Part shown: positions 1-64,000 of the stretch, in pieces | How the letters are laid out: each line of letters opens with the position of its first letter | Numbering within the stretch: position 1 is the stretch's first letter | Program-made: the position numbers and the translations under genes | DNA from: Opitutaceae bacterium | GTDB taxonomy: Bacteria > Verrucomicrobiota > Verrucomicrobiia > Opitutales > Opitutaceae | Length of the DNA: 64,000 nt | Direction of reading: 5' to 3' | Assembly (NCBI GenBank): GCA_003164715.1 | Contig: PLTZ01000013.1 | Location: 62,001 to 126,000, forward strand | Notes under the pieces: generated by a model | The model's input: the letters and a program-made list of their open reading frames with translations, nothing else | Told to the model about the DNA's origin: nothing | Databases searched by the model: none

Positions 1-1140
1 GTCCTTAAGGCCGTGCCCGGTGACGAGGACGACGACCTGGTCGTCCGCCGCCAGGAGCCTCCCGTCGCGCAGCCGGGCAAGGGCGGCCACGGCCGCGGCC
101 GCCGCGGGCTCCGCGAAGACCCCGCTCGCCGCGGCGAGCGTGCGCTGGGCCGCGAGGATCTCCTCGTCGCTTACCGTGACCGAGCAGCCGTGGCTCTGGA
201 GCACGGCGGCCCGGGCGAGGTGAGCGTTCGACGGGACCGAGACCGAGATGGAGTCCGCGACGGTCGAGGGGCTGACCGCGTCGCGGTAGTGCCCCGTCAC
301 GATGTAGTCGTGGATGGCGCTCGAGCGCTCGGCCTGCGCGCAGACCAGCCGGGGCAGGCGCTCGATTAGGCCCGCGTCCCTTAAGTCCAGGAACGCCTTG
401 TGCACGCCGGCGAGAATCACGCCGTCGCCGGTCGGCACCACGACGACCGAGGGCGCCCGCCCGCCGTTCTGCTGCCAGATCTCGAGCCCGACCGTCTTCT
501 TTCCCTCGATCGTGAGCGGGTGGTAGGCGGTGTTGCGGTTGAGCCCCCCGTAGCGCGCGGTGTAGTCGAGGGACAGCCGGAACGCGTCGTCGTAGGTGCC
601 GTCGACCGGGACGACCTGCGCCCCGTGGAGCAGCATCTGCGCGAGCTTCGCCTTCGGGGCCGACTTAGGCACGAAGATCACGGCGCGCCGGCCGGCGGCG
701 GCGCAGACCGCGGCCAGCGAGCTCGCGGCGTTGCCTGTGGACGCCGTGACGATCGTCCGCTCGCCCAGGCGGATCGCCTCGGCGACAACCAGGAACGAGG
801 CGCGGTCCTTCAGCGAGCCGCTCGGGTTCAGGCCGTCGTTCTTTATCCAGACGTCGGGCACGCCGAAGGCCTCGCCGAGGGCGGCGGACCTGGCGAACGG
901 CGTCGGGGCCATGGCGTAGGGCGGGTGGAACTCCGGCTCGACCGCGCAGAACAGGTTCCAGTCGGGCTTCGCCCTTCGGAACTTACGGCGGATCCGCTCG
1001 TGGTCGAACTCGGCGGTGAGGACCCCGCTGAGCGGCATGCCCGGGTGGTAGGCCTTGCCGCATTCAGGGCACAGATAGCGTACCCGGTCGCGCTCGAAGC
1101 GACCCCCGCAGACGGTGCACCGGTAGACGAACGGTACCAT
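1..1140 (-). CDS. Threonine synthase-like PLP enzyme with N-terminal zinc ribbon (3' end outside window)
   Basis: This is a fold-type II PLP-dependent enzyme of the threonine synthase family, which converts O-phosphohomoserine to threonine. The ATG at 1138-1140 (complement) opens 380 codons with no stop before the window edge. A four-cysteine zinc ribbon (C8, C11, C24, C27) leads into the catalytic domain. The Schiff-base lysine is K111 in NPSGSLKDR, and the phosphate-binding loop STGNAASS follows near residue 134. The gene begins 5 bp after ygeY ends, so it is probably the last known gene of the ssnA-ygeY transcript. In the enterobacterial purine cluster the PLP enzyme next to ygeY is YgeX, 2,3-diaminopropionate ammonia-lyase. 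This protein looks like threonine synthase rather than YgeX, so its role here may be either threonine synthesis or a diaminoacid lyase. The family call is firm; the substrate is not. Confidence 0.85.
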   Translation of the reverse strand, partial: MVPFVYRCTVCGGRFERDRVRYLCPECGKAYHPGMPLSGVLTAEFDHERIRRKFRRAKPDWNLFCAVEPEFHPPYAMAPTPFARSAALGEAFGVPDVWIKNDGLNPSGSLKDRASFLVVAEAIRLGERTIVTASTGNAASSLAAVCAAAGRRAVIFVPKSAPKAKLAQMLLHGAQVVPVDGTYDDAFRLSLDYTARYGGLNRNTAYHPLTIEGKKTVGLEIWQQNGGRAPSVVVVPTGDGVILAGVHKAFLDLRDAGLIERLPRLVCAQAERSSAIHDYIVTGHYRDAVSPSTVADSISVSVPSNAHLARAAVLQSHGCSVTVSDEEILAAQRTLAAASGVFAEPAAAAAVAALARLRDGRLLAADDQVVVLVTGHGLKD

Positions 1141-1145
1141 GGTCC

Positions 1146-2402
1146 CTAGGCCTTTGCGTTGAGCCTCGCCACGAGCGCCGCATAAAACGCGACGGCCGCG
1201 CTCAGGTGCTCGACCGGGCACGCCTCATCGGCCGCGTGCGCGTAGACCTCGTTGCCCGGCCCTAGGCCGAGCGTCGGGATGCCCTTCAGGCCCGCCGTGG
1301 CGATGCCGTTGGTGCTGAAGGTCCACTTGTCGACAAGGGGCGCTTTGCCGAGCACGCCCGCGTAGGCCTCGACCGCGCTCTTAAGGAGCGGCGAGGCCGG
1401 GTCGAGGGCCCAGGTCGGGTAGTATTTCTCGGTCGGGTAGACCTTGCCCGTGTAGGCAGCCTCCTCGTAGGTGAGCACGTAGACCCTGGCGTCCGGGCAG
1501 CCGGCGCGCGCCGCCGCGTCGCGCACCTCCGCGATCGCGCTGTCCTTGGTCTCGCCGGCCGTCAGGCGCCGGTCCAGGTGGATGCCGGCCTCGTCGGCCA
1601 CGGCGCAGAGGGAGGGTGAGGAGGACTTCACCTCCGATATCGTGACCGTTCCCTTCCCGAGGAAGGGGTCGCTGCGCAGCCGCCCGTTGAGCTTCTCGAT
1701 CTCGAGCGCGACGCGCGCGATCTTGTAGATGGCGTTGTCACCGCGCTCCGGCGCGGAGCCGTGGCAGCTGCGGCCCTTCACCTCGACGCGGATCTCGATC
1801 CGGCCGCGGTGGCCGCGGTAGATGTTGAGGTTCGTGGGCTCCGTGATGACCACGAGCTCCGGTTTGATCCCGTCCTCGTTGAGGATGTACTGCCAGCAGA
1901 GGCCGTCGCAGTCCTCCTCCATGACGGTCCCGGTGAAGTAGATCGTGAACTGCTCATTGAGCCCGAGCTCCTTGATCACGCGGCCCGCGTGGACCAGGGC
2001 GGCCACGCCGCCCTTCTGGTCGACCGAGCCGCGGCCCCGGACCTTGCCGTCGACGACCTTCCCCTCGAAGGGGTCGAAGGTCCACTGCGACCGGTCTCCG
2101 GGGTAGACGGTGTCCACGTGTCCGTCGAACGCGACGACGCGCGGCCCCGACCCGATGCGGCCGATGATGTTACCTAGCCCGTCGACGCGGACCTCGTCAA
2201 ACCCGATCGCCTCCATCTCCTTCCTGATGACCGCGACCACGGCGGCCTCCTTCGAGGAGAAGGACTGCGTGCGCACGAGGTCGCCAAGGAAGCGGGCCGT
2301 GTCGGCCTCCAGCTCCTTCGCGCGCGCGCGGATCGCCTCGAAGCTCGCGGCCGCGGGCGGGGTGTTGGGGTGACGGGCTGTCGTTTTCACATGCGTTGCC
2401 AT
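1146..2402 (-). CDS. ygeY: YgeY-type M20 family metallohydrolase
   Basis: A zinc-dependent M20 amidohydrolase of 418 residues, the usual length for the YgeY group. Metal ligands are visible: H95 and D97 in DGHVDTV, D128 in GSVDQKGG, and the catalytic/metal pair E162-E163 in TVMEEDCDG. The C-terminal histidine ligand is probably in the EVYAHAADEAC stretch. YgeY is part of the anaerobic purine/uric acid degradation cluster of gut bacteria, where it is thought to cleave an acyl-amino acid intermediate; older annotation calls it selenium-metabolism-linked. The ATG at 2400-2402 overlaps the end of ssnA by 16 bp, so the two are translationally coupled. The conserved neighbours (ssnA, oxidoreductase, carbamate kinase) support this identity over generic ArgE/DapE deacylases. 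Confidence 0.85.
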   Translation of the reverse strand: MATHVKTTARHPNTPPAAASFEAIRARAKELEADTARFLGDLVRTQSFSSKEAAVVAVIRKEMEAIGFDEVRVDGLGNIIGRIGSGPRVVAFDGHVDTVYPGDRSQWTFDPFEGKVVDGKVRGRGSVDQKGGVAALVHAGRVIKELGLNEQFTIYFTGTVMEEDCDGLCWQYILNEDGIKPELVVITEPTNLNIYRGHRGRIEIRVEVKGRSCHGSAPERGDNAIYKIARVALEIEKLNGRLRSDPFLGKGTVTISEVKSSSPSLCAVADEAGIHLDRRLTAGETKDSAIAEVRDAAARAGCPDARVYVLTYEEAAYTGKVYPTEKYYPTWALDPASPLLKSAVEAYAGVLGKAPLVDKWTFSTNGIATAGLKGIPTLGLGPGNEVYAHAADEACPVEHLSAAVAFYAALVARLNAKA

Positions 2403-3718
2403 AATTTCCTTGCGAGCTCGCGGGCCCGCGCGATCACGCGCGCCTCGTCGATGTCGAGCTTCAGCTGCCTGCGCTCCATCAGCACCCGGCCCCCCACGAT
2501 GGTCGTGTCGACCTGCGCCTGCGACAGACCGAACAGGACGTGGCCGAGCGCGTTCCCGTCGGTGAGCGGGGTGGGCGGGTCGTAGTCGAAGATCGCCAGG
2601 TCTGCGGCGCAGCCCTGGCGGATCTCCCCCACGCGCAGCCCGAAGATGCGGCCGGCGATCCTCGCGTTGCCTCCGAAGAGGGCGCCCGTCACCTCGCCGA
2701 AGCCGCAGGAGGGGTTGGCGTTCGCATGGTGCTGCGCCCAGAGCGCGGCGCGCGCCTCCTCGAGCATGTTGGCCGTCATCGCGTCCGTCCCGAGCCCCAC
2801 GAGAACCCCCCGGCGCACCATCTCGACCACGCGGGCGATCCCGACCGCGTTGTTGAGGTTCGACTGCGGGTTGTGCACGACGGCCGTGCCGGTCTCCGCA
2901 AGACTGGCGATTTCGCGCGGCGAGACATGGACGCAGTGGGCGGCGATCGAGCGCCTTCCGAGGACCCCGAAGCGCGTCAGCCGGTCGATGACCCCGGTGC
3001 GCGACCTGCGGCGGGCCGCCTGCTGGTCGGCCTTGGCCTCCGCGGCGTGGATGTGGAAGCCGACCTCGAGCGCGTGACCGAGGCCCGCGGCGTCCTCGAG
3101 GGTCCGGTCGGAGAGCGTGAACGAGGCGTGCAGGCCGAAGAGCGCCCTCAGGTTGGGGCCGCCGTGGGCCTGGCAGCGGCGGATGAAGTGGACGTTCTCG
3201 GCCAGCCCCGCCTGGGCCACCTTGGCGCCGTCGCGGTCGGAGACCTCATAGCAGAGGCAGGCGCGCAGGCCCGACTCGCCCACGGCGCGCGCGACCGCGT
3301 CTAGGGAGCCGCCCACGGCGCCCGGGCTCGCGTGGTGGTCGATGACGGTCGTCGTCCCGTGGCGCACCGAGTCGATGAGCGCCACGAGCGCGCTCTGGTA
3401 GCAGTCCTCGGTGGTGAGCGCGGAGTCCAGGCGCCACCACAGGTTGCGCAGGACGCCCATGAAGTCCCTGGACGGCCGGGCCTTCGAAAGGCCCCGGGCG
3501 AACGTGCTGTAGAGGTGGGTGTGGCCGTTCACGAACCCGGGGACGACGAGCTTTCCCGCCGCGCTCAGGCGCCGGCCCTTGTACCCGGCGAACTCGGCGC
3601 CGGGCGCCACCCTCGTGATGAAGCCGTCCTCGATGAGGACCGAGTGCCCGCGCCGCACCGACGCGGTCCCCCCGGTGGAGAGCAGGGTACCGTCTTCGAT
3701 GAGGAGGGCAGAGGGCAT
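2387..3718 (-). CDS. ssnA: SsnA-type aminohydrolase (amidohydrolase superfamily)
   Basis: A 443-residue amidohydrolase close in length to E. coli SsnA (442). It carries the superfamily zinc site: H66 and H68 in NGHTHLYS, later histidines in GFHIHAAEA and AAHCVHV, and the aspartate in VGLGTDAMT. The family deaminates or hydrolyses nitrogen heterocycles, and SsnA belongs to the purine catabolic cluster. The ATG at 3716-3718 is 14 bp after the stop of the upstream oxidoreductase gene, and the 3' end overlaps ygeY. The same frame stays open far upstream, to about 6163, but that extension is antisense-type GC-rich open frame lying over the oxidoreductase gene and has no protein-like content. Confidence 0.88.
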   Translation of the reverse strand: MPSALLIEDGTLLSTGGTASVRRGHSVLIEDGFITRVAPGAEFAGYKGRRLSAAGKLVVPGFVNGHTHLYSTFARGLSKARPSRDFMGVLRNLWWRLDSALTTEDCYQSALVALIDSVRHGTTTVIDHHASPGAVGGSLDAVARAVGESGLRACLCYEVSDRDGAKVAQAGLAENVHFIRRCQAHGGPNLRALFGLHASFTLSDRTLEDAAGLGHALEVGFHIHAAEAKADQQAARRRSRTGVIDRLTRFGVLGRRSIAAHCVHVSPREIASLAETGTAVVHNPQSNLNNAVGIARVVEMVRRGVLVGLGTDAMTANMLEEARAALWAQHHANANPSCGFGEVTGALFGGNARIAGRIFGLRVGEIRQGCAADLAIFDYDPPTPLTDGNALGHVLFGLSQAQVDTTIVGGRVLMERRQLKLDIDEARVIARARELARKLWQRM

Positions 3719-3732
3719 GGGCGGCGTCCGTT

Positions 3733-6255
3733 CTAGCCTTCGGCAAACGCTGCGGCCTCGACCGCCGACCGCGGGCGCATCGCGAGCGCGCCCGCAAAGC
3801 ACTTCTGGGCGCACAGCGAGCACCCGACGCAGAGCGCCGCGTCGAACTCGGGCAGGCCCCGCCCGTCGAGCGCCACGGCCTGGTAGGGGCAGCGCTCGCA
3901 GTTGCCGCAGTGCGTGCAGAGGGCGGCGGACAGGGTCGGGATCCTCTTGCGCGCCGGCAGGGACGCGAAGTCGGCGATGGGGCCGGGCAGGGTGCAGCCC
4001 ACGAGCTCGGCCACCGACCCGAGGCCGCGCTCCTCCATCAGGTGGCTCAGGCCCGAGTGGAGCTCGCCGACGTAGCCGAGGCCGTACTTCATGACGGCGG
4101 TGCAGAACTGGACGGTCCCCGCCCCGAGCGCCAGGAAGTTGGCCGCATCGCGGTACGTCATCGCCCCGCCGTTGCCGGAGACCGTCAGGCCCATGCCGGC
4201 CACCTTTGCCAGGGTGAGGTTGCTGATCGGCAGCACGCCCTCGCCCGACATGCCGATCACGACCCCCTCGTCCCAGCGACGGCCCGCCGACGGCCGGAAC
4301 GCGAGCGACGGGAAGCTGTTCGCGAGCGTGACGCCGGCCTTCTTGCCGGGATGGCGGGCGAGCACCTCCTGTATCGCGCGGACGATCGGCTGGATCGCGG
4401 TGACGGCCCCGGTGAGCTTGAAGAGCTTCGGCACGTCGGGGTTGCCCGTCTCCATCACCCAGCCCACGATCTTCGCCGTCAGCTCGGCGTTCTGGGAGAC
4501 CAGGTCCCCGTTCGTGCCATCGCCGCCCTGCGGGCAGGAGAGGCTGTACTCGACGCCCATCGCCCCTGCGTCCTCGAGCTTGCGAGTGTTCGACTGCCAG
4601 AAGGCGCAGTCCCCTTCGTCGCAGCCGGTGACCGGGCCCCCGGTCGAGGCCATGGTCAGGCGGTCCGGGAAACTGCCGACCAGCCGCTCCACCTCGCGGC
4701 ACACGCGGTCGAGCGAGTGGCCGGAGACGTTGTCGCAGTTGCCGTACGTCGATCGGCCGAGGACGAACATGTAGTCGGCCGGGATGTGGATCGGCACGTT
4801 GTCGAAGGCGGTCTTCATCACGGCCCCGGCCCAGCCTGCCGCATAGGCGGACCGCATCTGGATGTAGCCGTCGGTGTGGGGCGCGGCCGAGAGCAGGAGC
4901 GGAGAGAGGATCCTGCGGCCGAAGAAGTCGGTCTCCAGCGGGACCGGCAGCGGGCTCTCCGGCGAGAGCGGCACGCGGCTCTTCGCGCGGTCCGCGATCC
5001 TCGGGACCTCTTCGCCGCACAGGAAAGCGTCGGCCTCGCGCGCGGCGTTCTTGCCGCTCGCCACCGACTCGACGACGGTCGACGAGCCGAGGATGATGTC
5101 GCCCGCATAGAAGACCCCGGGCGCCGCGTCCGTGGGGAGCGCCGCGCGGTTGCCCACGGCGGAGACCACCACGTCGAACTCGCGCAGCACCGGCGGCTCC
5201 TTGGCGCTCACGACGAAGTTGCCGGGCCGCGGCGCCAGGCCCCTGGGAAGCGCCTGGCGCGCCAGGCGCAGGCCCCGGACCCGGCCGGCGGTGGCGACGA
5301 CCGCGACCGGCCTCATGCAGGTGGAGATCTCGACGCCGTGCTCGAGGAGCATCCGGCGCTCGTAGGCCGTGACGGGCATGTCCCGCATCCGGCGCCGGTA
5401 GACAAGCTCGACCGACGCCGCCCCTCGGCGCGCCGCCGTGGTCGCGCAGTCCGCCGCGACCGCGCCCCCGCCGAGGATGGCGACGCGCTTTCCGGCGACG
5501 CGGGGCCGCCCCCGCTGCTCCAGGAACTTCTGCCACGGGACGACGTGCTCCTCGCCCGGGATCCCGAGGCGCACCGGCTCGGCCAAGCCCGCGCTGACGA
5601 TGACGGCGCCGTAGCGGCCCAAGAGCTTCGCCGGTTTGGCGACGGCCGTTTCGCGGCGGACGTCGATCGCTCCCAGGCGCCGGACGAAGGCGACGTCCGT
5701 GCGGACGATGGCCCGCGGCAGGCGGAAGCCCGGGATGAGATTCATCATTCCCCCGAGCTGGCGGCGCTTCTCGAAGACCGTGACGCGGTAGCCGCGCTGC
5801 GCGAGGACGCCCGCGGCGGCGAGGCCCGCAGGCCCCGCGCCGATGACGGCGACCTTCATCCCATTGCGGGGCAGGGGGGAGGGGATGCGCAGCCCGTGCC
5901 GCTTCGCCCGCTCGACGATGGCGGCCTGGACCGCCGGGATCTCGATCGGCCGGTCGAACATCCGGCGCGAGCACGCCCTCATGCAGAAGGTGTCCGGGCA
6001 GGTCGCCCCGCACACGCCCCCAAGGGGGTTTGCGCCCAGGATCATCGCGGCCGACCGGCGAATGTCGGACTTCGCGCCGCCCCGGGCCGCCATGATGAAG
6101 TCGGCCGGCGAGCAGTCTGCCGGGCACGCGGCCTGGCAGGGCTTCTCCTCGCACGAGATGCACCGGTTCAACTCGTCGTTGAGCTGGGCTTCGGTGAGGA
6201 AAGGTTGGGCTGTTTTCATGCCGAGCGCGCTGACGGGCAACGGTCTCGTAAGCAT
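3733..6255 (-). CDS. PreT-PreA fusion, dihydropyrimidine dehydrogenase-like flavo-iron-sulfur oxidoreductase
   Basis: An 840-residue multicofactor oxidoreductase with the domain order of dihydropyrimidine dehydrogenase. The N-terminal Fe-S domain has C32/C35/C40/C44 and C82/C86/C91/C95. The FAD site GAGPAGL is at 139-145 and the second dinucleotide site at about 261-270. The FMN (dihydroorotate dehydrogenase-like) domain spans about 440-740. Two C-terminal 4Fe-4S motifs follow (C780/783/786/789 and C809/812/815/819). The first of these has the spacing C-x2-C-x2-C-x2-C, one residue short of the usual C-x2-C-x2-C-x3-C. At the position of the catalytic loop cysteine of the mammalian enzyme I read V586-S587 (GDLVSQN), so the acid residue may be serine. 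YgfK, the usual partner of SsnA, has the domains in the opposite order, so I do not use that name. ATG 6219 (MKTAQPFL) is an alternative start. Confidence 0.82.
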   Translation of the reverse strand: MLTRPLPVSALGMKTAQPFLTEAQLNDELNRCISCEEKPCQAACPADCSPADFIMAARGGAKSDIRRSAAMILGANPLGGVCGATCPDTFCMRACSRRMFDRPIEIPAVQAAIVERAKRHGLRIPSPLPRNGMKVAVIGAGPAGLAAAGVLAQRGYRVTVFEKRRQLGGMMNLIPGFRLPRAIVRTDVAFVRRLGAIDVRRETAVAKPAKLLGRYGAVIVSAGLAEPVRLGIPGEEHVVPWQKFLEQRGRPRVAGKRVAILGGGAVAADCATTAARRGAASVELVYRRRMRDMPVTAYERRMLLEHGVEISTCMRPVAVVATAGRVRGLRLARQALPRGLAPRPGNFVVSAKEPPVLREFDVVVSAVGNRAALPTDAAPGVFYAGDIILGSSTVVESVASGKNAAREADAFLCGEEVPRIADRAKSRVPLSPESPLPVPLETDFFGRRILSPLLLSAAPHTDGYIQMRSAYAAGWAGAVMKTAFDNVPIHIPADYMFVLGRSTYGNCDNVSGHSLDRVCREVERLVGSFPDRLTMASTGGPVTGCDEGDCAFWQSNTRKLEDAGAMGVEYSLSCPQGGDGTNGDLVSQNAELTAKIVGWVMETGNPDVPKLFKLTGAVTAIQPIVRAIQEVLARHPGKKAGVTLANSFPSLAFRPSAGRRWDEGVVIGMSGEGVLPISNLTLAKVAGMGLTVSGNGGAMTYRDAANFLALGAGTVQFCTAVMKYGLGYVGELHSGLSHLMEERGLGSVAELVGCTLPGPIADFASLPARKRIPTLSAALCTHCGNCERCPYQAVALDGRGLPEFDAALCVGCSLCAQKCFAGALAMRPRSAVEAAAFAEG

Positions 6256-6387
6256 CCTGTCACCAAGCCGGTCCAGGCTCTACCCAGGTCTTGCCGAAGG
6301 CTATGCATATTTTGTCCGAAAGGGCCGCGAAGATTGACGCCGGGCCTCGCAAGTGCCTCATGATGAAGGCTCGCCCCCGGGGCTCGC

Positions 6388-7326
6388 ATGAAAACCATCG
6401 TTATCGCCATAGGCGGCAATTCGCTCATCAAGGACGCGCGCCACCAGAGCGTCGCCCACCAGTACGCGGCCGTGGTCGAGACTGTCCGCCACATCAGCGA
6501 CATGCTCGAGCGCGGCCACCGCATCGCGATCACCCACGGCAACGGGCCCCAGGTGGGCTTCATCCTGCTGCGCAGCGAGCATTCCCGGGGGATCCTGCAC
6601 GAGGTGCCGCTCGACTCCATTGTCGCGGACACCCAGGGCGCGCTCGGCTACCAGATCCAGCAGGCGCTCGAGAACGAGTTCCGCCGCAGGAAGCTCTCAA
6701 GATCGGTCTTGTCGGTCGTGACCCAGACCCTCGTGGACCGCGACGACCCGGCCTTCGCGAGGCCGACCAAGCCGATCGGGGAGTTCTACACGAGGGAGCA
6801 GGCCGAGGAGCGGACGCGCGTCGACAAGTGGCAGATGGTCGAGGACGCGGGCCGCGGCTGGCGCCGCGTCGTGCCGTCGCCCATCCCCGTCCGCATCATC
6901 GAGTCCGGGGCCATCCGCCTCCTGGTCACCGGCGGCTGCGTCGTGATCGCCGCGGGCGGGGGCGGGATCCCGGTCGTCGCCGACGAGCAGGGGATCTTGA
7001 GCGGCGTCGCCGCGGTGATCGACAAGGACCTTGCCTCGGCGGTGCTCGCCGCCCAGATCGGCGCGGACGTCCTCATGATCTCGACCGCAGTGGAGAAGGT
7101 CTGCCTCGACTTCGGCACGCCCCGGCAGCGGGCGATCGACACGATGACGGTGGCCGAGGCCAGGCGCCACATTGCCGAGGGCCAGTTCGAGCCCGGGTCC
7201 ATGCTCCCGAAGGTCGAGGCGTGCATCCGCTTCGTCGAGGAGCGCGGGGGCTTCGCCGTCATCACGTGCCCCTCGGGGCTCTCGACGGCGCTCGAAGGGG
7301 CGACCGGCACGCGGGTGACGGCCTGA
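6388..7326 (+). CDS. arcC: Carbamate kinase
   Basis: Carbamate kinase makes ATP and carbamate from ADP and carbamoyl phosphate, the energy-yielding last step of fermentative arginine, purine or pyrimidine breakdown. The 312-residue length fits the family. Visible family motifs are AIGGNSL near the N-terminus, THGNGPQVG, the substrate-loop region DRDDPAF, and AAGGGGIPV. It is divergent from the oxidoreductase-ssnA-ygeY operon, with 132 bp between starts. That matches the E. coli locus, where the kinase yqeA lies with ygeW/X/Y. I see no strong Shine-Dalgarno before the ATG. Confidence 0.92.
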   Translation: MKTIVIAIGGNSLIKDARHQSVAHQYAAVVETVRHISDMLERGHRIAITHGNGPQVGFILLRSEHSRGILHEVPLDSIVADTQGALGYQIQQALENEFRRRKLSRSVLSVVTQTLVDRDDPAFARPTKPIGEFYTREQAEERTRVDKWQMVEDAGRGWRRVVPSPIPVRIIESGAIRLLVTGGCVVIAAGGGGIPVVADEQGILSGVAAVIDKDLASAVLAAQIGADVLMISTAVEKVCLDFGTPRQRAIDTMTVAEARRHIAEGQFEPGSMLPKVEACIRFVEERGGFAVITCPSGLSTALEGATGTRVTA

Positions 7327-7414
7327 TCCCGATGGGTCCTCAAGGCGGCCGACCTTTGTGGCTCGCCGGGCGCCCCCGGGGCCCCAGACTCCGTTCGGAT
7401 CGCACCGCAAGCCT

Positions 7415-8110
7415 ATGGCCCACACGGAACAGGACATAACCGCCAGGAGCTGGATTCGGAGGGCGGGGCGCCGGATGGCCGTGCACTGGGTCGCCAAGAT
7501 GGCCGGCACCGCCGTGGCCATGACCGCGTTTTTTTTCGTGTATTTCTGGCTCCTGAGGCACGCGCGCGGCCCGGTCACGACGGTGCCCCGCATCTGGATC
7601 GACCGGGCCATTCCTTTCCAGCCCGGGGCGCTCCCGCTCTATGTCTCGCTCTGGGTTTATGTGTCCCTGGCGCCGGCGCTGCTCGTGTCCCGCAGGGCGC
7701 TCGCCGCCTACGCCGCCGCCGCCGCCGTCCTGAGCGTGGCCGGATTCGCCGTCTTCATCCTCTGGCCGACCACCGTCCCGGCGCCGGAGACGGACGCGCC
7801 GCTCGCCCCGTCCGTTGCCTATCTCAAGGTGATCGACGCATCCGGAAACGCGTTTCCCTCGCTGCACGTGGCCTTCGCCGTGTTCACGGCCCTGTGGCTG
7901 GGGCGGCTTCTCCGGGAGACGGGAGCCGCAGGAGGCGTGCGCGCCCTCAACTGGCTCTGGTGCGCGGGGATCGTGTACTCGACGATCGCCATACGCCAGC
8001 ACGTCGCCCTTGACGCCCTGGCCGGGGCCGCGCTTGGGGCCGCGGTTGCGGCCGCGCACCTGCGCATCATGCGCGGCGGCGATCCCTCCGGAGGTCCTAC
8101 TCCGCCGTGA
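7415..8110 (+). CDS. PAP2-family membrane phosphatase
   Basis: A 231-residue integral membrane protein of the PAP2 superfamily, which dephosphorylates lipid phosphates such as phosphatidate or undecaprenyl pyrophosphate. The C-terminal half holds the catalytic blocks: FPSLHVAFAV, matching the PSxH motif, and RQHVALDAL, matching the SRxxxxxHxxxD block in shortened form. About five or six hydrophobic segments are present. ATG 7415 is chosen; a GTG at 7358 in the same frame would add 19 residues without obvious homology. Its last 14 bp overlap, tail to tail, the end of the ADOP permease gene. The substrate cannot be told from the sequence. Confidence 0.8.
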   Translation: MAHTEQDITARSWIRRAGRRMAVHWVAKMAGTAVAMTAFFFVYFWLLRHARGPVTTVPRIWIDRAIPFQPGALPLYVSLWVYVSLAPALLVSRRALAAYAAAAAVLSVAGFAVFILWPTTVPAPETDAPLAPSVAYLKVIDASGNAFPSLHVAFAVFTALWLGRLLRETGAAGGVRALNWLWCAGIVYSTIAIRQHVALDALAGAALGAAVAAAHLRIMRGGDPSGGPTPP

Positions 8111-10514
8111 GCGCGTCGACCGGGTTCACGTGCGTGGCACGAAGCGCCGGCAGGAAGCACGCCAGCAACGCCGCCGCCGCCAGGATTGCGGCCATGACCA
8201 GGATGGCTGGGACATCTTGGCCCTGTATGAAGGGAAGCGCGAGGCTCAGGCCCCGCGTGAGCAGGAGCGCGAGGACGATGCCGGCGCCCGTCCCGAATGC
8301 GGCCAGGCGCACGCCCTCCCGCAGGATCAGCCATATCACGGAGCCGGACCGGGCGCCGAGGGCCATCCGCACGCCGATCTCCTGGGTCCGCTGGACCGCG
8401 AGGTTGGCGATGACCCCGTAGATGCCGACGACGGCCAGCAGGAGGCCGAGGAGCGCGGCGATCGTCAGCAGCTGCTCGACCAGGGTGAATCCGGATCCGA
8501 GCTGTTCGATGACGGAGTCCACCGTGCCCAGGCCGTACACCGCGAGGTCGGGGTCGGCGCGCCCGATGGCGCGACGGACGTCCCCAATCAGACCCGAGGG
8601 CGAGCCCTTGCAGAGGAGCGTGAAGGTGAGCCAGCGGTCCGGATCCTGCGCGAACGGGCGGTACGTCTGGAACGGGGTGAGGGCCTGTCCGTAGGTGATG
8701 GGGATGTCGTTCACGATCCCCACGATCTCCCTCCAGTCGGGACGCTTCGCGTCGGTGCCGCCGATGCGGTGGCCGATCGCGTCGCCCTTGGGCCAGAACT
8801 GCCGGGCCATCGCCTGGTTGATGATCACGACCTGCCTGCCGTCGGCGCGGTCCGCCTCCCCGAAGTCCCGGCCGCCGACGACGTGCATCCCCAGCGTGGG
8901 GAAGTACCCGGGCGTGACGCGCTCGGCCAGCGCCAGCGGCTCCTGGCCCTGGGCCGGCCGCTGCTGGCCCTCGATCAGGAAGTTGCCCTGGTGGGAGAAG
9001 GCTCCGCCGATCGGGATCTGCCCCGAGACCGCGACCCTGTCCACGCCGGGAAGCGCCGCGAGCTCCGTGCGGATCCGCTCGACTCCGGCCCGCGCCTGGT
9101 CGTCGGTGGCGTACGTGGACGTCGGAAGCATGAAGGTGCCGGTGACCCGGCTGGCGCTTTCCCAGCCCTTGTCGGCGCGGGTGATGCGCTGGAGCCCCCG
9201 GACGAAGTACGCCGCGCCCGCAAGCGACGCCAGCGCGAGGGCGAGCTCGGCGACCACCAGCGCCTTTCGCGCGCGGTGCTTGGAGCGGTCGCCGACCGTC
9301 CCGCGCCCCCCTTGCTTCACCGCGGCGCCCACCTCGGCGCGGGACGCGATCCAGCCGGGCATGATCCCGAAGAGGAGCCCGGTCGCGACCGACGCCGCGA
9401 GGGTGAAGCCGAGCACGCGGTAGTCCAGCGGGAGGTCCGGGCTGGTTCCGCCACTGGCGATGCTCAGGCGGCTGCCGAGAAGGCGGTTTCCCCAGATCGA
9501 GACCAGGAGTCCGAGCGCCCCGCCCGCGAGCGACAGGAGCACGCTCTCGGCCAGCAGCTGGCGGATCAGCTGGCCGCGCGAGGCCCCGAGTGCGATGCGG
9601 ATCGCGTACTCGCGCATCCTGCCCACCGTTCGCGCAAGCTGCAGGTTGGCCAGGTTGACGCACGCGATTCCGAGAACGAAGAGCATGAGCCCCATGATCG
9701 TCCAAAGGAACTGCGCCGATCCCCGCGAGCGCGCGGACGCGTAGGTGGCCAAGTTGAGGCCGCGGTGGGCATTCGTGTCCGGGTGGTCGTGGGCCATGCG
9801 CGCGGCGACCGTGGCGAGCTGCGCCCGCGCCTGCTCCAGGCTCACGCCCGGCTTCAGGCGGGCGACGAACTCCAGCCAGTCGTTGTCGCGCTTGCTCCAG
9901 GTGTTCTCCCCGTAGCCGAGCGGCTGCCACAGGTCGACCGACCCGAAGTAGATGAGGTCCTGGTCCCGCTGGGACACCACGCCGATCACCGTGACCGATT
10001 TTCCGTTCAGCCGAATCACGCTGCCCACGACGTTCGGGTTGCCGCCCAGCTTCTCCCTCCAGAACCTCTCGCTTGCGACGACGACGTCGTTGCGGCCCGG
10101 GTGGTCGTCCTGCGGGGTGAACACCCGGCCCATCGACGGGGCGATGCCGAGGGTCGAGAAGAAGTTGCCGGAGGCCTGGACCCCGAGCGCCCGGTACGCC
10201 GGCTCGCCCGGCTTGGCGAAGTTGGAATAGTCCCAGCACCAGGGGGTGAGGCCCTCGAACCCCGCCGCCTGCTGCACGACGTCGCGGGCGTTTCCCGGCG
10301 CCAGTTTCGTGAACTGCGACTGCGGCATCGTGCCGTAGATGATGGTGAGGCGGCCCGGGTCCCGGTACGGGGGCATCCGGTACAGGATCGCGTTCACGAG
10401 CGTGAACGTGGTCGTGTTGATCCCGATGCCGAACGCCAGGGTCAGCAGGGCCACGGCGGTGAAGCCGCGGTTGCCGATGAGCTGGCGAACGGCGTACCTC
10501 AGGTCCGCGAGCAT
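8097..10514 (-). CDS. MacB/FtsX-type ABC transporter permease (ADOP family)
   Basis: An 805-residue permease with two FtsX-type halves and two periplasmic MacB-PCD-like domains. It begins MLADLRYAVRQL, the typical start of the acidobacterial duplicated orphan permease (ADOP) family. An N-terminal helix (about 20-40) precedes a large periplasmic domain. A three-helix FtsX block at about 260-390 and a second at the C-terminus (LLTIAALLGLLLAVVGIYGVIANLAVQRTQEIGVRMALGA, in part) are recognisable. MacB-type systems do not move solute through the membrane but drive an adaptor and outer-membrane channel mechanically. This is the last gene of the locus, 17 bp after its ATPase. The cargo (antibiotic, lipid or peptide) is unknown. 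Confidence 0.85.
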   Translation of the reverse strand: MLADLRYAVRQLIGNRGFTAVALLTLAFGIGINTTTFTLVNAILYRMPPYRDPGRLTIIYGTMPQSQFTKLAPGNARDVVQQAAGFEGLTPWCWDYSNFAKPGEPAYRALGVQASGNFFSTLGIAPSMGRVFTPQDDHPGRNDVVVASERFWREKLGGNPNVVGSVIRLNGKSVTVIGVVSQRDQDLIYFGSVDLWQPLGYGENTWSKRDNDWLEFVARLKPGVSLEQARAQLATVAARMAHDHPDTNAHRGLNLATYASARSRGSAQFLWTIMGLMLFVLGIACVNLANLQLARTVGRMREYAIRIALGASRGQLIRQLLAESVLLSLAGGALGLLVSIWGNRLLGSRLSIASGGTSPDLPLDYRVLGFTLAASVATGLLFGIMPGWIASRAEVGAAVKQGGRGTVGDRSKHRARKALVVAELALALASLAGAAYFVRGLQRITRADKGWESASRVTGTFMLPTSTYATDDQARAGVERIRTELAALPGVDRVAVSGQIPIGGAFSHQGNFLIEGQQRPAQGQEPLALAERVTPGYFPTLGMHVVGGRDFGEADRADGRQVVIINQAMARQFWPKGDAIGHRIGGTDAKRPDWREIVGIVNDIPITYGQALTPFQTYRPFAQDPDRWLTFTLLCKGSPSGLIGDVRRAIGRADPDLAVYGLGTVDSVIEQLGSGFTLVEQLLTIAALLGLLLAVVGIYGVIANLAVQRTQEIGVRMALGARSGSVIWLILREGVRLAAFGTGAGIVLALLLTRGLSLALPFIQGQDVPAILVMAAILAAAALLACFLPALRATHVNPVDALTAE

Positions 10515-10531
10515 GTCCGGGGCCGTTTGGG

Positions 10532-11227
10532 CTATTCCCTGTTCTCGACGCTCTCCTCGACCACCCGGCCGTCAAAGAGGTGGACGGTCCGGTCGGCGTG
10601 CCGGGCGAACCGCGTGTCGTGCGTGACCATGAGGATGGTCGAGCCGGTGCGGTGGAGATTTTGCAGGAGCTCCATCACGGCGTCGCCGTTCTTGGAATCG
10701 AGGTTCCCCGTGGGCTCGTCGGCGAGGAGCACCGCAGGCTGGCCGGCCAGCGCCCGGGCCACCGCGACGCGCTGCTGCTGGCCGCCCGAGAGCTGCGAGG
10801 GGACGTGCTTCGCGCGGTGGGCCATGCCGACCTTCTCCAGGGCCTCCTCGACGCGGGCCCTGCGGTCCGAGGACGGCATCCCCCGGTACGTGAGCGGGAG
10901 CTCGACGTTCTCATAGACGGAGAGGTCGCCGATCAGATTGAACGACTGGAAGATGAACCCGATCTCGCGGTTGCGGATCCTCGCGCGCTCGGCGGGCGTG
11001 AGCCCTTGCACGGGCCGGTCGTTGAGGACGTAGGTCCCCTCCGTCGGCGTGTCGAGGAGCCCGAGGATCGAGAGCAGCGTGGACTTCCCGCAGCCCGAGG
11101 GCCCCGCGATCGCGACGTATTCGCCCTTGTTGATCTCAAGGTGGATCCCGGAGAGGGCGTGGGTCTCGACCTCGTCGGTGAGGAAGACCTTCGTGACGTT
11201 GTCGAGTTTCAGGAGGTTCTGTGGCAT
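10532..11227 (-). CDS. MacB/LolD-type ABC transporter ATP-binding protein
   Basis: A 231-residue ATPase with Walker A GPSGCGKST, signature LSGGQQQRVAVARAL and Walker B VLLADEPTGNLD. The NLD extension marks the MacB/LolD/FtsE group that pairs with FtsX-type permeases. It lies between the HlyD-like adaptor (52 bp upstream) and the ADOP permease (17 bp downstream), so it most likely powers that permease. It is distinct in sequence from the second ATPase at 16942-17607 in the same locus. Confidence 0.9.
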   Translation of the reverse strand: MPQNLLKLDNVTKVFLTDEVETHALSGIHLEINKGEYVAIAGPSGCGKSTLLSILGLLDTPTEGTYVLNDRPVQGLTPAERARIRNREIGFIFQSFNLIGDLSVYENVELPLTYRGMPSSDRRARVEEALEKVGMAHRAKHVPSQLSGGQQQRVAVARALAGQPAVLLADEPTGNLDSKNGDAVMELLQNLHRTGSTILMVTHDTRFARHADRTVHLFDGRVVEESVENRE

Positions 11228-11279
11228 GGGAGTATGTTCTGGGTTGGTCGGGCAGTCGAAAGGGCCGGGGGGATCCGGG

Positions 11280-12533
11280 TCAGTTGAGCTTCACGCGGTC
11301 GTGCGAATCCCACTGCGACATGTCGGAGAGGATCACGCGGTCGCCCGGCTGGAGCCCCTTCACGATCTCGATCGTGTTGACGGAGCTGCGGCCGAGCTGC
11401 ACCTGCATGCGCGTGGCGTAGACGCCGTCGGAATCGAGGACAAAGATCCCCGTCGTCGAGTTCTCCTGGCCGAAAGCCGGGCGGCCGACGTAGACGACGT
11501 CGTCCAGGTGCTCGAGCTCGACGACCCCGTCGACCGAGAGGTCCGGCCTCGCGCCCTTGGGAAGCTCGCCCGCGAGCGCCACCTCGACCATGACCGTGCC
11601 GTTCTGGACCGAGGGGGCGACGCGCGAGACCTTGCCGTCGACGGTCCCGTTGCGCGTGTCGATCTGCGCGCTCTGGCCGATCAGCACGTCCTTCGCCTGG
11701 GTCTCCGCGACCTGGATCTCGGCCTTGAGCCGGGTCGGGTCGGCCACGCGGCAGAGGTTCGTACCGGGCTGCACCTGGGCGCCGACCTCGACCGGGACCA
11801 CCTGGAGGATGCCGCGCATGCCCGCCCGCACGCTCAGGGCGTCGGCCTCGGCCTGCTTGAGCCTCGCCTGGTCGCGGAGCCGGTCGACCTCCGCCTGCTT
11901 GACCGCCAGCTGGGGCACCACCGAGTCCTTCGCGAACGCGAAGCGCTTCTGCGCGATCGAGTTCAGGGTGTCGGCCTGCTCCGCGTTCACCTTCGACTTC
12001 TTCAGTTCGAGCTCGGCGACGAGGCCGTCCTTGAAGAGCTGCTCGTCGACCTCCGCCTGGAGGCGCGCTTGCTCGTACTGCGCCTTGGCCGTCGCGGCCT
12101 CGGACTCGGACTGGAGGACGTCGCGCTGGACGGTGACCCTCAAGTTGGAGAGCTCGGCCTCGCCCGCCTTGAGCTGCGACGCCGTGTCGACGGCCGCCTG
12201 GGTGACGTCGGGGTTGCTAAGGACCATGATCACGCTGTCCGGGTCCACGGTGGCGCCCGGCAGGAGCACGATCCGCTCCACGCGACCCTGTGTCCGCGCG
12301 GCGATCCAGCGGATGTCGACGGGAACCAGCGTCCCCGGTCCGTGGACCTGGCGGATCATCGGGCCGCGCTTCACCGTTTCGACCCACACGAGGCTCCGGT
12401 CCACGTTAGGCACGGCGGGTTTGAGCCTTGCCAGCAGGACCGTGATGCCCACAAGCGCGGCAGCGACGCCGGCCCCGATCAGGAGCCGTTTCTTGAGCTT
12501 CGCCTTGGCCTGCGATGGGCGCTGAATATCCAT
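11280..12533 (-). CDS. HlyD/MacA-type periplasmic adaptor protein
   Basis: A 417-residue membrane-fusion protein. One N-terminal transmembrane helix lies near residues 15-33. It is followed by the split lipoyl domain, a long alpha-helical hairpin of alternating Glu/Gln/Ala/Lys residues (about 110-230), and a beta-barrel region carrying the TNLCRVADPT block. It would link the inner-membrane MacB-like permease to the TolC-like channel encoded upstream. ATG 12533 is preferred, with GGA five bases upstream; a GTG at 12554 would add seven residues. A sigma-54 -24/-12 element sits only about 18-32 bp before this ATG, so transcription from it would give a leader of only a few bases. That promoter lets the transport genes be induced separately from the regulators. 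Confidence 0.88.
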   Translation of the reverse strand: MDIQRPSQAKAKLKKRLLIGAGVAAALVGITVLLARLKPAVPNVDRSLVWVETVKRGPMIRQVHGPGTLVPVDIRWIAARTQGRVERIVLLPGATVDPDSVIMVLSNPDVTQAAVDTASQLKAGEAELSNLRVTVQRDVLQSESEAATAKAQYEQARLQAEVDEQLFKDGLVAELELKKSKVNAEQADTLNSIAQKRFAFAKDSVVPQLAVKQAEVDRLRDQARLKQAEADALSVRAGMRGILQVVPVEVGAQVQPGTNLCRVADPTRLKAEIQVAETQAKDVLIGQSAQIDTRNGTVDGKVSRVAPSVQNGTVMVEVALAGELPKGARPDLSVDGVVELEHLDDVVYVGRPAFGQENSTTGIFVLDSDGVYATRMQVQLGRSSVNTIEIVKGLQPGDRVILSDMSQWDSHDRVKLN

Positions 12534-12550
12534 GTTTCCAGGTTCTATTT

Positions 12551-12565
12551 GCACGCGGTGTGCCA
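12551..12565 (-). promoter_or_regulatory. Sigma-54 (-24/-12) promoter of the adaptor/ABC genes
   Basis: Read on the minus strand, TGGCACACCGCGTGCA has GG and GC exactly ten bases apart and matches the TGGCACR-N4-TTGCW consensus at all but one or two positions. GC falls at 12551-12552 and GG at 12563-12564. The predicted +1 is near 12539, about six bases before ATG 12533. The match is strengthened by the enhancer-like dyad 107 bp upstream and by the NtrC-type gene in the same locus. Confidence 0.65.
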
Positions 12566-12661
12566 GCCGGCATGAGTAAGTGCAATCAATTCATGAACAG
12601 CGACTAGCATCAGTTCAGAACCGGCCGCGGGGCGGGGTTTAATCCGGTTGCGGGAAAGGGC

Positions 12662-12679
12662 CGTCCCAAAATCGGGAAA
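12662..12679. promoter_or_regulatory. Probable enhancer (upstream activating) site for the NtrC-type regulator
   Basis: The sequence CGTCCCAAAATCGGGAAA is an imperfect dyad sharing 12 of 18 positions, in the same spacing, with the perfect palindrome at 17733-17750. Its centre is 107 bp upstream of the -24 GG of the adaptor promoter. The palindrome before the first gene of the locus is 108 bp from its own promoter. It lies between the kinase stop codon and the adaptor gene. Confidence 0.6.
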
Positions 12680-12696
12680 TCCTTCCTGGGCCTCGG

Positions 12697-14037
12697 TCAG
12701 GCTCTCGGCAGCGGCAGGCGCATGATCGCGACACAGCCGGTGCGGTCCGCCTTGTTCTGGAGCGCCAGCGAGCCGCCGTGGTTCTCGGCGATCTGCTGGC
12801 AGAGCACCAGGCCGATTCCGGAGCCCGCGGGCTTCGTCGTGTAGAAGGGGACGAAGAGGTTGGAGGCCTCCTCGATTCCGGCCCCGTTGTCCTCGACCCA
12901 GATCTCGACCGCGCCGTCGTCCAGCCGCCAGGAGACCCGCACGCTCGCCTTGCCCTGGTCGAGCGACGCCTCGACGGCGTTCTTCACGAGGTTGATGACG
13001 GCCTGCTCGACCTGGGCCGCGTCGGCGACAAGCAACACCGGGGGCCCCGGCCTTATCTCGATGCTGAGCCGGTGCTCGAGCGCCGCGACGCGGTTAAGGA
13101 TCTCCGGAAGAGCGCAAGGGGCGGCCTGCGGGGGCGGAAGCTTGGCGAGGCGCGAGTAGCCCTCGAGGAACCGCTCGAGGCTCTCCGCCCTCGCCGAGAT
13201 GATGCTGAGGCCCGACTGCATGTCCGCCTCCCAGTCGGGCTGGCGCGGCCTGCGGTCCATGGCGGTCCCGAGCGTGGCGGCGATCGACTTGATCGGCGCC
13301 AGGGAATTGTTGAGCTCGTGGCCCAGGACCCGCACGAGCCGCTGCCAGGACTTGAGCTGCTCCTCGCGCAGCGGCCGGGAAAGGTCCCCAAACACGACCA
13401 GCTGGTGCGGCCTGCCGTCCTCGCGGAAGGTGGTCCTGCGCATGTTCCAGCGCCCGAGGACGCGCGGCAGCGCGGCGGGGCTCAGGATGCGGTTCGGCTC
13501 GCCCTCCAGGCAGTCGGCGAGCCCGATCGCCTTCGCATCGCGCCCGAGGAGGCGCTCGGCCGGCTGGCCGAGGAGCGCCTGGCCGGCGGGGTTCACGAGC
13601 CGCAGAATCCCCTCGGCGTCGAAGGCGAAGATCGCGACATCGATCTCCTTCATGACCGCCGAGAGGAGCGCCGTCGCCTCGCGCGCCCCGCGCCTCTGCG
13701 TCTGCAGGATCTCGCCCAGGCCGTTGATCTCGGCCAGCACGTCGCCGAGCGGGTCGCGCCGCGCGGCGCCGCGCGCGCGGAATGAGAAGTCCCCCTCGCG
13801 AAGCGCCATGAGGAGGTTGGACATCGTCTGCAGCGGGCGGACGACGCGCTGCTGGACCGCGAACGCGAACCCGAGCCAGCAGCCGAGGACGAGGAGCGCG
13901 ACCGTCGCGCGGACCTCGGGCGCATGGTCGCCGCCGAACATCCACGCGAAGGCGAAGGCGACCGCCGGAAGCCCGCCCAAAAGGCAGTAGGCTAGGATCG
14001 CCTGCTCGTGGGTGACCTTCCTTGACCGCTTGGCCAT
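12697..14037 (-). CDS. NtrY-type sensor histidine kinase
   Basis: A 446-residue membrane histidine kinase. Two transmembrane helices (about 15-34 and 44-62) are followed by a HAMP-like linker, a PAS domain (about 122-225) and the phospho-acceptor H240 in VLGHELNNSLAPI, the NtrB/NtrY form of the H box. The ATPase domain follows, with the N box INLVKNAVEA and G boxes EDNGAGI and GSGIGLVL. The very short loop between the helices suggests that it senses a signal in or near the membrane. It is 30 bp downstream of its NtrC-type partner and should phosphorylate D57 of that protein. Confidence 0.9.
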   Translation of the reverse strand: MAKRSRKVTHEQAILAYCLLGGLPAVAFAFAWMFGGDHAPEVRATVALLVLGCWLGFAFAVQQRVVRPLQTMSNLLMALREGDFSFRARGAARRDPLGDVLAEINGLGEILQTQRRGAREATALLSAVMKEIDVAIFAFDAEGILRLVNPAGQALLGQPAERLLGRDAKAIGLADCLEGEPNRILSPAALPRVLGRWNMRRTTFREDGRPHQLVVFGDLSRPLREEQLKSWQRLVRVLGHELNNSLAPIKSIAATLGTAMDRRPRQPDWEADMQSGLSIISARAESLERFLEGYSRLAKLPPPQAAPCALPEILNRVAALEHRLSIEIRPGPPVLLVADAAQVEQAVINLVKNAVEASLDQGKASVRVSWRLDDGAVEIWVEDNGAGIEEASNLFVPFYTTKPAGSGIGLVLCQQIAENHGGSLALQNKADRTGCVAIMRLPLPRA

Positions 14038-14067
14038 GGCGTGACCTTGGCCCTTCCCGGGGAAAAT

Positions 14068-15429
14068 CTACAGCCCGTATTTTTCCAGGCGCCGGTAGAA
14101 GGCGCTGCGGCTCAGGCCCAGCAGCTCCGCCGCCTTCCGGGCGTTCCCGTCGCAGCGGGCGAGCGTCTTCTTGATGAGGAAGGCCTCGACCTCCTCCAGG
14201 CTCATGTCGTCCAGGCGGGGCGCGGCGGCGGACGCGTTGAGGGCGAGCTCCGCGGCGCGGATGACCCGGCCCTGCGCCATCAGGACCGCGCGCTCGACCG
14301 CGTGGTTGAGCTCGCGGACGTTGCCGGGCCAGGCGTAGGCGCGCATCGCGCGGACCGCCTCGTCGTCGAAGCCCGTGATCGCCTTGCGGTAGCGCTCGAC
14401 GTGCTGCCGCAGGAAATGCTGGGCCAGGAGATCGATGTCCTCCCGGCGCTCCCTGAGCGCCGGCAGCGGGATCTGGATCGTGTTGAGCCGGAAGAGCAGG
14501 TCCTGGCGGAACCGGCCCGCGGCGACCTCCGCCGAGAGGTCGGCGTTGGTGGCCGAGATGAGCCGCACGTTCGAGCGGATCGTGCGCGAGGATCCCACCC
14601 GCTCGAACTCCCCGCGCTCGAGGGCCCGTAGGATCTTCGCCTGCTGCGCGGCGGGGATGTTGCCGATCTCGTCCATGAAGAGGCTCCCCCCCTCGGCGAG
14701 CTCGAAGCGGCCGGCCCGGTCGCCTTTGGCGTCCGTGAACGCGCCGCGGACGTGGCCGAAGAGCTCGCTCTCAAAGATGCCCTCCGGCAGCCCGCCCATA
14801 TTGACCGAGATGAAGGGGTGGTTCGCGCGCGCAGAGACGGCGTGGATCGCCTGCGCCACAAGCCCCTTGCCGGTCCCGTTCTCGCCCGTGATGAGGACGT
14901 TCGCGTCGGACGGGCCGACCCGAGCGACGAGCTCGAGGACGGGCCGCATGGCGGCCGACTGGGCGATGATCGCCGGGCCCTGCTTGCCCCGCAGGAGCTG
15001 GTTCTCCTGCTCCAACCTGCGGTACGCCCGGACGGCCCCGGCGAGCTCGATCTGGTTGCGCACGATCGCGAGCAGCCGGAGGTTCTCCCAGGGCTTCGCG
15101 ATGAAGTCGCGCGCGCCCCGCCGCATGGCCTCGACGGCGAGCTCGACGTTGGCCCAGGCCGTCATGATCACGACCGGCAGCGTGGGATCGAGCGCCTGCA
15201 GGCGGCTGAGGAGGTCCAGGCCCTCCTTCCCGCTGGTGGTGTCCCGCGCGTAGTTCAGGTCCACGAGCGCGAGCGAGTAGTCGCGCGCCTCGACCGCCTT
15301 CACCGCCGCCGCGGGCGACTTGACGGCCTCGGTCGAGTAGCCCTCGCCCTTCAGGAGCAGGCGCAGCGCCTCGATGATGTCGGCGTTGTCGTCGGCGATC
15401 AGGATGCGGTGGGTCGGTGCGCCGGGCAT
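14068..15429 (-). CDS. NtrC-family sigma-54-dependent response regulator
   Basis: A 453-residue enhancer-binding protein with receiver, AAA+ and Fis-type helix-turn-helix domains. The receiver has D13/D14, phospho-acceptor D57 and K112. The AAA+ domain (about 155-385) has Walker A GENGTGK at 182-188. The sigma-54-contacting loop reads GAFTDA (229-234) instead of GAFTGA. The C-terminal helix-turn-helix is NARKAAELLGLSRSAFYRRL. ATG 15429 gives the usual NtrC start; a TTG at 15471 in frame adds 14 residues and seems unlikely. It lies between the TolC-like gene and the kinase. It probably binds the dyads at 17733-17750 and 12662-12679 and activates both sigma-54 promoters of the locus. Confidence 0.92.
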   Translation of the reverse strand: MPGAPTHRILIADDNADIIEALRLLLKGEGYSTEAVKSPAAAVKAVEARDYSLALVDLNYARDTTSGKEGLDLLSRLQALDPTLPVVIMTAWANVELAVEAMRRGARDFIAKPWENLRLLAIVRNQIELAGAVRAYRRLEQENQLLRGKQGPAIIAQSAAMRPVLELVARVGPSDANVLITGENGTGKGLVAQAIHAVSARANHPFISVNMGGLPEGIFESELFGHVRGAFTDAKGDRAGRFELAEGGSLFMDEIGNIPAAQQAKILRALERGEFERVGSSRTIRSNVRLISATNADLSAEVAAGRFRQDLLFRLNTIQIPLPALRERREDIDLLAQHFLRQHVERYRKAITGFDDEAVRAMRAYAWPGNVRELNHAVERAVLMAQGRVIRAAELALNASAAAPRLDDMSLEEVEAFLIKKTLARCDGNARKAAELLGLSRSAFYRRLEKYGL

Positions 15430-15474
15430 GGGACTATACAAGGATTGGGGGCGGGGGGTGACGAGCGCCAAAGC

Positions 15475-16938
15475 TCACTCGGGGGCGAGCGTGATGCGGT
15501 AGCGCTCGAGCGTCGTCCCGAGCGCATGGTCGTAGTTGGCCACCGCCAGCCGCTCGGCCGCCAGCGCGTTCGAGATGCTGGACTCGTCCTGGGCGAGCTG
15601 CTGCTCCTGCTGGACGACGGCGAGCGTCGAGCTCATCCCGGCCTTCTGCTTCTTCACCTCGTCCTCCAGCGCGCGCTTCGCCAGCTCGAGCGCGGCCTGG
15701 TCTGCGACCACGCGCTTGCGGGCGGTCTCGATCTGGCCCTCGGCGGTTGCGACGCTGAGGGCGATGTTCGCCTGCAGGTCCTTGAGCGCGGCCTCCGCCT
15801 GCTCGCGCTGCAGCCTCGCCGAGCGCAGGTTGCCGCGGCCGACCGCGAACGCGAGGGGCACCGTGACCGTGAGCCCCGCGCCGTACGCGGGGTTCATGCG
15901 TGCGTCGACCTGGGCGCGGCTCGCGGAGAAGCTGCTGGCGACCCCGTTGTAGCCGTAGTTCCCGACGAAGTTGACCTGGGGAAGGAGGCTGTTGGCCGCA
16001 TAGGCCTCGCTTGCCCGGTTCCTCACGATGGCGAGGCGCTGCTGCTCGTAGTCCGGGCGCATCCTGAGCGCCTGCTCGAGGTCCGCCTTGCGGTCGATCC
16101 GCACCTCGGGGACCGCCATCGGGACCAGCGTGAAGAGGGGCTCGTCCTCGAAGAACGTGTCCTCGCCGATGATGTTGCGCAGCGTGTTCTGGGCGTCGCG
16201 CACCTGCCGCTCGGCCTGCAGGATCGGGTCCTGGAAGATGGCGGCGTAGGAGCGCGACGTCACGACGTCGCTCTGCGACGCCTGGCCCACCCTGTGGCGC
16301 TTCTCGTTCTCGTCGAGCTGCTGCTCGGCAAGGGCCTGCTCGCGCAGGACGGCGTCCAACTGGTCGTGCGCCAGCTGGAGGTTGCTGTACGCGACCACCG
16401 TGTTCCAGACCGTGTCGATGGCCGACTGGCGGTACGTCAGCTCGCTTATCGAGCGGTTCGCCTTCTGGATGCGGACGTTCACGAGGTTGGCGCCGAGTCC
16501 GAAGCCCTTGAGGAGCGGCTGCGTGACCGAGACCCCCGCGAACGTGTCGTAGGTCTTCGGGAGGCCTATGAACGCGTCGCTCTGGGCCGTCGAGTTCTCG
16601 GTGACGCCGAGCTGGGTGCCGATCGGGAGCTCCCCCTGGAGGGTGGCCCCGAACGAGTCGGTGCGGTAGTTGGAGAACTGCCCGGGCAGTTCCTGGGTCA
16701 GCTGCCTCGAGGAGCTGCGGGTGAGGACCAGCTCGGGGTCGAACTGGCCGCGGGCGACCAGGAGGTTGGCCCTCGCGATCCCGGGGTAGTACGAGGCGAC
16801 CTTCAGGTCGCGGTTGCGCCTGAACGCGAGCTGGATCGCGTCGTCGAGCGTGAGCGTCGTGCCCGGGTCCTGCGCGGGGGCCCGCGCCGCCAGCGCGGCC
16901 GTCGCCACGGCAAGGAGGAGGAGTGCGGCGCGGCGCAT
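15475..16938 (-). CDS. TolC-family outer-membrane efflux channel
   Basis: A 487-residue outer-membrane factor. A signal peptide (about 1-22, cleaved near ARAPA) leads into two repeats of long Ala/Gln/Glu-rich helices with TLTLDDAIQLAFRRN at the start of the mature part, the usual opening of the family. It should form the outer-membrane exit for the HlyD-type adaptor and MacB-like permease encoded downstream. It begins three bases after the upstream ATPase stops, so the two genes are translationally coupled. Confidence 0.88.
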   Translation of the reverse strand: MRRAALLLLAVATAALAARAPAQDPGTTLTLDDAIQLAFRRNRDLKVASYYPGIARANLLVARGQFDPELVLTRSSSRQLTQELPGQFSNYRTDSFGATLQGELPIGTQLGVTENSTAQSDAFIGLPKTYDTFAGVSVTQPLLKGFGLGANLVNVRIQKANRSISELTYRQSAIDTVWNTVVAYSNLQLAHDQLDAVLREQALAEQQLDENEKRHRVGQASQSDVVTSRSYAAIFQDPILQAERQVRDAQNTLRNIIGEDTFFEDEPLFTLVPMAVPEVRIDRKADLEQALRMRPDYEQQRLAIVRNRASEAYAANSLLPQVNFVGNYGYNGVASSFSASRAQVDARMNPAYGAGLTVTVPLAFAVGRGNLRSARLQREQAEAALKDLQANIALSVATAEGQIETARKRVVADQAALELAKRALEDEVKKQKAGMSSTLAVVQQEQQLAQDESSISNALAAERLAVANYDHALGTTLERYRITLAPE

Positions 16939-16941
16939 GGG

Positions 16942-17607
16942 CTATTTCAGGAGGAGGCCGTCGGCGAGCCGCAGGATCCGGTGCCCGTAGGCGGCGTTGG
17001 CCTCGGAGTGCGTGACCTGGACGATCGTGACGCCCTCCTTCTCGTTCAGGCGCTTGAAGAGTTCCATGATCTCGCGGCCCTGGTCGGAGTGGAGGTTGCC
17101 CGTCGGCTCATCGGCGAGGATCAGCCTCGGCTTGGCGACCAGCGCCCGGGCGACGGCCACGAGCTGCTGCTGGCCCCCGGAGAGCTGCGAGGGGTAGAGG
17201 TCCCGCTTGGCCACGATGTGGAAGCGGTCGAGCGTGTCGCAGACGATGGTCTGGCGCTCGGCCTTCGGGACGTCGCGGTAGGAGAGGGGAATCTCGAGGT
17301 TCTCGTAGACGGTCAGGTCGTCGAGCAGGTGGTAGCTCTGGAAGACGAAGCCGATGTTCTTCTTCTGGAGGTCGAGCCTGCGCTTCTGCGGAAGCCTGTG
17401 GATCTCGTCCTTCCCGAAGCGGTATTCGCCCGTCCACCCGGAGTCGTGCATCCCGAGGACGTTCAGGAGCGTCGACTTGCCCGAGCCGGACGGCCCCATG
17501 ATCGAGACGAAGTCGCCCTCGGCGATGTCGAAGGTGATCCCCCGAAGGGCGTAGAAGGGGCCCCCCTTGAGGGGATAGACGCGGTCGACGCTTTTGAACT
17601 GAATCAT
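16942..17607 (-). CDS. ABC transporter ATP-binding protein (MacB/LolD type), first gene of the locus
   Basis: A 221-residue ATPase with Walker A GPSGSGKST, signature LSGGQQQLVAVARAL and Walker B ILADEPTGNLHSD. It is MacB/LolD-like but has no permease gene beside it; the only permease of the locus is at 8097-10514, next to its own ATPase. It may serve that permease under other conditions, or a permease elsewhere. A good Shine-Dalgarno (GGGGAG at 17615-17620) precedes ATG 17607. The sigma-54 promoter just upstream would start within about two bases of the ATG and so exclude it. A second promoter further upstream would explain the ribosome site. Confidence 0.88.
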   Translation of the reverse strand: MIQFKSVDRVYPLKGGPFYALRGITFDIAEGDFVSIMGPSGSGKSTLLNVLGMHDSGWTGEYRFGKDEIHRLPQKRRLDLQKKNIGFVFQSYHLLDDLTVYENLEIPLSYRDVPKAERQTIVCDTLDRFHIVAKRDLYPSQLSGGQQQLVAVARALVAKPRLILADEPTGNLHSDQGREIMELFKRLNEKEGVTIVQVTHSEANAAYGHRILRLADGLLLK

Positions 17608-17620
17608 GACACGACTCCCC

Positions 17621-17635
17621 GCATTCCCCGTGCCA
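17621..17635 (-). promoter_or_regulatory. Sigma-54 (-24/-12) promoter of the regulator/efflux locus
   Basis: On the minus strand, TGGCACGGGGAATGC matches the consensus TGGCACG-N4-TTGC with one mismatch. GG is at 17633-17634 and GC at 17621-17622, ten bases apart. The predicted +1 is near 17609, directly at the ATG 17607. A perfect palindrome 108 bp upstream is the likely enhancer. The promoter is the first of the locus that encodes its own NtrC-type activator. Confidence 0.72.
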
Positions 17636-17650
17636 GAGCATCCGTGATTA

Positions 17651-17672
17651 CGTTATTGATTTTTCAATAACG
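17651..17672. promoter_or_regulatory. AT-rich inverted repeat, possible operator or bend site
   Basis: Two perfect 9-bp arms, CGTTATTGA and TCAATAACG, flank TTTT. The element stands 16 bp upstream of the sigma-54 promoter and inside very GC-rich surroundings. It could be a binding or bending site between enhancer and promoter, or part of a second promoter. The T-run is inside the loop rather than after the stem, so I do not read it as a terminator. Confidence 0.45.
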
Positions 17673-17732
17673 ACCTACGTCACAATGCATGGAGGCGCCG
17701 CCCACCGGGGATCTTCGGAACCGAAACCACAC

Positions 17733-17750
17733 CGTCCCATTAATGGGACG
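17733..17750. promoter_or_regulatory. Perfect palindrome, probable enhancer site for the NtrC-type regulator
   Basis: CGTCCCATTAATGGGACG is a perfect 18-bp palindrome in the 159-bp gap between the GPH symporter stop and the first gene of the efflux locus. Its centre is 108 bp upstream of the -24 GG, the normal distance for an NtrC-type activator. A related dyad has nearly the same spacing from the second sigma-54 promoter at 12551-12565. Confidence 0.68.
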
Positions 17751-17766
17751 ATCCGTCCACAAACGG

Positions 17767-19242
17767 TCAGGAGGCCGCGTCCGCGGCCCTTCGCACCTTC
17801 AAGTCCTGGGCGATCTGCGACATCCGTTGCTCGTTGAGCGGATAGAAGAACATCAGGATCCCCAGCGAAACGATGCCGATTGCGGCCGGATAGATGCTCA
17901 TCAGCTTGACGAGGCCGTTCAGGGACGCGGTCGTCTGGACCTGGTTGGCCACGAACCCGACGCTGTTCATGAGGATGAGCGAGAACGCGGCGCCGAAGGC
18001 CCAGCCCTGCTTCTGCGAGAAGATCGAGGCCGAGAAGATGAGGCCCGTGGCCCGGCGGCCCTTCTTCCATTCGGCGTAGTCGGCGGTGTCGGCGTACATG
18101 GCCCAGAGGAGCGCGCTCAGCGGCCCGCCGGTGAGCGACCCGATCGCGTTGATCCCGTAGATGAGCAGGAGCTGGTCGGGCTTCAGGACAAAGAACGCGG
18201 CAGTGGACGCGATCGCGATGACGAAGAGGACGACGAACGCGACCTTGCGCCCGACCACGCGCGCGAAGAACGGGACCAGCATGGCCCCGAGGAGCGACAG
18301 GATCTGGTTGCTCGTGTTGAAGATCGAGACCAGGCTCTCCCATCCCCAGAGCTGCGTGCCCGCGGCGGACTTGGGCAGGAAGGAGGGCAGGGTGAGGGTC
18401 TGCGAGCCGACGTAGTACTTGAAGTAGTGCGCCGTGATGTTGCCGCGCAGCGCCACGAAGAGGATGAACGTGATCGTGGTGGCCAGGAGGATCAGCCACG
18501 GCCTGTTCGTCACCAGGTCGCCCAGGTCGTTGACGATGCCCTTGAACAGGGACGTCTTCGGCGCCTTCGGGGGCACGACGCGCTCGCGCGTGTTGAGGAA
18601 CACGAGCAGGAAGGAGATGATGGCCGCGACGCCGTAGACCACGAACGACATCTGCCAGCCGCGCTGGACCGTCGTGGCGCCCAGCCATCCGCCGACCTTT
18701 GCCATCGGCAGGAGCGTCGCCGAGACGACGATGCCCGCCGCGAAGGCGCCCACGAACTTGATCGACGAGAGCATCGTGCGCTCGTTCGGGTTCGGCGAGA
18801 TGACGCCGAGCATCGCCGTGTACGGGATGTTGATCGCCGTGTAGAGGATCATGAGGGCGTTGAACGTGACCCACGCCCAGATGAGCTTTCCGTTGGCCCC
18901 GAGGCTCGGCACCGTGAAGGTCAGCACGCCGATCACCGCCAGCGGCACGCAGCCGAAGAGGAGGTACGGCCGGAACTTGCCCCAGCGCGACGAGGTGCGG
19001 TCGGAGATCATGCCGATCACCGGGTCGAAGAACGCGTCGGTGCTCCGGGACAGGCCGATCATCGTCCCCGCCGCGAGTGCGGAGATCCCGAAGATGTCGG
19101 TGTAGAAGATCGCGAGGTAGACCGACACCGTCTGCCAGTAGAGGCACGAGGCGAAGTCGCCGAAGCCATACGAGAACTTCTCGCGCATCTTCAGCTTCTG
19201 CTGGGACGGGTCTAGCGTTTCGGGGGCGGGGGCGTCGGGCAT
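17767..19242 (-). CDS. GPH-family (MelB-type) sugar:cation symporter
   Basis: A 491-residue, twelve-helix major facilitator of the glycoside-pentoside-hexuronide:cation symporter family. It starts with KFSYGFGDFASCLYW, the typical first-helix signature with an aspartate used in cation binding in MelB. Helix 2-3 region SRSTDAFFDPVIGMISDRT and the FRPYLLFG segment also fit. It takes up a sugar or glycoside with Na+ or H+. It is downstream of the SSS symporter on the same strand but separated by 97 bp, so it may have its own promoter. The substrate is unknown; nearby GH2 and GH29 enzymes suggest galactosides or fucose-rich oligosaccharides. Confidence 0.85.
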   Translation of the reverse strand: MPDAPAPETLDPSQQKLKMREKFSYGFGDFASCLYWQTVSVYLAIFYTDIFGISALAAGTMIGLSRSTDAFFDPVIGMISDRTSSRWGKFRPYLLFGCVPLAVIGVLTFTVPSLGANGKLIWAWVTFNALMILYTAINIPYTAMLGVISPNPNERTMLSSIKFVGAFAAGIVVSATLLPMAKVGGWLGATTVQRGWQMSFVVYGVAAIISFLLVFLNTRERVVPPKAPKTSLFKGIVNDLGDLVTNRPWLILLATTITFILFVALRGNITAHYFKYYVGSQTLTLPSFLPKSAAGTQLWGWESLVSIFNTSNQILSLLGAMLVPFFARVVGRKVAFVVLFVIAIASTAAFFVLKPDQLLLIYGINAIGSLTGGPLSALLWAMYADTADYAEWKKGRRATGLIFSASIFSQKQGWAFGAAFSLILMNSVGFVANQVQTTASLNGLVKLMSIYPAAIGIVSLGILMFFYPLNEQRMSQIAQDLKVRRAADAAS

Positions 19243-19339
19243 GGTGGGGTGCGGCGTCGGGCGGGCTGCCTGGGGTTTTGGGCCTTAAGGTCTCTAGCCA
19301 AGCGCGCCTTGGTTGGGAATGAGAATCTTGCCCGGCGCT

Positions 19340-20920
19340 TTAGCGCATGGCGTACCAGAGCCCCGCCGTGATGGCGAGCAGGACTCCGAGCCAGAGGCGG
19401 TAGTCCCGCAGCCCCCTTCCGGTCCCCGGGGCGGCGAGCGTCCTCCAGTCGGACACGGTCGTGTGCTCAAGCTTCGCCTCCGCCGTGCGCGGCGTGGCGA
19501 GGCTCACGGCGACCAGCGCCGCCATGGAGACTAGGAACGCGACGATCGCCGAATGGAGCCAGGGCCTCATGAGCGGCGTGTCCATGAAGGGCAGGAAGTT
19601 GAGCCTGCCGTTCAGCATGAGCAGCGGGCAGGCGACCCCCGCCGTGCCGAGGCAGGCGGCGACCCCCTGGGCGGTCGTCCGCTTCCAGAGGACGCCGGCG
19701 AAGAAGATGCCCGCAAACGGGAGCATGAGGTACACCTGGATCGTCTGCAGGTAGGTGAAGAGGTTGCCGAAGCGCCCGATCATCGGCGCCCAGGCGGCGC
19801 CGAGCACGAACACGGTCAGGACCGCGGCGCGGCCCACGAGGATCTGGGCCGCCTGCGACGCCCCGGGCCTCCACCGCAGGTAGAAGTCGCGCGTCACCAG
19901 CGTCGAGACCGAGTTGTAGGTCGCGCTGATGTGGCCCATGAGCGCCGCGCCGATGCCGCTGATCGTGAGTCCGAGGAGGCCGGCGGGCATGATGTGCTCG
20001 AGGAGCGTGCGGTAGGCCTCGTCGGGCCTGGCGAGCCCCGGGTAGAGGGCCCTCGCGATCAGCCCGGGAAGGACGAGGAGAAAGGGCGTCGTCAGCTTCA
20101 GGAACCCGCAGAGGATCGCGCCCTTGCGCCCCTCGTTCAGGTCCCGGGCCGCGAATGCGCGCTGCACGAGGACCTGGTCCATCGACCAGTAGAAGCTCCC
20201 CGCGAGGAAGACCGCGAAGAACATGCCCGGCCACGGGTAGTCGGCGTCGGTTGCGGGCCGCACCATCGAGAACATCTCGGGCGCGAGCCTCGCGTGGAGC
20301 CCGCTCCACCCCCCGACGTGCCGCAGGCCGACCGCGGTCAGGATGACGGCGGCCACGAGCAGCACCGTCGTCTGGAGCGCGTCCGTGTACACGACGATCC
20401 GCAGGCCGCCCTTCATCGTGTAGAGCGCCGTGCCGAGGCCGACCGTCCAGATGACGGCGTAGTTGTTCCAGCCGAGCAGGTCCGAGAACACGAGCGACGA
20501 CGCCCAGAGCGAGATCGAGATCTTCGTGAGGACCGAGAGGACCACCATGAAGCCCGAGAAGAAGAGCCGCACGCCCGTGCCGTAGCGCTTCTCGAGGAAT
20601 TCGGGGACCGTGAAGATCAGGTTCTTGATGTAGAAGGGCAGGAAGAGCGCGATCAGCGGGACCAGGCAGAACACGGCCGACCACTCGTAGCCGCCGACGG
20701 CCATGCCGCCCGAGTACCCGCTTCCCGCGAGCCCCACGAAGTGCTCGGCCGAGATGTTGGCGGCGAAGAGGGAGGCGCCGATGAAGGGCCAGCGCAGCGA
20801 GCGGCCCGCCAGGAAGTAATCCTCCGACGACTTGGGCTTGCGAGAGAGGAGCAGGCCGGCCGCGGCGATCACGAGGACGTAGGCGCCGATCGCCAGCCAG
20901 TCGATCCACTGGAGGGTCAT
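19340..20920 (-). CDS. Sodium:solute symporter (SSS/SGLT type)
   Basis: A 526-residue membrane protein of about fourteen helices. It has the SSS features LAGRSLRWPFIGASLFAANISAEHFVGLAGSG (in part) in the first helices and a central helical block typical of SGLT-like sugar carriers. It imports a sugar or similar solute with Na+. ATG 20920 follows the stop of the double-thioredoxin gene by seven bases, so the two are co-transcribed. The open frame extends to 20989 without protein-like content. Substrate cannot be assigned. Confidence 0.85.
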   Translation of the reverse strand: MTLQWIDWLAIGAYVLVIAAAGLLLSRKPKSSEDYFLAGRSLRWPFIGASLFAANISAEHFVGLAGSGYSGGMAVGGYEWSAVFCLVPLIALFLPFYIKNLIFTVPEFLEKRYGTGVRLFFSGFMVVLSVLTKISISLWASSLVFSDLLGWNNYAVIWTVGLGTALYTMKGGLRIVVYTDALQTTVLLVAAVILTAVGLRHVGGWSGLHARLAPEMFSMVRPATDADYPWPGMFFAVFLAGSFYWSMDQVLVQRAFAARDLNEGRKGAILCGFLKLTTPFLLVLPGLIARALYPGLARPDEAYRTLLEHIMPAGLLGLTISGIGAALMGHISATYNSVSTLVTRDFYLRWRPGASQAAQILVGRAAVLTVFVLGAAWAPMIGRFGNLFTYLQTIQVYLMLPFAGIFFAGVLWKRTTAQGVAACLGTAGVACPLLMLNGRLNFLPFMDTPLMRPWLHSAIVAFLVSMAALVAVSLATPRTAEAKLEHTTVSDWRTLAAPGTGRGLRDYRLWLGVLLAITAGLWYAMR

Positions 20921-20927
20921 GAAGGGA

Positions 20928-22130
20928 TCAGGGGGCCTTCTTGTAGTAGACGCCGAGCATGTCGACCAGCCGCGCCTGGAAGTCCGCAATGTCGAGGGCG
21001 CCGCTGCGGTAGAGCACCTTGCCGCCGGGCGCGATCACCACCGTGTACGGGTAGCCGCCGGGCCATTGGGGGTCGAGCGCCTGCGCGAGGGCGTCGCCGG
21101 GGGGCCCGGTATAGATGAAATTGTTCGTCGCGCGGCCCTGCCCCGCGACCGAGGCCTTCGCCCCGGGGGGCACGGCGGCGTGCTGGCGCGTGAGGAACGC
21201 GAGCGCCTTCCCCTCATCCCCGGGTTTGTCGACGCTGATCGTGATCAGGTCGAAGTCGCGGGTCTCGAACCGGCGCGAGATGAGCACCAGCCCGGGGAAC
21301 TCCTCGACGCACGGCACGCACCAGGTGGCCCACAGGCTGATGACGCGCAGCCGGTTTGTCGGGTTCGCCGCGAGCGCGGCCACCCCCGCCGCGTCGATGC
21401 GCCCGAGGGACACCGGCAGGTTCTTCCAGGCCTCGTTGCCCTCGGCGACCGCGTTCTGCTTGGTCATCCACTTGGTGGAGCAGCCCATGGGCCGGGTGAC
21501 CTCGACCGGGACGGGCTCGCCGGCGAGGAGCGCCCCCACCGCCACGGCGCCGTCGCGCGAGTGGACGGATTCGGGGTCGGGCAGCTCCGAGTCGTCGAAG
21601 CGGCCCTTGTAGCGCAGCTTGCGGTCCTGGTCGAAGATGAAGAGGTGCGGCGTGCAGAGGCACCCGTATGCCTTCGCGGTCGCCTGCGTCGCCCCGTCGT
21701 AGAGATAGGGGAAGTTGAAGCCGCGCTCCCTCGCGTAGAGCTTCATCTCGTCGAAGCTGTCGCTGTATTTCGCGTAGCCGAGCTCCTCGACCCGCAGGCC
21801 CGCGAGGCTGTTGGGGTTGATGGCCACGACGGCGACGCCCTTGCCCTTTAGCCCGGCGACGAACGGGATGAAGCGCGTCTCCGCCGCGTGCGAGGTGGGG
21901 CAGTGGTTCGACAGGAAGATGACCATCAGGAAGCGCGAGTCCCTGAAGTCGGCCAGGCTGTAGGTCTTCCCGTCGACGCCGGGCAGCGAGAAGTCGGGGG
22001 CGGACTCGCCTATCTTAAGCGTGTGGAAGCCGGGGGGCATCCCGTGCTCCGCCGCGGGGTCAGGGTCCGCGGCAAAAAGGCCCGTCGCAAGAAGGCCGAG
22101 GGCCATGAAACCATATAGGGGTAATTTCAT
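20928..22130 (-). CDS. Secreted double-domain thioredoxin/peroxiredoxin-like protein
   Basis: A 400-residue exported redox protein. The signal peptide is about 1-20 (cleaved before ADPDP). The first thioredoxin fold, about 37-200, is AhpC/TSA-like: C77 in SNHCPTS, and C157/C159 in GCLCTPHLF. A linker contains C217 in GCSTKW. The second, TlpA-like fold has C271/C274 in WATWCVPC, the classical thiol-disulfide site. The family occurs in Verrucomicrobia and Planctomycetes; the natural partner is unknown. It is the first gene of a pair with the SSS symporter. Upstream on this strand is TTGACA (near 22152), but with no clear -10 at the right spacing before the ATG. Confidence 0.82.
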   Translation of the reverse strand: MKLPLYGFMALGLLATGLFAADPDPAAEHGMPPGFHTLKIGESAPDFSLPGVDGKTYSLADFRDSRFLMVIFLSNHCPTSHAAETRFIPFVAGLKGKGVAVVAINPNSLAGLRVEELGYAKYSDSFDEMKLYARERGFNFPYLYDGATQATAKAYGCLCTPHLFIFDQDRKLRYKGRFDDSELPDPESVHSRDGAVAVGALLAGEPVPVEVTRPMGCSTKWMTKQNAVAEGNEAWKNLPVSLGRIDAAGVAALAANPTNRLRVISLWATWCVPCVEEFPGLVLISRRFETRDFDLITISVDKPGDEGKALAFLTRQHAAVPPGAKASVAGQGRATNNFIYTGPPGDALAQALDPQWPGGYPYTVVIAPGGKVLYRSGALDIADFQARLVDMLGVYYKKAP

Positions 22131-22247
22131 GGGGGCACACGCTGTGTCAACTTGCGCATCCGGGCAAGCCGAACGAGGCTTCGGGGCATTTTCGCTCGAT
22201 CCCGCGGCGCAGTCCGCGCAACGCTGTCGACCCAGACGCTCCCGCCC

Positions 22248-24257
22248 ATGCTCCGATACCTAGCCGCCCTCGCGCTTGCGGCGGCCAACGCCGCGCCCGC
22301 CGCGGCCCCGCCGCCGGCCGGGCTACTGTCGGCGGAGGAGCTCTTCCGCGCCATGCCGCTCGGCAAGGCCGGCTTGACGCCCGACGGGCGGCACCTGGGA
22401 GCGATCGTCACGGACAAGGCCGACATGAGAGACCTCCTCATCTACGACCTGGCGACGTACAAGCCGACGGGGCTTCGCGGGAGCGGCTCCCTGGAGATTT
22501 CGACGTTCCGCTGGCTCAACGACCGGCGCCTCATCTTCAGCCTGGCCAAGGACAAGATCTACACGTGGGGGCTCTATTCGGCGACGGTCGACCATCTCGA
22601 GCGCTTCACGCCGATCGACCGGTTTGACGTGACGCAGGTGGTCGGCGTTCCCCTGTCGCGTCCGGACCGCGTGCTGGTGTGGATCCGCCAGTCGGCCAAG
22701 GATGACAACCGGCCCGGCCCGCTGCTCGAGCTCGACGCGGGCCACAACCCGAGCGCCTTCGACGGGGAGCTGGGATGGAACGCGATGGTGCGCTCCTACA
22801 CGATGCCCGAGAGCGCCCTCGAGGGGAGCGGGGGGTGGAATGCGATGGTGCGCTCCTACAAGCCGCCCGGGGACGGCCCGGTGCTCGCCTGGGACGCGGA
22901 CCGGGAGGGCGACCTCGGCCTCTGCACGACGCTTGTCAGGGGCCGGGGCCGGCTCCACCGCTATGAGCGGGCGACCGACACCTGGCAGGACGTCGCCGTC
23001 CCCCCCGGGGCCCGCCCTATGGCCCTGGACGCCGACGGGCGCCACCTCTGGGTCGTCACGTATTCGCGGGGCAGCGGCTACGAGCTGAGGCGCCTCGACC
23101 CCGACAGCGGCGCGCTCGAGAAGCCGGTCGTTACCGATCCGGAGTATGACGTCGGGTCGGGGAGCCTCTTCTTCACCGCAGGCGGGCACGGTCTGGCGGG
23201 CGTGACGTACCTGCGGCGCGAGCGGGTCTCCTACTGGGTCTCGGGCGCCTACTCGGCAGCCCAGGCGGCGGTCAACCGCGCCATCCCGGACGCGAGCAAC
23301 GAGCTCATCGACCGGGACAGCGCGGAAAGGAAGTTTCTCTTCAAGAGCACCGGGCCGCGCCACCCGGGTGCGCTCGAGCTTCTGGAGCTCGACACCAACA
23401 CGCTGCGGAGCGTGGCCGACACGGCGCCGGGGCTCAAGGGCCGGCCCCTGCGACCCGTGGAGCCGGTCAGCTTCTCCACGCGCGACGGCGTGAGACTCGA
23501 GGGCTACCTCACGCTTCCCGAGGGTGCGGGCGCCCGGCACCCCGTCCCGCTTGTCGTCCTCTGCCACGGGGGCCCGTGGCTGCGCGACACCCCCGATTTC
23601 AGCCCCGAGGTGCAGTTTCTCGCGAGCCGGGGCTACGCGGTGCTCCAGCCGAACTACCGGGGTTCGACCGGCTATGCGCCCGAGGTGAGCCACGACCGGG
23701 TGTACGACTTCCGCCGGATGAACGACGACGTGACCGACGCCACCCGATCGGTCCTCGCGGCGGGCATGGTCGACCCGGCGCGCGTCGCCATCATGGGGGC
23801 AAGCTTCGGCGGCTACCTGGCGGTCGCGGGCGTGGCGTTTGAGAGGGACCTCTACCGGTGCGCGATCACTGAGTGCGGCGTCTTCGACTGGGCGAGTCAG
23901 ATCCGGTCCAAGAGCTATGCCGGCGGACCCGGAGAGTACGAGCGGCTGACCGACGAGCTCGGAACGCCCGGCCGGGACGGCGGACGCCTGGAGGAGATCT
24001 CGCCGCTCGACCACGCGGACCAGATCCGGGTCCCCGTCCTGATCGCGCACGGCACCGAGGACGCCGTCGTGGACGTCGCCCAGTCAAGGAGGCTCGCCGC
24101 CGAGCTCAAGCGAAGGGGGATACCCCACGAGACGTTCTACCGCGCCCTGGAGAGCCACGGCTTCTTCAACTACCAGAACCGCGTGGACTTCTACCACAGG
24201 GTGGAGGCGTTCCTGGCCGCAAACCTGGGCGGCGCGACCCTGACCCCCGTCAGGTGA
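22248..24257 (+). CDS. Secreted S9-family (prolyl oligopeptidase-like) serine peptidase
   Basis: A 669-residue peptidase with signal peptide (about 1-20), an N-terminal beta-propeller, and a C-terminal alpha/beta-hydrolase domain. The catalytic triad is readable: S519 in GASFGGY, D605 in GTEDAVVD and H637 in ESHGFF. Such enzymes release dipeptides or cleave short peptides in the periplasm. Within the propeller, residues around 170-205 contain a 20-residue tandem duplication (both copies share GWNAMVRSY), encoded by a 60-bp direct repeat. ATG 22248 gives a clean signal peptide; an upstream in-frame ATG at 22152 does not. It is divergent from the double-thioredoxin gene and convergent with the GH2 gene. 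Confidence 0.88.
   Translation: MLRYLAALALAAANAAPAAAPPPAGLLSAEELFRAMPLGKAGLTPDGRHLGAIVTDKADMRDLLIYDLATYKPTGLRGSGSLEISTFRWLNDRRLIFSLAKDKIYTWGLYSATVDHLERFTPIDRFDVTQVVGVPLSRPDRVLVWIRQSAKDDNRPGPLLELDAGHNPSAFDGELGWNAMVRSYTMPESALEGSGGWNAMVRSYKPPGDGPVLAWDADREGDLGLCTTLVRGRGRLHRYERATDTWQDVAVPPGARPMALDADGRHLWVVTYSRGSGYELRRLDPDSGALEKPVVTDPEYDVGSGSLFFTAGGHGLAGVTYLRRERVSYWVSGAYSAAQAAVNRAIPDASNELIDRDSAERKFLFKSTGPRHPGALELLELDTNTLRSVADTAPGLKGRPLRPVEPVSFSTRDGVRLEGYLTLPEGAGARHPVPLVVLCHGGPWLRDTPDFSPEVQFLASRGYAVLQPNYRGSTGYAPEVSHDRVYDFRRMNDDVTDATRSVLAAGMVDPARVAIMGASFGGYLAVAGVAFERDLYRCAITECGVFDWASQIRSKSYAGGPGEYERLTDELGTPGRDGGRLEEISPLDHADQIRVPVLIAHGTEDAVVDVAQSRRLAAELKRRGIPHETFYRALESHGFFNYQNRVDFYHRVEAFLAANLGGATLTPVR
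22741..22860 (+). repeat. 60-bp in-frame tandem duplication inside the S9 peptidase gene
   Basis: Segments 22741-22800 and 22801-22860 form two copies. Their last 25 bp (22776-22800 and 22836-22860) differ at one position; the first parts have diverged. The protein reads SAFDGELGWNAMVRSYT then SALEGSGGWNAMVRSYK. The reading frame is kept. Confidence 0.85.
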
Positions 24258-24278
24258 CGCGCCGCGGCAGGCCCCCCG

Positions 24279-26906
24279 TCAGGAGCCGGGTCCCGACTCG
24301 ATCTCGATCGCGGACGGCGCGAGCCCGTCGGACTGTGCGGTGAGCGTAAGCTTCCCGGGCGCTCCGCGCCGCGTGCGCACGATCGCGACGCACAGGCCGT
24401 TGAACGCGTCGCGCTCGGCCGCGTGGAACGGGGCGAGCGACGTCGGGTCGCCGTTGTCGGTGGCGACCAAGTCGCCGGGGCCCGACAGGCTGAAGCGGAC
24501 CTTGTTCGACGCGCGCGGCACCAGGGTCCCGTCCTTGTCGTTGATGCGCACCGTGACGTAGGCGAGGTCGCTGCCGTCCGCGGCGAGCGAGGCGCAGTCC
24601 GCGGCGAGCGCGACCGCCGCGGCGGCCCCGGCCGTCCGCTCGACGTCCGTCGCCCACGGCTTGCCGCCCCTGTAGGCGACGACCTTCAGCTCGCCGGGCT
24701 CGTAGCGCACGTCGTCCCAGCGGATCCGGTACTCGAGCGGGCCCCGCGTCTTCCTTCCGAGCGAACGCCCGTTCAGGAAGAGCTCCGCCTCGTCGCCCGA
24801 CGTGTACACGTGGACCGGGGTGACCAGGCCCGTGCGCTCCGGCCACGTCCAGTGGGGCAGGAGGTGGGCCATCGGCAGGTCGGCGCGCCACCGGGCCTGG
24901 TAGAGGTAGAACCGGTCCTTCTTCAAGCCCGCCAGGTCGATGATCCCGAAGTAGGAGCTTCGCGACGGCACCGGGATCGTTCCGGCGGCCTTGAGCTGCG
25001 CCTGCATCGCGGCGCGCACCGCCGGGTCGGTGAACTCCAGCATGTCCTTCGAGTCCCCGGAATACGGCGTCGGCTCCCCGAGGTAGTCGAAGCCGGTCCA
25101 CACGAATTCCCCGGCGACGGACGGCGCCTTGTCCTGGCCGCGGAACTCCGTCTCCGGGGTGGTCGCCCAGGGCGGGGCCGACAAGTCGTAAGAGCTCATC
25201 TGGAAGTCCGCCATCCCCTTGCTCTTGTCCTCGCTCACCGGGAAGACATAGAACCCGCGCGTGCTGATGCAGGAGGCCGTCTCGCTCGCGACGAGCGGGA
25301 TTGTGGGGTTAAGCTCGCGGAAGCGGGGGTACTCCCAGGGCTTGTAGTTGTAGCCCGCGACCCCCACCGCGAGCTGCATGCCGTTGTACCCGCTCTCGAC
25401 CTGATCGAACGCCGAGACGGTCGGCCGGGTGCGGTCCTCCTCGAAGGCGATGGCCGTCAGGTGCCGGGCGAGCTTCGGGCCCGTCGTGGGCGAGCGCTGC
25501 TCCGGGATCTCGTTGCCGATGCTCCAGAGGATGACGCTCGGATGGTTGCGGTCGCGCCGGATCATGGCCCGCAGGTCCTTCTCGTGCCAGTCGGCGAAGA
25601 GCAGGTGGTAGTCGTTCGGCTTCTTCGGGAGGGCCCAGCAGTCGAAGGCCTCGTCCATGACAAGCATCCCCATCCGGTCGCACAGCTCGAGGAGCTCGGG
25701 CGAGGGGGGGTTGTGGCTCGTGCGGATGGCGTTGCAGCCCATCTCCTGCAGGAGGCGGATCTGGCGGGCGAGCGCGCTCACGTTGATCGCAGCGCCGAGG
25801 GCCCCGAGGTCGTGGTGGTCGCAGACCCCCTGGATCGGGACGTGCCGGCCGTTCAAGAGGAAGCCGCGGTCGGGGTCGAAGGCGATCGTCCGGATGCCGA
25901 AGGGCGTCTCGACCCGGTCAGCCGCGGCGCCGGCCACGCCGAGCGTCGTGACGGCGACGTAGCGGTCGGGATGGGCGAGGTCCCAGAGCCTCGGGTGGGC
26001 GATCTCGACGGTCTGCGCGCACGACGCCACCCGGCCCGCGTAGACCGTGATCTCGCGCGGGGCGGCGGTCGCCACCGGGGACGCCCCGGGGCGCCCGTCG
26101 GCGCCGAGCTCGAAGACCTCGGTCGAGACGCTTGCGAGCGCCTGTTCCGTCGTGTCGTTCGCGGCGACGGCGGTGACGGTGGCGAGCGCCGCGTCGGCGG
26201 ACACCCGCGGCGTCGTCACCGTGACGCCCCAGTGCGCGACGTGCACCGGGCCCTCGGTCACGAGCCACACGTTCCTGAAGATGCCGGCGCCCGGGTACCA
26301 GCGGGACGACTCGGGCGGATTCTCGAGGCGGACGGCGAGCACGTTGTCGGCCCCGGGCCTGACGAAGCGGGTGAGGTCGAGGCGGAAGGACGCGTAGCCA
26401 TAGGGCCAGCCGCCGGCGAACCGACCGTTGACCCACACAGCCGCGTGGGACATCGCCCCGTCAAAGTCGACATAGACCCGCCGGCCGGCCGCGGCCGCGG
26501 GGAGCTCGAAATGCCTGCGGTACCAGCCCACGCCCGCCCACGGGAGCTTCGCGGTCTCGCCCGGGAGGTCCTGCCGGAACGGGCCCTCGATGGCCCAGTC
26601 GTGGGGCACGTCGACCTGCGCCCACGCGCCGTCGTCGAACGCGGCCTGGGCATAGGACACGGACTGCGGCGGGCCGCCGGCCGGAGGGGCGGGCCGCTCG
26701 GGCGCGAGGTCGAGGAGTCCGTCGCCCGTGGGCAGGATCCAGGGCTTGAGCGCCTCGTAGGACAGGCTCCCGCCGGCGTCGGGCGCGTCGCCGCGCGTAA
26801 AGCGCCAGCCGGCGTCGAGGGACGTGCGCTCGCGCGGCCCGGCGGCCGCGGCGGAAGCCACAGCCAGGACAAGGAGGGATGCATGCAGCAGGGGCGGGGG
26901 TCTCAT
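24279..26906 (-). CDS. Secreted glycoside hydrolase family 2 (beta-galactosidase-like)
   Basis: An 875-residue GH2 enzyme with signal peptide (about 1-22). The order is sugar-binding jelly roll (VPHDWAIEGPF, WYPGAGIFRNVWL), immunoglobulin-like domain, TIM barrel and C-terminal beta domains. The acid/base is E466 in SIGNEIPEQ and the nucleophile E542 in VASETASC. GH2 enzymes remove beta-galactose, beta-mannose or beta-glucuronic acid; the NPPSPE/DEAFDCW region fits the beta-galactosidase branch. The gene lies alone, convergent with the S9 peptidase and divergent from htrA. A near-consensus sigma-70 promoter (26913-26941) ends at the ATG. Confidence 0.9.
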   Translation of the reverse strand: MRPPPLLHASLLVLAVASAAAAGPRERTSLDAGWRFTRGDAPDAGGSLSYEALKPWILPTGDGLLDLAPERPAPPAGGPPQSVSYAQAAFDDGAWAQVDVPHDWAIEGPFRQDLPGETAKLPWAGVGWYRRHFELPAAAAGRRVYVDFDGAMSHAAVWVNGRFAGGWPYGYASFRLDLTRFVRPGADNVLAVRLENPPESSRWYPGAGIFRNVWLVTEGPVHVAHWGVTVTTPRVSADAALATVTAVAANDTTEQALASVSTEVFELGADGRPGASPVATAAPREITVYAGRVASCAQTVEIAHPRLWDLAHPDRYVAVTTLGVAGAAADRVETPFGIRTIAFDPDRGFLLNGRHVPIQGVCDHHDLGALGAAINVSALARQIRLLQEMGCNAIRTSHNPPSPELLELCDRMGMLVMDEAFDCWALPKKPNDYHLLFADWHEKDLRAMIRRDRNHPSVILWSIGNEIPEQRSPTTGPKLARHLTAIAFEEDRTRPTVSAFDQVESGYNGMQLAVGVAGYNYKPWEYPRFRELNPTIPLVASETASCISTRGFYVFPVSEDKSKGMADFQMSSYDLSAPPWATTPETEFRGQDKAPSVAGEFVWTGFDYLGEPTPYSGDSKDMLEFTDPAVRAAMQAQLKAAGTIPVPSRSSYFGIIDLAGLKKDRFYLYQARWRADLPMAHLLPHWTWPERTGLVTPVHVYTSGDEAELFLNGRSLGRKTRGPLEYRIRWDDVRYEPGELKVVAYRGGKPWATDVERTAGAAAAVALAADCASLAADGSDLAYVTVRINDKDGTLVPRASNKVRFSLSGPGDLVATDNGDPTSLAPFHAAERDAFNGLCVAIVRTRRGAPGKLTLTAQSDGLAPSAIEIESGPGS

Positions 26907-26912
26907 CCGGGC

Positions 26913-26941
26913 ATTATCACGCGGAGGCCCGCCGGGTTCAA
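26913..26941 (-). promoter_or_regulatory. Sigma-70-type promoter of the GH2 gene
   Basis: On the minus strand a -35 TTGAAC (26936-26941) and -10 GATAAT (26913-26918) are separated by exactly 17 bp. The expected +1 is at or within a base of ATG 26906, giving a leaderless mRNA. The palindrome at 26951-26966 begins ten bases upstream of the -35. Confidence 0.6.
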
Positions 26942-26950
26942 CGCTGTGGA

Positions 26951-26966
26951 ATTACAAATTTGTAAT
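26951..26966. promoter_or_regulatory. Perfect palindromic operator, BlaI/CopY-like
   Basis: ATTACAAATTTGTAAT is a perfect 16-bp palindrome in the 103-bp gap between the divergent GH2 and htrA genes. It has the TACA...TGTA halves used by BlaI/MecI/CopY-type repressors, although their usual spacing is shorter by two bases. No such repressor gene is in the window. It could control either or both genes. Confidence 0.55.
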
Positions 26967-27009
26967 CTCCGGGAAAGGTCCCCGAAAGCCTGGCGTGCGA
27001 TAGTCGCGC

Positions 27010-28548
27010 ATGCCCATGAACAACGACTCTCAACATTCCCCCCGCACGAATCTCAGGCGCGCGGCGCTCGTCGGCGCCGTGCTCCTCGCCTCCGGCGGGC
27101 TTTTCGCGGCGATCGACACCGCGCAGCCGGCCAAGCACGCCATCAACCTGAAGCGCGACGACAGCAGCGTGAACCGCGGGACGATCGAGTCCGCGAGCTT
27201 CGCCTCCGTCGTCAAGCGGGTGGCGCCTAGCATCGTCAAGGTGACGGTGCAGATCAAGCCCCGCCGGGCCGAGTTCAATTCCGGGGACGTCTCGCCGCTG
27301 CCCGGATGGAACGGCCCCGACCTGCGCCAGTTCTTCGGCAACCGCATTCCGATGCAGCCCGAGACGCCCGAGGCGGGGCTCGGCAGCGGCGTCATCATCA
27401 GCACGGACGGCTACATCGTGACGAACAACCATGTCGTCGACGGCGCGAAGGAGGTCACCGTGACGCTGGCCGACGGGCGCGAGCTGGCGGCGCGCGTGGT
27501 GGGGCGCGACCCCCAGACGGACGTCGCCGTCATCAAGGTCTCGGCCAAGGACCTGCCGGCGATCACCTTCGCCCCCAGCCAGGACGTGCAGGTCGGCGAC
27601 CGCGTGCTCGCGATCGGCAACCCCTTCGGGATCGGCGAGACCGTGACGACGGGCATCGTGAGCGCCACCAGCCGGCGCGCCGGCCTCGGGCTCAAGTATG
27701 AGGACTTCATCCAGACGGACGCCGCGATCAACCCGGGCAACTCCGGGGGCGCCCTCGTGGACGTCGAGGGCCGCTTGGTCGGCATCAACACCGCGATCCT
27801 GAGCCGCAGCGGCGGCTTCCAGGGCGTCGGGCTCGCGGTGCCGAGCGACCTCGTGGGCAACGTCGCCCAGACGCTCGTCGCGAACGGCAAGGTCGTCCGC
27901 GGCTTCATCGGGATCGGCATACAGGATTTGACCCCCGGCCTCGCGGACTCCTTCGGCCTGAAGACCCAGGGCGGCGCCCTCGTCTCCGACGTGCAACCGG
28001 ACAGCCCCGGAGCGAAGGCCGGGATCAGGAGCGGCGACGTGGTCACGGCGCTCGACGGCAAGCCCGTCACCTCCGCCAGCCACCTGAGCCTCGCCGTCGG
28101 CGAGACGCCCCCGGGGACAAAGCTGACGCTCGATGTCCTGCGAAGCGGCGGGACCGAGAGGATCCCCGTCACCACGGCCACGAAGCCCTCCAGCGGGCGG
28201 GACGGCGGCGACGAGATCGCCGCCGGCTCGGACGAGGGCGTCCTCAACGGCGTCGCGGTCGGCGACATCGACGCCAACGCCCGGCGGGAGCTCGACCTTC
28301 CGGACCGGCTCACGGGAGCGGTCATCACCGGCGTCGACCCGGGCTCGGCCTCGGCGCGCGCCGGCCTTCGCGAGGGCGACGTGATCCTCGAGATCAACCG
28401 GCAGCCCGCCACCTCCGCCAAGAGCGCCGTGGACCTGAGTGCCGGCGCCACGAGCAAGAAGACGCTCGTCAAGCTCTGGTCCCATGGGAGCACCATTTAT
28501 GTTGTCGTCGACGAGTCAGGCTCCGCGTCCCTGGACAGCGCGCCCTGA
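27010..28548 (+). CDS. Do-family serine protease (DegP/HtrA-like)
   Basis: A 512-residue periplasmic protease/chaperone. An N-terminal signal/anchor (about 15-35) is followed by a trypsin-like domain with H141 (TNNHVVDG), D171 (DPQTDVAVI) and S245 (NPGNSGGALV). Two PDZ domains follow (about 290-375 and 410-500). It degrades misfolded envelope proteins. Immediately downstream, after a strong terminator, is an OmpR-type two-component pair of the sort that often senses envelope stress. The DNA GATAGT, five bases before the ATG, could be a -10 that gives a leaderless message, but a -35 is not evident. Confidence 0.92.
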   Translation: MPMNNDSQHSPRTNLRRAALVGAVLLASGGLFAAIDTAQPAKHAINLKRDDSSVNRGTIESASFASVVKRVAPSIVKVTVQIKPRRAEFNSGDVSPLPGWNGPDLRQFFGNRIPMQPETPEAGLGSGVIISTDGYIVTNNHVVDGAKEVTVTLADGRELAARVVGRDPQTDVAVIKVSAKDLPAITFAPSQDVQVGDRVLAIGNPFGIGETVTTGIVSATSRRAGLGLKYEDFIQTDAAINPGNSGGALVDVEGRLVGINTAILSRSGGFQGVGLAVPSDLVGNVAQTLVANGKVVRGFIGIGIQDLTPGLADSFGLKTQGGALVSDVQPDSPGAKAGIRSGDVVTALDGKPVTSASHLSLAVGETPPGTKLTLDVLRSGGTERIPVTTATKPSSGRDGGDEIAAGSDEGVLNGVAVGDIDANARRELDLPDRLTGAVITGVDPGSASARAGLREGDVILEINRQPATSAKSAVDLSAGATSKKTLVKLWSHGSTIYVVVDESGSASLDSAP

Positions 28549-28591
28549 AGCCGGGCGGCAGCATGGCAGCAGCAGGTGGTTTAGTGTTGGG

Positions 28592-28631
28592 GGACACCGG
28601 CCCGCAGTTGCGGGCCGGTGTCCCTTTTTTC
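28592..28631 (+). terminator. Strong Rho-independent terminator after htrA
   Basis: A perfect 16-bp stem (GGGACACCGGCCCGCA at 28592-28607 and its complement 28610-28625) is followed by six T at 28626-28631. It separates htrA from the response-regulator gene, 52 bp before its ATG, so the two-component pair needs its own promoter or read-through. Confidence 0.92.
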
Positions 28632-28682
28632 GCGGGCCAGTACCAGCTTTCCAAGGATTCCCCGTTCGTGCATTGTACCGCC

Positions 28683-29354
28683 ATGCGGGTCCTCGTGGTT
28701 GAAGATGATGCCAAGATCGCCTCGTTCGTCGTGAGCGGGCTGAAGCAGGCCGGCTACGCGGTCGACCACGCCCCGGACGGGGAGACGGGCCTGGCGCTCG
28801 CGGAGACGACGGGCTACGACGCCGCGGTGGTTGACGTGATGCTCCCTGGGCTCGACGGGCTTAGCCTCGTCAGGCGGCTGCGCGCGGCGCGGCGCCAGGT
28901 CCCCGTGCTCTTCCTGAGCGCGAAGAGCGCGGTCGAGGACCGGATACGGGGCCTCGAGAGCGGCGCGGACGACTACCTGACGAAGCCCTTCGCCTTCTCC
29001 GAGCTCCTCGCCCGCATCCAGGCGCTCGTCCGCCGCGCCACGCACGCCCCCGACGCCACGCGGCTCGCGGCGGGCGACGTGTCGCTTGACCTCGTCACGC
29101 GCGAGGTGACGAGCGCGGGCAGGAAGGTGGAGCTGCAGCCGAGGGAGTTCTCGCTCCTCGCGTTCCTCCTGCGCCACGCCGGCCACCCCGTGAGCAAGAC
29201 GAAGATCCTGGAGCAGGTGTGGGACTACGGGTTCGACCCGCAGACCAACGTGGTGGACGTGGTCATGCACCGGCTCCGCGCAAAGATCGACCCCGACCAC
29301 GCCCGCATCGAGACCCTGCGCGGCGTCGGCTACGTGTTCCGCCCCCATGCTTGA
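28683..29354 (+). CDS. OmpR/PhoB-type response regulator
   Basis: A 223-residue regulator. The receiver has D8/D9, phospho-acceptor D51 in VVDVMLPG, and K near 101 in YLTKPF. The C-terminal winged-helix domain reads ... DYGFDPQTNVVDVVMHRLRAKID in part, typical of OmpR/CopR-like proteins. ATG 28683 is chosen because it starts directly with MRVLVVEDD; the frame is open upstream across the terminator. The last eight bases overlap the kinase gene, indicating coupled translation. Regulated genes are not known; htrA just upstream is a candidate. Confidence 0.92.
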   Translation: MRVLVVEDDAKIASFVVSGLKQAGYAVDHAPDGETGLALAETTGYDAAVVDVMLPGLDGLSLVRRLRAARRQVPVLFLSAKSAVEDRIRGLESGADDYLTKPFAFSELLARIQALVRRATHAPDATRLAAGDVSLDLVTREVTSAGRKVELQPREFSLLAFLLRHAGHPVSKTKILEQVWDYGFDPQTNVVDVVMHRLRAKIDPDHARIETLRGVGYVFRPHA

Positions 29355-30744
29355 GGCGTTCCGGCAGTCCCTCGCGATCCGGCTCGCCGCGATCTACACC
29401 CTGGTCTTCGCCGCCGGGGCCGCCGCGCTCTTCGGGATCCTCTACTGGGTCCTCGCGCACTCGCTCGAGGAGCGCGACCGCGCGGCGGTCGAGCAGCGCG
29501 CGGCGAACTACGCCCAGGCCTACGAGCAGGGTGGGGCGATCGCGCTCCGGGCGCGGCTGGCCGCCGACCCCTCGCCCGACGCGCGCTCGCTCTTCGTGCG
29601 GCTCTTGGGGCCCGACGGCGTGACGCTCTTCGCCACGATCCCGGCGGACTGGGTGGAGTCCCAGGTCGAGCGGCGCCTCGTCCCGGACGGCTGGGGAGGA
29701 TGGAGCGCCCAGGAGATCCACTCCGTCAGGATCCCACGGGACGCGGCGCGCGACTTCGCGGTGGCCTCGCGCGTGCTGTCGGACGGGCGCCTGATCCAGG
29801 TGGCGCGCAGCACGGACAGCCGGGCGGTGCTCCTGGCGCCGCTGAGGAGCGACTTTGCCGGCGTGGGCGCCGTGGCGCTCCTCCTCTCGCTCACGGCGGG
29901 CACGCTCCTGGCGTGGCGCGCGACCCGGCCGCTGCGCCAGGTGGCGGCCACCGCGCGGCGCATCATCGAGGAGGACGACTTCGGGGCGCGCATCCCGAAC
30001 CCGGGCGGCAGCGGCGAACTCGCCGTCCTCGCCCGGCAGCTCAACGCGCTCCTCGACAAGAACTCGGCGCACGTGCGGGTGCTCCGCGAGACCCTGGACA
30101 ACCTCGCGCACGACATGCGGACGCCGCTCACGCGCCTCAGGGGGACGGCGGAGCTGGCGCTCAGGGACGGGGGCGATCCCGCCGAGGCGCGGTCGGCGCT
30201 CGCGTCCTGCGTGGACGAGACGGACCGGGTGCTGCACCTCTTGGAGGTGCTCCTCGACGTGTCGGCCGCCGAGGCCGGCGCCCTCGCGCTCCAGCTCGGG
30301 CCCGTGGACCTGCGCGCCCTGGCGGCGCGGGCCGCGGACCTCTACCGCGAGGTGGCGGAGGAGAAGAAGATACGGATCGAGCTTGTCGGATCAGAGGTGG
30401 CGCGGATGCAGGGCGACTCGGTGCGCATCGGACAGGCCCTCTCAAACTTGGTCGACAACGCGCTCAAGTACACGCCAGAGGGCGGCCGGGTCACGATCGC
30501 CACCGCCGCCGAGCCGGGCGCCCTTACGGTCACGGTGAGCGACAACGGCCCGGGCGTGCCCGAGGCCGAGCGCGAGGCGGTCTGGCGCCGGCTCTACCGC
30601 GGAGACGCGAGCCGTTCGCAGCGGGGCCTGGGACTCGGGCTGACTCTTGTCCGCGCGGTGGCCGAGGCCCACGGGGGTTCGGCCTGCGTCACGGACGCGC
30701 CGGGCGGGGGCGCCCGCTTCCAGCTGCGGTTTCCCACGGTCTAG
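29347..30744 (+). CDS. Sensor histidine kinase, partner of the OmpR-type regulator
   Basis: A 465-residue kinase with two transmembrane helices (about 12-34 and 172-190) around a periplasmic domain of roughly 135 residues. It continues with HAMP (about 190-245), phospho-acceptor H255 in LAHDMRTPLTR, and an ATPase domain with N box LSNLVDNALKYTPEGG (in part), DNGPGVPE and GLGLGLTLV. It resembles QseC/CusS/heavy-metal kinases. The periplasmic domain has no recognisable ligand motif. Confidence 0.92.
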   Translation: MLEAFRQSLAIRLAAIYTLVFAAGAAALFGILYWVLAHSLEERDRAAVEQRAANYAQAYEQGGAIALRARLAADPSPDARSLFVRLLGPDGVTLFATIPADWVESQVERRLVPDGWGGWSAQEIHSVRIPRDAARDFAVASRVLSDGRLIQVARSTDSRAVLLAPLRSDFAGVGAVALLLSLTAGTLLAWRATRPLRQVAATARRIIEEDDFGARIPNPGGSGELAVLARQLNALLDKNSAHVRVLRETLDNLAHDMRTPLTRLRGTAELALRDGGDPAEARSALASCVDETDRVLHLLEVLLDVSAAEAGALALQLGPVDLRALAARAADLYREVAEEKKIRIELVGSEVARMQGDSVRIGQALSNLVDNALKYTPEGGRVTIATAAEPGALTVTVSDNGPGVPEAEREAVWRRLYRGDASRSQRGLGLGLTLVRAVAEAHGGSACVTDAPGGGARFQLRFPTV

Positions 30745-30782
30745 AGGGGGCGGGCGGCGCGGGCCACGGGCACGGGGATAAA

Positions 30783-30794
30783 TCGGACGTCCGA
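30783..30794. promoter_or_regulatory. 12-bp palindrome upstream of the sorbosone dehydrogenase gene
   Basis: TCGGACGTCCGA is a perfect palindrome in the 141-bp gap after the histidine kinase. It may be an operator. A short GC-rich palindrome can arise by chance in this genome, so confidence is low. Confidence 0.25.
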
Positions 30795-30829
30795 ACTTGA
30801 AAGTTTCCGGAAATGGGATGGCCTTTCCG

Positions 30830-30855
30830 GGGCGGCCTACCGGGATTGGCCGCCC
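30830..30855 (+). terminator. GC-rich hairpin without T-run between kinase and sorbosone dehydrogenase genes
   Basis: Arms GGGCGGCC and GGCCGCCC pair perfectly around a ten-base loop. There is no U-tract, so this would be an inefficient terminator or a 5' leader hairpin of the next gene, which starts 31 bp later. Confidence 0.35.
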
Positions 30856-30885
30856 TGAACCCGTTGCCCCCGATCCTCCTTCCAT

Positions 30886-32634
30886 ATGAACCTCACGTTC
30901 TCCGCCGCGCTCCGAAGCCTCCTCCTCCTCCTCGCCCTTGACGCCGCGTGCGGGGCGCCGGAGCAGGTGTCGGCGGATCCCGCGAGGGGCCGGGCCTTCT
31001 TCCTTCAGAACTGCGCCCTCTGCCACACGACCGTCCTCGGCCCGGGGGGGCAGCCGATCTCGGGGCAGGGGCCGAGCCTGGTGGGCCTTATCGGCAGGCA
31101 GGCGGCCTCGCTCGACAACTTCGGGTATTCCAAGGCGCTGCGCGCCTCGGGGATCCGCTGGGATGCGGCGGCGCTCGATCACTTCCTGCAGGCGCCGTCC
31201 GTGGCGGTGCCGGGCACGCTGATGCCGGTGCCGGTTCCAAACGCCGCCGACCGCCAGGACCTCATCGCGTTCCTTTCGAACCTCGACACGCTGGGAATCC
31301 CGGCGGCGGCGACCGCGCCGGCGACGGCCCCGCTCCCTGGGGCGGGCGGGGATCCGGGCGACTGGCGCAACGACGCGCCGGGCGTCCCGCATCGGATCGA
31401 CCTGTCCAAGCTGCCGCCGCCCTTCGCCACGGCGTCCTCGGGTAACGGTCCGAAGGTGGTCGGCCGCCCGGCGGGCGCCTCGCTCTCGGTCCTGCCCGGG
31501 TTCACCGTCAAGCCGTTTGCGACGGGGCTCACCGGCCCCCGCCTGCTCCGGACGGCGCCCAACGGCGACATCTTCGTGGCCGAGACCCGCACGGGCAGGA
31601 TCCGGGTCCTTCGCGCGGCGGACGGGGCGGACGCGCCCTCCAAGAACGAGGTATTCGCCGAGGGCCTCACCGGGCCGTTCGGGATCGCGTTCTATCCCAA
31701 CACGGGCGAGCCGCAGTGGATCTACGTCGGCAACCTCGATTCCGTCGTCCGCTTCCCGTACCGGAGCGGCGACACGAGGGCGCGCGGCGAGGCGCAGACG
31801 GTGGTCCCCGTCCTCGCGCCTCACAACGGGGGCGGCCACACGACGCGCGACGTCGCCTTCTCGCTGGACGGACGGCGCATGTTCATCTCGGTCGGCTCCG
31901 CCTCGAACGTGGCCCGGGACATGCCGCTCAAGAGCGCCGAGGAGGTGCGGGTCTGGGAGGCCGTGCACGGTCGGGGCGCCGCCTGGGGCCCGGAGACCAA
32001 CCGCGCGGACATCCTCGTCACCGACCCGGAGGGCGGCGCGCCGCTGCGCACGTTCGCCACCGGCGTGCGCAACGGGGTGGGCCTCGCCGTCAACCCGCGG
32101 ACGGGCGACCTCTGGGTGTCGACGAACGAGCGCGACGAGCTGGGCGACGACCTTGTCCCGGACTACATCACGCGCGTCAGGGAGGGCGGCTACTACGGCT
32201 GGCCGTGGTACTACATGGGCAACCACGAGGATCCCCGCCACGCGGGCGAGCGCCCCGACCTAGCCAACGCGGCAATCGCGCCGGACGTCCCGCTGCAGTC
32301 CCACTCCGCCTCGCTGGAGCTCACCTTCTACACGGCCGCGCAGGGCGTATCGGCGTTTCCCGCGGAGTTCCGCGGGGACGCCTTCGCGGCCGAGCACGGC
32401 TCGTGGAACCGGAGCTCGCGGACGGGCTACAAGGTCATCCGCGTGCGCGTCAAGGACGGCGTCCCGACGGGCGAGTACGACGACTTCATGACGGGCTTCG
32501 TCATCGACAACCGCAGAGTCTGGGGCCGGCCGGTCGGGGTCGCCGTGGCCCATGACGGCGCGCTGCTCGTCAGCGACGACGGTGGCGACGTCGTCTGGCG
32601 CGTCTCCTATGCGGCGCCGGGCGCCGACCGCTGA
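30886..32634 (+). CDS. Cytochrome c-sorbosone dehydrogenase (PQQ-type propeller) fusion
   Basis: A 582-residue exported oxidoreductase. After a signal peptide (about 1-23) comes a small cytochrome c domain with heme site CALCH (C43, C46, H47) and probable axial M113 in PGTLMPVP. A six-bladed propeller of the L-sorbosone/soluble glucose dehydrogenase family follows from about 200 (TGPRLLRTAPNGDIFVAET, in part). Such propellers bind PQQ and oxidise sugar aldehydes; the fused heme would pass electrons to the respiratory chain. The cysteine at the end of the signal (LDAAC) is a poor lipobox. The gene stands alone and is convergent with the next one. Confidence 0.8.
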   Translation: MNLTFSAALRSLLLLLALDAACGAPEQVSADPARGRAFFLQNCALCHTTVLGPGGQPISGQGPSLVGLIGRQAASLDNFGYSKALRASGIRWDAAALDHFLQAPSVAVPGTLMPVPVPNAADRQDLIAFLSNLDTLGIPAAATAPATAPLPGAGGDPGDWRNDAPGVPHRIDLSKLPPPFATASSGNGPKVVGRPAGASLSVLPGFTVKPFATGLTGPRLLRTAPNGDIFVAETRTGRIRVLRAADGADAPSKNEVFAEGLTGPFGIAFYPNTGEPQWIYVGNLDSVVRFPYRSGDTRARGEAQTVVPVLAPHNGGGHTTRDVAFSLDGRRMFISVGSASNVARDMPLKSAEEVRVWEAVHGRGAAWGPETNRADILVTDPEGGAPLRTFATGVRNGVGLAVNPRTGDLWVSTNERDELGDDLVPDYITRVREGGYYGWPWYYMGNHEDPRHAGERPDLANAAIAPDVPLQSHSASLELTFYTAAQGVSAFPAEFRGDAFAAEHGSWNRSSRTGYKVIRVRVKDGVPTGEYDDFMTGFVIDNRRVWGRPVGVAVAHDGALLVSDDGGDVVWRVSYAAPGADR

Positions 32635-32642
32635 CGGGGGCC

Positions 32643-32662
32643 GCCCGGAATTGCTGCCGGGC
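32643..32662. terminator. Small hairpin between convergent genes
   Basis: GCCCGG and CCGGGC pair around an eight-base loop, in the 33-bp gap between the sorbosone dehydrogenase and the convergent secreted-protein gene. It has no clear T-run in either direction and is a weak candidate for a two-way terminator. Confidence 0.3.
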
Positions 32663-32667
32663 CGGGG

Positions 32668-33255
32668 CTACTCTGCGGCAAAGTCAAAGTACTCGAGGCC
32701 GTAGAGCACGATCTTGTGGTCCGTTGTGTCCTTCACGTAGAAGTGGACGTTGTAAGGGCCGGGGCGCAGCAGGAGGGCGTACCCCGCGTGGTAGCCGCCC
32801 TGGTCGTCGGTCGTCACCGTGCAGAAGTCGTAGTACTTCTCCTCCGCGTGGCCCGGCACCGATTCGGGCAGGAGCTCGTTGCCCGGGTGCTGCGGCCTGC
32901 CGTTGATGCACAGGACGTAGGTGTGCCGGTGCAGCAGGTGCTCCAGATCCAGGTCGAAGACGAAGCCGTGGGCGAACGAGCTGCGCACGTGGAGGCTGCC
33001 GGTGGTCTCTGCGCTGACCACGCGGCCCCACGCGGGCGGATTGATGAGCGGATACTCGGCGTCGTACGGAGCCGTGCTCGCAAAAAACCTCGTCGCTGCC
33101 GCGAGAAACGCGGCGTCCGCGGAACCCGCGGGCGCGGCCTGGGAGCCGGCGCCGAGGATCCGGCAGTCGTCCCGGGCGACGACCGCGTAGTTCTCGGCCG
33201 CAAGGGGCAGCGATACGAGGAGCAAAGAGGACAGGAGCAGCTTGGGGAGGTTCAT
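32668..33255 (-). CDS. Secreted protein of unknown function
   Basis: I do not recognise this 195-residue protein. A clear signal peptide (1-20, cleavage near LPLAAENY) is followed by a mature part rich in aromatic residues and histidine. It has three cysteines (C31, C115 region, C145 region) and repeated beta-strand-like segments ending in VHFYVKDTTDHKIVLYGLEY in part. It may be a small beta-sandwich that acts in the periplasm. It follows the phosphoribosyltransferase gene by 43 bp on the same strand, which suggests co-transcription but no shared function. Confidence 0.65.
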   Translation of the reverse strand: MNLPKLLLSSLLLVSLPLAAENYAVVARDDCRILGAGSQAAPAGSADAAFLAAATRFFASTAPYDAEYPLINPPAWGRVVSAETTGSLHVRSSFAHGFVFDLDLEHLLHRHTYVLCINGRPQHPGNELLPESVPGHAEEKYYDFCTVTTDDQGGYHAGYALLLRPGPYNVHFYVKDTTDHKIVLYGLEYFDFAAE

Positions 33256-33298
33256 GGCGTTTCGGGCACCGCATGCGTACGGCCCGGGCGCGGCAAGA

Positions 33299-33982
33299 TC
33301 AATAGCGATGCTCGCCAGGGTACGTGGCCTTCAGGCGGAGGGCCTGCGCCTCCGTCAGCAGGCTGCGCACCTCCTGGTCCGTCGTCTGCGTGAAGTCCGC
33401 GTACCACTCGCCAACGCTCGAGAACTGCTCCGGGACCATGATGGCCGCGACCTCGTCGGCCTCGGCCTGGAGCCGGGCGAACGTGTCGCGGGGGATGACC
33501 GGCGCGGCCGCGACGACGAGGCTGGCCTTCTGCCTGCGCAGGGCCGCGATCGCGGCCCGCACGGTCGAGCCCGTGGCGATGCCGTCGTCGATGACGATCA
33601 CGGCCCGCCCGGCGAGGGCGCAGGAGGGCCGGGTCCCGCGGTAGGCCTTCTCCCGCCGGATGAGCTCGAGGGTCTCACGCTCCGCGACGGCGTCGATCAC
33701 CTCTTTGCCGAGGCCGAGCGAATCGACAACGCGGTCGTTGAGCACGCGCACGTTGCCGGTCGCGATGGCCCCCATGGCCAGCTCCGGCTGCCACGGCACG
33801 CCGAGCTTGCGGACGAGGAACACGTCGAGCTCGAGGCCGAGCCGCCGCGCCACGGCGTCGGCGACCGGGACGCCGCCCCTCGGCAGGCCGAGCACGATCG
33901 CGTCCTCTCGGCCTGCAAAAGCTAGCAGCTTCTCGGCCAGGAGCCGGCCCGCCTCGACACGCGTGCTGAACCGGGCGTGCAT
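33299..33982 (-). CDS. Phosphoribosyltransferase-domain protein
   Basis: A type I PRTase fold of 227 residues. The PRPP-binding motif is AVIVIDDGIATGSTVRAA, and the N-terminal block AIVLGLPRGGVPVADAVA is typical of this uncharacterised group, often found beside stress or dienelactone-hydrolase genes. It is not one of the standard purine, pyrimidine or ComF enzymes, and the nucleobase is unknown. ATG 33982 (MHARFS) matches the usual start of the family. ATG 34015 adds eleven residues and has GGA seven bases upstream, so it cannot be excluded. Confidence 0.75.
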   Translation of the reverse strand: MHARFSTRVEAGRLLAEKLLAFAGREDAIVLGLPRGGVPVADAVARRLGLELDVFLVRKLGVPWQPELAMGAIATGNVRVLNDRVVDSLGLGKEVIDAVAERETLELIRREKAYRGTRPSCALAGRAVIVIDDGIATGSTVRAAIAALRRQKASLVVAAAPVIPRDTFARLQAEADEVAAIMVPEQFSSVGEWYADFTQTTDQEVRSLLTEAQALRLKATYPGEHRY

Positions 33983-34235
33983 CACGATTATCACTACGGC
34001 GCCCGGGCCGCCCATTCAAGTCCGCGCGCAGGGCGGCGCTGCGGCATAGAGGGCGCTTGTAGACTGGAGTAGGAGCCCTGCAATCCGCGCCGGGACTCCG
34101 GCGATTCTTCAGACGGCACTAGAAAGCCATAAACGTCGTATCGGCAATGGTTAGCATCCTCCGGAGTTCCCGGACCGGGCACCGCCGCCCGGGATTGCGC
34201 TAAGAATCCGTGGCGTGGCGTGTCTTTATTAATCG

Positions 34236-34853
34236 ATGGAGTCATGCTTGTCTCCCCTTAATGCCCCCATGGAACCGCTGATGTTCGAAGGCGAGCAGCC
34301 GAGACCGTCCCCCGCCTCAATCTCCGAGGTTCCGCGGCCCGAGGGCGCGCAGCCCCGTCCCCGGTCGATCGTCGCGCTGTTCCAGTCGGAGGAGAGCGCG
34401 CTGCTGCACTTCGCCCTCGGCATCGTGGGCCAGCGCGCGGTCGCCGAGGAGCTGGTGCAGGAGGGGTTCCTCCGCCTCCAGAAGGTCTGGGGCCAGGTGG
34501 ACAATCCGCGCGGCTGGATCTACCGCAGCATCCGCAACCTCGCGCTCAACCACCTGCGCGACAGGCCCAGGGAGACTCCCTTGGACGAGGAGCGCGCCTC
34601 TGCGGAGGAGAGCCTGCCGCGCGACCTCCTCGGCCGCAGCGAGGCCGTGGGGACCGTGCGCATGCTGCTCGCGGAGATGCCCGAGGAGGACCGGAACCTG
34701 ATCACACTCAAATACCACGAGAACCTGAAATACCAGGAGATCAGCAGGAGGACGGGGCTAAGCGTGGGAAACGTGGGGTTCAGGCTGCACCACCTGCTGA
34801 AGGGGCTCCTGGACGGCCTGCAGCGCGCGGGCATCGAGGGGAGCCAGGGATAG
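34236..34853 (+). CDS. ECF-type RNA polymerase sigma factor
   Basis: A 205-residue sigma-70 family factor with only regions 2 and 4. Region 2 covers about 55-110 (EELVQEGFLRLQKVW, RGWIYRSIRNLALNHLRD), and region 4 about 145-200 (MPEEDRNLITLKYHENLKYQEI, with a helix-turn-helix ending in GNVGFRLHHLLKG). An extra N-terminal stretch of about 45 residues is Pro-rich. ATG 34269 or 34281 would shorten it; no ribosome site favours one start. The following gene begins nine bases after its stop and encodes a membrane protein with an anti-sigma-like cytoplasmic end, so the pair should work together. The 220-bp region before it has no recognisable -35 GGAAC in the right direction. Confidence 0.9.
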   Translation: MESCLSPLNAPMEPLMFEGEQPRPSPASISEVPRPEGAQPRPRSIVALFQSEESALLHFALGIVGQRAVAEELVQEGFLRLQKVWGQVDNPRGWIYRSIRNLALNHLRDRPRETPLDEERASAEESLPRDLLGRSEAVGTVRMLLAEMPEEDRNLITLKYHENLKYQEISRRTGLSVGNVGFRLHHLLKGLLDGLQRAGIEGSQG

Positions 34854-34862
34854 GAGGCCACC

Positions 34863-37418
34863 ATGAATTACGACGAAAAAGACAGCGAAACGAAGGGAAA
34901 GATCTCAGCCGAGCTGGAGGCGCGCATCGTGGCGTGGATCTCCGGAGAGGCGCCCGCGGGCGAGGTGGCGGAGCTCGAGCGGCTGACGGCCGAAAACCCC
35001 GGCGTCGCGGCCTTTAAGAAGCAGATCGAGGCGACGCGGAAACTCGTGGAGGAGGCGGTGTCCCCCGACCCGGTGCCGCTCAGGCTCTCCAGTGAGCGCC
35101 GCACCGAGCTTCTGCGGGCCCTGGGCCGGCAGGAGGGCCCGGCCGCCGATGCGGTCGCGTCGCTGGCCGCCCTGAGGCGCCGGCAGCGGATCGAGCACCA
35201 GTGGTTCCTTGCGGCCGCGGCCTGCCTCGTCCTCGGCCTGTTCGTGTCCGCGATGTTCATCCCGTCCTTCCAGAGGGTTCATTCCGCGTCGGCGCAAAAG
35301 CGGGCGCCCTATGTCATGGGTATGGAGGTGAGGCAGGAGAAGTTGCAGAAGGCCGAGAGGTTGGCCCGGGAGGAGAAGAACGAGTCGGCGACCTATTCCG
35401 GAGAAGGCCGGGACCGTGAGGTCGTGATCCAGATGCCGGCTTTGGCCGCGGACGAGGTGGCGGAGGCGAACCCTCCGCAAGCCGACCAGGCCGCGCCCGA
35501 GGAGCCCGTCGCCAGGGGGTACGGGTCGCCGCGGATGGAGGCGAAGCTGTTGCCGGCGCCAACGGCGTTCAGCCCGCAACTCACGCTGTCGGCGGTCGCG
35601 GGCAACAAGAAGGAGTTCGACGAGTCGATCCAGCGGAGAGCGGCCGGGTATGTCGAACGCTTCGGCACCGCGGCCGCACCGGAATCGGCCGGCCATGGCG
35701 GGGTGGTGGCGGGGAGTCTGGCCACCGGCGAGGAGGCTTCCCTTTCGCCGGCGCCCATGAACGCGCCCGAGTCCCGGTCCGAGGCGCCGATCGTGCTCTC
35801 GCCGTTCTCGGTCGACGCCACGGAGGACAAAGGGAGCTACCGGGCGAACAGCACGCTGGCCGGCACCCGCGTGCGCACGGACCTGAAGAGCGTCTCGTCG
35901 GGGATCAACGTGGTATCCGCGCAGTTCCTTAAGGACGCCGGCGCGAAGAATGCGCAGGACCTGTTAAGCGACACACCAAAGACGGAAGGCGCGGGACCAA
36001 ATGTTATGTTGTTCGGCACGGGGTCCCCGGGCGAGGTCCCGCCGTCCGCGGTGGCCGCAGCGCTCGCCCCTGCGGGCGCCTCGACCCAGGAGGAGACGTC
36101 AGCATCGAGGGAGCCCGTCTCCACGTTCTCGCTCCACGTGAGCGACGTGTCCTTCCGGCTTGCGCAGGAGGCGCTGGCCCGCGGCGAGCTGCCGGACCCC
36201 GCCGGGATCCGCCCGGAGGAGTTCTACAACGCCTTTAGCTACGGAGACCCCGAGCCGTCGATGGAGGAGAAGATCTCGTGCCGCACGGAGCAGTCCGCCG
36301 ACCCCGTGATGCAGCAGCGCAACCTCGTGCGGATCGCGATGCGCGTGCCCGCCACAGGCCGCGGCGCCGCGGAGCCCCTGCGCCTGACCGTGCTCCTCGA
36401 CACCTCGGGATCGATGGAGCGCGAGGACCGCGCGGCGGCCGTTCAGAGCGCCATGAAGGTCCTGGTCTCGCTCCTCGGGCCCGCCGACCGTGTGACGCTG
36501 ATCGGGTTCGCGCGCCGGCCGCGGCTCCTCGCCGACCGGCTGCCGGGCGACCAGGCCGGCCGGCTGCTCGAGATCCTCGCGCACACCCCTGCCGAGGGAG
36601 GAACGAACCTCGAGGAGGCGATCAAGCTCGGTCGCGAGGTGGCGCTTCGCCAGTACCTTGCGCAGGCGCAGAACCGGGTCGTGCTGCTCACGGACGGCGC
36701 GGCCAATCTGGGCGACGCCGACCCCGCGCACCTGGCCACGCTCGCCGAGGCCATGCGCCAGCAGGGCATCGCGTTCGACGCCTGCGGCGTCGGGACCGAC
36801 GGGATCGACGACTCGGTCCTCGAGGCGCTCACGCGCAAGGGTTCGGGGCGCTACTACGTTGTCGACACCCCGGAGTCGGCCAACGCCGGATTCGCCCGGC
36901 AGCTGGCCGGGGCGTTCCACCCGGCCGCCGAGAACGTCAAGGTCCAGGTGCGGTTCAACCCGGCGCGGGTCGGCGCCTACCGGCTGATCGGCTTCGAGCA
37001 CCACCGGCTCAGCAAGGAGGACTTCCGCAACGACAAGGTCGCGGCGGCGGCACTCGCGGGCGGCGAGGCGGCGGTGGCGCTCTACGACGTCGAGGTGCTC
37101 CCGCAGGGCGACGGCGAACTCGGCGAGGTGTACGTGCGTTTCCGCGACACGGCCGGCGGCGCGATGGTCGAGCGCTCGTGGACGCTGGCCTACGACGCGC
37201 ACGCGCCGGCCTTCGACCGGGCGAGCCCCTCCATGCAGCTCGCGGGGACGGCCGCGCTCCTGGCCGAGAAGCTCCAGGGCGGCCCGCGGGCGGGCGCCAT
37301 CCACCTCGCCCAGCTCGCGCCCGTCGTGAACGCCCTGCGCGGCCGCTATGCGCACGAGGCGAGGGTGCAGGAGCTTGCCGCGATGTACGAGCAGATGCGC
37401 CGCATCCGCCCGGAGTGA
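34863..37418 (+). CDS. Membrane anti-sigma-like / TonB-plug-like / von Willebrand A fusion protein
   Basis: An 851-residue protein with a very unusual order. (1) A cytoplasmic helical part, 1-110, acidic and resembling the N-terminus of anti-sigma factors, without the zinc HxxxCxxC motif. (2) A transmembrane helix, 113-134. (3) A Pro/Ala/Glu-rich linker. (4) A segment, about 309-372, that reads like the plug of Opitutaceae TonB receptors (VLSPFSVDAT, NSTLAGTRVRTDL, INVVSAQFLKDAGA). (5) A von Willebrand A module: N-terminal extension about 418-470, MIDAS DTSGS 513-517, Rossmann domain to about 690 and a YfbK-like C-terminal domain. Shine-Dalgarno AGGAGG lies seven bases before the ATG. The gene is co-transcribed with the sigma factor and probably controls it from across the inner membrane. 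The role of the plug-like part is unknown. Confidence 0.8.
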   Translation: MNYDEKDSETKGKISAELEARIVAWISGEAPAGEVAELERLTAENPGVAAFKKQIEATRKLVEEAVSPDPVPLRLSSERRTELLRALGRQEGPAADAVASLAALRRRQRIEHQWFLAAAACLVLGLFVSAMFIPSFQRVHSASAQKRAPYVMGMEVRQEKLQKAERLAREEKNESATYSGEGRDREVVIQMPALAADEVAEANPPQADQAAPEEPVARGYGSPRMEAKLLPAPTAFSPQLTLSAVAGNKKEFDESIQRRAAGYVERFGTAAAPESAGHGGVVAGSLATGEEASLSPAPMNAPESRSEAPIVLSPFSVDATEDKGSYRANSTLAGTRVRTDLKSVSSGINVVSAQFLKDAGAKNAQDLLSDTPKTEGAGPNVMLFGTGSPGEVPPSAVAAALAPAGASTQEETSASREPVSTFSLHVSDVSFRLAQEALARGELPDPAGIRPEEFYNAFSYGDPEPSMEEKISCRTEQSADPVMQQRNLVRIAMRVPATGRGAAEPLRLTVLLDTSGSMEREDRAAAVQSAMKVLVSLLGPADRVTLIGFARRPRLLADRLPGDQAGRLLEILAHTPAEGGTNLEEAIKLGREVALRQYLAQAQNRVVLLTDGAANLGDADPAHLATLAEAMRQQGIAFDACGVGTDGIDDSVLEALTRKGSGRYYVVDTPESANAGFARQLAGAFHPAAENVKVQVRFNPARVGAYRLIGFEHHRLSKEDFRNDKVAAAALAGGEAAVALYDVEVLPQGDGELGEVYVRFRDTAGGAMVERSWTLAYDAHAPAFDRASPSMQLAGTAALLAEKLQGGPRAGAIHLAQLAPVVNALRGRYAHEARVQELAAMYEQMRRIRPE

Positions 37419-37484
37419 CGCACCCGGCGGACCCTCACCCACCCCAACCCTGGGCGTGGCCGATTTCAAACCAAAGGATATCAG

Positions 37485-40400
37485 ATGAATGGATACAAAA
37501 TCACCGGATCCGCCCCGCTAAGGGCCGGCGTCGCGGCGCTTGCCGCCCTTTCCCGCGCGCTCTGCGCGCCGTCCCCGGAGCCCGACCAGGCGAGCGTGTC
37601 GGCGGGCCTCACGCCCGAGGGCGGGCGGATCGTGGTCGAGGCCAAGGGGATGCCGGCCCCGGCGCCCCTCTTCTTTTCCGCGTCCGTCGAGGAGACGGTG
37701 CGCCTCGGGACGGCGGCGGTCGCCGGCGAGATGCGGCTTCGACTCCATGTCCTTCAGGGACGGCCCGAGGTGCTGACACTCGGGCTGTCGGGCGACGGCG
37801 AGGTGACGGACGTCGCGGGCCCCGGCCTCGGCGCCTGGTCCGTGCGGCGGGCCGCCGGGCCTTCGGGCGCCGGGAGGCTCCTCGATCTCAAGCCCGCGGG
37901 CGAAGCTGCCGGGGCCCGGGACTTCGAGCTTGTCGTGCGGACGCGACTCGAGAAACCGGCCGTGCCGGGAACGACCGCCGTCCTGGTCGCCACGCCGGGC
38001 GAGGCGGCCGGGTTCTCGTCCACGGTCGAGCTTCGCGCCGACCCGGACGTCGACCTGCGCGTGGCGTCCGCGGCCGGGGAGCTTGCGCTCGGGGGCTTCG
38101 AGGCGCCGGCCGGCCCGCCGCGGTTCATGTCGACCGGTGACGGCCGGATCGAGGTGAGCCTCGCCCGGCGGGGCGCGGCCGTCGGGGACGCGGAACTCGC
38201 CGGGGCGCAGCTCTTCGGAAGGCTCGCGGCCGCGGGTTCAAGTGTGGACTTCACGCTCCGGGGCCAGCTCTTGGTGAGGAGGGCGGGGGCGCGCCTGCGG
38301 ATCCTCTCGGGCCGGGCGGCATTGAGCGACCGGACCGCCGGCGACGGCTGGCACGCGGAGCTCGTCCGGGTTGGCGGGGGCCGCTTTGCGTACGACCTGG
38401 TGGGCGAGCGCGAGGGCGCGCTGCCCTTCGAGCTTGCCTTCGCGGCCGCGGTCGCCGAGCGCGGCGACTGGCGCGCGCTCGACTTCGCCATGCCGGCCGG
38501 CGCCGTCGTCCCCCTGGACCTCGAGGGCCTCGGTTCCGGCGTCGCGTTTGATCCGGACCTGCCGATCGTCCCGGCGCCCGCCAGGGCCGGCTGGAGGGGG
38601 TTCCTTCCCGCGGACGGCTCGGCCTCGCTCGCGTGGAAGCCGCTGCGCGCGGCCGAGCAGGGCGCGCTCTTCTTCACGAGCTCCGAGCAGACGGACGTGC
38701 GCGTCGGGGACGGCCTCCTGCGCGAATCGTCGCGTCTCACGCTCCGGGTGCTGCAGGGGAAGCTTGGCTCCGTCAGGCTGCGCCTCGAGGGACCTGGGGA
38801 GATCCTGGGGGTCGAGGGGGCGAACATCGTCGGCTGGAAGGTCGTGCCCGACGGCAACGCGCGGGTTCTCGAGGTGAGGTTCAGCCGGCCGGTGGAGGCC
38901 GAGGGCTCGCTCACCGTGAACAGCCAGGCCGAGCTCGGGGGCTTCCCGGTCCGGGCCGAGCCGCTGCGGCTCGTCCCCGAGGGCATCGTCCGGCACTCCG
39001 GCTTCGTGCGCGTGGCGAACCGCGGGTCCGTGCGCCTGGAGGTGGCGGACGTGACGGGGATGATGCAGCTTGCGCCGGCGCAGTTCCCGGGCGGGGAGGC
39101 GGAGGCGGGCGTGCGCCAGGTCTTCGTGTTCCGCTTCCCCTCGGCCGACTACGGCTACCGCGTCGCGGCCACCGAGATCCAGCCCGAGGTCGGCGTCTCG
39201 GAGGTCTCGACCTACGAGCTGTCGGAGACCGACCGGGTCATCAATACCGAGCTTGAACTCGACGTGCGCGAGGCGCCACTGAGGGACTGGTTGGTCGGGA
39301 TCCCCGACGACTTCACGGTGGCCTCGGTCGAGGGTGGCGGCGTGACCGACTACGTGGCCGAGGCCTCGTCGGCCGGCGGTTACAGGAGCCTGAAGGTCAT
39401 CTTCGGCCGCGCCGTGGAGGGCCGCCAGCTCGTCAGGCTGCGGCTCGAGAAAAACCAGCAGGCGGCCGCCGGGGACTGGAGCCTGAGGCCGCTGCGGTTC
39501 CCTGCCGCCAAGTCCGTGCAGGGGCATGTCGGCGCCGTCTCGACGCCGGGCTACCGGATCGTGCCCGCGAGGGTCGAGCAGCTGGTCGAGGTCCCGCTCA
39601 GCTATTTTCCGAGGCAGACCGCCGGTCTCCAGCAGGCGTGGCGGCTGCGCGGCCAGGAGTGGTCGGCAGATTTGAGGGTCGAGGCCCTGGGCCAGAGCGT
39701 CCAGGCGGACGTGTTCCACCTCTATTCGATCAAGGAGGGGATCGTGTATGGCAGCGTGCTGCTCAACTACTTCGTGGTCGGCGCGCCGGCGAGCCAGTGG
39801 CGCATCCAGGTCCCCGCGTCCGTGGGCAACATCGACGTCGTGGGCGAGAACGTCCAGCGCGACTGGCGGCGGGAGGGCGACCAGGTCGTGGTCACGCTGC
39901 ACCAGCCGGTGCTGGGCGCCGCCACGCTCCTGGTCACCTTCGAGCAGCCGATGAGCGCGCGGGGCGGCACCATAGAGCCCGGCCAGGTCCGCCCGCTCGG
40001 CGTTCAGGCCGAGCGCGGGTTTGTCGAGGTGGTGAGTCCGCTGCAGGTGAAGTTCGCCGTCCGGAAGGCCGAGGGCGGGCTCCTCAAGCTGGAGCCCATG
40101 GAGCTGCCCGCGGAGTTCCGGCTGCTCAGCAGCGCGCCGGCGCTCGCGGTCTACCAGTACACGGCGAGGCCCTTCAGCCTGGAGATGGGCGTCGAGTGGT
40201 ACGCGCAGGCGGAGACCGCCGACCAGGTCATCGACTTCGCCAAGCTCTCGAGCCAGGTCTCCCGCGACGGGCAGGTCGTCACCGATGCGCAGTATTTCGT
40301 GAAGACCCATGGGCGCAAGGCCCTGCGGATGTTGATCCCGGCGGGCATGAGGCTGTGGGAGACCCGCGTCGACGGCGAAGCGGCGAGCGCCCAGGTCGAC

Positions 40401-43400
40401 GGCGACACCACGCTCATCCCCCTGCCGGCGCGCGCGAACCCGAACGAGCCGGTCTCGGTGGCGCTGCGCCTGGGGCAGGCGGCGGGCCCGTCGGGCTCCG
40501 ACGTGAGCCTCCTGGCGCCGCGGATGGCGGCCCCGGCGGTGGTCTTGGAGTGGACGCTGCGCGGCGACCCGGGCCTTCTCTTGGTGCCGCGGGGCGGCTC
40601 GGCGAGCCTCGTGCACCCCGCCCTGACCGAGAGCGGCTTCGAGTGGATCTGCGCCCGGGGCTCCGTCGCGGTCGCGTCGCTGCTGGCCGTCGTCCTCCTC
40701 GGGGCGCTCCTCCTCTTGTCGGAGTCGACATGGCGGGTGTCGACCGGCCTCGCGTGCTGCCTCGTGGCGATGGTCGCCGCGTCGATGCTCGCGGCCGACG
40801 CGATGCTCAACCGCCGGGCGAACCTGGGCGAGCTGGCCTACGCCGCGACCATGGTGACGCCCGAGGAGGGCGTCTCGATCCGCGTGGCGAATGTCGGCGA
40901 ATGGCGGGCCATGCTCGTCGGGTGGGGCGTCGCGGCCGCCGCCGCCGGGGCCGCACTCGCGGTCGCGGCCCGGGTTCCTTCCCTTCGCGGCCGTCCGCTC
41001 GCGCGGATCGCCGGCCCGGCTGCGGCCGTCCTCGTCTCGGTCGGGCTCCTGGCCCAGCACGGCGGGGCCGTCCTCTTCTTCGGCGCGGCGTGCGCGGCGG
41101 TGTTCCTGGCCCTGTTCGTGCCGGGGGCCAGCCGCCTGCAGGCGGGCAGGCGCACCGAAAGGCTGGCGCCGCCCCCGGGCCCCGGGGCCGCGACCGTGGC
41201 GTCCCTCCTTGTCGTCGTGGGCGCCGCGGGCCTTTCGCTCGGGTCCGCCCCGGCGCTGCGCGCCGAGCCCGTGCCGGCGCCCTCCGCCTGGATGCAGGAG
41301 GGCTCGAAGGCCGCCCAGGCGATGGTTGAGAACTGGAGCATCCGCAACGGCCGCCTGTTCGCCGACGTGCAGGTCACGGTCCGGGGCGGCCCCGGCGACA
41401 GCTTTCTCCTGCTGCGGGCGCCCGCGACGCTGACCAATTTCTTGGGCGACGGCCTGAGGGTCGGGAAGGTGGAACGCGGCGGGGAGACCTGCTACTACGT
41501 CGCGCCCGAGCGCGAGGGCACCTTCACGGGCCGTGCCCGTTTCGAGATGCCTGTCGCCAAGGGCTCCCGCGGGATCGCCGTGCCGACAGGGCCGGCCGCC
41601 AGCCAGCGGATTACCGTCGAGCTGGACCAGGGCGGATGGGAGTTCACCTCGCCCATGGCGGTTCAGGTCGCTTCGACACCGGGACTCGGCGACTCGAAGA
41701 GCGGGGCCACCCTCATCCTTGCGCCCCAGGGGGAGCCGAGGATCGTGCTGCGGCCCGTGCGCCGGGACGTGGCCGCGGAGCAGACCCAGTTCTACGCGGA
41801 GGCGTCCAACCTCTACGTGCCCGGTCCGGGCGTCGTGGACGGGTTCGCCCGCGTCACCATCCGGCCCGTGCAGGGGCGCGTCGCGGAGCTCGACCTCGAT
41901 ATCCCGAAGGGGCTGACCGTGGGCGACGTGGTCCGCGGACCCGTCGGCGCATGGCGTTTCGACCCCCTGTCCCACCGCCTGCACGTGGCGGTCGAGCCCG
42001 CCCAGTCGGAAACCTTCGGCTTCGATGTCGCCACCCAGCTCGGCGCGGGGGCGCTTCCCTTCCAGGTGTCGCTTGAGCCGCTCCGGGTGGTCGGGGCGGT
42101 GGGCCAGGTGGGCACGCTCGCGACCGCGTTCGGGCCGGAGGCGCAGCCGGAGAGTGTCACGGCGGCCGGGCTTTCGGCCGTGAACGTCGAGGACTTTGAC
42201 ACGGCTCTCGTTCCGCGGACGCGCGACGACCAGCCCGCCGCCACCGTGCAGCAGGTCTGGCGCTACGGCCAGTCGGGCGGCCGCGTCGACCTCAGGATCG
42301 CGGCGGTCGCGCCCGAGGTCCGCGTGACGTCGCGCCAGGTGCTTTCGCTCGGCGACGACCGGATGGTGATGGCGGTCGACCTGAACGTGTCGATTTCGCG
42401 GGCGGGGCTCTTCAAGCTGAGCTTCGCGCTGCCGGAGGGCCTCGAGCTCGAGGCCCTGAGCGGGGCGGCCTTGAACCAGTCGACCGAGGCCGACGAGGGC
42501 GGGACGCGCGTGGTCACGATGCACCTAAGCGGGCGCACGATCGGCGAGAAGGCGTTCGCGCTCACGCTCGGGGGCGCGGCCCCGCGGGCGCAGGAGGCCT
42601 GGCCGGTTCCCCGGGTGGCGATCCGCGAGGCCGGCCGCCAGACGGGCGAGGCGCTGCTCGTCCCCGGAAAGGGGTTGCGGCTGCGCGTTGCGGAGCGCGG
42701 GAAGGTGACCCAGGTCGATCCCGTCTCGGTCGGCGGGCTCCAGCCGGGGACGCTGGCGTTTCGCCTGCTCGAGGGCGACTGGACGCTGCGCGTGGGCATC
42801 GAGGCGCTTGAGCCCTGGGTGACCGTGCAGTCCCTCCAGGAGGTCACCGTTCGCGAGGGCCAGACGCTCACGCGGATCGGCCTGCGGTGCCGCGTCGAGA
42901 ACGCGGCCATCAAGCAGTTTCGGGTCCGGCTTCCGGGCCTCGGCGAAGAGCGCGCAAGGACCGTGCGGGCAACCGGCCCGGCCGTCAGCGACGTGGCGAG
43001 GGTGGAGGGCTCGCCGGACCTCTGGGAGATCCGCTTCCAGCGGGGCATCGTGGGGGACACCGATGCACAGATCGAATTCCAGGGCCCGGCCGTGCGCGAC
43101 GCGGGCCACGAGGACATCGCGCCCCCGGAGTTCCCGGGGGCCCGCCAGGCCGTGCAGTACGTCGCGGTCCGCGGGAGCGGGCGCCTCGAGCTCGAGGCCG
43201 AGCACCTGCCGCGGGGATGGGTCCGCGCGGACTGGGGCGCGGTCGCCGCCAACCTCCAGTCGCGCTCGGACCGGACGGTCCCCGCACTCTGCTTCCGCGT
43301 CGCCGAGCCGGAGCGGGCGCTCGCCGTGACCGTCCGCAGGCACGACATCGCCGGTGCGCTCCGGCTGCGGGTCACCGAGGCCGGCCTCACGACCGTGTTC

Positions 43401-44459
43401 TCCGCGTCGGGGGCCTCCCTAACCTCGGTGGACCTGAGGGTCGTCGTCCTTGAGAAGAGCACGCTGCGCGTCCGACTGCCCGAGGGCGCCCGCCTGTTCA
43501 ACACGTTCGTCAACGGCGAGAGCGTCTCCGTCGTGCGGGAGGGCGACGCCTACCTGTTCCACGTCGCCGCCAACACCGAGGCGGACCCCTCGGCGTCGGT
43601 GCGCCTCGTCTACTCGGCGCAGTCCGCGGGGGGCGGCCCGGTCGCGCTTGCGGGACCGAGCCTGAGCATCCCGCTCGAGAACGTGACCTGGCGGGTCGTG
43701 GTCCCGCCGGGCTACCGCCTTGAGCGCTACGGCGGCTCGCTCCAGCTCCGCGAGGTGCGCCTCGCGGGGATGTTCGGCGTCGAGCAGTACAAGTCGCTGG
43801 TCGTCTCGACGCGCGCGGCCAACGCCCAGAAGGCGATCGCCATGCTCGACCAGGCCAACTCCTTCCTCCAGAGCGGCGACCAGCAGCGGGCCGGTGAGAT
43901 GCTCAGCCGCGCCTCCAACGCCCAGCTCGACGAGGCCTCGAACGAGGACGCGCGCGTGCAGCTGCGCGTCCTGAAGACCCAGCAGACGATGCTCGGGCTC
44001 AACACGCGCAGGCAGAGGCTCTACCTCGACAACCGCGCCGACGGGCCGCGCAACGAGCAGCTGGAGCAGGCCGCGAGCTTGAACCCCTTCATGCGAGGGA
44101 AGGTCAACTTCGACCCGCAGCAGGTCGACCAGCTCCTCATGGGGAACACGGCCGACGAGAACGCGGCCCTTAAGGGCATCGCGTCGCGGCTTGTAGACCA
44201 GCAGCTGGGCGCCGAGCCCGCGCCGGGCGCGATCGACCTCACGCTCCCCGAGCACGGGAGCGTGCTCACATTCACGCGCAGCCTGCAGGTGGACGGCGAG
44301 GCGCCCCTCGGCCTCAGGCTCTCCCTCGGGAGGATCCGCTACGCGAGCCTCGGCTACAGCCTCTTCGCGCTGTTGGCCGTGGCCGCCATTGCCGCGGTCC
44401 CCACGCGCCGGGGACCCAGCGCCGCGGGAACCCCTGGAAACGCGCCCCACGGATCCTGA
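37485..44459 (+). CDS. Giant 2324-residue envelope protein of unknown function
   Basis: I do not recognise a family function. A weak signal peptide (about 10-28) precedes long beta-rich stretches without cysteine pairs. Two related units occur near 61-120 and 393-455 (share LxVLQG...GWxV). A cluster of about four or five hydrophobic helices lies at 1055-1220. Immediately after it comes a second signal-peptide-like helix (about 1236-1258, ending ALRAEP), so the protein looks like two exported polypeptides joined together. The second half is again beta-rich, then a Gln/Asn-rich helical region (about 2105-2240), and a C-terminal transmembrane helix (2289-2307). The gene is 66 bp after the vWA fusion and 58 bp before tonB, all on one strand. 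It could be a scaffold, surface structure or assembly machine tied to vWA and TonB. GC and codon use look like the neighbours. Confidence 0.75.
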   Translation: MNGYKITGSAPLRAGVAALAALSRALCAPSPEPDQASVSAGLTPEGGRIVVEAKGMPAPAPLFFSASVEETVRLGTAAVAGEMRLRLHVLQGRPEVLTLGLSGDGEVTDVAGPGLGAWSVRRAAGPSGAGRLLDLKPAGEAAGARDFELVVRTRLEKPAVPGTTAVLVATPGEAAGFSSTVELRADPDVDLRVASAAGELALGGFEAPAGPPRFMSTGDGRIEVSLARRGAAVGDAELAGAQLFGRLAAAGSSVDFTLRGQLLVRRAGARLRILSGRAALSDRTAGDGWHAELVRVGGGRFAYDLVGEREGALPFELAFAAAVAERGDWRALDFAMPAGAVVPLDLEGLGSGVAFDPDLPIVPAPARAGWRGFLPADGSASLAWKPLRAAEQGALFFTSSEQTDVRVGDGLLRESSRLTLRVLQGKLGSVRLRLEGPGEILGVEGANIVGWKVVPDGNARVLEVRFSRPVEAEGSLTVNSQAELGGFPVRAEPLRLVPEGIVRHSGFVRVANRGSVRLEVADVTGMMQLAPAQFPGGEAEAGVRQVFVFRFPSADYGYRVAATEIQPEVGVSEVSTYELSETDRVINTELELDVREAPLRDWLVGIPDDFTVASVEGGGVTDYVAEASSAGGYRSLKVIFGRAVEGRQLVRLRLEKNQQAAAGDWSLRPLRFPAAKSVQGHVGAVSTPGYRIVPARVEQLVEVPLSYFPRQTAGLQQAWRLRGQEWSADLRVEALGQSVQADVFHLYSIKEGIVYGSVLLNYFVVGAPASQWRIQVPASVGNIDVVGENVQRDWRREGDQVVVTLHQPVLGAATLLVTFEQPMSARGGTIEPGQVRPLGVQAERGFVEVVSPLQVKFAVRKAEGGLLKLEPMELPAEFRLLSSAPALAVYQYTARPFSLEMGVEWYAQAETADQVIDFAKLSSQVSRDGQVVTDAQYFVKTHGRKALRMLIPAGMRLWETRVDGEAASAQVDGDTTLIPLPARANPNEPVSVALRLGQAAGPSGSDVSLLAPRMAAPAVVLEWTLRGDPGLLLVPRGGSASLVHPALTESGFEWICARGSVAVASLLAVVLLGALLLLSESTWRVSTGLACCLVAMVAASMLAADAMLNRRANLGELAYAATMVTPEEGVSIRVANVGEWRAMLVGWGVAAAAAGAALAVAARVPSLRGRPLARIAGPAAAVLVSVGLLAQHGGAVLFFGAACAAVFLALFVPGASRLQAGRRTERLAPPPGPGAATVASLLVVVGAAGLSLGSAPALRAEPVPAPSAWMQEGSKAAQAMVENWSIRNGRLFADVQVTVRGGPGDSFLLLRAPATLTNFLGDGLRVGKVERGGETCYYVAPEREGTFTGRARFEMPVAKGSRGIAVPTGPAASQRITVELDQGGWEFTSPMAVQVASTPGLGDSKSGATLILAPQGEPRIVLRPVRRDVAAEQTQFYAEASNLYVPGPGVVDGFARVTIRPVQGRVAELDLDIPKGLTVGDVVRGPVGAWRFDPLSHRLHVAVEPAQSETFGFDVATQLGAGALPFQVSLEPLRVVGAVGQVGTLATAFGPEAQPESVTAAGLSAVNVEDFDTALVPRTRDDQPAATVQQVWRYGQSGGRVDLRIAAVAPEVRVTSRQVLSLGDDRMVMAVDLNVSISRAGLFKLSFALPEGLELEALSGAALNQSTEADEGGTRVVTMHLSGRTIGEKAFALTLGGAAPRAQEAWPVPRVAIREAGRQTGEALLVPGKGLRLRVAERGKVTQVDPVSVGGLQPGTLAFRLLEGDWTLRVGIEALEPWVTVQSLQEVTVREGQTLTRIGLRCRVENAAIKQFRVRLPGLGEERARTVRATGPAVSDVARVEGSPDLWEIRFQRGIVGDTDAQIEFQGPAVRDAGHEDIAPPEFPGARQAVQYVAVRGSGRLELEAEHLPRGWVRADWGAVAANLQSRSDRTVPALCFRVAEPERALAVTVRRHDIAGALRLRVTEAGLTTVFSASGASLTSVDLRVVVLEKSTLRVRLPEGARLFNTFVNGESVSVVREGDAYLFHVAANTEADPSASVRLVYSAQSAGGGPVALAGPSLSIPLENVTWRVVVPPGYRLERYGGSLQLREVRLAGMFGVEQYKSLVVSTRAANAQKAIAMLDQANSFLQSGDQQRAGEMLSRASNAQLDEASNEDARVQLRVLKTQQTMLGLNTRRQRLYLDNRADGPRNEQLEQAASLNPFMRGKVNFDPQQVDQLLMGNTADENAALKGIASRLVDQQLGAEPAPGAIDLTLPEHGSVLTFTRSLQVDGEAPLGLRLSLGRIRYASLGYSLFALLAVAAIAAVPTRRGPSAAGTPGNAPHGS

Positions 44460-44517
44460 CACCGGAGCAACCCCTGACCCCAGGAACGAGAAACGATAAT
44501 CATCAAACCATACCCCC

Positions 44518-45168
44518 ATGAACCGTCTCAACCTGATGCTCGGAGCCGTCCTCTCCATCACGCTCATCGCCGGAATCGCCTATTATGGCGAGATTACGGG
44601 GCACTTTCATCCGGCCCTGATGCCTACGCCGGGGCCGACACCAACGCCGACCCCCTTCGTCCTCAATTCCGATCCCGTCGAGGTCACCGACACGAGCACC
44701 CCGCGGCAGCAGACGAAGGAGGATGTCGTCTCCCCGCCTATGCAGCCGGACACCCCGCAGGCGAAGCTGCCTGACGCCTTCACCGTTCCGCTCGAGCCTC
44801 CGCCCGCACCCTTCGATCCGAATATAGCCAAGATTCCCCAGGGGCCTCGGGGAACGGTCTCGACCCCGCACATCTGGGACCCCGGTCAGCTTGAGCAGCA
44901 GCCGGTCCCGAAATATCGGGCCATTCCCGTCTACCCGGCAGAGATGAAGCGCGAGGGAATTTCTGGGGAGGTCCTGGTGGACTTCATCGTCGACCCGAGC
45001 GGCAACGTCAGGAATCCGGTCGCCGCCCGCTCGAGCCAGCGCGAATTCGAGGAGCCGGCCTGCCGGGCCGTCGCAAAGTGGAAGTTCACCCCGGGCATCA
45101 AGGGCGGCCGCGCCGTCTTTGTCCACATGCAGGTGCCGATCGTCTTCACGCTCAAAGAGGCAGATTAG
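44518..45168 (+). CDS. TonB-family energy transducer
   Basis: A 216-residue TonB protein: short cytoplasmic N-terminus, transmembrane helix 5-23, a Pro/Thr-rich spacer about 36-125, and a C-terminal TonB domain about 130-214. The last contains RAIPVYPAEMKREGISGEV, the VDFIVDPSGNV turn, and AVAKWKFTPGI, the standard marks of the domain. TonB passes proton-motive energy from ExbB/ExbD to outer-membrane receptors. No exbB/exbD or receptor gene is beside it. Its place after the plug-bearing vWA protein and the giant protein suggests it may act on them. Confidence 0.9.
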   Translation: MNRLNLMLGAVLSITLIAGIAYYGEITGHFHPALMPTPGPTPTPTPFVLNSDPVEVTDTSTPRQQTKEDVVSPPMQPDTPQAKLPDAFTVPLEPPPAPFDPNIAKIPQGPRGTVSTPHIWDPGQLEQQPVPKYRAIPVYPAEMKREGISGEVLVDFIVDPSGNVRNPVAARSSQREFEEPACRAVAKWKFTPGIKGGRAVFVHMQVPIVFTLKEAD

Positions 45169-45216
45169 CGCCCGCCGGGTGTCCCGCCCCACCTGGTTCC
45201 GCGCCGGGCCCGGGTA

Positions 45217-45996
45217 TCATTGCTCGAGCTGGGCGTAGCGGTGCTCGCACCAGGCCTGGCCCAGGACCAGGGCGCCAAGCGCAGCGATCCACGCGACGGC
45301 CTGGTGCGCCGCGAAATAGAAGAAGAGCCGCTCGTCCCAGGGCACCGTATTGCCCTGAAGCAGGGATCCAATCGCGGGTCCGAGGCTGACCAGGATGATC
45401 ACGGCCCAGAAGAGGAACCTCCGATGCTTGCAGGGATAGATCAAGTAGACGAAGACCTGCACCGCCACGGCAAGGGCGAGGAACTGCCAGGCATGCCACG
45501 CCGCGATCAGGACGTTTCCCAGGGGAATAGAGACGAGGTTGGAATGCGCGCCCGAGTCTGAGACAAGAGCGCTTCCCGGGATGCACCGGAGGCATTCAAG
45601 CCGGATTACTCTTGAGTAGATCGCCACGCGCAGATCGGGACTCCGGAGCGAAGCCAGGAGCACGCCGACTGGGGCGACCATACCGACGATGAAGAAGAAG
45701 GCGGCCTTGGCCCTTACCAGCACGCTCTTGTCGACCGCCCGAGTCCGAATGAATTCCGCTCCGAGCCCAACCGTCTGGTTTGTCGAGGACTGCGAGAACA
45801 TTTCCGGAGCGAGCAGCAGGGCCCCGAGCAGGACGACCAGGAACAAGTTCTGTGTGAAAAAGAGCATGCTAAACGACGGGGCCCCGCGCCAGATGAAGAT
45901 GAGCGGGGCACAGAAGGAGAGCGGGAACACCCAGACAACGGGGCTCACGGCTGCCTGATACCTGATGAGCGCCCAAAACTGCTTTGATAGGTTCAT
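45217..45996 (-). CDS. ABC-2-like membrane permease of a YtrA-type operon
   Basis: A 259-residue integral membrane protein of about six helices, with no known catalytic motif. It is the third gene after a GntR regulator and an ABC ATPase, so it is most likely the permease of that transporter. It starts nine bases after the ATPase stop. Three cysteines cluster at about 143-147 (ECLRC). Similar operons in Firmicutes respond to cell-wall antibiotics; here the substrate is unknown. Confidence 0.65.
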   Translation of the reverse strand: MNLSKQFWALIRYQAAVSPVVWVFPLSFCAPLIFIWRGAPSFSMLFFTQNLFLVVLLGALLLAPEMFSQSSTNQTVGLGAEFIRTRAVDKSVLVRAKAAFFFIVGMVAPVGVLLASLRSPDLRVAIYSRVIRLECLRCIPGSALVSDSGAHSNLVSIPLGNVLIAAWHAWQFLALAVAVQVFVYLIYPCKHRRFLFWAVIILVSLGPAIGSLLQGNTVPWDERLFFYFAAHQAVAWIAALGALVLGQAWCEHRYAQLEQ

Positions 45997-46005
45997 AGAC
46001 TTGGG

Positions 46006-46887
46006 TCAGTTGCGGGACAGTTCCACAAAGATGTCCTCGAGGTTCAGCGCGCGGCTCTCGAGCTGGCACGACCACCGGCTGGCAAGCTCCTCAGGCGTCG
46101 CGCCCGAATTGATCCGCATCGTGACCGTCATTTCGTCCTTGGAGCGGACCGTTCGGAAACTTCCGGGCGCGTCGGCATTCGGAACGCCGCCTTTGAAGCC
46201 GAAGAAGCGCACCTGCCGGATCGAGTCCTTCAGCGAGTCGAGGGGCTCGCTGACGCGCAGGGTCCCGTTGGCAAGGATGCCGATCTCGTCGGCCACGCGC
46301 TCCACGTCGCTCAGGATGTGGGTCGAGAACAGGACGGTGCAGCCGCAGTCGCGGATGAGCTCCAGGATGTCGTCGAGGACCTCGCGCCTGGCGACCACGT
46401 CCAGGTTCGCCGCCGGCTCGTCAAGCAGCAGCACGCTGGGCCGAGGCGCGATGGCCATGATGAACCCGAGGATCCTTTGGTTCCCCTGCGAGAGCGCCGT
46501 GAGGCGCTGCTGGGGCGAGATGCCGTACTTGAGGACGAGCGCCTCGACCAGCTCCGAGTTCCAGCTGGGATAGAGGTCGCGGCCCAGCCTGAGGACGGCC
46601 TTCACCCGGATCAAGGGGTTGACCAGCCCCCTCTCGGACATGTAGCCCAGCCGCTGGCGCTCCTCCGCGCCGATGCTGAAGGGGTCGTTCCCCGAGATGC
46701 GGACGGTCCCGGCATCGGGCCTGATGAGGCCCGCCAGCATCCGGATCGTGGTCGTCTTGCCCGAACCGTTGCGGCCCAAAAAGCCGTAGATGCTGCCGGC
46801 CTTAATGGAGACGCTCATGGCCCGGATGACCGGGACGCCGTCGAACGACCGGCTGGCGTTCAGGATTTGAATGGGTGTTTCGCTCAT
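46006..46887 (-). CDS. ABC transporter ATP-binding protein (YtrB-like)
   Basis: A 293-residue ABC ATPase. Walker A GRNGSGKTTT and Walker B VLLLDEPAANLD are intact. The signature is ALSQGNQRILGF, a variant of LSxGQ with N in place of the usual G/Q pattern, seen in the YtrB branch. A C-terminal extension of about 80 residues follows the ATPase core, as in antibiotic-export ABC proteins. Its start overlaps the end of the GntR gene by four bases. Confidence 0.85.
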   Translation of the reverse strand: MSETPIQILNASRSFDGVPVIRAMSVSIKAGSIYGFLGRNGSGKTTTIRMLAGLIRPDAGTVRISGNDPFSIGAEERQRLGYMSERGLVNPLIRVKAVLRLGRDLYPSWNSELVEALVLKYGISPQQRLTALSQGNQRILGFIMAIAPRPSVLLLDEPAANLDVVARREVLDDILELIRDCGCTVLFSTHILSDVERVADEIGILANGTLRVSEPLDSLKDSIRQVRFFGFKGGVPNADAPGSFRTVRSKDEMTVTMRINSGATPEELASRWSCQLESRALNLEDIFVELSRN

Positions 46888-47276
46888 GGGATCTGGGCCT
46901 TTCGGTTCAGCTTTCGGAATCTCTCGGAAATGAGGGCGTTGATCTCGTCCGCCCCGAGGCCGAGGTGGGTTGCCTCGGCGACGAGCTGGTCAACGGCGGG
47001 GCCCACCTGCTGGCGGCGGGCGTCCATCCTGAGGACGGCCGGTCGCGGGGAGACATAGGTGCCGATCCCGCGGCGAGTCTCGACGAAGCCGTCCCGCTCA
47101 AGGAGCTGGTAAACCTTGGCCACGGTGAGCGGGTTCACGTGGAGCTCTGCTGAGAGGTCGCGCACTGAGGAAAGCTGAGCCCCGGGCTCGAGCTGGCCCG
47201 ACAGGATGCGCTGCCGTATCTGCTGCTGGAGCTGGACGTAGAGGGGGACTCCGCTGTTGGGATTGAGCAGGAACAC
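46884..47276 (-). CDS. GntR-family regulator (YtrA-like)
   Basis: A 130-residue repressor. The winged-helix domain starts with VPLYVQLQQQIRQRI and contains the recognition part SVRDLSAELHVNPLTVAKVYQ in part; the short C-terminus is typical of the YtrA group. I choose GTG 47276, giving a YtrA-like N-terminus. An ATG at 47321 is in frame, but those codons lie over the operator at 47283-47302 and the promoter. It likely represses its own operon. Confidence 0.82.
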   Translation of the reverse strand: MFLLNPNSGVPLYVQLQQQIRQRILSGQLEPGAQLSSVRDLSAELHVNPLTVAKVYQLLERDGFVETRRGIGTYVSPRPAVLRMDARRQQVGPAVDQLVAEATHLGLGADEINALISERFRKLNRKAQIP

Positions 47277-47282
47277 GGTGTA

Positions 47283-47302
47283 TTGCTGTAGTAATACAGT
47301 AA
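47283..47302. promoter_or_regulatory. Inverted-repeat operator of the GntR/ABC operon
   Basis: TTGCTGTAGTAATACAGTAA is a dyad with 16 of 20 positions symmetrical and core halves CTGTA/TACAG. It is AT-rich, sits seven bases upstream of GTG 47276 and overlaps the likely promoter (TTGACG at about 47309-47314 on the minus strand). It is the natural site for autorepression by the encoded GntR protein. Confidence 0.6.
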
Positions 47303-47370
47303 TAACGCGTTCGTCAAACAATAAGAATGTGGCGTTCCCCGGGCCTCGCGCGGACGGGCGGAGCGGGCCC

Positions 47371-48747
47371 TCAGTCCGTCGTGAGCTCGATGGGACCCTG
47401 AAGCTCCAGCCTGACCACCGTGGCGTCGGGATCGGCGGCCGCGGCGGGAAGGTCGACGATGACGATTCCGGGCTGGCTCGCCCAGGCGGCGCCCATGAAC
47501 CGCCGCTGCGCGAGCTCGCCGCCGCCGAGCACGCTCGCCCGCTTCACGATGTTGCGGACGCCCTTCACGTAGAGTCCGTCGGCGGGCCGGTCGTAGCAGA
47601 CGAGGTAGAGCGTGTCGCGCGCCTTGTTCAGCATGCTGGGCCCGTAGTAGTAGTCCTTCGGTATCCCCGCCGTCGTGCCGTACAGCGCCTCGGCGTTCCT
47701 GTGGGTCCAGCGGCCGAGTTCCCGCAGGATCTTCTCCTCTTCCGGGGTGATCGTGCCGTCGCTGCGCGGGCCGACGTCGAGCAAGAGGTTGCCTCCCTGG
47801 GAGGCGCATTCCGTGAGCAGGCGCACGATCTGGCGGACGCTCTTGAAGTTGTGGTCCTTGGCCTGGTAGCCCCAGGAGTCGTTGATCGTCATGCAGAGCT
47901 CCCACGGCCCGGCGGGCGGATGGACCGGCAGCGCCTGCTCGGGCGTCGCGTAGTCGCCGTAGCCGGCCATCCGGCTGTTGAGGATGACGTGGGGAAGCCA
48001 CGCCTTCAGCTGCCGACGAAGCTCCGGCATGCGCCACTGCTCGGCCGAGCGCTCCCAGTCGCCGTCGAACCAGAGCAGGTCGGGATGGTAGCGCTCCGCG
48101 ATCTCCTTTAGCTGCGCGCGGTGGAAGGCGAGGAAGCGCTCCCACGCCGCGGGATTCTCGGGTCCCTGCGGGTAGGAGAACCGGTTCTTGCGGTCCTCGT
48201 CCGACGTTCCCTTCGCATTGAGCACGCTCGCGTAGTCCGGATGCGACCAGTCCAGATGCGAGAAATACAGCCCGACCTTAATCCCCTCCGCGCGCATGGC
48301 CGCGCAGAACGGCCCGACCAGGTCGCGGCCGGCCGGCGAAGCGTCCTTCGCGTTCAGCTTGCTCTGGGCCGTGTCCCAGAGCGCGAATCCGTCGTGGTGC
48401 TTCGAGGTCAGTACGGCATAGCGCGCGCCTGCGGCCTTGAAGAGCTCGGCCCATCGCTCGGGCTGGTAGTACTCGGCGGTGAAGGTCTTCGCCTGGGCGA
48501 TGTAGGTGTCGTAGGGCATGTCCCCGTTGTGGAACGCCCACGACTCGCTGCCCTTCCCCTCGGAGTAGACGCCCCAGTGGATGAAGATCCCGAGCCGGGC
48601 GTCGGTGAACCAGGTCATGTCCGGACGGTCGGCGGCCGGGGGAGCTAGGGCGGGGGCGTCGGCCGCGCCGAGGCGCGCCGTCGCAAGGGCGAGCGCGGCC
48701 AGTCCCAGCCAGGGGAATGTCCGCGGGAGGGTGGGATGTTGCGTCAT
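47371..48747 (-). CDS. Secreted alpha-L-fucosidase (GH29)
   Basis: A 458-residue GH29 enzyme with signal peptide (about 1-29). The family features are WFTDARLGIFIHWGVYS, TSKHHDGFALWDT and the nucleophile aspartate in LLWFDGDWE. It removes terminal alpha-L-fucose from glycans. The ATG at 48745-48747 gives a good signal peptide; the frame stays open into the divergent transporter gene without meaning. It is divergent from the POT transporter (201-bp gap). With GH2, GH127 and AKR genes nearby, it points to breakdown of plant or algal glycans. Confidence 0.92.
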   Translation of the reverse strand: MTQHPTLPRTFPWLGLAALALATARLGAADAPALAPPAADRPDMTWFTDARLGIFIHWGVYSEGKGSESWAFHNGDMPYDTYIAQAKTFTAEYYQPERWAELFKAAGARYAVLTSKHHDGFALWDTAQSKLNAKDASPAGRDLVGPFCAAMRAEGIKVGLYFSHLDWSHPDYASVLNAKGTSDEDRKNRFSYPQGPENPAAWERFLAFHRAQLKEIAERYHPDLLWFDGDWERSAEQWRMPELRRQLKAWLPHVILNSRMAGYGDYATPEQALPVHPPAGPWELCMTINDSWGYQAKDHNFKSVRQIVRLLTECASQGGNLLLDVGPRSDGTITPEEEKILRELGRWTHRNAEALYGTTAGIPKDYYYGPSMLNKARDTLYLVCYDRPADGLYVKGVRNIVKRASVLGGGELAQRRFMGAAWASQPGIVIVDLPAAAADPDATVVRLELQGPIELTTD

Positions 48748-48948
48748 GGTGGAGGGAGGCGCAGCACCGCGCCGCCGGTGGGGCATGGGGTGCGGCCGCG
48801 CTATCGGGTCCTCCGTCCTTGGGCGACGGCGACCGTCCCGAGGCTTACGCTCCGCGCCCGTGCAAGGCAAGCGCGGCCGCAGTACGGTCCGGCCCCGCCT
48901 TGGGCGATAATACTGGATTTTGGCCCCCGATCCCCTCATCAGGTTTTC

Positions 48949-50346
48949 ATGCAGCCCGATCCCCAGGCCGCGAAGCCAGCTTCTCCCGCGGCCAGCACAG
49001 CAAACAGGACCGCCCCGGTGGGTTCGGACCGGATGCCCCCGGGCATCCCCTACATCGTGGGCAACGAGGCGGCCGAGCGCTTCAATTTCTACGGGATGCG
49101 CGCCATCCTCGTTGTGTTCATGACGCAGTACCTGCGCAACCGCAGCGGGGCGCTGGCGCCGATGAGCGAGAACGACGCCGACAAATGGTACCACATCTTC
49201 GTCGCCTCGAACTACTTCTTCCCGATCTTCGGCGCCGTCCTCGCCGACGCGATCTGGGGCAAGTTCCGCACGATATTCTGGCTGTCGATCGTCTACTCCA
49301 TCGGGAGCTTCGCCCTTGCCGCCGACGACACGCGCCTCGGGCTCGCCATGGGCTTGAGTCTCATCGCGATCGGCTCGGGCGGGATCAAGCCCTGCGTGTC
49401 GGCCAACGTGGGCGACCAGTTCAGCGCCTCGAACCAGCACCTGATCTCGCGCGCCTTCGGCTGGTTCTACTTCTCCATCAACGCCGGGTCGTTCGTCTCG
49501 ATCCTGCTGATCCCCTGGCTGCTCCAGAACTACGGGTCCCGGGTGGCCTTCGCCGTTCCCGGAGTGCTCATGGCCCTGGCGACCCTCATCTTCTGGATGG
49601 GCCAGAAGAAGTTCGTCCACATTGCGCCAGGCGGCAGGACGTTCATCCGCGACACGTTCAACCGCGAGGGTTTCCTCGCCCTCGGGCGGCTGGCGATCAT
49701 CTTCCTTTTTGTCGCCGTGTTCTGGTCCTTGTGGGACCAGAGCGGCGGGGAATGGGTGCTGCAGGCGGCGAAGATGAACCTGCACTTCCTTGGGATCAAC
49801 TGGCTCGCGTCCCAGATACAGGCGGTGAACGCGATCATGATCCTGCTCTTCATCCCGCTCTTCCAGTACGTCATCTACCCGGCGATCAGCCGGGTCTACC
49901 CGCTGACTCCGCTGCGCAAGATAGGCCTCGGCCTCGTCGTGGCGGGAAGCTCGTTCCTCGTGAGCGCGTGGATCGAGCGGCAGATTTCGGCGGGCATGAA
50001 GCCGAGCATCGCCTGGCAGCTTCCGGCCTACGGGCTCCTAACGGCCGCGGAGATCATGGTGTCCATCACCTCGCTTGAATTCGCATACACGCAGGCGCCC
50101 AAGTCGATGAAGTCGATCGTCATGGCGGTGTACCTCTGGTCGATCTCGCTCGGCAACGCCTTCACCGCGCTCGTCCACGTCTTCATCGAGAACCCCGACG
50201 GCTCGCTCAAGCTGAGCGGCTCGTCCTACTACCTGTTCTTTGCGGGGCTGTCGGCGGCGTCCGCGGTCGTCTTCACGTTCTTCGCCCTGAGGCACAAGGA
50301 GAAGACCCACCTCCAGGACGAGCATCCCGGGGCCGCGCCCGCGTAG
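48949..50346 (+). CDS. POT-family proton-dependent oligopeptide transporter
   Basis: A 465-residue major facilitator of the PTR2/POT family, which imports di- and tripeptides with protons. It has the first-helix signature NEAAERFNFYGMRAILVVFM and the family's FYFSINAGS motif in helix 5 (GWFYFSINAGSFVSI). It has about twelve helices. ATG 48949 follows AGG; the frame is open from 48736 over the fucosidase start but does not look coding. It could feed on peptides produced by the secreted S9 and M3 peptidases. Confidence 0.88.
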   Translation: MQPDPQAAKPASPAASTANRTAPVGSDRMPPGIPYIVGNEAAERFNFYGMRAILVVFMTQYLRNRSGALAPMSENDADKWYHIFVASNYFFPIFGAVLADAIWGKFRTIFWLSIVYSIGSFALAADDTRLGLAMGLSLIAIGSGGIKPCVSANVGDQFSASNQHLISRAFGWFYFSINAGSFVSILLIPWLLQNYGSRVAFAVPGVLMALATLIFWMGQKKFVHIAPGGRTFIRDTFNREGFLALGRLAIIFLFVAVFWSLWDQSGGEWVLQAAKMNLHFLGINWLASQIQAVNAIMILLFIPLFQYVIYPAISRVYPLTPLRKIGLGLVVAGSSFLVSAWIERQISAGMKPSIAWQLPAYGLLTAAEIMVSITSLEFAYTQAPKSMKSIVMAVYLWSISLGNAFTALVHVFIENPDGSLKLSGSSYYLFFAGLSAASAVVFTFFALRHKEKTHLQDEHPGAAPA

Positions 50347-50634
50347 GCGCCCGCGGCCGGCGCCGGCCCGGGGGAACAGGCCGCTCAATTTGCTTTCGCA
50401 CTCCGGGGGGACTATGTTACCTAGAAGAGCGCAGGTTCCCCCCTATGAACGGCTGGCTTCCAATTGCGGTGGCCGGTTTGACCGCCGGTCCGGGAGTCGA
50501 GGCAAACGACGAAAGGGGGAGGCCATGATGCCGATGTCGCCCGGCCGCGTCCGGTCGTGGCCGCCGCCTGCCGGCGCCGCCCCCGCCGCAGCCGGATCTG
50601 CTTTTCCCCGAAACCCCAAAACCCCGGGACTCCC

Positions 50635-51423
50635 ATGACACCCCACGCCTATCTCGACCATGGAGTCAGCATCCTTAAGGCCCGCCTGGGCAGCCCGATG
50701 CCCCGCGCTGCCCCGGCGGTGGCCGCCGTCAGCCACCCGTTCATCACCCTCTCGCGCGAGGTCTGCGCGGGGGCCACGACGCTCAGCCATGCGCTCCTTC
50801 CGAGGCTCAACGCCGAGTTCAGCGAGCAGGGGGAGGAGTGGGTCCTCCTGGACAAGGACCTGCTCAGCTACGCCCTCGCCCGCCACGAGCTCCCGGAGCA
50901 GCTGGCCCGCTACCTGCCGGAGGACAAGGTCTCCGAGATCGACGCGCTGATCGGCGAGATGCTGGGCCTGCACCCGTCGCTCTGGGAGCTCGAGCACCAG
51001 GTCGCGCAGACGATCGTTCAGCTCGCCCACGTGGGCAGGATCGTGTTCGTCGGACGGGCGTCCCACCTGCTGACGCAGTCGCTTCCCGGCGGCCTCCACG
51101 TGCGGCTCGTGGCCGGGAAGGAGACCCGGGTCCGGCGCCTGATGGAGATGCAGCACGTGGGCGCGGGCGAGGCGCGGTCGCTCATCGAGCGCACCGACCT
51201 CGGCCGTCGCCGGTTCGTGAAGTCCCACTTCAGCCGCGAAATCGACGACCCGCACACCTACGACATCGTCATCAACACCGATCACATGGGGCCGGAGACC
51301 GCCGCAGAGCTCGTGATCGTGGGGCTCCGCCATAAGGCCGCCCGCGCCGCCGCCTCGCCGCAGAGGAGCCCGGGCTCGTGGCCGTCGGAGTCCGAGCAGG
51401 ACGTCTGGAGCGTCCGCCACTGA
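50635..51423 (+). CDS. Cytidylate-kinase-like family protein
   Basis: A 262-residue P-loop-type protein of the cytidylate-kinase-like group. The N-terminal loop REVCAGATTL is in the place of the Walker A motif (usually G-x-G-x-T); several residues differ, so nucleotide binding may be altered. Later features are FVGRASHLL and the Arg-rich lid ERTDLGRRRFVKSHF. True cytidylate kinases are shorter and keep the loop, so this protein may act on another substrate or as a regulator. It starts at ATG 50635, about 290 bp after the POT gene, and is convergent with the transglycosylase gene. Confidence 0.7.
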   Translation: MTPHAYLDHGVSILKARLGSPMPRAAPAVAAVSHPFITLSREVCAGATTLSHALLPRLNAEFSEQGEEWVLLDKDLLSYALARHELPEQLARYLPEDKVSEIDALIGEMLGLHPSLWELEHQVAQTIVQLAHVGRIVFVGRASHLLTQSLPGGLHVRLVAGKETRVRRLMEMQHVGAGEARSLIERTDLGRRRFVKSHFSREIDDPHTYDIVINTDHMGPETAAELVIVGLRHKAARAAASPQRSPGSWPSESEQDVWSVRH

Positions 51424-51445
51424 CCCCTTCCGGCGCCGCGCGGCT

Positions 51446-52369
51446 TTAGCCGCGAAGCGGCCGCAGGCTCTCCAGCGACGCCCCGGTCCGGACGTTGACC
51501 AGCGCGCAGACCTTCGGGACGTACATGCGCGTCTCCGCCGGCAGCGACGCCGCCACGCCCGCGAAGTCGCTTGCGCCGCTCGAGGCGAGCAGGCGCCTCA
51601 CGCGGCCCTCGCCCGCGTTGTAGGCGGCGAGCGCCAGCGGCCAGCCCCCGAACTTTGAATAGAGCGAGCGCAGGAGGCGCGCCGAGGCGCGGGCGGACTT
51701 GTCGGGGTCGGCGCGCTCGTCCGGCAGGAAGGTGGAGAGCCCCTGCGCCCGGGCTGTCTCGGGCATCAGCTGGAAGAGGCCCCTGGCCCCCGACGGGCTG
51801 CGGGCTCCCGGGTTCATGCTCGACTCCGCCTCGGCGATCCACGCCAGCTCCGGAGGGACGCCCTCGGCGGCGAACGCCGCGCGCAGGACGGGCATGAGCG
51901 CCGCCGCGCCCGCGGGAACGGGCCGTCCGCGCTCGCGGGCGAGCCAGAGGTCGTAGTGCGGCACCGCGGAGGGCGGGCCGGGAGTGGGCGCAACCGGCCG
52001 CGCCACCGCCAGCCTCGCGGCGTCGATCTCGTCTATCCGGAGCTCGAGCCAGTCGGCGTAGTCCTCGTACCCCGGAAGGGCGCGCAGCGCCGCGAGCGCC
52101 GCACGGGCCTCGGTCTCGAACCCGGCGAGCTCCTCGAGCGAGTTGTTGTCGAGCGCGTGCTGCAGGCGCGCCGCAAACTGGTCCCACTCGTCCTTCGTCG
52201 GGAACCGGTACTCTTCCTTGACCTCCGGCGACGCGTACGCTTCGAAGAGCTGTTGGCCGAGGCTGTAGAGGTCGTCGGTGCCCGCGGGTTCCGGCGTGGG
52301 AGAAGGCGCCGGCTGAGCCCCCGCCGCCAGGGCAGAGCCCGCCAGGAGGATTGTCCAGCGCGCGCGCAT
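51446..52369 (-). CDS. Secreted lytic transglycosylase (SLT family)
   Basis: A 307-residue exported murein hydrolase: signal peptide (about 1-19), a helical N-terminal part to about 150, and a C-terminal SLT lysozyme-like domain. The catalytic glutamate lies in AWIAEAESSMNPGA, followed by the family blocks SGARGLFQLMPETA and ALAAYNAGEGRV. It cleaves peptidoglycan to anhydro-muropeptides. It starts 37 bp after the MBL gene stop on the same strand. Confidence 0.9.
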   Translation of the reverse strand: MRARWTILLAGSALAAGAQPAPSPTPEPAGTDDLYSLGQQLFEAYASPEVKEEYRFPTKDEWDQFAARLQHALDNNSLEELAGFETEARAALAALRALPGYEDYADWLELRIDEIDAARLAVARPVAPTPGPPSAVPHYDLWLARERGRPVPAGAAALMPVLRAAFAAEGVPPELAWIAEAESSMNPGARSPSGARGLFQLMPETARAQGLSTFLPDERADPDKSARASARLLRSLYSKFGGWPLALAAYNAGEGRVRRLLASSGASDFAGVAASLPAETRMYVPKVCALVNVRTGASLESLRPLRG

Positions 52370-52406
52370 GTCTTCCGGGAAGAGCCCGATTGGCGGGGGG
52401 CGCCGC

Positions 52407-53480
52407 CTAGCCCCCGGCCGCGGGCTTCGTCGCGTAGGTGCGGCTGTGGCCCGTGGCGGGGATCGACACCGTGTAGTGCAGGCCGTCCGGGTCCACCGCC
52501 AGGTGGATGTAGTTCCCGTCGCACTTCTCCGGGATGTTGGCGATGAACGCGTCCGCCGTGTTGTTCTGTCCATCGGGGCGGACGTTCTTGTGGAGCTGGT
52601 ACATGGCCTGGATGCCGGGGGAGCTCCTCAGGGCGTCGATCGTGGAGCCGGCTGTGCCCTTGCGCGCACCGTTGTTCATGACGGAGACGGTGGGCGCCAA
52701 GCTGTGGACGAGGACCGGGTTGTTGCTCAGGTCCAGGCCGTGGTGGTCCACTTGGTAGACGTCCACCTGGCCGACCCGGTTGACGGGCGTCACGAGAGCC
52801 CCCTCGGTGTTCCACGTGAGGTCGCCGCCGTCGAAGAAGCGGAACGGGCCGAAGCGGAGCAGGAGGACGATGCTGTTCGCGTTGTCGGTCGTGTCCGCCG
52901 GGTGGACGGTGTTCTCCGCGGCCCGCGGGTTGGGATCGGCGCCGGGCGGCGCCGGGATAAACTGCTGGCGGGCGCCGAGGCATTGGAGCGTAAGGGCAGG
53001 GGCCCCCGCGGGGGACCGCAGCGGGATCCGGTCGCCCGGGTGGAGGATGCTCCGGCCCTCCGCGGGGAAGTCGCGGTAGGGGCGCAGCAGCATGACCCAA
53101 CGGGTGTCGGTGGGGTTGTTGTCGGGATCGTGCGTGGGGAAGCCGTTGTTGTAGACCTGCCCGACCGGGATCAGCGCCGCGAGCTCGGCGGCGCCGCCGT
53201 AGTGGTCCATGTGGAAGTGGGTCGTGACGAGGTGGTCTATCCGCTTCAGGCCCGCGACGTCGGCGGCGACGTGGCGGATGCGACCAGAGTCGCGTGAGCC
53301 CGGGCTCCCGGCGTCGACCAGCACCGACTCCCCTGCAGGCGTCACGATGAGGGTCGCGCCGCCCCCCTCGACGTCCACCCAGTAGATATCGAGCCGGCCG
53401 TCGGACGCGCCGGCGAACGCCGGGACGGCGGCGAGTAGTCCGGCGGTCTGCAGGAGGAGGCGGAGGAGGCGGGAGGCCAT
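52407..53480 (-). CDS. Secreted MBL-fold metallo-hydrolase (ComEC/Rec2-like)
   Basis: A 357-residue metallo-beta-lactamase-fold protein with signal peptide (about 1-23). The zinc motif HFHMDH is near residue 90. Other recognisable parts are GDLTWNTEG and [12 protein letters not shown], as in ComEC-type MBL domains. Because it is exported, it probably acts on an extracellular or cell-wall compound and not in DNA uptake. Substrate is unknown. It may share a transcript with the transglycosylase gene. Confidence 0.85.
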
Positions 53481-53533
53481 GGGTTCAGGCCCGTTGGGGG
53501 GCGGCACAAGGGAGCCGGTCACCGGAGCCCGGG

Positions 53534-56014
53534 TCAATTTCCATCGGGCCTGTAGCTCACCTTGACGCCGTCCTTTGTCATCGGCTCGGCAACGACGCTG
53601 CCCGCCATTCCCTGAGATCCTGCGCCAACGTTCATGCTGCCCCACGGCGCGATACGCTGAACGGCCGCGAGGAGCCGGCCCTGGAAGGCCGCGCGGGTCG
53701 CGGTCTTGAACCGTCCGCCGTAGCTTAGGTCACCGGTATCGAGTCCGATCAGGCGGCCGTCGCCCGCGACCTCGACCGTAACCTCGGGGCTCGCGTCGGT
53801 CACCGCGACGCCGTGGTCGTCGACCACGGTGATCTCGTAGAGTTCGATGTCGCCGGGCAAGGGCTTCGCCTGGCGCTCAACCTGCAGCCTCGCGGGCTTG
53901 CCCGCCGTCTGGAGTTTCTGTTCGGAGACCTGCTTTCCGGCGCGGTAGCCGGTCGCCGACAGGACACCGGACTCATAGGGCACCGTCCAATCGCTCGAGC
54001 ACACGTCGCGGGGGACCGCGTGGCGGCCCAGGGAGCGCCCGTTCAGGAACAGCTCGGCCTCGTCGCAGTTCGTGGCCACGCGGACATGGATGGGGGCGCC
54101 ATCCGGCCAGTTCCACTTGAGGAACGCGGGCGCGGGCCGCCAGACGAACTCGGGCTTCTCGCCGGAGAGGCAGAAGAGCTGGAGCACCGGGTCGCTCCGC
54201 CAGTAGGCGCAGCGCTGGTAGAACTCGGGCTTTCGGCCCCCTGCCAGATCGAGGAACCCGGAGCCAGACCCGCGGCGCGGGAAGCCGTGCGCCTCGCCGA
54301 GGTAGTCGACGCCCGTCCATATGAACTCCCCGATGACATAAGCGTTGTCCCGCACGCCGAGCCAGTTGTAGGCCATGTTGCCGGTCTCGGTGCCAAGGCA
54401 GAGGCGGTGGGGGAAGCGTTCCCGCTCGGGGGCGTAGGTCTTGTCGCCGTAGAGACGGTCGATGTAGTTGTACCCCGCAATGTCGAGCGCGTCCATGAAG
54501 CCGTTCCGCGACGAGACGTGGGACTGGTCGCAGGCCGAGGTCGCCGGGCGGGTGGGGTCCTCCTCGTGGCATATGGCGACAAGCTCCCGGGCAATCTTGG
54601 CGCCGCCGTCCTCGAGCTGGTTCGGAATCTCGTTGCCGATGCTGTAGAGGACCACGCAGGGGTGGTTGCGGTCGCGTCGCAGCATGGCGCGCAGGTCCGC
54701 GTCGTGCCACTGGTTGAAGTAGAGGTGGTAGCCGTAGAGCGACTTGCCCCGGGTGTCCTCCGTGGGGTTGTAGGTCCAGTCCCTCGTCCACTCGTCAAAC
54801 GCCTCATCAAAGACGTATAGGCCCAGCCGGTCGCACAGGTCGTAGAATTCCGGGGCGAAGGGATGGTGGCTCGTGCGGATGGCGTTGCAGCCCATCTCCT
54901 TCAGTCGTGCGAGGCGAAAGGCCCAGACCGCCTCGGGGACCGCGTTTCCGAACGAGCCGGCGTCCTGGTGGAGGCACAACCCGTTCAGCTTGGTGGGCCG
55001 GCCGTTCACGAACAGGCCCCGATCCGGGTCGAACACGAGCTGGCGGATGCCGAAGGTCGTGACGGTCTCGTCGAGCGTCTCCCCGTCCATCCTGAGGGTG
55101 CTGCGCAGCCGGTAGAGCTCCGGCGCGGCGTCGGACCAGAGGCGGGGCTTGGGCACCGTGACCCACTGGGTGACGCGCTGGCCGGGGTGCAGGCTCTCGA
55201 GGGCGAGCGTGGATTCGGTGCCCGCGGCGACTGTCCCATCCGGCGCCAGCACGGTGCTCAGCACGGTCACTTCGCGTTTGGCTGGGTGCGCGTGCCAGCT
55301 GTCCTTGAGCCACGCCTGCCGCTCCCCCTCCGTGAGGAAGTGGGCGTCGATCGTCATGGCGGACTGGACGACTGCCTGTTCGGGCGACACCTCGGGGGTC
55401 GTGACGCTGACGCCGCCGTCGAGATGGAAATGCGTGTAGCCGGTGACGATGAGGCGCACGTGCCGGTAGATCCCCGAACCCGCGTACCAGCGCAGCGAGG
55501 GCTCGAGCGAGTCGTCGACGCGGACGGCCAGCACGTTGGGCGAGCCGTCGGTCCTCAGGTAGTCCGTGAGGTCGTAGCGGAACCCGACGAAGCCGTAGGG
55601 CCGGCGCCCGAGGAACTGGCCGTTGATCCAGACCTCGCTGTTCATGTACACGCCGTCGAACTCGACGACGACCTTGCGGCCGGCCTCGGCGGGCCGCGCG
55701 AAGCTCTTGCGGTACCAGCCGATCCCGTGCGCGAAGAAGCCGCCGTTCGGCTCGCCCTCCGGCGGAGGGCTGAGGGGCAGCTCGATGCTCCAGTCGTGCG
55801 GAAGGTCGAGCGTGCGCCAGCCCGAGTCGTCGAACGCGGGCTGCCTCGCCGCCGGGTCGTCGCCGAGGCGGAATCTCCAGCCCGCGTCGAGCGGGATCCT
55901 CTCCCGCGGGCCCGGCGCCGGGTCTGCGGCGAAGAGGGGGGCGCAGGCGAGGAGCGCGAGGGCGGCAAAGCGGAGCGCGCACAGGGGCGCAGGGGGAGGG
56001 ATGCGGTGGGCCAT
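53534..56014 (-). CDS. Secreted glycoside hydrolase family 2, second copy type
   Basis: An 826-residue GH2 enzyme with signal peptide (about 1-29). Sugar-binding domain ([23 protein letters not shown]), Ig-like domain, TIM barrel and C-terminal domains are in the usual order. The acid/base is E462 in SIGNEIPNQ and the nucleophile E543 in LGTETGNM. It is related to, but not a recent duplicate of, the GH2 protein at 24279-26906. The likely activity is beta-galactosidase. ATG 56014 is chosen for the signal peptide. It is divergent from the aldo/keto reductase gene (116 bp between). Confidence 0.9.
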
Positions 56015-56130
56015 GGCGGGGGCGGGGTTCTTTCGCGGGATTGGCGCGGCGACGATTCGTGTTTCGTTTCTGGCGCCGATCATCACCATGCGGCGATTCG
56101 GAGCAAGACCTCAACACCGGCAGAAGCCCC

Positions 56131-57066
56131 ATGAACTACAGGACCCTCGGCAGGACCGGACTGAAGGTGTCCGTCCTCGGTTTCGGCGGATCGTCGCTCG
56201 GCTCGGTGTTCCGTGAGATCGACGAGAAGGAGGGCGTCCGCACCGTGCACGCGGCCGTCGAGCACGGGATCAACTTCATCGACACGTCCCCGTTCTACGG
56301 GCTCACGCGCGCGGAGACGATCCTCGGCAAGGCGCTCCGCCAGATCCCTCGCGAGAGGTACATTCTGGCGACCAAAGTGGGGCGCTACGGCTACAAGGAG
56401 CGGGACTTCGACTTCTCGGCAGCGCGCGTCACGCGGAGCGTGGACGAGAGCCTGGAGCGCCTGGGCACCGACCATGTCGACTTCATCCAGGTCCACGACA
56501 TGGAGTTCGGAAGCGCCGACCAGATTGTCGCCGAGACGCTTCCCGCCCTGCGCCGCGTGCAGGCCGCCGGCAAGGCGCGCTTCGTCGGCGTCACGTGCCT
56601 GCCGCTGCGCCTCCTGAGCTCGGTCGTGGACCAGGCCGAGGTCGACCAGGTCCAGTCCTACTGCCACTACTGCCTGAACGACACCTCGCTCGCCGCGCTC
56701 CTGCCCCATCTCCGGGAAAAGGCAATAGGCGTGATCAATTCCGCGCCGATCGCGATGCGCCTCCTGAGCCTGGAGGGGCCGCCCGCCTGGCATCCCGCGC
56801 CGCAGGCGCTCCGGGAGCGGTGCGCCGAGGCGGCGAGGTACTGCGCCGATCGCGGGGGCGACCTGAGCCGGCTGGCGCTGCAGTTCTCCGTGGCCAATCC
56901 CGACATCGCCTCGACCGTCGTGGGCACGGCGAGCCCGGAGCGGATCGAAAGGAACATCCGCGAGATCGAGGAGCCGATCGACGCGGAGCTGCTGGCGGGG
57001 GTGCAGCGTATCCTGGCGCCGGTGCACGGCGTCACCTGGCCCTCGGGCCGGCCGGAGAACAACTGA
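56131..57066 (+). CDS. Aldo/keto reductase (sugar dehydrogenase-like)
   Basis: A 311-residue NAD(P)-dependent aldo/keto reductase. Family parts are GFGGSSLGSVF, DTSPFYG with the catalytic Tyr, LATKVGRYG with the catalytic Lys, QVHDMEFG with the His, and the cofactor site STVVGTAS. It resembles L-galactose/L-fucose/D-threo-aldose dehydrogenases, which oxidise a free sugar to a lactone. Next to fucosidase and galactosidase genes this would be a first step in using released fucose or galactose. ATG 56131 gives the conserved MNYRTLGRTG start. Confidence 0.88.
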   Translation: MNYRTLGRTGLKVSVLGFGGSSLGSVFREIDEKEGVRTVHAAVEHGINFIDTSPFYGLTRAETILGKALRQIPRERYILATKVGRYGYKERDFDFSAARVTRSVDESLERLGTDHVDFIQVHDMEFGSADQIVAETLPALRRVQAAGKARFVGVTCLPLRLLSSVVDQAEVDQVQSYCHYCLNDTSLAALLPHLREKAIGVINSAPIAMRLLSLEGPPAWHPAPQALRERCAEAARYCADRGGDLSRLALQFSVANPDIASTVVGTASPERIERNIREIEEPIDAELLAGVQRILAPVHGVTWPSGRPENN

Positions 57067-57186
57067 CCCCGCGCCCCGCGGGTCCCGGCGGAGCGCGGAC
57101 GGCCTTCGGCAGATCCGCAAAATCTGCGAGGGGATTCGCAAACCATGCGCAGCTTGCCCGGGCGGGAAAGGGGTACTCTCGGCCGC

Positions 57187-57981
57187 GTGAGCCATACCCC
57201 ATGGCCTCGGATCTCGTGCCTCCTGCTGGGCGGAGTCCTGGCAGGCTGCGCCCAGAACAGGGGCCCTGCGACGGGCGCATACGTCCGCGAGTTCGAGTCG
57301 GCCGCGTCGGCCCTCTCGGGCCAGATACGGGAGCTCCCGCGGGTGGCCCCTCCCGCCAAGCCGACCCTCCCCGCCAACCCGACGCCGGAGGAGCAGCGCA
57401 TCTACGACGGCATGGACCGGATCTATCCCCTCTTCGTGAACCAGTACTACGGCTCGGTGTACGAGCGGTGCCAGACCCTCGCGCAGCTCTGCGGCCAGGC
57501 GCAGGACCGCATCGCGGCGATCAAGACCGACGGCGTCGACTCGGCGGCCGTCCAGCTGGCGACCGTGGCAGGGCAGGCCATGGGCAACAAGCGGGCGTTC
57601 TTTGTCGAGCTCGGCCGCTTGGCCGCGCTCAACCGGGATGCGCTCAAGCGCCGCCGCACCACGGACGCCGTGGACGATTTCCTCCAGGCGATCATGGACG
57701 GCTCCTTGGACAGGCTGGCCAACTGCGGCGACGACGACCGGGTGGCGGCCGGGGTCGTCTCCAGGCTTAAGGAGGCCGCGGATGCGGCGGCGAAGCGCCA
57801 GGAGGACACGGACGCCGTCGTCGATCAGGTGGCCCGCGGGACCGCGGCCGCCGCGGAGCTCGAGCGCGGGATGGTCGAGTGCCGGTCCGGCAGGGCGAAG
57901 CTGGCGGCCGACCTCAAGGCGAAGTATCCGGGGCAGGACTGGACCGCGCTGACCCAGGCGCCGCCGCCCGCGAAGCGGTAG
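57187..57981 (+). CDS. Lipoprotein of unknown function
   Basis: Not recognised. A GTG start at 57187 gives a textbook lipoprotein signal: a short basic start, hydrophobic run and lipobox LAGC at about residues 18-21. An ATG at 57145 would lengthen the N-terminus by 14 residues. The mature part (about 240 residues) is mostly helical with Ala/Arg/Glu-rich stretches and four scattered cysteines. It is convergent with the nitrilase-fold gene, 13 bp away. Nothing nearby suggests a specific role. Confidence 0.65.
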   Translation: MSHTPWPRISCLLLGGVLAGCAQNRGPATGAYVREFESAASALSGQIRELPRVAPPAKPTLPANPTPEEQRIYDGMDRIYPLFVNQYYGSVYERCQTLAQLCGQAQDRIAAIKTDGVDSAAVQLATVAGQAMGNKRAFFVELGRLAALNRDALKRRRTTDAVDDFLQAIMDGSLDRLANCGDDDRVAAGVVSRLKEAADAAAKRQEDTDAVVDQVARGTAAAAELERGMVECRSGRAKLAADLKAKYPGQDWTALTQAPPPAKR

Positions 57982-57994
57982 CTCGACCGCGCTC

Positions 57995-59335
57995 TCACCC
58001 CGGGGGCCGGCCCGCCGGACCCTCGTCGGGCAGCGGGATGTCCCTGCGGATCTCCTTGTGGAAGCGGGCCCGCATGTCCCCGAGCCAGGAGTCCATGAAG
58101 CGGTCCGCGAGGTTGAGGGGCATCGTCTTGTCCACGCCGGAGTCCAATGTGGAGAAGAGGACCCGGCCCGTCGGGTCGATGATGGCCGACTCGACGTCGT
58201 AGCCCGACGAGACCACGTAGAGGTGGTTCTCGAGGGCGCGCGCCTTGAGCAGCGTCAGGTACCCGCCCGCGGCCGGGACAAAGAGGATCTCCGCCCCCTG
58301 GACCGCCATGGCGCGGGCCGCGTCGACGTACTCGGCGTCCCAGCAGATCATGAGTCCTATCCTGCCGAAATCGGTGTCGAAGACGGGATAGGCCCCGCCC
58401 GGCGTGAGTCCGCCCTCGACCTCCTCGCGGGGCAGGTGGACCTTCCGGTACTTGCCTGCCACGCGGCCGTGCCGGTCGATCAGGACGGCCGTGTTGTAGT
58501 CGGTGGCGCCGTCCCGCTCGGTGAGCCCGGCCACGATGTACATCCCGTACGTGCGGGCCTTCTCGCCCAAGCGCTCCGTGCTGGGGCCGGGGATCGCCTC
58601 CGCGGCGCCGGCATAGGGCCTCGAACTGCCCTCAAGGAGCAGCTCCTCGCCCAGGCAAACGATGTCCGGCTTGTCCTCGGCGGCGCGGTCGAGCGCCCTG
58701 AGCCACGCCCCGAGGTTATCGGGGGCGCCTCGCGGATGCAGGGAGACGGTCCCGGCGCGGACCCACCGGGCGGGCGGCGGCTGCGCCTCCCCGAAGGTGA
58801 TGTCGTCCCACCACACCGTGCCCCGCGGGGCCCAGCCGAGCGTAAGCTCTATCCTCGCGCGCGCGGCCTGCGGCGGGGCCGGCACGCACAATGTCACGCG
58901 CGTCCAGTCCCCCTCCGCCGCGCTCTCGTAGGCGTAGTCGGGCTGGCCCGTGCGCAGGCCCTGGGCGTCAAGCCAGTCGATCCGGGCCACGATCTCGCGC
59001 GCCTGGTCGGCGACCGACTGCGCGCGGTAGTAGGCGGTCAGCCGGTAGTACTGCGAGCCCCTGATGCCGCCCGCGGTGTAGGCCCATCCCCCGTACTCGG
59101 CGGGGTTGCCGCCCCCCGAAATCGCCAGCGCGTCGGGGGCCGAGCGGAAGTGAGCCGTGTCCACGTAGCACCTCGGCCGGATCTCATCGCGCGGGGCCCA
59201 CGCGGACCATCCGGCGTCCCGGCCGAAGTCGCGCAGCTCGAGGCGCAGCGGGCCGCCCGCCTGGCCGGCGCACGGGGGGACGAGCGCCGCCATGAGGAGC
59301 GCGCCGAATGTGGGGAGGTGGGCGATGGACCGCAT
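57995..59335 (-). CDS. Secreted nitrilase-superfamily hydrolase with N-terminal carbohydrate-binding-like domain
   Basis: A 446-residue exported protein. After a signal peptide (about 1-24), residues 30-185 form a beta-sandwich that ends in GTVWWDDITFGEA, typical of carbohydrate-binding modules. The C-N hydrolase domain follows (192-435) with the catalytic triad readable: E230 or E231 in LGEELL, K298 in YRKVHL and C331 in LMICWDAEY. Members hydrolyse amides or nitriles and normally are cytoplasmic, so the export signal is notable. A possible substrate is an N-acyl or amide-linked sugar. It is divergent from the POT-like transporter gene (183 bp between). Confidence 0.82.
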   Translation of the reverse strand: MRSIAHLPTFGALLMAALVPPCAGQAGGPLRLELRDFGRDAGWSAWAPRDEIRPRCYVDTAHFRSAPDALAISGGGNPAEYGGWAYTAGGIRGSQYYRLTAYYRAQSVADQAREIVARIDWLDAQGLRTGQPDYAYESAAEGDWTRVTLCVPAPPQAARARIELTLGWAPRGTVWWDDITFGEAQPPPARWVRAGTVSLHPRGAPDNLGAWLRALDRAAEDKPDIVCLGEELLLEGSSRPYAGAAEAIPGPSTERLGEKARTYGMYIVAGLTERDGATDYNTAVLIDRHGRVAGKYRKVHLPREEVEGGLTPGGAYPVFDTDFGRIGLMICWDAEYVDAARAMAVQGAEILFVPAAGGYLTLLKARALENHLYVVSSGYDVESAIIDPTGRVLFSTLDSGVDKTMPLNLADRFMDSWLGDMRARFHKEIRRDIPLPDEGPAGRPPG

Positions 59336-59518
59336 GGCGGCTTTCCGGGACCGCCGCAAGCCTCTCCCGCAACGGCGCCGAAGGCAAGTGGCGGCTGGGG
59401 CTTAGGGCCGGCCGGGTTGGTTGTTGCCGAGCGTCCGGTGTTTCCATTCTGTCGGGGGTGTCCGTTGCCGGCGGTGGTCACCCGACGCCGCACCTTCTGC
59501 GAGCACCCCTCCCCATCC

Positions 59519-60970
59519 ATGAGCGAAACAGCCCCCCGTCGAACCGCCTCCGAGATGATTATCGGCTACTTCAGGGACTTCGGCGTCCTGCGGGAGACCC
59601 GCAAGGAGTACTGGGGCATCCAGATCATCAACTTCCTCGACTGCACGGCGTACTTTGGCCTCCTGACGATCGCGGCCGTATTCCTCTCGGACGACCTCGG
59701 GATGAGCGACCGCGGGGCCGGCTACACGATCACGCTCTTCACGTCGGCCGTGTCGCTCTTGCTGATGTTTTCCGGGATGGCCACGGACTGGCTCGGGATC
59801 CGGCGCTCGCTCAACGTCGTCCTCGGCGGCCAGCTCGTGCTGCGCCTCGCGATGCTCTGGGTCGGGCTCACCCCGTCCCTGCCGCACCGGGGCCTCCTGG
59901 CCGGCGCCATCTTTTTCCTCATGGCGCCGTTCATCGCGGGCCTGCAGACCATCTTCCAGGCGGGGACCAACCGGTACACGAGCCGCAAGTCGCGCAGTGC
60001 CGGCTTCAACCTCTGGTACCTCTTCATGAACGTCGGGGCCGCGGCGGCCGGCTTCTCGATCGACATCGTCCGCAAGGTCCTGCACGTCGGCAACGTCCAC
60101 ATCTTTACGCTGGGGGTGGCCATGGCCGTCCTCAGCCTCATCACCGCGAAACTCTTCATCAAGAGCGAGGACCAGCTGGTCGCGGCCGACGAGCCGCCGG
60201 AGGAGCAGGAAAAGGACAAGAAGGTGGTGCGCAAGAACCCCCTGAAGGTGTGGCGCGAAATGATCCGCGAGCCGGCGCTCCTTCGCCTGGCGGTGCTGGT
60301 CGCGCTCATCGTCGGCGTGCGGGCCGTCTACACCTACCTGTACATCCTGATGCCGAAGTACTGGCTGCGCACGATCGGGCCGGACGCGGCGTTCGGGACC
60401 CTGAACGCGATCAACCCGATCGGGATCGTGATCGGGCTCATCTTCTTCATCCCGTTCGCGAACCGTTGGCCGGTGTTCAAGATGCTCGTTTACGGGGCCA
60501 TGATCTCGTCCGTCGCCCTCCTGCCCATGGCGCTTCCATGGACCATCTACGGGATGAGCATCCAGAGCGCCCACTATGTCATGGCGCTCCTGTGCATGGT
60601 GCTGGTGACGATCGGCGAGGTGGTGTGGTCGCCGAAGCTCTACGAGTACACGGCGGCGATCGCGCCCAAGGGCCAGGAGGGCGCCTACCTCGGGCTTTCG
60701 CTGATCCCGTGGTTCCTCGCGAAGACGCTTGTGAGCTTCCTGTCCGGGCACCTGCTGGAGCGCTGGTCGCCCGAGAAGGTCACGATCAACGGCGTCTCCG
60801 TCCCGCTGCAGCAGGCGATGGTCGCCCACCAGCTCGACTACTGGCACCGGCCCGAGGCCATGTGGCTTGTCCTCGGGGCCTACGCGCTCGCGGGCTGCAT
60901 CATCGCGGCCTTCCTCGAGAAGTGGCTCACGAAGGGCGTGGTCGAGCACCCGGCCACTCCGAAGCGCTAG
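59519..60970 (+). CDS. POT-like major facilitator transporter
   Basis: A 483-residue, roughly twelve-helix major facilitator. The first helix (FLDCTAYFGLLTIAAVFL) and FNLWYLFMNVGAAAAGF in helix 5 fit the POT/PTR2 group, less closely than the transporter at 48949. A charged loop (about 210-240, EEQEKDKKVVRKN) joins the two halves. It probably imports small peptides or peptide-like compounds. It is convergent with the M3 peptidase gene. Confidence 0.78.
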   Translation: MSETAPRRTASEMIIGYFRDFGVLRETRKEYWGIQIINFLDCTAYFGLLTIAAVFLSDDLGMSDRGAGYTITLFTSAVSLLLMFSGMATDWLGIRRSLNVVLGGQLVLRLAMLWVGLTPSLPHRGLLAGAIFFLMAPFIAGLQTIFQAGTNRYTSRKSRSAGFNLWYLFMNVGAAAAGFSIDIVRKVLHVGNVHIFTLGVAMAVLSLITAKLFIKSEDQLVAADEPPEEQEKDKKVVRKNPLKVWREMIREPALLRLAVLVALIVGVRAVYTYLYILMPKYWLRTIGPDAAFGTLNAINPIGIVIGLIFFIPFANRWPVFKMLVYGAMISSVALLPMALPWTIYGMSIQSAHYVMALLCMVLVTIGEVVWSPKLYEYTAAIAPKGQEGAYLGLSLIPWFLAKTLVSFLSGHLLERWSPEKVTINGVSVPLQQAMVAHQLDYWHRPEAMWLVLGAYALAGCIIAAFLEKWLTKGVVEHPATPKR

Positions 60971-60978
60971 CGCGGGGG

Positions 60979-61003
60979 GGGCGGGCCGCCGGGGCGCCCG
61001 CCC
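60979..61003. terminator. GC-rich hairpin between convergent transporter and M3 peptidase genes
   Basis: Perfect 8-bp arms GGGCGGGC and GCCCGCCC with a nine-base loop lie between the two stop codons. There is no T-run; the structure may still end or slow transcription in both directions. Confidence 0.4.
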
Positions 61004-61020
61004 GCCGGACCCGCGCGCGG

Positions 61021-63117
61021 CTACTGGATCCCGAGCTTCTTCAGGAACGGCCCGATCGAGCGCGGCCGGCCTAGGAAGTCCTCGATCGAGACGCTCACGT
61101 CGCGGGAATCGCCCTGCGAGTAGATCTCCTGGCGCATCCGCATGCCGGCGCCCCGGTCGAGGAACCCGTCCGGAGCGGCCTTGAACACCGTGGCCATGTC
61201 GGCCGCGATCGAGTCCGCCCAGGCGTAGCCGTAGTAGCCGGCGTCGTAGCCCACCAGATGCCCGAAGTAGGCCACGAAGGCCGTGTCGTCAGGCAGCGGG
61301 AAGAAGACGTCGGCGATGACCTTGTTGCTCTCGGCCTGGCTGTCGACCGGCGCGAGCGCCGGCCGCGGCCCGTGGAGCCGCAGGTCGAGCAGCGCGAACG
61401 AGAGCTGGCGCCGGTAGAAGACGCCGATCGTCGCCAGGCGCACCTCCTGCAGGCGGCCGAGGGTCTCCGCCGGAATCTTCTTTGTCGGGTCGCGGTAGTC
61501 CGCGGCGAAGGTGTCCAGGACGCTCTTGTCGTACGTCCAGTTCTCCAGCATCTGCGAGGGCGCCTCGACGAAGTCGCGCGGGACGTTCGTCCCGGCGAAG
61601 CGGAAGCGGTGCGCGCGGGTGAGGATCGCGTGCATGGCGTGTCCGAACTCGTGGAAGAGGGTCGTCACCTCCTGGTGGTTGAGGAGGGCGGGCGCCCCGT
61701 TGGCCGGCTGCGGGAAGTTGCACAGGAGCGCCACCGTCGGCCGCAGGTAGGGGCCGCCCGGCTGCACGTGCCCCTCCTGGATCGGGAACTCCGCGAAGTG
61801 GTTGTACTTCCCCTCGCGCGGGAACATGTCGAGGTAGAACAGGCCCATCGGCTCTCCGGTCTTCGCATCGGTGACGCCCCATAGGGTCACCCCGTCGGCC
61901 CACGCGTAGGGCGGCTCGAGCTGCTCGAACTTGAGCCCGAAGATCGACTGGTAGATCGCGAACATGCCGCGCAGCACGTTCTCATAGGGGAAGTAGACCC
62001 GCAGGGCCTCCGAATCGACCGTGTACTTCGTCTTCACGAGCTGGTTCTGGTAGTAGCGCCAGTCGGCGAAATCGATCTGGGCCTTCGGGTCGCCGGTGTC
62101 GGAGACCTTGAGGGCCCGCATCTCGGCGAGCTCCGCGTCGAACTTCGGCTGGATGCCGCGGACCAGGTCCTCGATGAACTTGGTCGCCGTGGCCCCGTTC
62201 TTGGCCATCTTGACCTCCGTCTTGTAATCGTCCCACGAGGCGTAGCCCAGCTTCCTGGCGATCTCGGCCCTGATCGCCACGATCCTGTTGAGGAGCGGCA
62301 CGTTCACGGCCTGCGCCAGGTGGAACTCGGCGACGCTCACCTTCCTGCGGGTCGCCGCCACGGAGCAGTTCTGCTCCACCATCTGGCGCTGGGGCGTCAC
62401 GCTGACGAGGATCGTGTAGGCGTCGTCCCCGGTCTTGATGCCCGGGGAGCCGAGGAAAGAGTCGGGGACTCCCGCCAGCTCGGCGCGGGTGAAGACGGGC
62501 GCCACGCGGGTGTTCACGATGTTGGTCTCAAAGTCGGTCTCGAGCGGGCTCAGCTCCTTGAAGAGGGCCTCCACCTCCTTGCGCGCGGCGGCCGGCAGCT
62601 CGAAGCCCTCGCGCCGGTAGTCGCGCAGGGTGAAGTCGAAGAGCCGCTGGTCCTCGCCCGTGAGCGCCGGCCTCCTTGCGGCGACAGCCTTCAGCGCGGC
62701 GTAGAGGTCCTCCCGGTAGCCGACCCCGATGTCCCACTGCTGCAGCCGCTTGCCCGCCTCGTCGGCGGCGTCGCGCACCTCCTTGCGGGTGCTCGTCTGC
62801 TGGATGAAGCCGATCCGGTTCTCCACCATGCCCGCGTCGGCCTCGAGGGCGTCCAGGGCCACGAACGTGCTCTCGAAGGTCGCGGCCGCCAGGTCCTGCC
62901 TGGCGATCCGGTCGATGGCGGCGTCTCCGGCGGCCATGGCCGCCGCCGCGGAGGCCTTGATCTGGTCCGGGGTCGTCTCGAAGGGGGGCACGCGGATCTC
63001 CGATTTGAACGGGGCCGCGAGGGCTTGGAAGTCCGCGACCGTCCGCAGGGGGGCGGCGCGCAGGACGAGGGGCAGGGCGATGAGGACCGCCCATCCGGGG
63101 GCGCGCAGATTTCTCAT
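61021..63117 (-). CDS. Secreted M3-family zinc metallopeptidase (oligopeptidase-like)
   Basis: A 698-residue thimet-oligopeptidase-type enzyme with the zinc motif HEFGH (H489, E490, H493) and signal peptide (about 1-21). It resembles peptidyl-dipeptidase Dcp and oligopeptidase A in order: helical N-terminal part, then catalytic part from about 430. It cuts short peptides, probably in the periplasm, and may supply the adjoining POT-like transporter. ATG 63117 is chosen for its signal peptide. Confidence 0.9.
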   Translation of the reverse strand: MRNLRAPGWAVLIALPLVLRAAPLRTVADFQALAAPFKSEIRVPPFETTPDQIKASAAAAMAAGDAAIDRIARQDLAAATFESTFVALDALEADAGMVENRIGFIQQTSTRKEVRDAADEAGKRLQQWDIGVGYREDLYAALKAVAARRPALTGEDQRLFDFTLRDYRREGFELPAAARKEVEALFKELSPLETDFETNIVNTRVAPVFTRAELAGVPDSFLGSPGIKTGDDAYTILVSVTPQRQMVEQNCSVAATRRKVSVAEFHLAQAVNVPLLNRIVAIRAEIARKLGYASWDDYKTEVKMAKNGATATKFIEDLVRGIQPKFDAELAEMRALKVSDTGDPKAQIDFADWRYYQNQLVKTKYTVDSEALRVYFPYENVLRGMFAIYQSIFGLKFEQLEPPYAWADGVTLWGVTDAKTGEPMGLFYLDMFPREGKYNHFAEFPIQEGHVQPGGPYLRPTVALLCNFPQPANGAPALLNHQEVTTLFHEFGHAMHAILTRAHRFRFAGTNVPRDFVEAPSQMLENWTYDKSVLDTFAADYRDPTKKIPAETLGRLQEVRLATIGVFYRRQLSFALLDLRLHGPRPALAPVDSQAESNKVIADVFFPLPDDTAFVAYFGHLVGYDAGYYGYAWADSIAADMATVFKAAPDGFLDRGAGMRMRQEIYSQGDSRDVSVSIEDFLGRPRSIGPFLKKLGIQ

Positions 63118-63421
63118 CCCGAAAGCTTTGATTGCGTTCGCGGCGCGCGTCAACACACCGCCTGCCGTGGTCCCCGCCCGGCGGTCGCGCCCCGCGATCT
63201 AAGAAGGCCCGAGCGGACAGCGGGGCCCCTGCGACCGGGGCCAGCCTTGTGGCAGGAATACGGCGCTTGCGTTGCCTCTGCCGCCGATCCACATCAGTGG
63301 GCAAGACGCTCGCGTCCGATTTGGATCCGCCGCTTGACCCCGATGGCCTGCTTCGCTCGCCCCGGCTCCGTCTGCGCCATCCGGACGAGACCCGCCCCCG
63401 AAAGAGAAGCCAATCCCAGAG
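63118..63421. other. Intergenic region, no gene seen
   Basis: 304 bp between the divergent starts of the M3 peptidase and the GH127-type gene. It holds stop-free stretches but none with protein-like content. I see no clear promoter, hairpin or conserved repeat in it. Confidence 0.6.
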
Positions 63422-64000
63422 ATGAACACCCTGAGCCCGCTCCTGATCCTGATCTCTACAGCCTGCGCCGCCCCCGCAGCCGCCCTCCTTTCGGTCGCCG
63501 ACAGCGTGGCCCCCGCGGCCCCGGCCGTCCTGCACCCCCTGCAACCCTCGGCCGTGAGGCTCGACGGCTGGCTCGGCGCCCGAATTGACGCCAATGAGAG
63601 CCGCCGCCTGCTGCTCGTGGACACCGAGCCCCTGCTCGCCGGCTACCGGCACCGGCCCGGGGACCAGCCCTGGATCGGCGAGCACGTCGGCAAGTGGCTG
63701 CATGCGGCGACCCTTGCCTGGGCCTACTCGGGCGACGAGGCGCTGCGCCGCAAGCTCGACTCCGTCGTCGCGTCGCTCATCGCGACCCAGGAGGCCGATG
63801 GATACTTGGGAACCTACACCGCCGACAAGCGCTTCGGGCTTTACGACGGCGCGGACTGGGACGTGTGGTGCCACAAGTACAACCTGATCGGGCTGCTGAC
63901 CTACTACAGGTACACCGGCAACCCGGCCGCGCTGGCCGCGTCCCGCAGGATCGGGGACCTCTTGTGTGCGACCTTTCCCGCAAAGAAGAGCATCCTTTTG
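63422..64000 (+). CDS. Secreted GH127/DUF1680-type glycoside hydrolase (5' end only)
   Basis: The first 193 residues of an exported enzyme; the rest lies outside the window. After a signal peptide (about 1-20) come SAVRLDGWLGARIDANESRRL (in part), GEHVGKWLHAATLAWAY and QEADGYLGTY, which match the start of the beta-L-arabinofuranosidase GH127 (DUF1680) family. It would remove L-arabinofuranose or a similar sugar from plant glycans. Cys-His catalytic residues are downstream of the visible part. Confidence 0.8.
   Translation, partial: MNTLSPLLILISTACAAPAAALLSVADSVAPAAPAVLHPLQPSAVRLDGWLGARIDANESRRLLLVDTEPLLAGYRHRPGDQPWIGEHVGKWLHAATLAWAYSGDEALRRKLDSVVASLIATQEADGYLGTYTADKRFGLYDGADWDVWCHKYNLIGLLTYYRYTGNPAALAASRRIGDLLCATFPAKKSILL

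Follow-up and report, generated by a model that had tools for sequence, protein, structure and literature searches.

The FecI-FecR-FecA system resembles the locus considered here in that an ECF sigma factor is encoded beside a single-pass membrane regulator. The locus lies in a 64,000-nucleotide stretch of DNA from an Opitutaceae bacterium (hereinafter the window, part of contig 48 of a 3.8-Mb draft genome), and adds to this arrangement a TonB-box/plug piece and a TonB gene. It is distinguished from FecI-FecR-FecA by a regulator that ends in a vWA/YfbK module, by the location of the plug piece inside the regulator itself, and by the presence of a giant protein, whereas a receptor with a barrel is missing from its four genes and no FecR domain was matched. 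The locus is also similar to pairs of ECF sigma factors and YfbK-type proteins that occur without a giant, such as L090, L093-L097 and L216, in which the sigma factor is likewise followed by a protein with an N-terminal region, a transmembrane (TM) segment and a YfbK-type vWA domain. In contrast to the window, L090-L097 show no giant-sized open reading frame beside the vWA gene, and their vWA proteins are 33-37% identical to that of the window; a sigma gene was found for most of them, while L216 is known from a 4-kb stretch only.

YfbK-like vWA proteins with tolQ/tolR neighbours have been proposed as force transducers in PVC bacteria, and the portion of PMC12204202 on which we draw describes one family with an SHLS motif in the TM helix, whose genes lie beside tolQ/tolR-like genes, and a second whose genes lie beside tolQ. 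These proteins share with the window protein a tether in the inner membrane, a vWA domain of YfbK-like fold and an occurrence in Verrucomicrobia and Planctomycetes. The window differs from what that portion describes in that an ECF sigma gene precedes the vWA gene, the SHLS motif is absent from the vWA protein, and neither tolQ nor tolR is found among the four genes. The consulted part of a study of Rhodopirellula baltica, which deals with ECF factors under stress (PMC2754498), contains nothing on a sigma-vWA-giant operon, and in the corresponding part of PMC3174227 a vWA gene and ECF factors appear as unconnected entries. A search for von Willebrand or vWA in the main texts of PMC7406223 and PMC8103513 recovered neither term, and no earlier description of a sigma-vWA-giant operon was found by title and abstract in the open-access collection searched.

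The first-pass annotation of the window had claimed four consecutive plus-strand genes at 34236-45168, and the open reading frames, their order and the intergenic gaps of 9, 66 and 58 bp were all confirmed on the sequence. Pfam searches detect Sigma70_r2 and Sigma70_r4_2 in the first product, vWF_A, VWA and YfbK_C in the second, no domain in the giant, and TonB_C in the fourth. The features of the locus are as follows:

34200..34226, plus strand: predicted sigma-specific promoter, CTAAG-N15-GTGTCTT, the sole exact match in the genome
34236..34853, plus strand: ECF sigma factor, 205 aa (Sigma70_r2 1.7e-12, Sigma70_r4_2 9.6e-12), start perhaps at 34269
34863..37418, plus strand: single-pass membrane vWA protein, 851 aa, with N-terminal anti-sigma-like region, TM segment, variable stalk, and vWF_A, vWA and YfbK_C
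35778..35996, plus strand: TonB-box and partial plug within the stalk, residues 306-378 (E 7e-33 with the HMM of receptor N-termini)
36399..36413, plus strand: vWA metal site DTSGS, residues 513-517, together with T581 and D611
37485..44459, plus strand: giant envelope protein, 2324 aa, with two periplasmic arrays, a central TM cluster and a C-terminal TM segment (all predicted)
38658..40199, plus strand: three tandem placements of M1-N-domain/Ost1-like β-sandwiches by VIA-align, residues 392-564, 566-734 and 737-905
40662..41240, plus strand: central cluster of six hydrophobic segments by hydropathy, residues 1060-1252
42810..44342, plus strand: C-terminal Ost1-like domain pair, residues 1776-2286, with a helical insertion (2099-2242) in the last domain
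44518..45168, plus strand: TonB-family protein, the lineage-specific fourth gene, 216 aa (TonB_C 6.5e-20)

Three minus-strand genes (45217-47321) end beside the TonB gene and lie outside the operon; they have the look of an ABC permease, an ABC ATPase and a GntR regulator, which we presume them to be.

Relatives of the giant are present in 24 of 150 sampled genomes of the same family, with that of the window counted. When GTDB r220 was scanned with each species represented by a single genome, 378 stretches encoding such relatives were recovered, from which 79 loci were kept, 65 from Verrucomicrobiota and 14 from Planctomycetota. Wherever at least 700 bases are available upstream of the giant, a vWA gene is found 5' of it in both phyla (64/64 loci; 63 by profile HMMs and L122 by tblastn, which detects the C-terminal end of a vWA gene just upstream of the giant). 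The gap between these two genes has a median of 96 bases and a range of -237 to 1333 in 64 loci that hold both, exceeding 400 bases in six of them. Similarly, a sigma gene lies upstream of the vWA gene on the same strand in all 56 loci where 600 bases or more precede the latter; in L120 and L166 it is further removed, apparently owing to a split vWA reading frame. In the first sample, vWA matches of more than 40% identity accompany a giant wherever the contig permits. The sigma-vWA-giant order across two phyla is far beyond chance, and the conserved unit is one of three genes, encoding the ECF sigma factor, the membrane vWA/YfbK protein and the giant. There is no conserved fourth neighbour among the 79 loci, the biggest cluster of neighbouring genes being found in 9 of them, with mixed frames and on both strands. 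Hence, of the system of four genes put forward in the first-pass annotation, the sigma factor, vWA protein and giant stand, and the TonB protein, found at 2 of 65 loci, does not as a general member. For the three that stand, neither a separation of the genes nor unrelated targets of the sigma factor, the two observations which were held to speak against such a system, are seen as far as the sequence tells.

The two loci with a TonB gene 3' of the giant, besides the window, are L107 and L113 (the latter on the contig designated L066 in the first sample), the 65 loci considered being those with at least 800 bases downstream; a repeat with a TonB profile again gave 2/65, and TonB was rejected as a core member outside one clade. 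The window, L107 and L113 form a single starred clade on the tree of vWA cores described below, and all three stalks carry a fragment of a TonB-dependent receptor, of which L113 keeps only a part, with the box part lost. Because the TonB gene and the receptor-type stalk coincide in this clade, the extra TonB may act on the stalk there, an idea that is weakened by the partial retention of the fragment in L113. The genome of the window (G000) contains 18 TonB_C matches in all.

The sigma factor of the window scores 78.4 bits against TIGR02937, with a cut-off of 42.9, and both of its Pfam regions are above their cut-offs, which identifies it as a member of the ECF group. Short-word counting upstream of 54 sigma genes uncovered a bipartite motif, which in the form CTAAG-N15..17-GTCT lies ahead of the sigma gene in 26 of the 54 loci, including the window. 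The 2.56 Mb of strand covered by the loci contain 28 copies of this form, 26 of them at a sigma gene; three of these 26 copies are inside over-long sigma open reading frames and fell outside the first search window. One of the remaining two is at position 8222 of L114, directly 5' of the giant gene, and the other is elsewhere. By our own reading of the list, 19 of the other 28 loci have a one-mismatch site near the sigma start. The stricter form, CTAAG-N15-GTGTCTT, is found in one copy per genome in 11 of 14 giant-bearing genomes and in none of the 10 genomes without a giant match. Ten of these copies are on the module contig at the sigma gene, and the eleventh, in G097, is on another contig and precedes by 65 bases a sigma gene that is followed by the start of a vWA gene. 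Of the three giant-bearing genomes that lack the strict form, G003 and G024 show a one-mismatch site at the sigma gene, and the contig of the third, G108 (L105), carries the motif minus its last T. With a spacer one base longer, the motif is absent from all 24 genomes. Given that the motif is present once per genome, before the sigma gene, in 11/14 genomes as against 0/10, the sigma factor most likely serves its own operon, and the site reads as a predicted promoter for self-regulation, with strong targets elsewhere few or absent.

A wider sigma regulon was considered and rejected, since one-mismatch sites show no excess over a reversed-pattern control. Eight such sites besides that of G097 were opened, of which seven lie in stretches with neither a sigma nor a vWA gene, and one is at another ECF-YfbK pair, that of L216 (212-2386), where a closely similar motif, CTAAG-N15-GCGTCTT, is found at the sigma gene. 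Judging from the motif of L216, there may be a wider sigma-YfbK class sharing this type of promoter. In the window, an in-frame ATG at 34269 (MEPL...) is situated 43 bases after the motif, and because the ATG of many relatives is about 36-40 bases past theirs, the translation of the sigma factor perhaps starts there instead of at 34236.

The vWA protein of the window, with one TM segment (115-133), is predicted to cross the inner membrane once and has an intact metal site. We compared 67 vWA proteins, namely 57 from the HMM-found loci, that of the window and nine of the first sample (the motif filter failed to pick up L086 and L089), of which 65 could be divided into stalk and core, L124 and L134 being indivisible. 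In all 65 the core, from vWF_A to the C-terminus, is 424-436 residues long and the end of the TM segment falls within residues 120 to 197, while the stalk that connects them ranges from 172 to 1249 residues, with a median of 500. All 43 proteins scanned contain vWF_A, VWA_2 and YfbK_C, and are thereby assigned to the YfbK type; the YfbK_C match of the window protein spans only positions 3-62 of 184. D513, S515, S517, T581 and D611, which we take to form a MIDAS site, are invariant in 43/43 aligned vWA proteins.

Profile searches of the N-terminus of the window protein gave no match to a known anti-sigma family, and no FecR family was detected in the protein up to E 0.1; three vWA paralogues without a giant have sub-threshold zf-HC2 matches. 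On the basis of gene order and topology, we infer that this N-terminus is an anti-sigma region. The earlier view that plug-like and anti-sigma-like parts are united in one polypeptide without a barrel is supported, the plug-like part by a fragment 75% identical to a receptor. The pilin-like Pfam domain DUF1559 is supported in the vWA proteins of L136 and L140 only; by eye, the TM regions of L136, L140, L088, L084 and the window resemble the start of a type IV pilin or DUF1559 protein.

In the stalk of the window protein, residues 306-378 are identical at 55 of 73 positions to the N-terminus of a TonB-dependent receptor, with a Pfam Plug match, on contig C50 of the same genome. The fragment represents part of a plug only, with no barrel after it, and the stalk has just two similar places in its own genome, one of which is this receptor. 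With an HMM built from the N-termini of 23 receptors, 11 of the 67 vWA proteins score E 7.5e-14 or lower, against E 0.15 for the next-best one, and none of the 64 giants scores below E 1.7; the order of the receptor pieces is altered in L075, L076 and L105. With the receptor fragment in just 11/67 vWA proteins, the plug-like piece loses its place as a defining part of the system. Of the 39 stalks scanned singly against Pfam, those of L157, L108, L110 and L151 contain autotransporter repeats, some contain TPR pieces, and those of L104 and L168 contain STN/Secretin_N, with weaker matches in L119, L123 and L173; FecR_C is seen below its cut-off in L104 only, and in many stalks no Pfam module is recognised. 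The L104 stalk matches the region N-terminal to the Secretin domain (PF00263, E 6.5e-34) in a real secretin, L229. By phmmer without filters, under which weak matches may merely reflect composition, this secretin is matched at E <1e-10 by 7 of 65 stalks and at E <1e-5 by 11 of 65. A weak alignment also extends into the secretin barrel in L108 and L163, and a short Secretin piece (E 0.0018) is present in L150, so that these three stalks are not certain to be barrel-less. The eight stalks checked for composition are rich in A, S, G and E.

On a tree of the 65 cores built by a quick method, the initial labelling of module types requires 18 changes, which could be gains or losses, the tree being silent on their direction. 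The first secretin labels were taken from Pfam alone, with weak matches included, and a recount with phmmer hits gives 5 changes for the 7 strong rows and 9 for the 11 rows, of which the starred branches force 5 and 7 respectively; 43 of 500 shuffles are as low as the 11-row count. For the receptor-type stalk the starred branches force at least 2 changes. L117, L118 and L123 have near-alike cores with stalks of 1045, 397 and 805 residues, indicating a fast turnover of the stalk.

The nearest channel relatives were sought for five stalks. The own genome of L104 supplies its best channel match among 20 genomes (49%), for L084 the own-genome channel is best (65%), with only another vWA protein scoring higher, and for the window its own receptor (66%) is the best receptor match among 223 genomes when up to four candidates per genome are scored, a ranking that is provisional. 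The own genome of L101 ranks second among 20, after a 166-residue open frame of a related genome, and that of L075 ranks third. Because the own-genome channel is nearest for L104, L084 and the window (3/5), a recurrent copying of stalk pieces from own channels is suggested. An open frame of 166 residues resembling a TonB-receptor N-terminus, L226 (G010, contig C135, 10829-11221), matches the L101 stalk at 55% and is possibly a free-standing receptor fragment. A lead from CarbopepD_reg_2 in the own genome led nowhere.

The giant shows no family or usable match in Pfam, NCBIfam or PDB sequence and profile searches, its lone PDB profile match, to a TonB at E 1.1, being dismissed. Its two halves are mutually homologous in a profile comparison (E 2e-55). 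Each half was modelled with AlphaFold2, giving a mean pLDDT of 87.9 and a pTM of 0.44 for the N-half, and 89.0 and 0.43 for the C-half; the single domains are confident and their relative placement is not. In VIA-align comparisons, the N-half domains match M1/M61 N-domains with Z 11-12, mostly over 144-163 residues at rmsd 3.1-4.1, the third placement (737-905) being based on one M61 row, and the first domain pair matches Ost1 with Z about 15 over 318 residues at rmsd 22. The last two domains of the C-half match yeast Ost1 with Z 15.6 over 312 residues at rmsd 21, and the last of these matches an M1 N-domain with Z 14.4 over 147 residues at rmsd 2.8. These matches cover the domains named, the other parts of the models having been barely compared. 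Integrin-alpha matches returned by Foldseek have low TM-scores and were set aside. On these models the arrays are predicted to contain β-sandwich domains of the M1-aminopeptidase-N-domain/Ost1 fold. As in Ost1/ribophorin I and the M1 N-terminal domains, a TM helix would come after tandem β-sandwiches in the C-terminal part; unlike these, the giant has more tandem copies and a central TM cluster. Since Pfam and PDB profile searches detect no kinship to Ost1 or M1 in sequence, and the HExxH motif of M1 metallopeptidases is missing from all 64 giants, the modelled resemblance is best taken as one of shared fold rather than family membership. Asgard versions of Ost1 are treated in the part of PMC11417166 consulted.

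Besides the central cluster, the window giant has a C-terminal hydrophobic segment (2287-2305), and among 63 relatives at least three central segments are found in 60 and a C-terminal one in 54. Positively charged loops between the central segments, as read from the sequence, fit a periplasmic location of both arrays, and the giant is predicted to be a polytopic, inner-membrane-anchored protein.

From gene order, topology and promoter, an ECF/anti-sigma feedback loop is the simplest reading of the locus, and we tentatively favour, at not quite an even chance, an operon that is self-contained, regulates itself and serves envelope homeostasis. In it, the vWA protein would hold the sigma factor with its cytoplasmic N-terminus, its periplasmic vWA domain would bind the giant or its clients via the metal site, and its stalk would dock by imitation on the partners of outer-membrane channels, namely TonB for a receptor-derived stalk and secretin partners for a secretin-derived one. 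Depletion or occupation of the giant, or a pull on or displacement of the stalk, would release the sigma factor, upon which the operon would raise the output of both the giant and its own regulator. An extra TonB joined the operon in the window clade. The gene order, the distribution of the motif, the metal site, the TM layout of the giant, the coincidence of TonB and stalk, and the own-genome channels count for such an operon. Against it count the N-terminus without an anti-sigma family match, the lower rank of the own genome for L101 and L075, the 6/64 gaps of more than 400 bases, and the great variability of the stalk, which in many proteins has no recognised module and could be a mere spacer. 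A more specific proposal, which we regard as doubtful, is that of integrated imitation: the stalks of vWA anti-sigma proteins would repeatedly copy the barrel-less periplasmic N-terminus of one of the cell's own outer-membrane channels, a TonB receptor or a secretin, and would compete for, or be gripped by, the periplasmic partner of that channel, such that channel traffic or failure would lead to the release of a sigma factor dedicated to the giant. If true, the bacterial envelope would have its own equivalent of integrated-decoy receptors.

The variability of the stalk invites the opposite interpretation, to which we assign a rather low likelihood, that it is a flexible spacer which acquired its channel pieces through illegitimate recombination and without any role, the locus being a plain ECF/anti-sigma pair that controls a structural envelope protein. 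Its range of 172-1249 residues, the composition of the eight stalks checked, the reordered receptor pieces and the many stalks without a Pfam match are consistent with this; the recurrence of the same two channel classes, with at least two receptor and five strong-secretin changes forced on the quick tree, argues against it. TonB-driven cell-surface signalling, a reading near to that of the first-pass annotation, in which the TonB of the operon would engage the TonB-box of the stalk, force would open the anti-sigma region and the giant would be a cargo-binding or bridging part, appears unlikely. It draws on the close identity of the TonB-box and plug sequence to a real receptor, and on the adjacency of TonB in exactly the window, L107 and L113, all of which bear receptor fragments; however, 63 of the 65 loci with room downstream have no TonB gene beside them, the box part is lost in L113, the genome has 18 TonB_C matches, and the mechanism can hold for the window clade only. 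Improbable, in our view, is a role for the giant as a periplasmic scaffold on which exported proteins fold or dock, akin to that of Ost1/ribophorin I by the translocon, with the sigma/vWA pair reporting unfolded clients. Ost1 is indeed the highest-Z structural match for both halves, and the predicted anchoring in the inner membrane would suit such a scaffold, yet the match is at the level of fold only, with about 11-12% identity and rmsd 21-22 over two domains, the PDB profile search gave no Ost1 or M1 match, the top Foldseek matches are mixed with integrin alpha chains, and a fold does not show function.

The proposed autoregulated operon joins an uncharacterised giant of two phyla to a single predicted self-directed promoter, and so offers a small testable regulon, which matters for bacteria whose envelopes are poorly known. 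The models would also place tandem domains of the Ost1/M1-N type in a bacterial membrane giant. The stalk pieces, if functional, would imply that an anti-sigma sensor can be given a new target by taking up modules from the machines it monitors.
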